Shown piece after piece: positions 1-34,730 of a DNA stretch of 34,730 bases. Source of the stretch: Candidatus Gastranaerophilales bacterium. GTDB lineage: Bacteria > Cyanobacteriota > Vampirovibrionia > Gastranaerophilales > Gastranaerophilaceae. Every line of letters starts with the position of its first letter. Position 1 is the first letter of the stretch. A program made the position numbers and the translations under genes. The notes under the pieces were generated by a model. That model ran no database searches. It saw only the letters and a program-made list of their open reading frames with translations, and had not been told where the DNA came from. Location: assembly GCA_944324485.1 (NCBI GenBank), contig CALUWM010000017.1, positions 1 through 34,730 on the forward strand, in the 5' to 3' direction.

Positions 1-289
1 AAGAGGTAATTATAGCATATTATAAAAATCTGCTGATAAAAAAATATATAGAAAAAAAAAAAAAAATAGTTCAAATGCACTTCGAGCATTAGGAAATGCC
101 TCATTAAAACAATTTATAGATTCTATTTCACCAAAGAAAAATAAAAAAGGAATAAATGAAGATTTGCAATACAATTTAGATAAAATTCCTTCAATAGAAA
201 TTGAAAACCCTGAACCTAGATATTTTAAAGTAAAAGTTCTGGGTGACATCAACAAAGAAAACTACATCAAAAACTTTTCATGGATATAA
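1..289 (+). CDS. 3' end of an unrecognised gene, frame broken at a poly-A run
   Basis: The window opens inside a gene. One plus-strand frame is open from base 3 and runs through EVIIAYYKNLL into a lysine-rich stretch, but stops at 90-92. A second frame carries protein-like sequence (SSNALRALGNASLKQF, later NPEPRYFKVKVLGD) to a TAA at 287-289. That frame has a stop at 23-25 and no ATG, GTG or TTG near its start. The two frames overlap across 15 consecutive A residues (52-66), and one extra A would join them into a single reading frame. I therefore read 1-289 as the C-terminal end of one protein, made by slippage on the A run, interrupted by a real mutation, or broken by a base-calling error. 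The product is not recognised. The tail is basic and shows no membrane segment. A terminator follows at 316-343. Confidence 0.55.
52..66 (+). repeat. 15-base poly-A run inside a coding region
   Basis: An uninterrupted run of 15 A sits exactly where the reading frame of the first gene has to change. Long A runs inside genes of AT-rich bacteria are known sites of RNA polymerase slippage, which would give a mixture of in-frame and out-of-frame mRNAs. They are also typical places for indel errors in assemblies. Confidence 0.8.
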
Positions 290-310
290 ATAAATACAAA
301 AATAATCAAC

Positions 311-343
311 TAAAAAAGCCGGAAATAATAAAATTTCCGGCTT
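311..343 (-). terminator. Rho-independent terminator of gapA (probably bidirectional)
   Basis: An 11-bp inverted repeat, AAGCCGGAAAT at 316-326 and ATTTCCGGCTT at 333-343, has a 6-base loop. Read on the minus strand, the stem is followed by a run of T (311-317), which suits gapA ending at 367. The plus-strand side is also AT-rich and may stop the gene ending at 289. Confidence 0.8.
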
Positions 344-366
344 AATTATTAAAAACTACTTTTTAA

Positions 367-1383
367 TTATAGTTTTGAAGCAACCATTAAAGTAGTTTCA
401 GCTAATCTTGTAGAATAACCCATTTCGTTATCATACCAAGAAACAACTTTAACCATGTTGTCGCCCATTGTCATAGTTAAAGCAGCATCAACTGTTGAAG
501 ATTGAGAAGATCCAATGAAGTCTGAAGATACAAGAGGAGCTTCTTCATAGCATAAAATGCCTTTTAATTCAGCAGATTCACTTGCTTCTTTTAAAGCTGC
601 ATTAACTGCTTCAACAGTAACAGGTTTTTCTGTTTCAAATACAACGTCTACAACTGAAACGTCTGGAGTAGGAACTCTCATAGCAAAACCATTTAATTTA
701 CCTTTTAATTCTGGTATTACTAAAGCAACTGCACGAGCTGCACCTGTTGTTGTAGGAACTATATTTAATGCACCAGCACGAGCTCTACGAGGATCTTTAT
801 GTCCTGCATCAAGAATTCTTTGGTCGCCGGTGTATGAATGAACAGTAGTCATTAAACCTTTAACAATACCGAATTTTTCTAAAACAACTTTAGCAACAGG
901 AGCTAAGCAGTTTGTTGTACAAGAAGCCATAGAAATTACATCGTGTTTGCTTGGATCATATTCATTTCCATTAACACCAAGAACGATTGTTTTATCTTCG
1001 TTTTTAGCAGGAGCAGAAATAATAACTTTCTTTGCACCTGCATCAATGTGAGCTCTTGCTTTAGTAGCATCAGTATAGAAACCGGTTGATTCAACAACAA
1101 CTTCTACACCTAATTTTGCCCAAGGTAATTGAGCAGGATCTTTTTCAGCAAACATTAAGATTTTCTTACCATTGATGATAATTCCATCTTCAGTTGCTTC
1201 AACAGTACCATCAAATTTACCCATAACTGAGTCATATTTGAATACGTGAGCAGCATCAGCAGGTTTTAATCCTGGATCGTTAATTGCAACATAATCGATT
1301 TTATCAAAAATACCTTCTCTAATAGCAGCACGAAGAGTATTTCTTCCGATTCTGCCGAATCCGTTAATTGCGACTTTTCTCAT
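367..1383 (-). CDS. gapA: Glyceraldehyde-3-phosphate dehydrogenase, type I
   Basis: Catalyses the reversible oxidation and phosphorylation of glyceraldehyde 3-phosphate to 1,3-bisphosphoglycerate in cytoplasmic glycolysis or gluconeogenesis. At 338 residues it has the normal length. The N-terminal Rossmann motif NGFGRIGR is at residues 7-14. The catalytic cysteine is C155 in SCTTNC and the partner histidine is H182 in HSYTGDQ, followed by the [18 protein letters not shown] stretch typical of the family. An aspartate in INDPG (about residue 36) favours NAD over NADP, which is an inference from family knowledge. The start is supported by AGAAGGAGA just upstream. The gene is monocistronic: it has its own promoter (1424-1451) and terminator (311-343) and is divergent from the exported-protein pair at 1519. 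Confidence 0.97.
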
Positions 1384-1423
1384 ATAGTCTCTCCTTCTAA
1401 AATGTAATTAATACTACACACTA

Positions 1424-1451
1424 GTTATACTACAAAAAAATTCACTTGCAA
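1424..1451 (-). promoter_or_regulatory. Probable sigma70-type promoter of gapA
   Basis: On the minus strand TTGCAA (1446-1451), a 16-base spacer and TATAAC (1424-1429) precede the gapA start by about 40 bases. A good Shine-Dalgarno, AGAAGGAGA, lies between promoter and ATG. Identified by eye only. Confidence 0.5.
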
Positions 1452-1501
1452 GAAATTTAAAAAGTTAAGAAATTAAACAATTAAATCTTAATTTATTTTT
1501 G

Positions 1502-1512
1502 TATGATAAAAT
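1502..1512 (+). promoter_or_regulatory. -10 region directly upstream of the 1519 start (leaderless mRNA?)
   Basis: TAAAAT at 1507-1512 ends 6 bases before the ATG at 1519, and an overlapping TATGAT lies at 1502-1507. A TG one base before TAAAAT gives an extended -10. There is no Shine-Dalgarno between box and ATG, so transcription would begin at or within a few bases of the start codon. The same layout recurs at 3453, 8868, 15762 and 26583. Confidence 0.45.
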
Positions 1513-1518
1513 TTTACT

Positions 1519-2403
1519 ATGGTGAGGAAGTTAGTATCGATTTTTCTTATTTCTATAAATTTTATCTCCTGTGGATCAATTTTTGCACAGGATATAATTA
1601 AATTAGACAAAGTCAAAGATTTTGATATTGAATATAAAGAACAAACTCAAACGCTTAAAGGTTCTTTATTTGTGGATGATACTCTAGAAGCACAAAATCA
1701 AATAAATGAACAACAAAAAGCAGATATGGAAGATATTGAAAATCTTTGGAATGCAACAGTTGAAAATAATCCTATGATTGGTTTTTGTCTAAAAAAACTT
1801 GCAATTCCGGCAGAACAAAGAAGAATTCACTCCTCAATGTTTGCTAAATCAATGAGCGCAATTATTTCAGGAGCTGCACTTTTGCCTTCATTTTTGGGTA
1901 TGAATTACGGCATACAATCAGGAAGCTATGCAGCAGGAAGACTTGCAACAAGTTTAATAAATAAAAAAAATAACGACAAATTACAAAACCCTTCAATAAC
2001 AGATACAGAAGCAATCGAACTTGCCAGTCTGATTGAAGATTTGCAAGATGAAATAATTGTTGATTATTTTAAATACAAAGGTGCATTAACTAAACTAAAA
2101 AAATGCAGAGAACAACTACTTTTGCATAACAAAAATTATTCAGAAGCCCTAAAAAACAACAATTCCTTAGACATAACAATAACTTCTTCACAATGGGAAG
2201 ATGAATTAATTGAAGAATACAGATTAAAACAAGAAGTCAAAAAATATCAGCTGGCACTAACCAGACTTGCAGGCAAAAAAACCGTAGACAACCTAAACAT
2301 TGCACAATTTGACTTAACCACACAAAACGTGAACAAAAAAGATTTAAATTATGAAAAAAAATTAATTGATGTATCTAACACTTATGAAGGAGATAAAAAA
2401 TGA
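1519..2403 (+). CDS. Exported helical protein of unknown function, TolC-hairpin-like (first of a tandem pair)
   Basis: 294 residues. The N-terminus is a signal peptide (MVRKLVSIFLISINFISC, then GSIFAQD). The cysteine in FISC is close to a lipobox, so it could be a lipoprotein, but the -3 position is F, which is atypical. After a polar stretch come LWNAT (near residue 77), a small-residue-rich segment (about 115-150), and long amphipathic helices. The last part (about 170-262) runs LASLIEDLQDEIIVDYF and later QLALTRLAG, like the long helical hairpins of TolC-type outer-membrane proteins, but no beta-barrel segments are evident. It overlaps the next gene by 4 bases (ATGA), and that gene shares LWNAT and the same layout, so the two are diverged duplicates. 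I do not know the function. A periplasmic or outer-membrane helical complex is my inference. Confidence 0.75.
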   Translation: MVRKLVSIFLISINFISCGSIFAQDIIKLDKVKDFDIEYKEQTQTLKGSLFVDDTLEAQNQINEQQKADMEDIENLWNATVENNPMIGFCLKKLAIPAEQRRIHSSMFAKSMSAIISGAALLPSFLGMNYGIQSGSYAAGRLATSLINKKNNDKLQNPSITDTEAIELASLIEDLQDEIIVDYFKYKGALTKLKKCREQLLLHNKNYSEALKNNNSLDITITSSQWEDELIEEYRLKQEVKKYQLALTRLAGKKTVDNLNIAQFDLTTQNVNKKDLNYEKKLIDVSNTYEGDKK

Positions 2404-3281
2404 AAAAAATATTCCTCATAAGTTTAATTTTATTTTTCCCCATAGCTTTATGTACTGAACTGTCAGACTTAAAAGAACCTAAACCGTTAATGGGCAGAAT
2501 GGCAAACTCAAATAAAGTTGAATCAAATGATACAGAAAAAAAAGAAATTAAAAAAACAGAAACAACAAACGAACAAGAAACAGCAAAAATACAAGCTCCA
2601 AAAGAACAAACAACCGACACAATAAATTCAAACTGGGCAGATTTAAGTCTAAAAAAATTAGCAAATGATGTAAGTTATGAACTCGACATAGATGCTGCTA
2701 AAATCAATGCTGATTTAGCAATACTTTGGAATGCAACCACCATGCGTTCTGAAACAATGAAATACACAATTTATAAACTTTCAAACCCTGATGAAGACAA
2801 ACCCGATGAATCAACATTAAAGAAAATATTAAGACCAATTGCAAATCTTTCTACACTTGCAGGTGCAAGCATTGCAGGAGACCCATTTATGGCGACAGGA
2901 GCACTAATTGGAGGAGGACTTGTCAACGCCTTTATGAAAGATGACAAAGAGGTTAATTACAGATTTTCAAAAGTATCCGATGCTGATATGGTTCTTTTAA
3001 TAAGAAAAATTGACGATTTGCAAAAAAAGCTACTTGATTTATATGTAGATTACAGAACTAAAGAAAACCTATACAAAATGGCTCAAGAAAACTTTGAAAA
3101 AAGAGAAAAAAATTATCTAAGTTCACAAAATAAATCAAAAGAAGAATTAGTTATTGCAGATGTCTATTACAGAACAGCTAAAACACAAGCACAAAGAGCT
3201 CAAGATGAATTTATGACATCAAGGGCGATATTAGAAAACCTTGTCGGAAAAGATGCTTTAGAAAAAATAGAAGAAGAATAA
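2400..3281 (+). CDS. Exported helical protein of unknown function, paralogue of the preceding gene
   Basis: 293 residues with signal peptide MKKIFLISLILFFPIALC. A Lys/Glu/Thr-rich linker (about 28-75) leads to a helical region. ILWNATT (near 105) matches LWNAT in the upstream protein and is followed by a Gly/Ala-rich segment (about 155-185: TLAGASIAGDPFMATGALIGGG). A long coiled-coil-like hairpin (about 195-290) contains LDLYVDYRTKENLYKMAQEN and ends AILENLVG. That ending resembles the DYLxAxAxLExLxG pattern of TolC-family outer-membrane factors. The protein is too short for a standard OEP, which has two hairpins plus barrel strands. The start has a clear GAAGGAGAT Shine-Dalgarno inside the upstream gene, so the pair is co-transcribed and translationally coupled. 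Confidence 0.75.
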   Translation: MKKIFLISLILFFPIALCTELSDLKEPKPLMGRMANSNKVESNDTEKKEIKKTETTNEQETAKIQAPKEQTTDTINSNWADLSLKKLANDVSYELDIDAAKINADLAILWNATTMRSETMKYTIYKLSNPDEDKPDESTLKKILRPIANLSTLAGASIAGDPFMATGALIGGGLVNAFMKDDKEVNYRFSKVSDADMVLLIRKIDDLQKKLLDLYVDYRTKENLYKMAQENFEKREKNYLSSQNKSKEELVIADVYYRTAKTQAQRAQDEFMTSRAILENLVGKDALEKIEEE

Positions 3282-3314
3282 AAAAAAGCTATTGTATTTA
3301 GTATACAATAGGCT
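3280..3314 (-). terminator. Hairpin with T-run on the minus strand; no known minus-strand gene
   Basis: Arms at 3287-3297 and 3303-3314 form an imperfect 11-bp stem with one bulge. On the plus strand no T-run follows it, so it is a poor terminator for the gene ending at 3281. On the minus strand the stem is followed by seven T (3281-3287), the classic terminator form, yet no minus-strand gene ends there. It could serve an unannotated small RNA from about 3315-3440, or simply be a weak bidirectional stop. Confidence 0.45.
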
Positions 3315-3440
3315 CTAATAAGGATGACAATAAAGTTATATGGTGTGTATATTATTTACGTTTATTTGACTTACATTTTTATCTACGTACCACCAAGAAC
3401 AATTCTTTAACATTTATTTTTAAATATCCATCATTTGATG

Positions 3441-3446
3441 TATAAT
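3441..3446 (+). promoter_or_regulatory. TATAAT -10 box, 6 bases before the ATG at 3453
   Basis: A perfect TATAAT, preceded directly by TG, ends 6 bases before ATG 3453. This places the expected transcription start on the A of the start codon. It rules against the longer open frame that begins upstream at 3435, because that start would lie before the -10 box. Confidence 0.6.
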
Positions 3447-3452
3447 CTAGCT

Positions 3453-4394
3453 ATGAAATTAGTTATTCAAATTCCTTGTTTTAACGAAGAAGCCAATATT
3501 CAATCTGTTTTAGAGGAAATTCCAAAAAAAATTAAAGGAATCAAAGAAATTAAAGTCATCGTTCTTGATGACGGATCAACCGATAAAACATCTGAAATAG
3601 CAAAAAAATACAAGGTTGAAACAATAAAATCGAATTATAACGTTGGACTTTCTAACACCTTTAAAACAGGAGTAACAAAAGCGCTTGAAGAAAATGCTGA
3701 TATTTTGGTAAACATTGATGGCGATAATCAATATTGCGCAAAAGATATAGAAAAACTAATAAAACCTATACTTGAAAATACATGTGATATAGTAATCGGC
3801 ACTAGACCAATAAACAAAATTAAAACATTTTCACCATTTAAAAAAATTCTACAAAAATTTGGCTCATTCATTGTTAAATTAATTTCAAAAACAGATATAA
3901 AAGATGCCGCAAGCGGGTTTAGAGCATTTTCAAAAAAAGCATTATTAAATATTAATGTATTTAATTCGTTCACATATACCATTGAGACTATAATTCAAGC
4001 AAAAAACAAAAATCTTTTAATAAAAAATGTTGATATAGATGTAAACATACAAAAAAACAGAAAATCTAAACTTTTTAAAAATAACTACGACTATATTTTT
4101 AAACAAGCAAAAACGTTAATTCGCTTTTTTATAATATATAGACCCGTAAAATTTTTTACTACTTTAGCTAATATATTTTTATTCTTTGGAATAATATTAG
4201 CTTTAAGATATCTGCACTTTTATATTTCAAATGATGGCTCAGGACACATCCAATCTCTTATTTTATGTGCAATAACAACAATTCTTTCTTTTATACTTTA
4301 TATGATAGCAATTTTAGGAGACCTTTTTACAATCAATCGTAAGCTTTTAGAAGATATTCAGTATGAATTAAGAGTAAATAAGTACAAAAAATAA
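3453..4394 (+). CDS. Membrane-anchored family 2 glycosyltransferase (DPM1/GtrB-like)
   Basis: Predicted to transfer a sugar from a nucleotide donor to a polyprenyl phosphate or envelope glycan on the cytoplasmic face of the membrane. 313 residues from ATG 3453. The GT-A domain begins MKLVIQIPCFNEEANI. It has the donor-binding pattern LDDGSTDKT and the metal-binding NIDGDNQY (about residue 90), then SGFRAFSKKAL, typical of polyprenyl-phosphate glycosyltransferases. Two C-terminal membrane segments follow (about 240-260 and 270-295: FFTTLANIFLFFGIILALRY and ILCAITTILSFILYMIAILG). An upstream start at 3435 is possible in frame, but TATAAT lies inside that extension. It heads a plus-strand group with a heptose-kinase-like gene, a DUF4330 protein and an O-antigen ligase, supporting an envelope-polysaccharide role. 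The exact sugar cannot be told. Confidence 0.85.
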   Translation: MKLVIQIPCFNEEANIQSVLEEIPKKIKGIKEIKVIVLDDGSTDKTSEIAKKYKVETIKSNYNVGLSNTFKTGVTKALEENADILVNIDGDNQYCAKDIEKLIKPILENTCDIVIGTRPINKIKTFSPFKKILQKFGSFIVKLISKTDIKDAASGFRAFSKKALLNINVFNSFTYTIETIIQAKNKNLLIKNVDIDVNIQKNRKSKLFKNNYDYIFKQAKTLIRFFIIYRPVKFFTTLANIFLFFGIILALRYLHFYISNDGSGHIQSLILCAITTILSFILYMIAILGDLFTINRKLLEDIQYELRVNKYKK

Positions 4395-4429
4395 ATTTTG
4401 TGATAATATATTATGACGTTGAGGATTTA

Positions 4430-5431
4430 ATGAAAAAAGAAGAACTTATTAAATATATAGATAAATTAAAACTCCCAAAAATCTTAATTATTGGGGATTT
4501 TGCTCTTGATGAAATGGTTTACGGCTCAACTGAAAGAATTTCAAGAGAAGCCCCTGTTTTAATACTTGAACACTATGAAACAAAAAAAATACTGGGGGCT
4601 GCATCAAATGCCTGCAATAACGTTTCATCACTAAATAATGGAAAAGCAGCAGCTCTGGGTGTTTATGGTAATGACTATTATGGGGAACAATTAATTAAAA
4701 TATTAAACGAAAAAAATATAGATACATCTTTAATGGTAATGGATTCAAACAGAAAAACAACCACAAAAACAAGAATTTCAGGTTCTTGCAATCAAAGCAT
4801 AACACAACAAATTGTAAGAATAGATAGACAAACAAAGACTCCATTAAGTGAAGAAACTGAAAAAAAAGTAATAGAAAACATTAAAAAATCAATTTCAAAT
4901 TTTGACGGAATCATTCTTTCTGATTATCATCTTGGTTGTTTGACAAAAAACATAGTAGATTGCGCAATCACAGAAGCCAAAAAACACAACAAAATAATCG
5001 TTGCCGACATACAAAAAGATATGGAAAAATATAGAGGAACCACTGCCATAACTCCAAATCAACCCGATACAGAAAAACAAGTCGGATTCTATATTAAAGA
5101 TGACGAAACTTTAAAAAAAGCAGGAGAAAAGCTTTTAGAAGATTTAAATCTTGAAAAAGTGTTATTAACAAGAGGTGAAAACGGTATGGCACTTTTTGAA
5201 AAAACAAAAAACGGAATTGATTTTAAAAAAGTTGCAGCCTTTAACAAAAAAGAGGTTTTTGACGTTACCGGTGCAGGAGACACCGTTGTGGCAACCTTTA
5301 CACTTGCACTTTGTGCAGGACTATCAGGAGAAATTGCAATGTATCTTGGTAATTTAGCAGCAAGTATTGTTATAAGATATTTCGGATGTCATACTGTAAC
5401 CATAGAAGATTTAAAAGAAGAACTCACATAA
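4430..5431 (+). CDS. PfkB-family kinase, HldA/HldE N-domain-like (heptose 7-phosphate kinase)
   Basis: Probably phosphorylates D-glycero-D-manno-heptose 7-phosphate at C1 on the way to ADP-heptose for lipopolysaccharide core. 333 residues. The N-terminus (IIGDFALDEMVYGSTERISREAP) and the GAASNACNNVSSL segment follow the HldE kinase domain. The C-terminal PfkB signature DVTGAGDTVVATF (about 286-298) holds the catalytic aspartate. No nucleotidyltransferase domain follows, so this is the kinase half only and HldC would have to be encoded elsewhere. I chose ATG 4430 because GAGGA lies 5 bases upstream. A GTG at 4400 is also in frame but has no ribosome site. The family match is clear; the exact substrate is inferred. 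Confidence 0.85.
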   Translation: MKKEELIKYIDKLKLPKILIIGDFALDEMVYGSTERISREAPVLILEHYETKKILGAASNACNNVSSLNNGKAAALGVYGNDYYGEQLIKILNEKNIDTSLMVMDSNRKTTTKTRISGSCNQSITQQIVRIDRQTKTPLSEETEKKVIENIKKSISNFDGIILSDYHLGCLTKNIVDCAITEAKKHNKIIVADIQKDMEKYRGTTAITPNQPDTEKQVGFYIKDDETLKKAGEKLLEDLNLEKVLLTRGENGMALFEKTKNGIDFKKVAAFNKKEVFDVTGAGDTVVATFTLALCAGLSGEIAMYLGNLAASIVIRYFGCHTVTIEDLKEELT

Positions 5432-5446
5432 TAAAAAGGAAATCTT

Positions 5447-6016
5447 ATGAATTTTATTAAAAAACTCAGACCCTTTGATTATTTAGTTATCGGAATAATT
5501 TTAGTTATAGCACTGGTAGGATTTTTAACCTTCAGTGGGAAGAGGGCAACCTCATCAAATCAAATAGAAGCAACAACAAATGTTGAAATTGAAGTATATT
5601 TAAGAGGCGTTAACGTTACATCTAATGAACCGTTATTCAAGAAAGACGATGAAACTTTTATAACAATAAGAAATGTACCTTATACAAAATTAAAAATAAA
5701 AGATGTTAAATTTGACAAAAGAAAAATTATGATTCCAACAATCAATCCCAAAAAGCCATATATAACTGTAAATGATGACACTACGCCATATCAATATGAC
5801 TATTTAGTAAAAGTAACAGACAGCGCAAAAATAACAAAAGACGGAGATGCGGTTGTCGGCGGAAACAAGGTTAAAATAGGACTTCCTATAACGCTTGAAG
5901 GTGCTAAATATAAGCTAAACGGGGTTATATCAAACATAATGATAAGTCCCGAACCCGAAAATGATATCCATGAAGATTTAGATAAGCATACAAAATTAAA
6001 TCAAGATGTTCAATAA
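5447..6016 (+). CDS. DUF4330-type single-pass membrane protein
   Basis: 189 residues. A short cytoplasmic N-terminus (MNFIKKLRPFDYL) is followed by one membrane segment (about 13-32, IGIILVIALVGFLTF) and a soluble beta-rich domain. The arrangement resembles DUF4330 proteins known from cyanobacteria and some other phyla: a KLRPFDYLVI-type start, EVYLRGVNVTS-like strands, DGDAVVGGNKVKIGLPITL, and a final GVISNI. Its function is not established. It starts 15 bases after the kinase gene behind an AAAAGGAAAT ribosome site and overlaps the O-antigen ligase gene by 11 bases, so it is embedded in an envelope-glycan operon. Confidence 0.75.
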   Translation: MNFIKKLRPFDYLVIGIILVIALVGFLTFSGKRATSSNQIEATTNVEIEVYLRGVNVTSNEPLFKKDDETFITIRNVPYTKLKIKDVKFDKRKIMIPTINPKKPYITVNDDTTPYQYDYLVKVTDSAKITKDGDAVVGGNKVKIGLPITLEGAKYKLNGVISNIMISPEPENDIHEDLDKHTKLNQDVQ

Positions 6017-7307
6017 CATAAGAAAAATCATTAACAACAGCTTTTTTGCAGATAATATTGATAACATAAACTTTTTTGTTTTATGTTCAATATTGTGCTC
6101 TGCTATATTTTTATCTTCCGAAATTATGGGTATATTAGCATTAATATTTTGCATACTTGTAATTTTCAAAAAAATAATCAAAGAAGATAAGAATTATCAA
6201 TTTACAAAATATGAAAAAACGCTTTTTATTTTCTTTTTAATTGTAACAATGAGTCTTTTTGGCTCGACATTATTTAAACTAAGCCTACATGGGTATATTA
6301 AAACCTTAATTTATGTAATGTTTTTCTATTGTGCAGGCATTTTTTATCACGAAAATAAAAACAAAATATTACCCACAATTATCCTAACTTGTTGCTTAAT
6401 GAGTTTTGAATCAATTATTGCTATTTTACAAAATTCAGCAGACATAGGAGAAATCTCAGGTTGGCAAGATACAAGCAATATTAACCCTGAAGAAATTATA
6501 TCAAGAGCATACGGAACCCTACAACCATACAACCCCAATCTTTTAGCAGGGTATTTACTGTGTGGACTTTCTTCATTTATTTTCTTAATACTAAATAATC
6601 TTAAAAAAGGTAAAAGAAAATTTGCGATAATATACTTAATTTTATTTATTATAAGCCTAATAGCAATAATAGATACCGGATGTAGAGGCGCATATCTTGG
6701 ATTTTTATTTTTCTTTCCGACTTTATTTGCAGCATTAATTTATTATATTAAAAAAAATCTTGGCGGCTTATCAAACATACAAAAAAGATATAAAAACACA
6801 ATTATAGCAATATTGATCGGACTTTCATATTTTATATTAACAAATCCGGCACTAACAAAAAGAATAGAATCTATTTTCGCTCTAAGAGCAGACAGTTCAA
6901 TATCATTCAGACTAAATGTATATGAATCAGCTTTTAAAATGTTTCTTGATAATCCTTTTTTAGGTATAGGAGTTGGAAATCAAAACTTTAGAGAAATATA
7001 CGGACTATATATGAAAACAGGATTTGATGCGTTGGGATCATATTGCATTCCTCTGGAAATTGCTGTCGAAAGTGGAATTTTCGCCCTAATTGCTTTTGTA
7101 GTTTTTCTTATTTTGGTCATCAAAACATGTTTTCAAAATTGTTTAAATGAAAAAAGCGATAACAATACAAAAATACTTTCTCTTTGTATAATTTTGATGA
7201 TATTTGCTACAATGGGACATGGTTTGTTTGATACAATTTGGTTCAGACCGCAAGTCCAACTGCTTTTTTGGACAAACATCGCAATGCTAAAAGCATATAA
7301 AAACTAA
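6006..7307 (+). CDS. O-antigen ligase / Wzy-like polytopic membrane protein
   Basis: 433 residues, almost entirely hydrophobic helices (about 10-12 segments) with a long periplasmic loop near the C-terminal half. The Wzy_C/WaaL signature region is visible: DTGCRGAYLGFLFFFPTLFA (about 220-240) and, after FRLNVYESAFKMFLDNPF, LGIGVGNQNFREIY (about 318-331), where ligases place their NP(hh)G-like motif. Members join polymerised glycan to lipid A-core or polymerise repeat units in the periplasm. The ATG lies inside the end of the DUF4330 gene, an 11-base overlap without a strong Shine-Dalgarno, so translational coupling is likely. Its 3' end overlaps the converging nanK by 4 bases. Ligase versus polymerase cannot be decided from sequence. 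Confidence 0.82.
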   Translation: MFNNIRKIINNSFFADNIDNINFFVLCSILCSAIFLSSEIMGILALIFCILVIFKKIIKEDKNYQFTKYEKTLFIFFLIVTMSLFGSTLFKLSLHGYIKTLIYVMFFYCAGIFYHENKNKILPTIILTCCLMSFESIIAILQNSADIGEISGWQDTSNINPEEIISRAYGTLQPYNPNLLAGYLLCGLSSFIFLILNNLKKGKRKFAIIYLILFIISLIAIIDTGCRGAYLGFLFFFPTLFAALIYYIKKNLGGLSNIQKRYKNTIIAILIGLSYFILTNPALTKRIESIFALRADSSISFRLNVYESAFKMFLDNPFLGIGVGNQNFREIYGLYMKTGFDALGSYCIPLEIAVESGIFALIAFVVFLILVIKTCFQNCLNEKSDNNTKILSLCIILMIFATMGHGLFDTIWFRPQVQLLFWTNIAMLKAYKN

Positions 7308-8176
7308 ATCAACTCATTTCCCAATAAAACAGCACCAATCATACCGGAATAGTTACCTGCTTTTGCATGATAAACTTTTGTTGGAGAAGTTAGCACAAAG
7401 GAATTAACAAACTTTTCAATTTTTTCAACATCAACAAATTTTTCCATTGAACCTGATAATACAAAACAATCCGGATCGAATAAATTTGCAAGTCCCAAAA
7501 TTCCTAAAGCTATATCATTTTGCCATACTTCAAGAGATTTTTGACAATCAACATCTCCATTATTCGCTCTTTCAATAATATCGTATGTTGTTATATTCTC
7601 ATCTTTACATATTTCAACAGCAGTTTGCCTTAAACCATTACCGCTTGCATATGCTTCAAAACAATCCCATGCGCCGCAGGTACAACGTCTTGATTTATTT
7701 CTGGACATTAAAAAATGCATTTCACCCGCACCGCCTGATTTACCTTTTAATAATTTACCATTAATTATTATTCCACCGCCTACACCTGTTCCTAAAGTAA
7801 GCATAATTGAATTTTTACAATTAATAGAAGCACCGATTTTATACTCTGCCCAAGCCGCACAATTTGCATCATTCTCTACAAAAACTTTTTTTTCAGACAA
7901 AGATAAAAAATCAATATCCTTATAACCAATCGGCAAATTTGCAGTAGACCCTATTACCTTATCATTTTCATTATTAACTGTTCCGGCTGTCGCAATTGCA
8001 ATAAATTCAATTTGATTTTCATATTTTAAAATTATATTTTTAAGCATACTTTCGATTTCTCGTGCCGTTTTAGGTGTAGATACTTTTTGAACATCATTTT
8101 TTATAAAACCATTATTATCTATCAAAGCATAAGAAATCTTGGTTCCGCCTATATCGATACCCAGTGCAAAATTCAT
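7304..8176 (-). CDS. nanK: ROK-family sugar kinase, probably N-acetylmannosamine kinase
   Basis: Predicted to phosphorylate ManNAc (or glucose/GlcNAc) with ATP in the cytoplasm. 290 residues, normal for ROK kinases. The phosphate-binding motif GIDIGGTKISYALID is at residues 6-20, TLGTGVGGGI near the middle, and the ROK zinc site CTCGAWDCFEAYASG follows a histidine in EMHFL. It begins 5 bases after nanE on the same strand. Its GGGAG ribosome site overlaps the last codons of nanE, so the two are one operon. That linkage is why I prefer ManNAc kinase over glucokinase, which the ROK family alone would allow. No terminator separates its end from the converging O-antigen ligase. Confidence 0.8.
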   Translation of the reverse strand: MNFALGIDIGGTKISYALIDNNGFIKNDVQKVSTPKTAREIESMLKNIILKYENQIEFIAIATAGTVNNENDKVIGSTANLPIGYKDIDFLSLSEKKVFVENDANCAAWAEYKIGASINCKNSIMLTLGTGVGGGIIINGKLLKGKSGGAGEMHFLMSRNKSRRCTCGAWDCFEAYASGNGLRQTAVEICKDENITTYDIIERANNGDVDCQKSLEVWQNDIALGILGLANLFDPDCFVLSGSMEKFVDVEKIEKFVNSFVLTSPTKVYHAKAGNYSGMIGAVLLGNELI

Positions 8177-8181
8177 AAAAT

Positions 8182-8868
8182 TTATACTCCCTTAAATCTT
8201 TTAAAAATCAATTGAGGCCTTGTAATAGCGGAGCCAATCACAACCGCATCAGCACCAAAATTAAATGCAAGCTCAACATCAGATCTTTGCCATATCTTTC
8301 CTTCAAGTATGGTAAAAATATCTATATTATTTTTAATTTCCTTAACCAGCTCAAAGTCAGGACTATCAGGTTTATTGATAGTTTCTTTAGTATAACCGCT
8401 AAGAGTTGTAGAAACTATATCGCAACCTAATTCATAAGCATGTATCGCCTCTCTATAAGTTGCTATATCGGCCATAGCAAGCCTATTAGAGGATTTTATA
8501 AAATCAACTAAGTCTGATAATTTTTCTCCATTTGGACGAGTTCTCAGTGTACCGTCAAAAGCAACAATATCGGCTCCGGCATCAATAATCTCTCTGCAAT
8601 CTCCAACAGTAGGTGTAATATAAACAAGTTCTTTATAGTTATCAGGTATTATTTTTGGTTTTGTAATACCTATTACTATAATATTTGGGTACTTACTTTT
8701 AATATTTCTAATATCTCTTTGACCTGCTAATCTAAGAACTTTTGCACCGCCAAGTTCTATAACACTTTGAGCCAAGGCAAGAATACAATTTTCATCATAC
8801 AAAGGTTCATCAGGCATAGCTTGTATTGAAACTATTACCTCGTTTTTAATTTGCTTTAAAATTTCCAT
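8182..8868 (-). CDS. nanE: N-acetylmannosamine-6-phosphate 2-epimerase
   Basis: Converts ManNAc-6-phosphate to GlcNAc-6-phosphate, feeding amino sugars toward glycolysis or cell-wall precursors. 228 residues with a TIM-barrel pattern typical of NanE: VSIQAMPDEPLYD near the N-terminus, VIGITKP with the probable catalytic lysine K70, ADIVAFDGTLRTRPNG, DIVSTTLSGYT, TILEGKIW with the expected glutamate, and the phosphate-binding end ADAVVIGSAITRP. It is first in an operon with the ROK kinase. A TATAAT box 7 bases before the ATG and no Shine-Dalgarno suggest a leaderless transcript. No sialate lyase or transporter is in the window, so the source of ManNAc is unknown. Confidence 0.9.
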   Translation of the reverse strand: MEILKQIKNEVIVSIQAMPDEPLYDENCILALAQSVIELGGAKVLRLAGQRDIRNIKSKYPNIIVIGITKPKIIPDNYKELVYITPTVGDCREIIDAGADIVAFDGTLRTRPNGEKLSDLVDFIKSSNRLAMADIATYREAIHAYELGCDIVSTTLSGYTKETINKPDSPDFELVKEIKNNIDIFTILEGKIWQRSDVELAFNFGADAVVIGSAITRPQLIFKRFKGV

Positions 8869-8875
8869 ATTTCAT

Positions 8876-8881
8876 ATTATA
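8876..8881 (-). promoter_or_regulatory. TATAAT -10 box, 7 bases before the nanE ATG
   Basis: On the minus strand TGTATAAT is followed by seven bases and then the nanE ATG. No ribosome site fits in that space, so a leaderless mRNA is expected. No convincing -35 element is visible. Confidence 0.55.
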
Positions 8882-8926
8882 CAACATTTTAAAATATTAT
8901 ATATAATTAAAAAAAAGGAGAAAAAA

Positions 8927-9121
8927 ATGGGAAGAATAATAGCTTTAATTATTATTGCTGCAATCGTATGGTTTGGATACAACAAGGGTTTTGACCTAAA
9001 CAACGTAAAAGAAAAGTCAATAAAAGCACTTGAAAACGAAAAAACAATAAACTTAATTAATTCAAGAAGAAACCAAGACCAATCAGATATTAATAAAGTT
9101 ATAAATGGAGAAGTAAAATAA
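8927..9121 (+). CDS. Small single-pass membrane protein of unknown function
   Basis: 64 residues. One hydrophobic N-terminal segment (about residues 3-18, RIIALIIIAAIVWFGY) is followed by a charged tail (EKSIKALENEKTINLINSRRNQ). A strong ribosome site AAAAAAGGAG precedes the ATG, which supports translation. It is divergent from nanE and lies about 100 bases upstream of glmU. It could be a small regulator or a stress membrane peptide; nothing in the sequence decides. Confidence 0.65.
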   Translation: MGRIIALIIIAAIVWFGYNKGFDLNNVKEKSIKALENEKTINLINSRRNQDQSDINKVINGEVK

Positions 9122-9227
9122 TTTTCGACAAACTTTGTTAAAAATTATGTCAAAAAAATACATAAGACTTCAACAAACACATCTTTTGTGAGAAAATCAA
9201 CTTAGTGCAAGGTTAGAGGCAAAAACA

Positions 9228-10583
9228 ATGGAAAAAGAAATAAAAGCAATTATTCTGGCGGCCGGCAAAGGTAAAAGAATGCACTCGACCATACCAAAAG
9301 TTTTGCATGAAATATTCTCTAAACCATTATTAGGCTGGGTAATTGAAGCGATACAAAGACTGGGACATGAAACAGAAAGCATTGTTGTAATTGGACATCA
9401 ATCACACGATGTTGAAGACTATTTAAACAATAACTATAAATATGTTAAAACTACATTTCAAAAAGACCAGCTTGGAACAGGACATGCTGTTGCTCAAGCA
9501 GTACCTCTTTTAAGTCAATTCAGAGGAACGGTAATCATAACATGTGGAGACACTCCCTTAATTACAACAAAAACTTTAAAAAATTTAATTCGTTTTCACC
9601 AAGATAACGACTCCGATTTGACTGTTATGACAACAAGGTTTGATGATCCAACCGGATATGGAAGAATTATAAGAAGTTCTAAAGACGAAATTTTAACAAT
9701 AATTGAAGAAAAAGATGCAACAGAAACCCAGAAAGAAATTCAAGAAGTAAACACTGGTGTATACTGCGCAAAATGGACAAAAATAAGACATGCTTTTGCA
9801 GAACTCAACAATAACAATGCACAAGGTGAATATTACTTAACAGATATTGTCAGATGGTCAAGAAAACAAGGTTTAAAAGTACTTGGATATGAAATAAAAG
9901 ACAACAGGGAAATATATGGTATCAATTCAAGAAGAAACCTGTCTTATGCAACAGAACTAATGAACCAAAGAAAACTTGAAGAACTCATGGATTCAGGAGT
10001 TACAATAGTTGATCCAAAAACCACATATATATCACCTGAAACAGAAATCGGACAAGATACCATCATTTATCCAAATACATATATAAATGGAAAAAATAAA
10101 ATTGCTAAGTTTTGTAAAATTGGTCCCATGACCCATATTAGAGGCAATTGTGAGGTAGGAGAAGAATCAAAAATAGGTAATTTTGTCGAACTAAAAAATG
10201 CAAAAATAGCAAAAAAAACTAATGTTTGTCATTTAAGTTATGTAGGGGATGCACAAATTGGATCTAACGTTAATATCGGTGCAGGCACAATTTTTGCAAA
10301 CTACAATTCAATAACAAAAGAGAAAAAAGGTTCTACACTTTCAGACGGTGTCTCAATAGGCTCAAATTCGGTTATAGTTGCACCGGTTGAAATAAAACAA
10401 AACGCCTTTGTCGCAGCAATGAGTTGCGTTACAAAAGACGTGGAAGAATCATCTCTTGTAATGACTCGTGGCCCCCAAAAAGAAATAAAAAATTGGGTTA
10501 AAAATAAAAAAGGAGAAAAGTTAAATGAGTCTCGAACTGGAAACACAAATGGAGAAATTGGAAAAGATACTTCCAACTCATGA
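9228..10583 (+). CDS. glmU: Bifunctional UDP-GlcNAc pyrophosphorylase / GlcN-1-P acetyltransferase
   Basis: Makes UDP-GlcNAc from glucosamine-1-phosphate, acetyl-CoA and UTP, the precursor of peptidoglycan and lipopolysaccharide. 451 residues. The N-terminal uridylyltransferase has ILAAGKGKRMHS (9-20; the usual GTRM threonine is a lysine, the catalytic arginine is kept), PKVLHE, DQLGTGHAV and CGDTPLI. The C-terminal left-handed beta-helix has repeated hexapeptides and GAGTIFANYN with the downstream acetyltransferase signature. A GAGGC ribosome site precedes the ATG. Its last 59 bases overlap the start of prs in another frame, so its C-terminal tail (about 433-451, polar and not family-like) is probably a read-on extension. 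It is the first gene of glmU-prs-UDG-DHH. Confidence 0.95.
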   Translation: MEKEIKAIILAAGKGKRMHSTIPKVLHEIFSKPLLGWVIEAIQRLGHETESIVVIGHQSHDVEDYLNNNYKYVKTTFQKDQLGTGHAVAQAVPLLSQFRGTVIITCGDTPLITTKTLKNLIRFHQDNDSDLTVMTTRFDDPTGYGRIIRSSKDEILTIIEEKDATETQKEIQEVNTGVYCAKWTKIRHAFAELNNNNAQGEYYLTDIVRWSRKQGLKVLGYEIKDNREIYGINSRRNLSYATELMNQRKLEELMDSGVTIVDPKTTYISPETEIGQDTIIYPNTYINGKNKIAKFCKIGPMTHIRGNCEVGEESKIGNFVELKNAKIAKKTNVCHLSYVGDAQIGSNVNIGAGTIFANYNSITKEKKGSTLSDGVSIGSNSVIVAPVEIKQNAFVAAMSCVTKDVEESSLVMTRGPQKEIKNWVKNKKGEKLNESRTGNTNGEIGKDTSNS

Positions 10584-11541
10584 TATTAAATTATTTTCAG
10601 GTCGTTCAAATAATGCACTCGCATCTGAAATTGCTGAATATTTAGGAACAAGTCTTGAACCTATTACAATTAAAAACTTTTCAGATGGAGAAATATATGT
10701 CCAAATTCAAGATTCAGTTCGAGGAGACGATGTATTTATAGTTCAACCAATTTGCAATCCGGTAAACGAAAACCTCGTAGAGCTATTAATTTTATTAGAT
10801 GCCTTTAAAAGAGCAAGTGCCAAGTCGATTACAGCTGTTATTCCATATTACGGATACGCAAGACAAGACAGAAAAGCCTCAGGCAGAGAGGCAATTACAG
10901 CAAAACTTGTTGCAGACTTATTAACCCAAGCAGGCGCAACAAGAGTTCTTGCAATGGATCTTCATACAGGACAAATTCAAGGATTCTTTAACATTTTAGT
11001 TGATCATATTTATGCAACACCTGTCATTGTAAACTATGTAAAAAATATTAATACAGAAGGTTCTGAATTGGTATGCGTTTCCCCTGATATGGGAGGTGTT
11101 AAAAGAACAAGGGCTTTAGCAAAACAAGTAGGAGCGCCTATTGCAATCATTGATAAACGAAGAGACAAACACAATAGCGCAATTGCATGCAACATAATAG
11201 GCGATGTAAAAGACAAAATTTGCGTCATGTTTGACGATATAATAGATACAGCAGGAACAATTTGTGAAGCTGCAAGAATGTTAAAAGAAAAAGGTGCTCG
11301 TGAAGTATATGTTTGCGCAGTACATCCTGTTTTTTCAGGTCCTGCACTTGAAAGACTGGAAGCATCACCAATTAAAGAAGTGATAGTAACAAATACAATC
11401 CCGCTAAAAGACACTGTAATTCCTGAAAAAATTAAACAAGTAAGTGTTGCTCCTCTGCTTGGAGAAGCTATTTCAAGGATACATGATGACAAATCGGTTT
11501 CCAGCTTGTTTGGTTTTGAAATCGAGTATAAAAAAGACTAA
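10525..11541 (+). CDS. prs: Ribose-phosphate pyrophosphokinase (PRPP synthase)
   Basis: Makes PRPP from ribose 5-phosphate and ATP for nucleotides, histidine, tryptophan and NAD. 338 residues, slightly longer than usual because of about 20 extra N-terminal residues before IKLFSGRSNNALA. Visible family motifs: FSDGEIYVQI, YYGYARQDRKASGREAI (flexible ATP loop), MDLHTGQIQGFF, and the PRPP-binding CVMFDDIIDTAGTI. The start at 10525 is chosen because AGGAG sits at 10511-10515. It lies inside glmU, giving a 59-base overlap. A second ATG at 10549 would match the usual N-terminus more closely but has no clear ribosome site. The glmU-prs order is also known from Bacillus. Confidence 0.95.
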   Translation: MSLELETQMEKLEKILPTHDIKLFSGRSNNALASEIAEYLGTSLEPITIKNFSDGEIYVQIQDSVRGDDVFIVQPICNPVNENLVELLILLDAFKRASAKSITAVIPYYGYARQDRKASGREAITAKLVADLLTQAGATRVLAMDLHTGQIQGFFNILVDHIYATPVIVNYVKNINTEGSELVCVSPDMGGVKRTRALAKQVGAPIAIIDKRRDKHNSAIACNIIGDVKDKICVMFDDIIDTAGTICEAARMLKEKGAREVYVCAVHPVFSGPALERLEASPIKEVIVTNTIPLKDTVIPEKIKQVSVAPLLGEAISRIHDDKSVSSLFGFEIEYKKD

Positions 11542-11550
11542 AGGGTCAAA

Positions 11551-12132
11551 ATGAATATTAAAGAACAATTAAATGAAATTAAAAAACAGGCTAAAAACTG
11601 TTTTAATTGTCCTTTAAGTGAAAACAGAACAAACACTGTTTTTTCTGACGGATGCGAGCAAGCACCAGTTATGTTTATAGGAGAAGCCCCCGGAAAAAAC
11701 GAAGACGAAACGGGAATACCCTTTATCGGAAGAGCGGGTCAACTTTTAAGAAATTATTTAAAAGAGATTGGCTTCAAAGAAAATGATATTTATATTGCAA
11801 ACACTGTTAAATGTCGCCCGCCTGAAAATAGAAAACCGTCAAAAAAAGAAAAAGAAGCTTGCGAATTTTTTCTGAAAAAACAAATAGAATTTGTTAATCC
11901 AAAAATCATTGTTTTAGTGGGCTCAACTGCTCTTGAAAGCTTTATAGATAAAAAAACAACAATAACAAAAGCAAGAGGCCAAGTTTTTGAAAAAGAATTT
12001 GCAGGAAAAATCAGAAAATTTATACCTATATTTCATCCGTCATACCTACTAAGACAACACTCTGAAAGAGATGGTTCTCCAAGATTTTTATTTAAAAAAG
12101 ATTTAATAAACATAAAAGAAAATTTTATTTAA
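11551..12132 (+). CDS. Uracil-DNA glycosylase, family 4 (Fe-S type)
   Basis: Removes uracil from DNA to start base-excision repair. 193 residues, typical for family 4. The active-site loop FIGEAPGKNEDETGIPFIGRAG is followed by NTVKCRPPENRKP and, near the C-terminus, FHPSYLLRQ. Four cysteines expected to hold the [4Fe-4S] cluster are present: C17 and C20 (NCFNC), the one in KCRPP, and the one in KEACEFF. It starts 9 bases after prs with an AGGG ribosome site and is followed after one base by the DHH gene, so it belongs to the same operon. Confidence 0.92.
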   Translation: MNIKEQLNEIKKQAKNCFNCPLSENRTNTVFSDGCEQAPVMFIGEAPGKNEDETGIPFIGRAGQLLRNYLKEIGFKENDIYIANTVKCRPPENRKPSKKEKEACEFFLKKQIEFVNPKIIVLVGSTALESFIDKKTTITKARGQVFEKEFAGKIRKFIPIFHPSYLLRQHSERDGSPRFLFKKDLINIKENFI

Positions 12133-12133
12133 A

Positions 12134-13264
12134 ATGAAAATTAATTACTCTCTCACCAGCTTTAAAGCAAAAAAAATTCCAAAATTAAAAGCAAAACAAA
12201 TCGATGAATTATTAAAAAAATCCCCAAAAGTCGACATAATATGTCATGAATCAACTGATTCAGATGCTGCTAATTCAGCTTTAGCAATGAAAGAATATTT
12301 AAAACAATTCAACATCAGTTCAAGAATAATAATTTCACAAAATCTGCAAAACCTTCCGCTAAGAAAAAAAGATAATATAATCCAAGCACAAGATTTAAAA
12401 GATGAAACCCCAGACACAATTTTATGTGTTGATTTTAGTTCTAAAGAAAGAATTTCACCCAAAACGCTAAGCTATATAAAAAAAGCAAAACAAGTCATAT
12501 GTCTTGACCATCACAAAGGGGAAAATCTGCAAAAAGATGTCGGACAAAACTTTTTTTACATAGATACAAGTGCAAAATCAGCAACCAGCATAATATATAG
12601 GCTATTTGAAGCATTAAACAAAAAAACAATTAAAAAAACTGCATATGATTTATTTTTAGGACTAATAAGCGACTGTAATAAAAGAGGGCTAATAAGTTGT
12701 GATGGAACAAAAGGAACTATAACCCCAAGTAAAGAATTTGAAAAAGATAAAGATGCTTTTGAAATATATAATAAATTAAAAAGATTTCTTTCAATTAAAG
12801 AAATTTCAGAAATTGCAAAAATGGTAGATATAACTTCAACTTTAACACCCAAAGAAGAAAAATTCAGGGATTCTTTATACAAAAAAATCAAATACAGCAA
12901 AAACAAAAAAATTGCATACGTAGAAATTCCTCCTGATGACAAAATCTGGCAATCTCTAGGCGGGGATAACACTAAAACCAGTGCTATATTAAACAAATTT
13001 AGACAAAATATCTTAAAATTAAATCCAAACACAAAAGTGGCAGTAACTTTTTATGAAGCTAAAAATTTATATAGAGTAAGTCTTCATGCCAAGGGAATCT
13101 CACTTGATGAATTTTATAACTATGCGCAAAAAAATATTCCCTATAATTTTTCTATTGGCGGTCATTCAGATAGAGGGGGAGGAAAGCTTGATTCAACAGA
13201 ACCCGAAACTTGTAAAAAATGGACAGAAGATATAATCAAATGCCTCTTTTTAACAATAGATTAA
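12134..13264 (+). CDS. DHH/DHHA1-family phosphoesterase (NrnA-like) with an SFKA N-terminus
   Basis: Probably a manganese-dependent phosphoesterase acting on oligoribonucleotides, pAp or a cyclic-dinucleotide product. 376 residues. The DHH domain shows CHESTDSDAANSALAM (altered from the usual HxxPDGDAIGS), ILCVDFSS, the namesake ICLDHHKGEN and GLISDCNKRG. The DHHA1 end has IGGHSDRGGGK. Before the domain lies MKINYSLTSFKAKK, a short leader whose SFKA recurs in form in the ATPase at 18717. Only one base separates it from the upstream stop and no Shine-Dalgarno is visible, so it depends on coupling to the UDG gene. RecJ is unlikely because the protein is too short. The exact substrate is not determinable. 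Confidence 0.85.
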   Translation: MKINYSLTSFKAKKIPKLKAKQIDELLKKSPKVDIICHESTDSDAANSALAMKEYLKQFNISSRIIISQNLQNLPLRKKDNIIQAQDLKDETPDTILCVDFSSKERISPKTLSYIKKAKQVICLDHHKGENLQKDVGQNFFYIDTSAKSATSIIYRLFEALNKKTIKKTAYDLFLGLISDCNKRGLISCDGTKGTITPSKEFEKDKDAFEIYNKLKRFLSIKEISEIAKMVDITSTLTPKEEKFRDSLYKKIKYSKNKKIAYVEIPPDDKIWQSLGGDNTKTSAILNKFRQNILKLNPNTKVAVTFYEAKNLYRVSLHAKGISLDEFYNYAQKNIPYNFSIGGHSDRGGGKLDSTEPETCKKWTEDIIKCLFLTID

Positions 13265-13274
13265 AACAACAGTA

Positions 13275-13312
13275 AAACTTAATAATTCAAAATTGAATTA
13301 TTAAGTTTTGTA
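13275..13312 (+). terminator. Perfect 16-bp AT-rich hairpin ending the glmU operon
   Basis: AAACTTAATAATTCAA (13275-13290) and its exact complement at 13293-13308 are separated by 2 bases and followed by a TG-interrupted T stretch. It is GC-poor, so termination strength is uncertain. Its place 10 bases after the last gene of the operon fits a terminator, perhaps working in both directions. Confidence 0.6.
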
Positions 13313-13373
13313 TCATATAAAATTAATCATTAAAAAAATTTTATTTTTTAAATATAATAATAAAGCATATGAA

Positions 13374-13404
13374 TTAACACTTTAGAATTATTTTTGGTTA
13401 TAAT
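13374..13404 (+). promoter_or_regulatory. Possible promoter of the glucan phosphorylase-like gene
   Basis: TATAAT at 13399-13404 lies about 60 bases before the ATG. TTAACA at 13374-13379 is a candidate -35, but the 19-base spacer is long. TTAACAC here and GTGTTAA at about 13411-13417 form inverted arms around the -10 region, a possible operator. Seen by eye only. Confidence 0.35.
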
Positions 13405-13462
13405 TTTATTTGTGTTAATATTTTATTAAACAAATCGTAGTTAGTATTAAAAGGATTAAATT

Positions 13463-15157
13463 ATGGCTTTACCAAACGTAGCTTATTTTTCAATGGAGAT
13501 TGCAATAGATCAATCCTTAGCAACATATTCAGGTGGCTTAGGATTCTTAGCAGGTTCACACATGCAATCAGCTGGATACTTACAAATGCCAATGGTTGGT
13601 GTAACTATGCTGTGGTCATTCGGTTACTATGATCAAAGAATTGACGAAAACGGTAATGTTGAAGTTGCATATATAAGAAAACATTATGACTTTTTAACCG
13701 ATATTAATGTTTCAACATCAGTCAAAGTTTTTGGAGAAGATGTAATCGTAAAAGCATACAAAGTTGAAGGCGAATTATTTGGAACTTGCCCCATATATTT
13801 ATTAACGACAGATGTCGAAGGAAATTCAGAATGGGCAAGAAAAATCTCTCACAAACTATACGATGGAGATGAAAAAATCCGTATAGCACAAGAAACTGTA
13901 CTTGGTATTGGTGGTGTCAGAATACTTCAAGCGGTCGGATATAACTTCGATACAATCCACTTAAATGAAGGTCACGCACTTCCTGCTGCATTTGAATTAT
14001 TAAGACAATACAATGGAGACCTTAAAGCAGTTAGAAGAAAAACAGTATTTACAACTCATACACCGGTTCCGGCAGGAAACGAAGTTCACTGGGTTGACAC
14101 TTTACTTGAAGGCGGATTTTTCTCAGGTTGCTCAAGAGAAACTGCGGTTGAATTAGGCGGAGAAAACTTCTCATTAACTGTTGCAGCTCTTAGAATGTCA
14201 AGAATAGCAAATGCAGTATCTCAGCTACACGGACTTGTAGCTAATAAAATGTGGGAATGGGTTAAAGACAGATGTCCAATTAAAGCGATTACCAATGCTG
14301 TCAACCTTCATTATTGGCAAGATGAAAGAATTGCAAAAGCAAAAACTCCGCAAGAATTGCTTGATGCAAAATATGAAATGAAAAAAGACTTATTCCAATA
14401 TATATCAGACACACAAGGAAAACGTTTTGATCCAAATGTACTGACTATTACTTGGGCAAGAAGATTTGCTGATTATAAACGTGCTTGGTTAATTTTAATG
14501 GATGAAGACAGAATTGCAAAATTATTAAACGAAAACAAAGTTCAATTAATTTTTGCAGGCAAATTCCATCCTGATGATGTTATGGGTAAAGAAACATTTA
14601 ATAATATTCTAAAAAAATCTTACAACATGAAAAATGTTGTTGTTCTTCCCGGTTATGAATTAGCACTTTCTGCAAGACTTAAAAAAGGTTCCGATATATG
14701 GTTAAATACACCAACAAGACCACTTGAAGCTTCAGGAACTTCAGGAATGTCAGCTAATATGAATGGTGCTTTACACTTCTCAACCTATGATGGTTGGACA
14801 GTAGAAGGAACATTCCCCGGAATCAACGGATATACCATTGAATATCCTGGATTGGATGACGATATTCCTTGGGAAGAAAGACACTGGAAAGATCATAGAT
14901 GTATGATGAATACACTTGAAAACGAAATCATACCTACATACTATGAAAACAAACAGGAATGGGCTCGCTTAATGCGTCAAGCTATGAGGACTGCTGAAGG
15001 TTATTTCAATTCAGACAGAATGGTTATAGAATATTTCAACAGAATATATAAGCCAATAGCTCATGGTGGAGCACAAGCAGGTGAAGAAAACCAAGGCGAA
15101 TCAAAACCATTTGAAGCACCAAACCAAGATGCTTGGACATATTCAAACATTAAATAA
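13463..15157 (+). CDS. Short alpha-glucan phosphorylase-like protein (GT35) lacking the PLP lysine
   Basis: 564 residues, the size of the short (thermophile/bacterial) glucan phosphorylases that release glucose 1-phosphate from glycogen. Recognisable parts: VAYFSMEIAIDQSLATYSGGLG (6-27), HLNEGHALPAAFELLR, TTHTPVPAGNEVHW, ARRFADYKRAWL, FAGKFHPDD and RPLEASGTSGM. After EASGTSGM the family has a lysine that binds pyridoxal phosphate (GMKAxxNG). Here the aligned residue is serine, S430 (codon 14750-14752), in GMSANMNG. Since phosphorylases need PLP, this protein may use another chemistry or be a synthase or regulator, although the rest of the fold is kept. It has its own ribosome site (AAAGGAT) and probable promoter and a strong terminator, so it is a single-gene unit. 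Confidence 0.85.
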   Translation: MALPNVAYFSMEIAIDQSLATYSGGLGFLAGSHMQSAGYLQMPMVGVTMLWSFGYYDQRIDENGNVEVAYIRKHYDFLTDINVSTSVKVFGEDVIVKAYKVEGELFGTCPIYLLTTDVEGNSEWARKISHKLYDGDEKIRIAQETVLGIGGVRILQAVGYNFDTIHLNEGHALPAAFELLRQYNGDLKAVRRKTVFTTHTPVPAGNEVHWVDTLLEGGFFSGCSRETAVELGGENFSLTVAALRMSRIANAVSQLHGLVANKMWEWVKDRCPIKAITNAVNLHYWQDERIAKAKTPQELLDAKYEMKKDLFQYISDTQGKRFDPNVLTITWARRFADYKRAWLILMDEDRIAKLLNENKVQLIFAGKFHPDDVMGKETFNNILKKSYNMKNVVVLPGYELALSARLKKGSDIWLNTPTRPLEASGTSGMSANMNGALHFSTYDGWTVEGTFPGINGYTIEYPGLDDDIPWEERHWKDHRCMMNTLENEIIPTYYENKQEWARLMRQAMRTAEGYFNSDRMVIEYFNRIYKPIAHGGAQAGEENQGESKPFEAPNQDAWTYSNIK

Positions 15158-15170
15158 AATAACAAATAAT

Positions 15171-15204
15171 AAAAAAACCGAAGATTTAATCTTCGGTTTT
15201 TTTT
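15171..15204 (+). terminator. Rho-independent terminator, bidirectional
   Basis: CCGAAGAT (15178-15185), loop TTA and ATCTTCGG (15189-15196) are flanked by seven A on the left and eight T on the right. It therefore works for the phosphorylase-like gene on plus and the kdsC-like gene on minus. Confidence 0.92.
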
Positions 15205-15213
15205 ATTTTAAAA

Positions 15214-15762
15214 TTACTGTTTGGACGGTTTTGATATCATATCAAAACTTAAACCCTTAGAATCTAAAATAAAATCACAAAGTTCTCTAACGGCTCCCTT
15301 TCCACCCTTAAAATCAGAAATAAAATTACAAACTTTTTTTACTTCTATAACAGCATCACTAGGGCAACACTTTAAACCGACTTCTTTTAAAACGCAAATA
15401 TCAGGTAAATCATCTCCCATATAAGCAATCTCATTTGGTGATATTTCATATTTTTTAGCTAACTCTTGAAGCGCAAGAATTTTATTTTTTTGCCCCATAT
15501 ACAACTCTTTTATATCTATCATCTCAGCTCTTAATTTAACAGCATTATTTTCTCTTGCAGTAATAATCGAAGTTATTATTCCTGCTTTAGATAACATTAC
15601 AACACCAAGTCCATCTTTTGCATTATATGTTTTTATTTCTCTGCCATCTTCCAAAAAAGTCAAAGAACCATCAGTCATAACTCCGTCTACATCAAATGCG
15701 ACAATCTTGATTTTTTTTGCAATTTCTTTTAAATCTGAATTTCTCACTTTTTTAGCCTCCAT
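15214..15762 (-). CDS. kdsC: KdsC-like HAD phosphatase (Kdo-8-phosphate phosphatase)
   Basis: Removes phosphate from 3-deoxy-D-manno-octulosonate 8-phosphate to give Kdo, the inner sugar of lipopolysaccharide. 182 residues, matching the capless KdsC tetramers. The HAD nucleophile motif FDVDGVMTDGS has D24 and D26, ITAREN is motif II, a lysine in MGQKNK follows, and AYMGDDLPDICVLKEVG is the metal-binding motif. The family also includes phosphatases for other nonulosonates such as sialic-acid-like sugars, so the substrate is inferred. TATAAT lies 7 bases before the ATG with no Shine-Dalgarno, suggesting a leaderless mRNA. Confidence 0.88.
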   Translation of the reverse strand: MEAKKVRNSDLKEIAKKIKIVAFDVDGVMTDGSLTFLEDGREIKTYNAKDGLGVVMLSKAGIITSIITARENNAVKLRAEMIDIKELYMGQKNKILALQELAKKYEISPNEIAYMGDDLPDICVLKEVGLKCCPSDAVIEVKKVCNFISDFKGGKGAVRELCDFILDSKGLSFDMISKPSKQ

Positions 15763-15769
15763 TAAAAAA

Positions 15770-15775
15770 ATTATA
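15770..15775 (-). promoter_or_regulatory. TATAAT -10 box, 7 bases before the kdsC-like ATG
   Basis: On the minus strand TGTATAAT is followed by seven bases, nearly all T, and then ATG. There is no room for a ribosome site. The layout is the same as at nanE. Confidence 0.55.
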
Positions 15776-15860
15776 CACTAAATGTATTAGTTTTATACTT
15801 ATTCAATTAAAAAATTATACATATTGCCGAAAACTTAAATGTAGTAAATAAAGAACTAAT

Positions 15861-16166
15861 ATGAACGAAATTAAAGAAATTCGACTTTCTAAAAATGAAT
15901 TTATCATTAATTTAGAAACAACCTCATTAAAATTACCCTATAAAATAATACAAGACAAGTATATTGTAGACATAAGTTCGTACAATTTAATCAATGCAAC
16001 TAAATATGCTATTTTATGTTCTACATATTGTTTCATAAGAAACTTTAAAAAGAAAATATGCTGGCTTGTAAAAGATGAAGAGATTAAAAGAGCTATATCG
16101 ATATTAAGACTGAAAAACACAGAACAAGAAGTCATAAATAAAAAAGAAGCAAAACTGGCATCATGA
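15861..16166 (+). CDS. Small protein of unknown function, coupled to an aldolase-like gene
   Basis: 101 residues, not recognised. The pattern of short strands and helices (FIINLETTSLKLPYKI, YIVDISSYNLINATKYAILCSTYCFI, KICWLVKDEEIKRAISILRLKN) is reminiscent of a STAS-like or small alpha/beta fold, but I cannot show homology. There is no signal peptide or clear membrane helix. It overlaps the next gene by 4 bases (ATGA), so the two are translated together. No strong ribosome site precedes its ATG. Confidence 0.6.
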   Translation: MNEIKEIRLSKNEFIINLETTSLKLPYKIIQDKYIVDISSYNLINATKYAILCSTYCFIRNFKKKICWLVKDEEIKRAISILRLKNTEQEVINKKEAKLAS

Positions 16167-16753
16167 ATATTTTTAACATAATCAAAAATGAAAAAATCTA
16201 TGGAATTATAAGAGAAGATAATCCGGAACTATCTTACGAAATCGCAAAAGCATACATAGAAGGTGGAATTAAAGTCATAGAGCTTAATTCGCCGCTTGAA
16301 GTAACTCAAAAAATATCATCAAGCGAAGTTATAATATCACAAGGCGGCATAATAACAACAGCTCAAGCTCATAAGGCACTTGATGCGGGAGCAAATATTA
16401 TCTCAAGTCCGATTTTTCAAACAAATCTCGTAAGGTTTGCATCTTGTTATAAAGTTTTCTTAATACCGTCCGTAACAACATCAAATGAAGCATATGGTGC
16501 TTGGAGAGCAAGAATGCCATTAATCAAAATATATCCAGTATCTGAAATGGGTGGTGTTGGATATATACAAGATATGGTTAAACCTATGCCGTTTTTAAAC
16601 TTGCTTCCTTGCGGTTTTGTTAAAATTGATGAAATAACGGACTACTTAAAAGCAGGTGCTATCGCAGTAGGGATAGGACGAGAATTATATAAAAGCAAAA
16701 ATTATAATGAAATCGTAAAAACAGCAAAAGAAATCAAAAAAATGATTAAATAG
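16163..16753 (+). CDS. KDPG/KHG aldolase-like protein with altered active-site positions
   Basis: Resembles the aldolases that split 2-keto-3-deoxy-6-phosphogluconate to pyruvate and glyceraldehyde 3-phosphate in the Entner-Doudoroff pathway. 196 residues, slightly shorter than E. coli Eda. YGIIRED near the N-terminus, VIELN with the catalytic glutamate E40, and LIKIYPVSEMGG with the Schiff-base lysine K122 are kept, and the end AVGIGRELY fits. The Eda segment GAGTVL is here SQGGII, losing the conserved threonine, and PTGG is PCGF, losing the second threonine. Substrate or stereochemistry may therefore differ. It begins inside the small upstream gene (4-base overlap) and ends at a strong terminator. 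Confidence 0.8.
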   Translation: MNIFNIIKNEKIYGIIREDNPELSYEIAKAYIEGGIKVIELNSPLEVTQKISSSEVIISQGGIITTAQAHKALDAGANIISSPIFQTNLVRFASCYKVFLIPSVTTSNEAYGAWRARMPLIKIYPVSEMGGVGYIQDMVKPMPFLNLLPCGFVKIDEITDYLKAGAIAVGIGRELYKSKNYNEIVKTAKEIKKMIK

Positions 16754-16768
16754 TTTTATTTTAGGTCA

Positions 16769-16799
16769 AAAGCGGATATTTTATCCGCTTTATTTTTTT
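16769..16799 (+). terminator. Rho-independent terminator, bidirectional
   Basis: AAAGCGGATA (16769-16778), loop TTT and TATCCGCTTT (16782-16791) are followed by A and seven T. The A-rich left flank lets it also serve thrS, which converges from the minus strand and ends at 16804. Confidence 0.92.
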
Positions 16800-16803
16800 A
16801 AAT

Positions 16804-18585
16804 CTAACCTAAAATTTCTTCTTTTCCTTTTGAATTAATTTCTTTAAGCAATTTATCAATAAAATCATCAATAGTCATTTCGCCAATTTGCCCTACTCCA
16901 CGTTTTCTAATTGCAACTTTTTTGGATTCTATTTCTTTATCTCCTGCAACTAGGACGTATGGGACTTTTCTATTTTGCAAATAATCTCTTATCTTATAAT
17001 TCATAGACTCTGATTTTTCTTCGAAGACTACACGAATTCCATTTTCTCTGAGTTTTTTATAAATCTCTTCCATGTAATCATTATGCCTATCTGCAATAGG
17101 AACAAGAGCGACTTGATAAGGCGCAAGCCACGCTGGAAAAGCTCCGGCATAATGTTCAATCAAAATTCCATGGAATCTTTCCATTGAACCAAATATAACC
17201 CTATGTAGCATAACAGGGGTTTTTAAAGCACCATCTTTATCCTGATACTTAATTTCAAACCTTTCCGGCAAATTAAAATCCAGCTGTATTGTCGCACATT
17301 GCCAAGTTCTTCCTATTGCATCTTTAACTTTAAAATCAATTTTTGGACCATAAAACGCACCGTCACCTTCGTTAATTTCATATTTCATGCCACGCTTGTC
17401 CATAGCTTCCTTTAAGCCTGCTTCGGCTAAATCCCAGTTTTTTAAATCACCAACATAGCTTTCAGGACGAGTTGACAGTTCAACTTCAAAATCCATATTA
17501 AAAATCTTCATGGTATCTGAAACAAAATCTATAATTTCATTAATCTCATCCACCAACTGTTCAGGAGTACAAAAAATATGAGCATCATCTTGAGTAAAAC
17601 CTTGAACACGAGTCAAACCCGATAAAGCTCCTGATTTTTCACGCCTATATACAGTTCCCAACTCTGCCATTCGTAAAGGTAAATCACGATAAGAATGTCT
17701 TTGAGACTGATATATTAATATATGAAAAGGGCAATTCATGGGTTTAACTATATATTGTTCATCGTTTTCATCTTCTTTTTGAATAAAGAACATATTTTCC
17801 TTATAGTGATCAATATGTCCTGAAAGTTCCCAAAGTTTTGTTTTAGCCAACTGTGGAGTTTGCACAATTACATAACCACGTTTCCTATGCTCTTCTCTCC
17901 AATAATTTTCAATTTGTTCTCTTACTGTATATAAATTAGGATGCCATAAAACAAGCCCACCGCCAATTTCATCACGTACAGAAAACAAATCTAGCTGTGC
18001 TCCTAATTTTCTATGATCACGTCTTTTTGCTTCTTCAAGCTGGTGGATATAATCATCTAATTCTTCTTGAGTTAAAAATGCAGTAGCATAAATTCTTTGA
18101 AGCATTTTATTATTTTCATTACCTCTCCAATATGCACCTGCCACACTCATTAATTTAAAAGCTTTGATTTCTTTGGTTGACTCTATATGAGGACCCGAAC
18201 AAAGATCGTTAAACAAAACATTACCAGCTTTATCTTTTGTTAAATACAAAGTAGGGTTATCATTTTTATGTTCTTCTAATAATTCTGCCTTATATATTTC
18301 ACCTTGTGCTTTAAATTCTTTAATTTGTGCTTCAACATCAGGAATAACATATTTTTCAAAAGTTAAATTTTGAGCGATTAATTTTTTCATTGTCTTTTCT
18401 ATCTCTTTAAGATTTTCATCAGACAATGTTACACCTTCTATATCAAAATCATAATAAAAACCATTTTCAATAGCAGGACCTATCGCTAATTTTGCCTGCG
18501 GATAAAGTTTTTGTACTGCTTGAGCCATAATATGAGAACAAGAATGTCTGAGTGTATGCAGCTTTTCATCAATATGTTTTTCCAT
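16804..18585 (-). CDS. thrS: Threonyl-tRNA synthetase without the N-terminal TGS domain
   Basis: Charges tRNA-Thr. 593 residues against about 640 for the E. coli enzyme: the protein starts directly at the editing domain and has no TGS domain. The editing site is intact (H14 and H18 in HSCSH, and LCSGPH). The class II core shows MNCPFH with the zinc cysteine, motif 2 around YRREKSGALSGLTRVQGF, DDAHIF with the zinc histidine, and GRTWQCATIQLDF. An anticodon-binding domain at the C-terminus follows APYQVALVPI. The ribosome site AAGGAAG supports the start, and no in-frame coding sequence for a TGS domain lies upstream. It is transcribed alone from a promoter at 18619-18646. Confidence 0.97.
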   Translation of the reverse strand: MEKHIDEKLHTLRHSCSHIMAQAVQKLYPQAKLAIGPAIENGFYYDFDIEGVTLSDENLKEIEKTMKKLIAQNLTFEKYVIPDVEAQIKEFKAQGEIYKAELLEEHKNDNPTLYLTKDKAGNVLFNDLCSGPHIESTKEIKAFKLMSVAGAYWRGNENNKMLQRIYATAFLTQEELDDYIHQLEEAKRRDHRKLGAQLDLFSVRDEIGGGLVLWHPNLYTVREQIENYWREEHRKRGYVIVQTPQLAKTKLWELSGHIDHYKENMFFIQKEDENDEQYIVKPMNCPFHILIYQSQRHSYRDLPLRMAELGTVYRREKSGALSGLTRVQGFTQDDAHIFCTPEQLVDEINEIIDFVSDTMKIFNMDFEVELSTRPESYVGDLKNWDLAEAGLKEAMDKRGMKYEINEGDGAFYGPKIDFKVKDAIGRTWQCATIQLDFNLPERFEIKYQDKDGALKTPVMLHRVIFGSMERFHGILIEHYAGAFPAWLAPYQVALVPIADRHNDYMEEIYKKLRENGIRVVFEEKSESMNYKIRDYLQNRKVPYVLVAGDKEIESKKVAIRKRGVGQIGEMTIDDFIDKLLKEINSKGKEEILG

Positions 18586-18618
18586 TAAAACTTCCTTTTT
18601 ATACTATCGATTAATTTT

Positions 18619-18646
18619 ATTCTAGCACGAAACCGCAACATGTAAA
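18619..18646 (-). promoter_or_regulatory. Probable sigma70-type promoter of thrS
   Basis: On the minus strand TTTACA (18641-18646), a 16-base spacer and TAGAAT (18619-18624) lie about 35 bases before the thrS ATG. The -35 element is the left arm of an inverted repeat (18641-18658). Confidence 0.5.
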
Positions 18647-18658
18647 TTTTTATTTACA
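18641..18658. promoter_or_regulatory. Inverted repeat overlapping the thrS -35
   Basis: TGTAAAT (18641-18647), TTTT and ATTTACA (18652-18658) form a perfect 7-bp inverted repeat. It covers the thrS -35 element and lies just upstream of the -35 of the divergent ATPase gene, so it is placed like an operator for either gene. Short AT-rich repeats arise easily by chance in such DNA. Confidence 0.3.
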
Positions 18659-18664
18659 CAACTC

Positions 18665-18693
18665 TTGATTGCACATTATGAAACATATAAAAT
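18665..18693 (+). promoter_or_regulatory. Probable promoter of the AAA-type ATPase gene
   Basis: TTGATT (18665-18670), a 17-base spacer and TAAAAT (18688-18693) are followed by an AAAGGAAAT ribosome site and the ATG at 18717. Element quality is moderate. Confidence 0.45.
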
Positions 18694-18716
18694 AAAGAAA
18701 AACAAAGGAAATAAAC

Positions 18717-19706
18717 ATGAACCTTACAATATCACCCGTTAAGATACACTCATTAAAACAAACATACAAAGCTAAACCACATAGTAATTTATACACAAAT
18801 ACAAATTTAAAAGCTGACACCATTTCTTTTAAATCAATTTCTTTTGAAGAAATAGATAGAATAAATAAAACATTTCACAGTTCAAAAAAAGAAACTCTTG
18901 ATGAAAAAATTGCCGGTATGCAAAAAGCTAAAGCAAGAATAAGAGCTTCTTTTATAAATAAAATTAAAAATCCTAGTACAAATGGAAATATACCAAACGG
19001 CATATTAATATATGGACATGAAGGTTCCGGTAAAACATCTTTTATAAAAGCAACAGCATATGAAAGCGACTGCAACCTAATAGAAATATCACCCTTTGAA
19101 GATTTTACAAATGAAATAGAAAACAGTTTAATTTATGCAAAAAATCTATTTAACAAAACAGGTAAAAGAACAATTGTTTTATTAAAAGGTGCCGATATAA
19201 CACTTGATGATTCGCCTGAAAACAAAGATAATGTATATTTTATAAATAACATTTTAAATAACTGTGCAAAATCTCCTAAAGAATCCATGGAAGGGTTTGC
19301 AACAACAATCTTTTTTGAGACATCCAAACCTCAATACATCTCAAAAAAACTACTGTCTTCAGATAAAATCAACACAATTATTAATATCCCATTTGCATCA
19401 AATGAAGAAATTATTGCAATAATTAAAAGCTACATTAACAGATACAAACAAAATGGCGGAAAAATTAACACAGATAACATTGACTATGAAAAACTCGCTG
19501 AAATACTAATGCCAAACCAAAAAGGAAGTCACATTAACGAATCATATATGTATATAGTGCAAAGAGCCATAGAAAAGTACTCTAAGGATTCCTCAATTCC
19601 TTTTGAAGAATATCTTGAAGACTCAGCAAACAAAAAAAGAAGATATTATACAAAAAGCAAACATATGCAGCAAATGCAAATTAGCAACTTAATTAAAGAA
19701 AGATAA
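18717..19706 (+). CDS. AAA-type ATPase with an ISFKS-type N-terminal leader
   Basis: 329 residues. The first 40 are low-complexity and polar, ending DTISFKS, and look unlike a folded domain. The ATPase core has Walker A GHEGSGKT at 100-107 and a following hydrophobic strand NLIEIS. IVLLKGADITLDD (about 155-167) is the Walker B position, but the usual acidic pair is not clear-cut. TTIFFETSKPQY is a sensor-1-like strand. A C-terminal helical lid region contains MPNQKGSHINESYMYIVQRAI. The partner and substrate are unknown. It has its own promoter and ribosome site, and its stop codon directly abuts that of converging leuB. Confidence 0.75.
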   Translation: MNLTISPVKIHSLKQTYKAKPHSNLYTNTNLKADTISFKSISFEEIDRINKTFHSSKKETLDEKIAGMQKAKARIRASFINKIKNPSTNGNIPNGILIYGHEGSGKTSFIKATAYESDCNLIEISPFEDFTNEIENSLIYAKNLFNKTGKRTIVLLKGADITLDDSPENKDNVYFINNILNNCAKSPKESMEGFATTIFFETSKPQYISKKLLSSDKINTIINIPFASNEEIIAIIKSYINRYKQNGGKINTDNIDYEKLAEILMPNQKGSHINESYMYIVQRAIEKYSKDSSIPFEEYLEDSANKKRRYYTKSKHMQQMQISNLIKER

Positions 19707-20795
19707 TTATCTTAACTTTTCAATTATCAAATCGGTTATCTTTGAAGTAGTGCAAAGTTCTTTACCTTTTTCAAAAATATCCCTTGTTCTGTATCCTTCT
19801 TTTAAAACCTCTTTCACTGCTCTATAAATAGAATCGCATGCAAGCTTATTATCAAAAGAGTAATTTAACATCATAGCAACAGAGAGAATTGTTGCAATAG
19901 GATTTACGGCATTTTTACCCGCTAAATCCGGTGCTGAGCCATGTATAGGTTCATATAAATATGGGGTTTTTCCATCAGACAATGAAGCTGAAGGTAACAT
20001 ACCCAAAGAACCGCATATAGTAGAAGCTTCATCAGACAAAATATCACCAAAAATGTTGCCCGTTAAAATAACATCGAATTGCCTTGGGTTTTGAATTAAT
20101 TGCATGGCAGCATTATCAACATACATATAGGAAAGCTCAACATCGTTATACTCTTTTGATACGTCTGTGGTGATTTCTCTAAATAATCTGGATACATCCA
20201 ACACATTTGCTTTATCAACACAGCAAACTCTTTTTTTTCTTTTTTGAGCTGATTTAAAAGCAACATGAGCAATTCTGCGAATTTCATCTTCATCGTATAT
20301 CATGTTGTTGAATCCGACTTTTATTTCTCTGTTATCTAAAGTTTGCTTTGTTATAATTCCTTTTGGCTCACCAAAATATACATCACCCGTCAATTCTCTT
20401 ATAATCATTATGTCAATATCTCTTGCTATTTCAGATTTTAATGGTGAAGCAAATAAAAGTTCATCAAAAACTTTCACCGGACGCAAATTTGCAAACAAAT
20501 TAAGTTTTTTTCTTATCCCTAATAATGCTTTTTCTGGTCTTAATTCGGGAGCAAGATTATCATACTTCCAATCTCCGACAGCTCCTAATAATACGGCATC
20601 AGACTTTAAACAAGCTTCAACCGTTTTATTAGGCAAAGGAAAACCTGTTTCCTCATATGCACGACCACCAATTGGAACATAATTGTATTTAAAAGATAAA
20701 TTATATATTTGAGAAATCCTATCCAAAACCTTTACCGCACAAGATAAAATTTCACCTGACACTCCGTCACCCATTAAAACAGTAATATTTTTCAT
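19707..20795 (-). CDS. leuB: 3-isopropylmalate dehydrogenase
   Basis: Oxidises and decarboxylates 3-isopropylmalate with NAD in leucine synthesis. 362 residues, normal. The N-terminus MGDGVSGEI departs from the usual GDGIGPE. Core motifs are kept: [64 protein letters not shown] and the metal-binding [14 protein letters not shown], then [13 protein letters not shown]. The gene overlaps leuD by 4 bases (ATGA), so the two are co-translated. leuC and leuA are not in the window. Confidence 0.96.
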
Positions 20796-21277
20796 TTTTT
20801 CAACCCTAGTTTACTTCTTGTATACTCAACCAAACCTCCGGCTTTTACCAGATTTTGAATTTCTTTAGGATAAGGAGAGAAATTATAATCTATGGATTTT
20901 GTTCTATTATATATTCTTCCATTATCTAAATCCAATTCTATAATATCATCTTTTTGAACTTCAGACTGAATTTCAGAATTTTCTATAATTACCAAACCTA
21001 TATTAATTGCATTTCTATAAAAAATTCTTGCAAAAGACTTGGCAATGACGGCTTTGATACCAGAAGACTTGATAGCTAAAGGAGCATGTTCTCTGCTTGA
21101 CCCGCAACCAAAGTTGTTACCGGCAATTATAATGTCTCCATCTCTAACACAATTTGAAAAACTGGCATCAATATCTTCCATGCAATGTTTTTTTAAATCA
21201 TCCGCATTTGCACTATTTAGATAACGAGCTGGTATTATTACGTCAGTATCTACATCATCGCCATAAATCCAATTCAT
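20792..21277 (-). CDS. leuD: 3-isopropylmalate dehydratase small subunit
   Basis: With LeuC it isomerises 2-isopropylmalate to 3-isopropylmalate. 161 residues, the short type found in many anaerobes. [20 protein letters not shown] is the typical start, and [17 protein letters not shown]-type sequence (here [16 protein letters not shown]) is the substrate-binding swivel signature. [17 protein letters not shown] follows. A ribosome site AAAAGG precedes the ATG. leuC is not next to it, so the large subunit must be encoded elsewhere. Confidence 0.95.
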
Positions 21278-21351
21278 ATTTTTAACCTTTTTTCATCCAT
21301 TTAAACTATATACAATCACTATATTATAAATTAATATAATTATGCAAACAG

Positions 21352-21370
21352 GAATTTGAAAAACAAATTC
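21352..21370. promoter_or_regulatory. Inverted repeat between leuD and the winged-helix gene
   Basis: GAATTTG (21352-21358), AAAAA and CAAATTC (21364-21370) form a perfect 7-bp inverted repeat. It lies 47 bases upstream of the small winged-helix gene, a natural place for an operator, possibly for autoregulation. Chance is a real alternative in AT-rich DNA. Confidence 0.25.
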
Positions 21371-21416
21371 ACACAGTAGTAACTTGTATACAAAGCATTA
21401 AAAAAGGAGTACAACA

Positions 21417-21614
21417 ATGCAAGAAACAATTATCGAAACAGCTGGAAAAATCTGGGAATACCTAAATGAAAACGGTGAAGTAACAACTAAGAAAATGAAC
21501 AAAGATCTTGGTTTAAATGAAAACTTTGCTAGCCTTGGTTTAGGTTGGTTAGCTCGTGAAGACAAAGTTAACTTCAACAAAAAAGGTTCATACACAAAAA
21601 TTAGCTTAAGATAA
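21417..21614 (+). CDS. Small winged helix-turn-helix protein (DUF2582-type)
   Basis: 65 residues forming one compact winged-helix domain: ETAGKIWEYLNENGEVTTKKMNKDLGL (helices 1-3), then FASLGLGWLAREDKVNF, where GWLARE and the following strand are characteristic of this small family. It probably binds DNA, but the targets are unknown and there is no ligand or kinase domain. A strong AAAAAAGGAG ribosome site precedes the ATG, and a strong terminator follows, so it is a single-gene unit divergent from leuDB. Confidence 0.82.
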   Translation: MQETIIETAGKIWEYLNENGEVTTKKMNKDLGLNENFASLGLGWLAREDKVNFNKKGSYTKISLR

Positions 21615-21634
21615 TTACAAAATTTAACTTTTAA

Positions 21635-21677
21635 AAAGAAATCCCTGTCAAAATGTTGACAAGGATTTCTTTTTTTT
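21635..21677 (+). terminator. Rho-independent terminator with a two-step stem
   Basis: AAAGAAATCC (21635-21644) pairs with GGATTTCTTT (21663-21672). An inner stem, TGTCAA (21646-21651) with TTGACA (21656-21661), extends it. A run of T to 21677 follows. Confidence 0.9.
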
Positions 21678-21732
21678 AGACAATAGAAAAGTATCAAATA
21701 AACTTAATTATTAATAAGAAAAGGAAATAAAA

Positions 21733-22068
21733 ATGGCTACACCAAAGAAAAGAACAGGAAAAGCAAGTCAAGCAACAAGAAGAGCAAACTGGAAAGGAAG
21801 TGTTCCTGCAACTACAACTTGTCCAAATTGCAAAGCAATAGTTTTAACTCACACAGTTTGCCCTGAATGCGGATACTATAAAGACGGTTTTGCTTCTAAA
21901 AAAACTAAAGAAACAAAAGAAGTAAAAGCAGAACAAACTGTTGAAAAAGTAGAAACACCATCTGAAGAAATTAAAGAAGAACCAAAAAAAACAAGAAAGC
22001 CAAGAGCTAAAAAAGCTGACACAGAAAAGAAATCAGAAGAAAAAACTGAAGAAAAAGAAGCTGAATAA
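21733..22068 (+). CDS. rpmF: Ribosomal protein L32 with a long charged C-terminal extension
   Basis: Large-subunit ribosomal protein. Residues 1-56 are a standard L32: MATPKKRTGKASQATRRANW, then a zinc ribbon with C30, C33, C43 and C46 (CPNC and CPECGYYKDG). Most L32 proteins end there at about 57-60 residues. This one continues for about 55 residues of Lys/Glu/Thr-rich low-complexity sequence (SKKTKETKEVKAEQ to the end), giving 111 in all. The tail is in frame with no internal stop and keeps the codon style of the region. It heads the rpmF-plsX-fabD-fabG cluster, with an AAAAGGAAAT ribosome site. Confidence 0.93.
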   Translation: MATPKKRTGKASQATRRANWKGSVPATTTCPNCKAIVLTHTVCPECGYYKDGFASKKTKETKEVKAEQTVEKVETPSEEIKEEPKKTRKPRAKKADTEKKSEEKTEEKEAE

Positions 22069-22097
22069 AAAGAGTTAATAGTATTAAGGAATTAAAA

Positions 22098-23147
22098 ATG
22101 ACAAGAATTGCGGTTGATGCAATGGGGGGAGATTATGCTCCTGATGAAATAGTTAAAGGGGCAGTTTGGGCTGCACAAGATTACAATGTCCCTATTGAAT
22201 TAGTTGGAAAAATTGACGAAATTCAAAGAATACTTGACGAGATTTCAAAAAAAGGTATTCGCTCAACTCGTGGTGGCTATTTTGTCAAAAAAATAAAAGT
22301 CGATTTATCAAAACTTGATATAAAATTAACCCAAGCAGATGAAGTTATAGAAATGGGAGAAGCTCCAGGAACTGCCATACGCAAAAAGAAAAATGCTTCA
22401 ATAGTTCTGGCAGTAGATGCCGTTGCAAAAGGAAGCTCTGATGCGGTTGTTGCGGCAGGATCAACAGGAGCGGCAATGGCAGCATCATTGTTTGGACTCG
22501 GAAGACTTAGAGGTATAGAACGTCCGGCCATAGCTGCAACGCTTCCAACAATGAAAGAGCCTGTTATACTAATAGATGCAGGTGCAAACAGTTCTTGTAC
22601 GCCTGAAATGTTATTTCAATTTGCAACAATGGGTTCAACGTTTGTAAAAAATGTATATAACAGAAAAAATCCCAGAATAGGTGTTTTAAACATTGGAGAA
22701 GAAGAAGAAAAAGGAAACCAATTAGTTAAAGACACTTACAAGCTATTAAAAGAAAACACCATAGGTTTAAATTTCATAGGAAACGTTGAAGGCAAAGAAC
22801 TATTCCAAGGAGATGTCGATATAATCGTATGCGAAGGTTTTGTTGGAAATGTAGCCTTAAAAACTATTGAAGGTTCAGCTATGATGCTATTCAAGCTAAT
22901 TCAACAAGAATTTACAAGCGACATTCTTTCAATGATTGTTGGTCTTTTAGCTAAACCTTTTATGAGAAGAATATACAAGCGAATAAATTATGAAGAATTT
23001 GGCGGCGCTTTACTTTTAGGCGTAAAAGGTATAACAGTAATTTCTCATGGAAGAAGCTCATCCTATGCAATTAAAAATGCTGTTAGGGTAGCAAAAGAAG
23101 CTGTTGAATCAGATGTAAACAAAAAAATCGCAGAAATAATCAGTTAA
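22098..23147 (+). CDS. plsX: Phosphate acyltransferase PlsX
   Basis: Makes acyl-phosphate from acyl-ACP, the donor for PlsY in phospholipid synthesis. 349 residues, normal. IAVDAMGGDYAPDEIVKGA at the N-terminus is diagnostic. AGSTGAAMAASLFGLGRLRGIERPAIA and later CEGFVGNVALKTIEGSA and FGGALLLGVKG are the other PlsX blocks. It is 29 bases after rpmF and 20 bases before fabD, the classic rpmF-plsX-fab order. Confidence 0.96.
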   Translation: MTRIAVDAMGGDYAPDEIVKGAVWAAQDYNVPIELVGKIDEIQRILDEISKKGIRSTRGGYFVKKIKVDLSKLDIKLTQADEVIEMGEAPGTAIRKKKNASIVLAVDAVAKGSSDAVVAAGSTGAAMAASLFGLGRLRGIERPAIAATLPTMKEPVILIDAGANSSCTPEMLFQFATMGSTFVKNVYNRKNPRIGVLNIGEEEEKGNQLVKDTYKLLKENTIGLNFIGNVEGKELFQGDVDIIVCEGFVGNVALKTIEGSAMMLFKLIQQEFTSDILSMIVGLLAKPFMRRIYKRINYEEFGGALLLGVKGITVISHGRSSSYAIKNAVRVAKEAVESDVNKKIAEIIS

Positions 23148-23167
23148 ACCAATAAAAAGGGGAGAAA

Positions 23168-24112
23168 ATGAAAAAATTTGCTTTTATATTTCCTGGCCAA
23201 GGTTCGCAAGCGACTGGGATGGGTTTGGATTTATATAATAATTTTGAAAATGCAAAAAAAGTATATGATATCGCAGATAGTGTATTAGGGAAAAAAATAT
23301 CTGACATTTGTTTCAATGGACCAGATGAAACCTTAAAACAAACAATAAATGCACAAAGCGCCATTGTTGCAACATCAATAGCAGCACTAGAATCATTTAA
23401 AAATGAATGTGATATTAAACCAACCTTGACACTAGGTCATTCATTAGGTGAATATTGCGCTATGTATACCGCAGGAGTCATGGATTTAGAAACAACAATG
23501 AAAGCTATTCAAAAACGCTCCGAACTTATGGACGAAGCAACAAAAACAACAAAAGGAACAATGGCAGCAATATTAGGAGCAAAAATTGAAGATATAAACA
23601 CTTCATTAGAAAATGCATCTAATTTAGGTCTTGTTCAGATTGCAAACTACAACGATCCAACTCAAATCGTTATAACAGGAGAAATCGAAGCTGTTAATAA
23701 AGCTTGTGAATTAATAAAAGAAAAAGGAGCAAGAAAAATTGTACCACTCGCTGTTTCAGGTGGTTTTCATTCAAAACTTATGAACAGTGCAAAAGATGGT
23801 TTTGTAAATTTTGTAAAAGATTTAAATATAAACAATGCAAATATTCCTGTAATAACAAATGTTGACGCCAAATTAACAACAAACATTGAAGATTTTAGAC
23901 TAAAAATGCCAAATCAAATTAATTCTTCAGTTATGTGGAATCAATCAATAGAAAAAGCAATAGAAGAAGGAATTGAAGCATTTATTGAATTCGGCAACGG
24001 AAAAATTCTTTCAGGACTAAACAGAAAAATATGCCCCGAAATAAAAACATATAATATTTCGGATTCAGCAACTTTAAAAGCAGTAATTGAAGAATTAACA
24101 GTAGGAGTATAA
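23168..24112 (+). CDS. fabD: Malonyl-CoA:ACP transacylase
   Basis: Loads malonyl groups onto acyl carrier protein. 314 residues. FIFPGQGSQATGMG is the N-terminal signature, the nucleophile is the serine of GHSLGEYCAM, and the partner histidine is in GGFHSKLM. The ribosome site AAAGGGGAG is strong. fabH, which usually lies between plsX and fabD, is missing here. fabG follows after one base. Confidence 0.96.
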   Translation: MKKFAFIFPGQGSQATGMGLDLYNNFENAKKVYDIADSVLGKKISDICFNGPDETLKQTINAQSAIVATSIAALESFKNECDIKPTLTLGHSLGEYCAMYTAGVMDLETTMKAIQKRSELMDEATKTTKGTMAAILGAKIEDINTSLENASNLGLVQIANYNDPTQIVITGEIEAVNKACELIKEKGARKIVPLAVSGGFHSKLMNSAKDGFVNFVKDLNINNANIPVITNVDAKLTTNIEDFRLKMPNQINSSVMWNQSIEKAIEEGIEAFIEFGNGKILSGLNRKICPEIKTYNISDSATLKAVIEELTVGV

Positions 24113-24113
24113 A

Positions 24114-24845
24114 ATGAACGAAAATAAATTAGCAATAGTTACAGGTGGCTCACGTGGTATAGGCAAAGCAATTGCAACTAAATTAGCAAGTGCCGGATAC
24201 AACATAGTTATCAATTATGCAGGTAACACTGAAGCAGCAAATCAAACAATTGAAGAAATTAAAAAATTCAATGTAACAGCAGAAGCATACAAATTTGATG
24301 TATCAAATCAAGCTGAAGTTGAAGAAAATATTGCTAAAATAATTGAAAAATACGGCAGAATTGATGTACTTGTAAATAATGCCGGAATCACAAGAGATGA
24401 TTTATTTATCAGAATGACAGAAGATAAATGGTCAGCTGTTATCAACACCAATTTAAACAGTGCATTCTATGTTACAAAACCGGTTGTTAAATTAATGATG
24501 AAACAACGTTTTGGTTCAATCGTAAACACAACAAGTGTAGTCGGCGTATATGGAAATGTTGGTCAAGCCAATTATTCAGCTGCAAAAGCCGGTCTAATTG
24601 GTTTTACTAAATCACTTGCAAAAGAACTTGGAGCAAGAAATATAAGAGTTAATGCCGTTGCCCCGGGATTTATTGCAACAGATATGACAAAAGATCTTGC
24701 AAATATAGATGAGTATCTTAAATTAATATCACTAAAACGCTTAGGAACAGCCGATGACGTTGCTCAAGCGGTTAAATTTTTAGCAGTTGATTCCGATTAC
24801 ATAACAGGGCAAGTGCTTGAAGTAGATGGCGGAATGATAATTTAA
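24114..24845 (+). CDS. fabG: 3-oxoacyl-ACP reductase
   Basis: NADPH-dependent reduction of 3-ketoacyl-ACP in fatty acid elongation. 243 residues, a standard short-chain dehydrogenase: TGGSRGIGKAIA binds the cofactor, NNAGITRDDLFIRM follows, and the catalytic set is the serine in NTTSVVGVYGNVGQ with Y and K in YSAAKAG. The protein ends ITGQVLEVDGGMII, as is typical for FabG. It starts one base after fabD. acpP is not adjacent; an ankyrin-repeat gene follows instead. Confidence 0.96.
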   Translation: MNENKLAIVTGGSRGIGKAIATKLASAGYNIVINYAGNTEAANQTIEEIKKFNVTAEAYKFDVSNQAEVEENIAKIIEKYGRIDVLVNNAGITRDDLFIRMTEDKWSAVINTNLNSAFYVTKPVVKLMMKQRFGSIVNTTSVVGVYGNVGQANYSAAKAGLIGFTKSLAKELGARNIRVNAVAPGFIATDMTKDLANIDEYLKLISLKRLGTADDVAQAVKFLAVDSDYITGQVLEVDGGMII

Positions 24846-24848
24846 TTT

Positions 24849-25484
24849 ATGAAGAAAATTAATAAAAAACTATTATTTTTACTAATAATACCGACAGTTT
24901 TAAAACTGTCGGTATTGGCATCGGAATTTAAAAGCTATGAAAGCACGATGCCAAACTTTTCTGAACGATCATTAATTATGAAATCACTATACGGAAAAGA
25001 AACCATAAACCAAGAACAAAAAGACATACTAACCTCAAAAAAATTATATTTAGCTCCTGCTTGTCTATTCGAACAAATCAAAAAAAATAATGTTGAAAAT
25101 GTACGATTGCTTCTTGAATACAAATTGGACCCAAATAAAAGCTATTTGAGCGAATATCCCCTATACTATGCTTCAAAATTAAACAGAAGCGAAATTGCAA
25201 AACTTTTAATAGAATATGGTGCTAAACCAGATAAAGGCTTTTATAGCGAACTATACGAGGCAGTCAAAAATAAAAATGCCGAACTTGCTCAAATTCTTTT
25301 AGACAATAAAGCAAAAGTAAATTATCAAGATTCAATTACAAATAATTCAATTCTTTATTTTGCTCTAAAAAACAACATGCTGGACATTGCACAACAACTA
25401 ATATTAAAAGGTGCTTATCCGGATAAAAAATCCGTTAAAATCATAAAGAAAAGAAAATTATATAATCTTATACCTGATAAATAA
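24849..25484 (+). CDS. Exported ankyrin-repeat protein
   Basis: 211 residues. An N-terminal signal peptide (MKKINKKLLFLLIIPTVLKL, ending near VLASEF) is followed by a short linker and about four ankyrin-type repeats (about 75-195): VENVRLLLEYKLDPN, RSEIAKLLIEYGAKPDK, NAELAQILLDNKAKVN and MLDIAQQLILKGAYPDK. It is therefore a small periplasmic or surface protein-binding scaffold with unknown partner. It begins 3 bases after the fabG stop without a Shine-Dalgarno, so it is probably translated by coupling. A perfect 30-base palindrome lies inside its signal-peptide codons. Confidence 0.78.
   Translation: MKKINKKLLFLLIIPTVLKLSVLASEFKSYESTMPNFSERSLIMKSLYGKETINQEQKDILTSKKLYLAPACLFEQIKKNNVENVRLLLEYKLDPNKSYLSEYPLYYASKLNRSEIAKLLIEYGAKPDKGFYSELYEAVKNKNAELAQILLDNKAKVNYQDSITNNSILYFALKNNMLDIAQQLILKGAYPDKKSVKIIKKRKLYNLIPDK
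24887..24916 (+). promoter_or_regulatory. Perfect 30-base palindrome in the signal-peptide codons of the ankyrin gene
   Basis: The arm AATACCGACAGTTTT (24887-24901) is followed immediately by its exact reverse complement (24902-24916). In RNA this gives a 13-bp stem with a TTAA loop. It lies 42 bases beyond fabG with no T-run on the plus strand, so it is not a plain terminator. It could shield the end of the fab mRNA, act as an attenuator, or bind a dimeric regulator. Confidence 0.6.
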
Positions 25485-25486
25485 TA

Positions 25487-26521
25487 TTAAAATTGTCTTA
25501 AAAATCTTACATCATTGTTAAAAAACAATCTGATATCATCAATTGCATGTTTTAACATTGCAAGCCTTTCAATGCCCATACCAAAAGCAAAGCCTGAATA
25601 AACATTCGGATCAATTCCAACATCTTTTAATACATTAGGGTCAACCATGCCTGCCCCCAGAATTTCAAGCCAGCCTGTGCCGGAACATATTGAACATCCT
25701 TCACCTTTACACATAATACATTGAACGTCAATTTCAACAGAAGGTTCCGTAAAAGGGAAAAAACTGCTTCTAAAACGAGTCGGACGGGATGAACCAAAAT
25801 AAAGACGTATAAACTCATTTAAAACACCTTTTAGATGAGCCATAGTAACGTTTTTATCAACATATAACCCCTCAATTTGGTGAAATAAGTTGTTCTTTCT
25901 TGCAGAAACATTTTCATTTCTATATACTCTGCCAGGAGAAATGATTTTTATAGGAGGCTTAGAATTCATCATTTGTCTGGCTTGAGCATTAGATGTTTGA
26001 CTCCTTAAAACAACATTTGGCATATTTTCACAGTAAAAAGTATCCTGAACATCCCTTGCAGGATGTTCCTTTGGAACATTTAAAAGGTCGAAATTATATT
26101 TTTCCATCTCTACTTCAGGAGAAAATTCAGGTTTAATCAAAGAAAAACCAAGCAAATTAAATATTTCAACAATCTCATCTACTGTTTTTGTAAGCGGATG
26201 AACATGTCCCATTGGAATATAGTCACCATCAAGAGTTACATCAATTTTTTCGCTTAACAGCTTTTCATTTAATTCTTTTTTATAAAAAATTTGGTTTTTT
26301 TCTTCAATCAATGAACTAAGTTCATTTGAAACTTTATTCAAAAGAGCTCCTATTACAGGCTTTTGCTCTGGAGATAAATCTTTCATCCCTTTTTTTAAAT
26401 TATTAAACTCTGAATTTCTTGAAAGAAATTCATTCTTAACCGTCTCTAAAGTTTTTAAATCATTAGCTTGTTCAATTTTTAAAAGCGCATTTTCTCTTAT
26501 TTTATTTATTTTATTTTCCAT
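25487..26521 (-). CDS. pheS: Phenylalanyl-tRNA synthetase alpha subunit
   Basis: Catalytic subunit that charges tRNA-Phe together with PheT. 344 residues. The N-terminal coiled-coil arm (about 1-90) binds tRNA. The class II core has MGHVHPLTKTVDEIVEIF, HPARDVQDTFY, ISPGRVYRNENVSARKN, FHQIEGLYVDK, FTEPSVEIDVQC and GFAFGMGIERLAML. A cysteine-rich loop (CIMCKGEGCSICSGTGW) is common in the family. The AGGAGAGAT ribosome site supports the start. pheT is not adjacent, unlike the usual pheST pair. The gene converges on the ankyrin gene with a 2-base gap. Confidence 0.96.
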   Translation of the reverse strand: MENKINKIRENALLKIEQANDLKTLETVKNEFLSRNSEFNNLKKGMKDLSPEQKPVIGALLNKVSNELSSLIEEKNQIFYKKELNEKLLSEKIDVTLDGDYIPMGHVHPLTKTVDEIVEIFNLLGFSLIKPEFSPEVEMEKYNFDLLNVPKEHPARDVQDTFYCENMPNVVLRSQTSNAQARQMMNSKPPIKIISPGRVYRNENVSARKNNLFHQIEGLYVDKNVTMAHLKGVLNEFIRLYFGSSRPTRFRSSFFPFTEPSVEIDVQCIMCKGEGCSICSGTGWLEILGAGMVDPNVLKDVGIDPNVYSGFAFGMGIERLAMLKHAIDDIRLFFNNDVRFLRQF

Positions 26522-26569
26522 TTATATCTCTCCTGTATTTTTATAATAGCTTAAACATAAATTTTATAC

Positions 26570-26575
26570 TATAAT
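26570..26575 (+). promoter_or_regulatory. TATAAT -10 box, 7 bases before the ATG at 26583
   Basis: TATAAT overlaps an upstream in-frame ATG at 26574, so that codon cannot be the start of this transcript. The next ATG, at 26583, is 7 bases after the box, giving the same leaderless layout as at nanE and the kdsC-like gene. Confidence 0.55.
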
Positions 26576-26582
26576 GCTTGAT

Positions 26583-28097
26583 ATGGATTTAATATTTTAT
26601 TTAACTCTTGCACTTTTTATCCTGCTTTTTGGAACTTTAGATAACAATATTGATTATGATTTCTGGGCAAGATTAATTGTTGGAAAGAATTTTTTTCAAA
26701 CAGGTACTCTTTTTGATTTTGATTTTCAATCCTGGGGCTCTACGCATAAATTTATTGACCATGAATGGGGTTCAAGTTTAATTTTCTATTTAATCCAAAA
26801 TCATTTTGGAGATATTGGAATTTACTTTTTTAAATCCATAATTATATTTCTTACAATTTTTACCATTACAAAAATTATCAGACTGGAAAACAAAAAAGCA
26901 TCGTTTCATTTTTTATTTTTCTTTTTTGCGCTACAAGCAATAACATATAATATTTTTTCTACTATAAGATGTCAAACATTTTCATTTCTCTTTTTTGCAA
27001 TTTATTTATACATACTAAAAAAAGCATCTTGTGAAAAAAACTATAAAATTCTTTGGTGCATACCAATTCTAAATATAATTTGGACCAATCTCCATGGTGG
27101 CTTTGTAGTTGGAATAATTATAACTTTAATTTATGCCATAGGAGAATATTTAAATAAAAAAGAATATAAACCATATATTATAACGTTTGCCTTAACTCTA
27201 CTAACAAGTCTAATAAATCCTTATGGACTAGAATATATAAGTTTTATAATTTCTGCACTTAGTCTAAATAGAACATATATAACAGAATGGCAAAGTTTAT
27301 TTTTTTCGAAATATTATCAACATATATTATTTAAATACGAACTTTTTTTTATAATAAGTATCGCAACTTTTATTATTGTGTTCTTAAAAAATGTTAAACA
27401 AAAAAACCTAATCAAACATTTTAGAGAAATTGATAAAACTAAATATTTAATAATTATATTTGCACTTTTAATTTCACTTAAATCTATACGCTTTCATGTT
27501 TTCTTTGTCTACACTGTAATAGCATTTTGCTATAATGATTTTTACAATATTTTTAATAAAAAACTACCAATAAATATTGACAATGCTAAAGAAATAATAC
27601 TTTTTATTTTAATATTAATTTCTACAACATCTCACATTATTGACTATAAATTTATAAATATTGTAAAACCCAGCGAATACCCGATTTTTTGTACAGAATT
27701 CATAAAAATCAATAATTTAAAAGGAAATGTTTTTACAAGTTTCCATACAGGCAGCTATGTTTCATACAAGTTATATCCAAACAATCAAATTTTTATGGAT
27801 GGAAGATATGAAGAAGTTTATGATATTGATTTAATAAATCAAATGGCAAAAGTATTTCTTGCAAAAGATTATAACAATTTTTTTGAAAAAAATCACACAG
27901 ATATTTTAATAATCGACAATTCTTATCCCATATATGAAAAATTAAAAAAAGATTCAAATTGGTTTTTAGCATATGAAGACAAAAATTTCAGTGTTTTTCT
28001 TCCAATTCAAAAAAAGAACAATATTTTCATTCTTCCTGAAAAAGATTTAAATTACTACAACAAAACAAAATTTGAAACAAGTATAAACTGGTTATAA
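26583..28097 (+). CDS. Polytopic membrane protein, GT-C glycosyltransferase-like
   Basis: 504 residues from ATG 26583, with roughly ten or more membrane helices up to about residue 360 and a C-terminal soluble domain. Early motifs NIDYDFWARLIVGKNFFQTG and THKFIDHEWGSSLIFYLI match a family of bacterial GT-C-type membrane proteins that carry D-x-D/W...G...HEW patterns in the first periplasmic loop. LINPYGLEYISF and FMDGRYEEVYD also recur in that family. GT-C enzymes take polyprenyl-phosphate sugars as donors, which would fit the DPM1-like transferase at 3453, but the link is only inference. Start choice rests on the promoter at 26570. Its 3' end overlaps converging nifS by 6 bases. Confidence 0.68.
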   Translation: MDLIFYLTLALFILLFGTLDNNIDYDFWARLIVGKNFFQTGTLFDFDFQSWGSTHKFIDHEWGSSLIFYLIQNHFGDIGIYFFKSIIIFLTIFTITKIIRLENKKASFHFLFFFFALQAITYNIFSTIRCQTFSFLFFAIYLYILKKASCEKNYKILWCIPILNIIWTNLHGGFVVGIIITLIYAIGEYLNKKEYKPYIITFALTLLTSLINPYGLEYISFIISALSLNRTYITEWQSLFFSKYYQHILFKYELFFIISIATFIIVFLKNVKQKNLIKHFREIDKTKYLIIIFALLISLKSIRFHVFFVYTVIAFCYNDFYNIFNKKLPINIDNAKEIILFILILISTTSHIIDYKFINIVKPSEYPIFCTEFIKINNLKGNVFTSFHTGSYVSYKLYPNNQIFMDGRYEEVYDIDLINQMAKVFLAKDYNNFFEKNHTDILIIDNSYPIYEKLKKDSNWFLAYEDKNFSVFLPIQKKNNIFILPEKDLNYYNKTKFETSINWL

Positions 28098-29288
28098 TCC
28101 GAGCTTCATAAGTTCATTTTGAAAAGGTGAAATTTTTGCAAGTTTTTTTATAACTTCAGGAATTTTCTTTATTGCATAATCAATTTCATCTTCTGTGGTA
28201 AATCTTGATAAAGAAAATCTGATTGAACCATGTAAAGATTCAAAAGGAACTTTTTGTGCTCTTAATACATGAGATGGATCAAGACTTCCGGAAGTACACG
28301 CACTTCCTGATGAAGCACAGATTCCAAGCTCATTAAGATATAATAATATCAACTCACCTTCAATGTATTCAAATCCGATATTAGTAGTATTTGGAACACG
28401 ATTTTTACTTTTTGAATTCAACTTTGCATTCTTTAATGAAGACAAAATACCATCTTCTAACTTATCACGCAATCTTTTAACTTCGTTTAATTCAAAATCA
28501 AGACTTTCTTTTGCAAGCCTTGCAGCTTCTCCCATACCTACAATATAAGGAGTATTTTGAGTTCCGGCACGTAAAGAATTTTCTTGATGTCCTCCCAGCA
28601 TAAAAGGTTCAAACAAGGTACCTTTTTTAACATAAAGAGCTCCAACACCTTTTGGTGCATGGAATTTATGACCTGAAATAGAATAAAAATCAATTTCGGT
28701 ATCCTGCAATTTAATAGGTATTTTACCTGCAGCTTGGACTCCATCAACAAAAACCTTTATGTTTTTATTTATTTTTTTTGCTTCTTGTGCGATTTCATAT
28801 ACCGGATAAACCGCTCCGGTTTCATTATTTGCATGCATCACAGATAACAATATTGTTTGTGGAGTAATTTTTGATAATAAATTATCAATACTTATTTCTC
28901 CGTTCTCATTAACAGCAACATATGTTGTTTTATAACCTTTTTTTTCAAGATTTTCATAAACTGAAAGAACGCAAGGATGCTCAACTTGGGTTGTTATAAT
29001 ATGATTTTTTGTCTCAAGATTACCATATTGATTAACAACACCTTTTATCGCAGTATTAGCAGATTCAGTTCCACAGGATGTAAAAATTATATTACCGCTA
29101 TCAACAACCCCCAAAAAATCAGCAATTTTTTTTCTTGCTTCATCAATAGCATTTGAACATACATGAGCACTATCATACATACTAGAAGGGTTTGCATATT
29201 GTTCTTTAAAATACGGTAACATGCAATCCAAAACCCTTTCATCAATCTTAGTTGTTGCATTATTATCTAAATATACGATTTTTTCCAT
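28092..29288 (-). CDS. nifS: Cysteine desulfurase, NifS/IscS type
   Basis: Takes sulfur from cysteine onto its own active-site cysteine and hands it to the NifU scaffold. 398 residues. VYLDNNATTKIDERVL is the N-terminal signature, the PLP lysine is in SGHKFHAPKGVGALY, and the catalytic cysteine is in SSGSACTSGSLDPSHVL on the long flexible loop of class I desulfurases. It lies 6 bases after nifU on the same strand with a weak GTAGAG ribosome site. Pairing with a three-domain NifU is why I call it NifS rather than IscS. Confidence 0.93.
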   Translation of the reverse strand: MEKIVYLDNNATTKIDERVLDCMLPYFKEQYANPSSMYDSAHVCSNAIDEARKKIADFLGVVDSGNIIFTSCGTESANTAIKGVVNQYGNLETKNHIITTQVEHPCVLSVYENLEKKGYKTTYVAVNENGEISIDNLLSKITPQTILLSVMHANNETGAVYPVYEIAQEAKKINKNIKVFVDGVQAAGKIPIKLQDTEIDFYSISGHKFHAPKGVGALYVKKGTLFEPFMLGGHQENSLRAGTQNTPYIVGMGEAARLAKESLDFELNEVKRLRDKLEDGILSSLKNAKLNSKSKNRVPNTTNIGFEYIEGELILLYLNELGICASSGSACTSGSLDPSHVLRAQKVPFESLHGSIRFSLSRFTTEDEIDYAIKKIPEVIKKLAKISPFQNELMKLGL

Positions 29289-29294
29289 AATTCT

Positions 29295-30122
29295 CTACTC
29301 ATTAAATACAATTAATTCATCATCAACAAGCTCTTTTAACTTTGTTTCCACAAAATTTTTAAGAGTTAATTTTGCATTTGCACATGTTGAACAATGTCCT
29401 TTCAATTTTACATAAACATTATTTCCATCAACATTAACAAGTTCAATATCACCAAAATCTTTTTGTAATTCGGGTGAAATTACTTTTTCTATTACATTGT
29501 TTATTTTAATTATTTTTTGAACAGGAGTTAGACTCTCTTTTTCTTCTGTTTTTACATATTTTTTAATAATCTTTTCAATGTTTTCTCGACACCTTCCGCA
29601 AGCAAGTCCCGCAGAAGTGATTTTTGAAACATCATCCATTGTTTTTGCACCATTTTCAACAATAGCGTTGATTATATCTTTTTCGCTAACACCGAAACAA
29701 TGGCATATAATCATAGAACTTTCAGTATCGTCATCAACAATAAGTTCTTCCCAATCTTCACCCAAATAATTTTTTAAAGCATCCTCTAAAGCTTCTCTGC
29801 CCATAACAGAGCAGTGCATTTTTTCAGGCGGAAGACCATCAAGAGCGTCAGCTATTTGTTTATTTGTTATTTTTCTTGCTTCTTCAATAGTTTTCCCTTT
29901 TACCATTTCAGTTAAGACACTTGAAGCTGCAACAGCAGAACCACATCCAAATGTCTGAAACTTTGCATCAATTATTTTATCGTTTTCTATTTTTAAATAT
30001 AATTTTAATTTATCTCCGCAAGATAGAGCCCCAGCTTCACCAATAGCGTCAGCATTTTCTATGAATCCAACATTTTTCGGATTTTTAAAATGTTCTTTAA
30101 CTTTTTCGGAATATTCCCACAT
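29295..30122 (-). CDS. nifU: NifU, three-domain Fe-S cluster scaffold
   Basis: Scaffold on which [2Fe-2S] and [4Fe-4S] clusters are built with sulfur from NifS. 275 residues with all three domains. The IscU-like domain (about 1-125) has cysteines in LSCGD, FGCGSAVA and MHCSVMG. The central [2Fe-2S] ferredoxin-like domain (about 137-190) has ICHCFG and ACGRC. The C-terminal Nfu domain (about 205-275) has HCSTCANAK. No nitrogenase genes are nearby, so this is likely the cell's general Fe-S assembly system, as in some anaerobes and epsilonproteobacteria. GAGAAGG precedes the ATG. Confidence 0.95.
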   Translation of the reverse strand: MWEYSEKVKEHFKNPKNVGFIENADAIGEAGALSCGDKLKLYLKIENDKIIDAKFQTFGCGSAVAASSVLTEMVKGKTIEEARKITNKQIADALDGLPPEKMHCSVMGREALEDALKNYLGEDWEELIVDDDTESSMIICHCFGVSEKDIINAIVENGAKTMDDVSKITSAGLACGRCRENIEKIIKKYVKTEEKESLTPVQKIIKINNVIEKVISPELQKDFGDIELVNVDGNNVYVKLKGHCSTCANAKLTLKNFVETKLKELVDDELIVFNE

Positions 30123-30150
30123 AAAAACCTTCTCATTAACTACATTAAAA

Positions 30151-30159
30151 ATTATATCA
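30151..30159 (-). promoter_or_regulatory. Extended -10 promoter of nifU-nifS
   Basis: On the minus strand TG-A-TATAAT (30151-30159) is a complete extended -10, about 29 bases before the nifU ATG. An extended -10 can work without a good -35, and none is obvious here. No Fe-S-sensing operator is recognisable. Confidence 0.5.
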
Positions 30160-30217
30160 CCTAAAAATCCTACGCCTATATGGCAAAAAAAATGATATTT
30201 AAGTGCATAATTATAAT

Positions 30218-30730
30218 ATGAACAATCCTTTATACAATTCTTTAACAGAAAAATTAATACAAGATGGTATATTGTCCTCGCCTGATATTTTTTATCAAGA
30301 AGATGACAGTAAGAATTTTTTCAAATCTGAAAATGAAGAAAAAACAACAACTTCAAATGAAGGAGAATTAAAAACAAAGAAAAGATTAAATCATTATGAC
30401 TTGGATTTAATAGACAATTCTGAAAATACAATAAAGCCTGAAAAAAACCCATATGACTCCATAAAAAGATTTTTAAACTTTAAGCAGATTAAACTAGAAA
30501 ATGGAAATGCAACGCTTTTTGAGCTCCTTTTTTCTAAATTTTTCCCAAGATTGTATAAAGCTAGACTTGTAAAAGAAGCCATGTCAAAATTTATCGAATT
30601 AAATATCGACACTGAAACTCTACTCAATAAAACCATACCTTACGGGGAAAATGAAACAAGGTATAAGGATTTAATTAAATATTTAAATTATGCTAACGAA
30701 TTACAAACAAGACTCAAGAAAAAAATTTAA
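30218..30730 (+). CDS. Unrecognised cytoplasmic protein
   Basis: 170 residues from ATG 30218. The N-terminal half (about 1-80) is acidic and low-complexity with many Asn, Glu, Ser and Thr. The C-terminal half is a compact helical region: PYDSIKRFLNFKQIKL, LFELLFSKFFPRLYKARLVK and YKDLIKYLNYANELQTRLKK. There is no signal peptide and no family I can name. A GTG start at 30203 is in frame, but AT-rich -10-like boxes (CATAAT 30206-30211, TATAAT 30212-30217) lie between it and ATG 30218, so I prefer the ATG. Its stop codon abuts the end of the small minus-strand gene. Confidence 0.6.
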   Translation: MNNPLYNSLTEKLIQDGILSSPDIFYQEDDSKNFFKSENEEKTTTSNEGELKTKKRLNHYDLDLIDNSENTIKPEKNPYDSIKRFLNFKQIKLENGNATLFELLFSKFFPRLYKARLVKEAMSKFIELNIDTETLLNKTIPYGENETRYKDLIKYLNYANELQTRLKKKI

Positions 30731-30940
30731 CTAAACAGTCTCATCAAGATGATTTCCTTCAACCATTTTTCTTAAATTTCTTCTGCTGTTATACAAGTTC
30801 TTGCTGGATAATGCTTGTTCGTATAACATATTTAGCTTCGATGTTATAAACAACTCGGAATTATCCGAACAAGTACGCTTTGTATACAAGTTCATGCCGT
30901 TATTCATTATGTTGTAATTTATACCATTAATATTTGCCAT
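30731..30940 (-). CDS. Small unknown protein with a strong promoter
   Basis: 69 residues starting MANINGINYNIMNNGMNLYTK and ending in a basic, helical stretch (NLYNSRRNLRKMVEG). No family recognised. A longer frame reaches 31030, but a near-consensus promoter (30972-30999) lies inside it, and AAAAGAGAAC precedes ATG 30940, so the short form is preferred. The good promoter suggests real and perhaps abundant expression. Its end abuts the converging gene with no terminator between them. Confidence 0.6.
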   Translation of the reverse strand: MANINGINYNIMNNGMNLYTKRTCSDNSELFITSKLNMLYEQALSSKNLYNSRRNLRKMVEGNHLDETV

Positions 30941-30971
30941 AATGTTGTTCTCTTTTTTCGGCGCATTACCC

Positions 30972-30999
30972 ATTATATCGAAAACAACTGAATTGTCAA
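30972..30999 (-). promoter_or_regulatory. Near-consensus sigma70 promoter for the small gene at 30940
   Basis: On the minus strand a perfect TTGACA (30994-30999), a 16-base spacer and a perfect TATAAT (30972-30977) lie 31 bases before ATG 30940. It is the best-matching promoter in the window. Confidence 0.75.
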
Positions 31000-31043
31000 G
31001 ATTTACAAAAGATTTGCATGATATACACATTTATTTACATTTC

Positions 31044-31072
31044 TTCACTTTTTATTATTTTTGTATTAAAAT
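31044..31072 (+). promoter_or_regulatory. Possible promoter of argS
   Basis: TTCACT (31044-31049), a 17-base spacer and TAAAAT (31067-31072) lie 9 bases before the argS ATG. No Shine-Dalgarno is seen, so the transcript would have a leader of only a few bases. Confidence 0.4.
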
Positions 31073-31081
31073 TAACGAGCT

Positions 31082-32773
31082 ATGTTAAAAAATTATTTTA
31101 TAGAAATTACGAAAAATGCCATAGATATGGCAATAAAAGATTCAAAACTTGGTGAAACAAAAGAGCTTAATTTTGATTTGGTTTGCGATACGCCAAAAAA
31201 TAAAGATTTTGGAGACTTTGCAATAAATGTTTCCGCACTGGCAAAAACAGCAAAAATGGCACCTCCGATTATAGCTGAAACAATCTCAAAATATATAAAG
31301 CTACAAAATTTCACTGTAAATACAGTTGCAGGCTTTATAAACTTCAAACTGGAAAAAGAATTTTTAAACAAAATCATAGTTGAAATTTTAGAAAAACAAG
31401 GCAATTACCTAAAAACCGATATCGGCAAAGGCAAAAAAGTAAATATTGAATACGTCAGTGCAAATCCGACCGGCCCATTTCATATAGGTCATGGGCGTTG
31501 GGCAGCCTTGGGTTCTGCCTTAGCAAACATAATGAAATACTGTAATTACAATGTATTTCAAGAATTTTATATTAATGATGCAGGAAATCAGATAAATAAA
31601 CTCGGCAAATCACTTGAAATTCGAGTACGCCAATTAAAAGGTGAAAATATAGAACTTGAAGAAGGATTATACCCTGGAGAATATTTAATTGATTGTGCTA
31701 AAAGATACATCAAAGATAGCAAAAATCTTTCATATTCGGATTTTGCAAAACAAGATATGTTAAGGCTTCAAAAAGAGCTTTTAGAAAAATTCAGAACACA
31801 CTTTGATCTTTTCTTTTCAGAACTAACTTTATATGAAGATAAAGAAGTAGAAAAATCAATGGAAGCTCTTGAAAAAGCCGGTAAAATATATAAAAAAAAC
31901 GGTGCCGTATGGTTTAAAAGCTCAGATTACGGAGATGATCAAGATAGGGTTCTAATTAAAACAGACGGGAAAAACACATATCTGACAGCAGACATTGCCT
32001 ATCATAAAAATAAACTTGACAGAGGCTTTGATTTACTTATAAATATTTGGGGTGCTGATCATCATGGTTATATCCCAAGAATGAAAGCAGCCATAGAAGC
32101 ACTCGGATACGACAGCAGCAAGCTGGAAGTTATACTTGGTCAACTTGTTAATCTTATCCAAGACGGCGAACAACAACGCATGGGAAAACGCAAAAAAATG
32201 GTTACTCTTGATGACCTAATCGAAGAAGTAGGAGTTGATGCTACTAGGTTCTGGATGATTATGCGTTCATCAGATACGACAATTGACTTTGATATTGATC
32301 TTGCAAAATCACAAAGCGATAAAAACCCTGTTTTTTATGTGCAGTATGCCCATGCAAGAGCTTGTTCAATAATAAGAAAGGCAGTTGAAAAAAGGCTTGA
32401 TATAGACAATAAAACTGAACTAGAGGCTTTTCTAACAAAAGAAGAAATTGACACATTCTATAAAAATGCAAATATAAATGATTTATTTGAAAATCTTTCA
32501 GATGAGTCATATCAAGCAACTAAAGCGCTTATTTTAAAATTAGAAGAAGGCAAAGCTCTGCTTGCAAATGCTGTCAAATATCGAGCTCCCTACATGCTCT
32601 GCAAATATTTAACTGAGCTTGCAAACGCTTTTCACCACTTCTATAATTACACTAGGGTATTATCGGAAGACAAACAAGATAGCTTAATGAAGCTTTCTCT
32701 TGTTAATTGTTTTAGAATAATAATGGCAACAATGCTTGATTTAATAGGTGTCGAAGCTGTTGAAAAAATGTAG
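31082..32773 (+). CDS. argS: Arginyl-tRNA synthetase
   Basis: Charges tRNA-Arg. 563 residues, normal. The ArgRS-specific N-terminal domain (about 1-115: DFGDFAINVSALAKTAKM, VNTVAGFINFKL) is followed by the class I core with ANPTGPFHIGHGRWAALG (HIGH motif). The KMSKS-equivalent loop QRMGKRKKMVTLDDLIEEVG has MGKRKK instead of the more usual MSKR. The C-terminal DALR anticodon-binding domain starts near FYVQYAHARACSI. The initiation context lacks a Shine-Dalgarno. It is followed 69 bases later by tRNA-Ile. Confidence 0.96.
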   Translation: MLKNYFIEITKNAIDMAIKDSKLGETKELNFDLVCDTPKNKDFGDFAINVSALAKTAKMAPPIIAETISKYIKLQNFTVNTVAGFINFKLEKEFLNKIIVEILEKQGNYLKTDIGKGKKVNIEYVSANPTGPFHIGHGRWAALGSALANIMKYCNYNVFQEFYINDAGNQINKLGKSLEIRVRQLKGENIELEEGLYPGEYLIDCAKRYIKDSKNLSYSDFAKQDMLRLQKELLEKFRTHFDLFFSELTLYEDKEVEKSMEALEKAGKIYKKNGAVWFKSSDYGDDQDRVLIKTDGKNTYLTADIAYHKNKLDRGFDLLINIWGADHHGYIPRMKAAIEALGYDSSKLEVILGQLVNLIQDGEQQRMGKRKKMVTLDDLIEEVGVDATRFWMIMRSSDTTIDFDIDLAKSQSDKNPVFYVQYAHARACSIIRKAVEKRLDIDNKTELEAFLTKEEIDTFYKNANINDLFENLSDESYQATKALILKLEEGKALLANAVKYRAPYMLCKYLTELANAFHHFYNYTRVLSEDKQDSLMKLSLVNCFRIIMATMLDLIGVEAVEKM

Positions 32774-32802
32774 TTGATTTTAAAATTTGTTTATGATATT
32801 TT
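32774..32802 (+). promoter_or_regulatory. Possible promoter of tRNA-Ile
   Basis: TTGATT (32774-32779), a 17-base spacer and TATTTT (32797-32802) lie 40 bases upstream of the mature tRNA 5' end. The tRNA could instead be read through from argS. Confidence 0.35.
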
Positions 32803-32842
32803 AAATACTGCAAGTAATTAAGACTAGATGGTTTTAATTTAT

Positions 32843-32919
32843 GGGCTATTAGCTCAGGTGGCTAGAGCGCACCCCTGATAAGGGTGAGGTCCCTGGTTCG
32901 AGTCCAGGATGGCCCACCA
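32843..32919 (+). tRNA. tRNA-Ile, anticodon GAT
   Basis: A full cloverleaf of 77 bases with an encoded CCA. The acceptor stem GGGCTAT pairs with ATGGCCC (one G-T wobble), and the D-arm contains AGCTCAGGTGG. The anticodon stem CACCC/GGGTG holds loop CTGATAA with GAT at 32877-32879. The T-arm CCTGG-TTCGAGT-CCAGG follows. A tRNA-Ile(GAT) outside an rRNA operon is noteworthy only because this species often sits in the 16S-23S spacer; no rRNA is in the window. Confidence 0.97.
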
Positions 32920-32920
32920 T

Positions 32921-32950
32921 AAAAGAGACTTTCAAATGAAAGTCTCTTTT
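32921..32950 (+). terminator. Rho-independent terminator after tRNA-Ile
   Basis: AAAAGAGACTTTCA (32921-32934), loop AA and TGAAAGTCTCTTTT (32937-32950) form a perfect 14-bp stem ending in T and starting in A. It can act in both directions, including for the glycosyltransferase ending at 32988. Confidence 0.9.
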
Positions 32951-32987
32951 ATTATACAAATTATATAGTAATCATTAATTTTTTTAT

Positions 32988-34043
32988 TTAGCACGCAGCC
33001 TTTTTTGCCTTTGCTATCTTTGGAATTTTAGTTTTTATAAGACCAAATAACCTAACATAATAATATTTATCAAAACTCCTAATGATAACAACAGGGCACA
33101 ATGTAAAGAATAAAGCCCAGAAAAAAGCCTTACATTTTTCTTTAAACGGAAGTCCATCAATAAATTGCTTCCATATATATGGTTTCATTCTAGCCTTAGA
33201 GAATATTTTTATATATTGTCTGATAAACAAATCTACCGTAGGTAAAAACGGTCCATAATCATTTATTTTTGATCTATATATAAGATTTACAATAACTTCT
33301 TCACGTAAATGTTTATCTTCTAGTGAATCAAAGGAAGCAACTATTCCAGCCGGAAAATGTATCTGCATTGTTCTTGCATGGACTAATTTTTTATCATTTT
33401 TAGTTTCAACTCTATCGTAAGAATATGTTTTAAGATTATTAATTTTAACATTTGAAGTTAAAGTAATAACAGAAGTTTTAGGTATATAAATCTTGCCATT
33501 ATGATTAATTGTATTACAAGCAACACAAACATGGGGTAAAATAGTATGAATATCAGTTAAAGCATAGACAAGGACATCATCTGTTAAATATTCGGTTTTA
33601 TATATACATGCAGGCAAAAACGTAGATTGTGCTAAGGCAAAAGATCTTTTATCTTCAACTTTATCACAATTATAATCAACACTGGTCATAATTAAATCAT
33701 AATCTTCCTCCATAGCCTTTTCAATTTCAGGCCATGAAGTAAAATCTATTTCATCATTATCGCAAATTATCCAATAATACTTTCTTGAAGCATTTTCCAA
33801 CGCTTTACAAATATTACCTGATAAACCGACATTTTTCTTATTTTTAATGTAGGTCAAATTTTGATATCTTGTTGCAAAATCTCGGCAAAGTTCTTCGGTT
33901 CCGTCATTTGAATTATTATCTAAAATGGTTATAGGATATTTATTTAAAGGACTATCTTGTGCAAAAATAGAATTTAAAGTTACCTCTAAATATGGTCTTC
34001 TATTATATGTTATTAAAAATATATCTAAATTATCTTTCAACAT
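32988..34043 (-). CDS. Family 2 glycosyltransferase
   Basis: 351 residues from ATG 34043, chosen because GGAGAG lies 6 bases upstream; a TTG at 34058 is also in frame but would contain that site. The GT-A domain shows IFLITYNRRPYLEVTLNSI, the donor-binding LDNNSNDGTEEL, NVGLSGNICKAL, and the metal-binding WIICDNDEIDF. The C-terminal half (about 140-351) is family-specific, with CIYKTEYLTDDVL, and ends in a hydrophobic or amphipathic stretch (AFFWALFFTLCPVVII) that may dock to the membrane. It likely adds a sugar to an envelope polysaccharide or glycoprotein. The gene upstream on the same strand is a diverged paralogue. Confidence 0.85.
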   Translation of the reverse strand: MLKDNLDIFLITYNRRPYLEVTLNSIFAQDSPLNKYPITILDNNSNDGTEELCRDFATRYQNLTYIKNKKNVGLSGNICKALENASRKYYWIICDNDEIDFTSWPEIEKAMEEDYDLIMTSVDYNCDKVEDKRSFALAQSTFLPACIYKTEYLTDDVLVYALTDIHTILPHVCVACNTINHNGKIYIPKTSVITLTSNVKINNLKTYSYDRVETKNDKKLVHARTMQIHFPAGIVASFDSLEDKHLREEVIVNLIYRSKINDYGPFLPTVDLFIRQYIKIFSKARMKPYIWKQFIDGLPFKEKCKAFFWALFFTLCPVVIIRSFDKYYYVRLFGLIKTKIPKIAKAKKAAC

Positions 34044-34096
34044 GATGCTCTCCAACAATTATATCTCTACAAAATTTAGGACTATTGTCAAAACTA

Positions 34097-34730
34097 TTAA
34101 AGTTTATCTAAATTTTTACAACAAAACATTTTTTTTCTTAGTTTTGTATAATAATACCTTGTAAATACATCTACCCTAAAAATTACTTCTATAAAATTTT
34201 CTACAAAAAACCTTAATTTTGAACGCAACATTAAATAACCGGACATAGAAAAAATATTAAATTTACCATCTTTATAATTATTAAATGTATGCTTAGGATG
34301 AAAATAAGGCATTACTTCAGTTACAAGATATTTAAAATCCTTTCTTATATTATTATCTTTAATCATCCTCAAAAAAGTAGACAATGCTAATACTGGAGCA
34401 TTATTTTCAATTTCTCTTACAATATTTTTAGTGCAAGAACCATCCTTGTATTTGATTCGATTAACACTATAATCTTCTGCTTCATTATCATTTTGAGAGA
34501 TTATTGGTTTAGTTTCTATAACATTTTTATTGGCATTTAAAATATCAAAAACCAATGCCATATGAGGAGCAATTGTATATGATATTAAATTAGCTAAAGT
34601 CATAACCTCATCTGTAATATTTTCAGTTTTGTATATCGCGGCAGAACAAAGTAGACACTGAAGATATTTGATATAAGGGCTTTCATAATTTTTAGCTGCT
34701 TTGCAGTACTGCTCAAAACTATTTGCAATA
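34097..34730 (-). CDS. Family 2 glycosyltransferase paralogue, C-terminal part (cut by the window end)
   Basis: The frame is open from the window edge at 34730 to the stop at 34097, so the N-terminal GT-A domain lies outside. An internal ATG at 34603 is not the start: the residues before it continue sensibly and include AAIYKTENITDEVM, which aligns with CIYKTEYLTDDVL of the downstream glycosyltransferase. The next stretch, SYTIAPHMALVFDILNANKN, aligns with its DIHTILPHVCVACNTINHNG. Beyond that the two diverge. This identifies it as a second member of the same enzyme family. It lies 53 bases upstream of the complete copy on the same strand. Confidence 0.75.
   Translation of the reverse strand, partial: IANSFEQYCKAAKNYESPYIKYLQCLLCSAAIYKTENITDEVMTLANLISYTIAPHMALVFDILNANKNVIETKPIISQNDNEAEDYSVNRIKYKDGSCTKNIVREIENNAPVLALSTFLRMIKDNNIRKDFKYLVTEVMPYFHPKHTFNNYKDGKFNIFSMSGYLMLRSKLRFFVENFIEVIFRVDVFTRYYYTKLRKKMFCCKNLDKL

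Follow-up and report, generated by a model that had tools for sequence, protein, structure and literature searches.

A perfect palindrome within the signal-peptide codons downstream of fabG

The stretch of DNA analyzed here (the window) comprises 34,730 nucleotides and represents contig 17 of the 1.72-Mb genome (30% G+C) of an uncultured gut lineage of Candidatus Gastranaerophilales. On its plus strand, rpmF (21733-22068) and plsX (22098-23147), both assigned by sequence, are followed by fabD (23168-24112) and fabG (24114-24845), and these four genes presumably form an operon that starts with rpmF. The stop codon of fabG lies 3 bases before an ORF of 211 codons (24849-25484, plus strand; hereafter ank), which opens with MKKINKKLLFLLIIPTVLKLSVLASEF and encodes a signal peptide followed by ankyrin repeats. 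A single mRNA would likely span rpmF-plsX-fabD-fabG-ank. Since the convergent pheS (25487-26521, minus strand) ends 2 bases from the ank stop codon, there is no room for an intergenic terminator after ank; in some relatives (L010, L013, L014, L015, L023, and L029), a terminator is present between the two genes.

Within ank, positions 24887-24916 of the plus strand read AATACCGACAGTTTT|AAAACTGTCGGTATT, a 30-base palindrome whose two arms of 15 bases are 100% complementary and adjoin each other without a spacer. It begins 42 bases past the fabG stop and 38 bases into the ORF, exactly where the original prediction had placed a perfect palindrome in signal-peptide codons. The corresponding RNA is predicted, from the palindrome itself, its fold, and covariation across the genus, to form a hairpin that covers codons 13-23 of ank, with 12-13 pairs in its stem and a loop of 4 nt. 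A second, weaker hairpin (TTGGCATCGG..CGATGCCAA, 24916-24953, plus strand) lies directly 3' of the first and is partly retained only in the closest relative, L003.

The palindrome had also been judged very improbable by chance, and this estimate is borne out: about 0.0003 spacer-less 15+15 palindromes are expected per window size at 30.6% G+C, a number that rises to 0.002 when the arms may be separated by a loop of 0-8 nt. Perfect stems of at least 12 pairs were found 4 times within ORFs, as compared to 31 times outside of them, in 435 kb of this genome. Furthermore, a 121-nt transcript of the site folds at -33 kcal/mol, with a z-score of -6.3 against dinucleotide shuffles. When it was compared with 300 recodings that keep the identical amino acids and follow the codon usage of the genome itself, the z-score was -8.7 and none of the recodings folded equally well. 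Therefore, the pairing is not a mere accident of the codons. A search of the window with the Rfam 15 covariance models returned nothing at the gathering score except for one tRNA.

Pairing is retained across the genus while the letters change

Orthologs of ank, encoding an exported ankyrin-repeat protein, were identified in all 28 genus genomes examined, and in 26 of these fabG is located directly upstream. About 20 of the 28 species carry a strong hairpin at the codons for the end of the signal peptide, mostly built from different letters and with compensatory changes, as exemplified by the arms AATACCGACATTT/AAATGTCGGTATT in L004, GCTAATGCCGATATTG/CAATGTCGGCATTAGC in L017, and AATGCTGATGTAT/ATACATCAGCATT in L024. 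Among 13 scored hairpins, 12 distinct left arms were counted, and the loop length varies between orthologs, with one-sided changes to G.U being retained. In L016, L023, and L026, the letters of the hairpin are unrelated or its place is shifted, which suggests a turnover of the element and not the inheritance of one sequence. The hairpin is absent or weak in six fabG-linked species (L006, L008, L011, L018, L020, and L029).

In an alignment of 17 rows, 82.5% of the cells are paired as compared to 24-50% in slid registers, both sides have changed at 10 of the 15 pairs, and none of 500 shuffles matched the observed pairing, the both-side changes, or the covariation score. Related sequences may beat such shuffles even if they form no structure, a weakness that neither the slid registers nor the test by synonymous recoding has. 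Swapping right arms between species likewise resulted in worse pairing (169 of 204 observed, against a null mean of 157 and a maximum of 166 in 2000 swaps). The original prediction had proposed weighing pairing against amino acids in relatives, and the pairing proves conserved, both by covariation and by a mean synonymous-recoding z-score across the genus of -4.1 at codons 10-23 of ank, as compared to -1.1 to +0.2 elsewhere in ank (codon 16 onward) and -1.0 to +0.3 over the 3' portion of fabG that was scanned. These comparisons of sequences indicate that the ank hairpin is under selection for pairing on top of protein coding.

Further copies of the 30-mer, for which a search had been suggested, do not exist in the genome, even with up to 3 mismatches allowed. 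Since there is no second copy, the palindrome is, as judged from its sequence, a conserved structure rather than an operator motif, and it lacks the many copies of REP- or RPE-type repetitive palindromic elements. The prediction had named the lack of other copies, combined with a loss of the palindrome from close relatives that conserve the protein, as speaking against it. The former was found, and one close relative (L006, protein 78% identical) has indeed lost the palindrome, but relatives mostly rebuild it from other letters. We also considered that a palindromic element of 30 bp had been inserted in frame, and rejected this because the signal peptides of relatives are similar in length and have other sequences at the same codons.

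Association of the hairpin with the fabG junction

In one clade (orthologs L027 and L028, genomes G007 and G026), ank is not located behind fabG but follows another gene, bioD by sequence. Its signal peptides are present there without a strong hairpin, and in both genomes a canonical terminator is found after fabG. Gene order in the lineage with the broken pair thus suggests that the hairpin belongs with the fab junction and not with the ankyrin protein, although the broken linkage represents one evolutionary event, with p = 0.07 for ank alone. In the distant ortholog L242, the hairpin is still located in the signal-peptide codons and has a short U-run, although about 100 nt separate fabG from ank; this would be expected just as well if the element belonged to the ankyrin gene. 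A pooled count, with a hairpin in 83 of 100 linked and 1 of 8 unlinked genes, was set aside, as four of the unlinked rows (L072, L076, L080, and L104) have misplaced starts; without these rows, p was 0.02, uncorrected for relatedness.

Similar hairpins at other tight operon junctions

We extended the analysis to stretches of about 835 kb of the genome, with some scans covering 435 kb of it. Within the 435 kb, strong coding hairpins are concentrated in genes whose start lies at most 25 nt past the upstream stop, where they occupy codons 10-16; at -16 kcal/mol, hairpins were found in 7 of 150 such tight second genes, while the 141 first or divergent genes had none. When counted from stop codons over the 835 kb, a hairpin is present at the junction in a few percent of the tight pairs, and the excess is less pronounced in a second species of the genus, as well as in a different family of the same order. 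A general signal-peptide effect was rejected, as genes for signal peptides show, as a class, no enrichment of hairpins in their early windows.

Three further junction hairpins, situated about 37-45 nt within the second gene, are also kept through the genus. In aroA (L043:15844, minus strand), the second gene of a tight pair, the start-proximal hairpin lies over LSGE..PPDK and thereby spans conserved EPSP-synthase codons, including GGG and CCC, while in ruvB (L039:8857), likewise the second gene of a tight pair, it falls into a variable N-terminal extension. The third is located behind a flagellar-hook-like gene in the signal-peptide codons of an exported protein without a Pfam match (L043:1390-2181, minus strand). 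With its conserved T-run (5.9 T in 8), this terminator-like hairpin resembles a complete intrinsic terminator; it is kept in most of the genus. Changes to G.U exceed those to A.C in the two signal-peptide families; since this asymmetry is absent in aroA and ruvB, it is weak evidence for action as RNA. Additional strong hairpins were observed some 50-60 nt into the second gene of a tight pair, namely in L050:16669 (rlmH-like), L049:1232 (GtrA-like), L189:13213 (acetyltransferase-like), and L174 of G040 (PhzF-like).

Transcript-end features and alternative explanations

With 5 G-C pairs, the palindrome stem is a GC-rich hairpin of the kind found in intrinsic terminators. However, the source genome lacks a U-tract directly after it (the tail reads GGCATCGG), and the site was not listed in a terminator scan of both strands; without a U-tract, the stem falls short of an intrinsic terminator. 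A terminator for antisense transcription from pheS was also rejected, as the same scan was silent on this strand and the minus-strand flank in relatives, inspected by eye, has no consistent U-tract. Hairpin-bearing ank orthologs have a mean of 3.15 T in the 8 positions after the stem. U-rich tails are found in some ank orthologs (L016, L023, L026, L029, and L242). The genome encodes PNPase. A search for the Rho RNA-binding domain gave no match above the family cut-off in 28 genus genomes, while nine control genomes gave matches; by this measure, the genus seems to be devoid of Rho.

The closest competitor of a protective hairpin is partial intrinsic termination, i.e., an attenuator past which some RNA polymerases stop, resulting in less transcription of ank than of the fab genes. 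The T-run of the parallel hairpin in L043:1390, the U-rich ortholog tails, and the canonical terminator at fabG where ank is absent are in line with this, and it may apply to the U-rich orthologs. Considering the source tail, the low ortholog mean, and the silent scan, we regard it as possible but unlikely for the palindrome itself. More doubtful still is a translational element of ank, which would act on the signal-peptide codons as a pause or brake, slowing the ribosome for export targeting or limiting the yield. The hairpins of ank and L043:1390 do lie in such codons, and their distance from the start codon is nearly constant, also in L242 despite its long gap after fabG. However, similar hairpins occur in two genes without exported products, aroA and ruvB, signal-peptide genes lack enrichment as a class, and L027 and L028 have signal peptides without a strong hairpin.

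The two remaining explanations are far less probable. Quasi-palindrome correction is a known mutational process and signal peptides tolerate amino-acid changes, so that template switching during replication could repeatedly perfect imperfect inverted repeats in this tolerant region without any function. This reading is very hard to reconcile with mean z-scores near 0 over most of the remaining ank, with the aroA hairpin over conserved codons including GGG and CCC, with strong hairpins clustering only at operon-internal gene starts, or with the excess of G.U over A.C in two signal-peptide families, even though the latter does not extend to aroA and ruvB. If the palindrome were a DNA operator bound by a dimeric regulator of lipid genes, its perfect dyad symmetry adjoining the fab genes would be explained. 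This is, however, the least credible of all readings, since no sequence-conserved dyad recurs in the genome, left arms differ almost from species to species (12 of 13), loop length is variable, and one-sided G.U changes are kept.

A candidate operon-internal 3' boundary

Taken together, we estimate a probability of about 60% that the palindrome acts as a functional hairpin at an operon-internal 3' boundary and thereby decouples the fab mRNA from ank. The pairing is conserved beyond the needs of coding, its place is fixed, similar conserved hairpins are present at other tight junctions, and the hairpin is absent from the one lineage with a broken gene pair. The presumed polycistronic rpmF-plsX-fabD-fabG-ank mRNA would carry the hairpin in the signal-peptide codons of its last gene, where, most likely, it would halt 3'-5' exonucleases such as the encoded PNPase, and the fab segment would outlive the ankyrin segment after cleavage of the latter. 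Some of the transcripts may, in addition, terminate at the hairpin in species with a U-rich tail past the stem. By either route, exonuclease block or termination, the level of the fab genes would be uncoupled from that of ank. Among the three roles that had been put forward for the palindrome, mRNA-end protection is thus the best supported, through covariation across the genus, hairpins at other tight junctions, and, in one lineage, a terminator after fabG where ank has departed. The binding site for a regulator is disfavored by the single genome copy and by letters that change freely among species while the pairing stays, and the translation brake is improbable.

In Escherichia coli, stable hairpins without U-tracts are thought to shield the mRNA ahead of them from 3'-5' decay; most of these hairpins lie inside the downstream gene, at an average of 107 +/- 56 nt (Dar and Sorek 2018, PMC5927463). 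The ank hairpin matches these coding-embedded protective operon hairpins in being stable, conserved, located inside the downstream coding sequence and, in the source genome, devoid of a U-tract, a likeness that covers the respects testable from sequence. In contrast to the E. coli type, it is closer to the start codon (ending at +68 as compared to 107 +/- 56 nt), lies in signal-peptide codons, shows compensatory change across a genus, and belongs to an apparently Rho-less, uncultured lineage of the cyanobacterial phylum. The stabilizing hairpins of malE-malF and the SRPS stem-loops of Clostridium are likewise intra-operonic and thought to set unequal mRNA levels of neighboring genes, but they are intercistronic, whereas the ank hairpin is encoded within the next gene (PMC5927463, PMC8219983). 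With an intrinsic terminator or attenuator it shares a strong hairpin soon past the stop of an operon gene, and G007 and G026 have a true terminator after fabG; the source-genome stem differs in its missing U-tract. In Synechococcus, most transcript ends fit no known mechanism (PMC13289151), and coding-embedded, covarying hairpins are concrete candidates for how transcripts end or are partitioned in Rho-less cyanobacteria and their relatives. Furthermore, dual coding is here so strong that it shapes the codons of a signal peptide, an effect that analyses limited to the protein would overlook.

Further hairpins in the window

About 100 nt before rpmF, positions 21631-21690 contain a hairpin with a long T-run (AAGAAATCCCTGTCAA..TTGACAAGGATTTCTTTTTTTT), which is present with paired changes in all 26 genus genomes with readable upstream DNA. 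Its 3' arm and T-run overlap a promoter-like TTGACA-17-GACAAT, so that this seems, from its sequence, to be a terminator-like element overlapping the promoter of the fab operon. Perfect intergenic hairpins with a 2-nt spacer were also found at 13274-13309 (17 pairs) and 32919-32952 (16 pairs), the latter just past a tRNA gene; both are probably ordinary gene-end hairpins.
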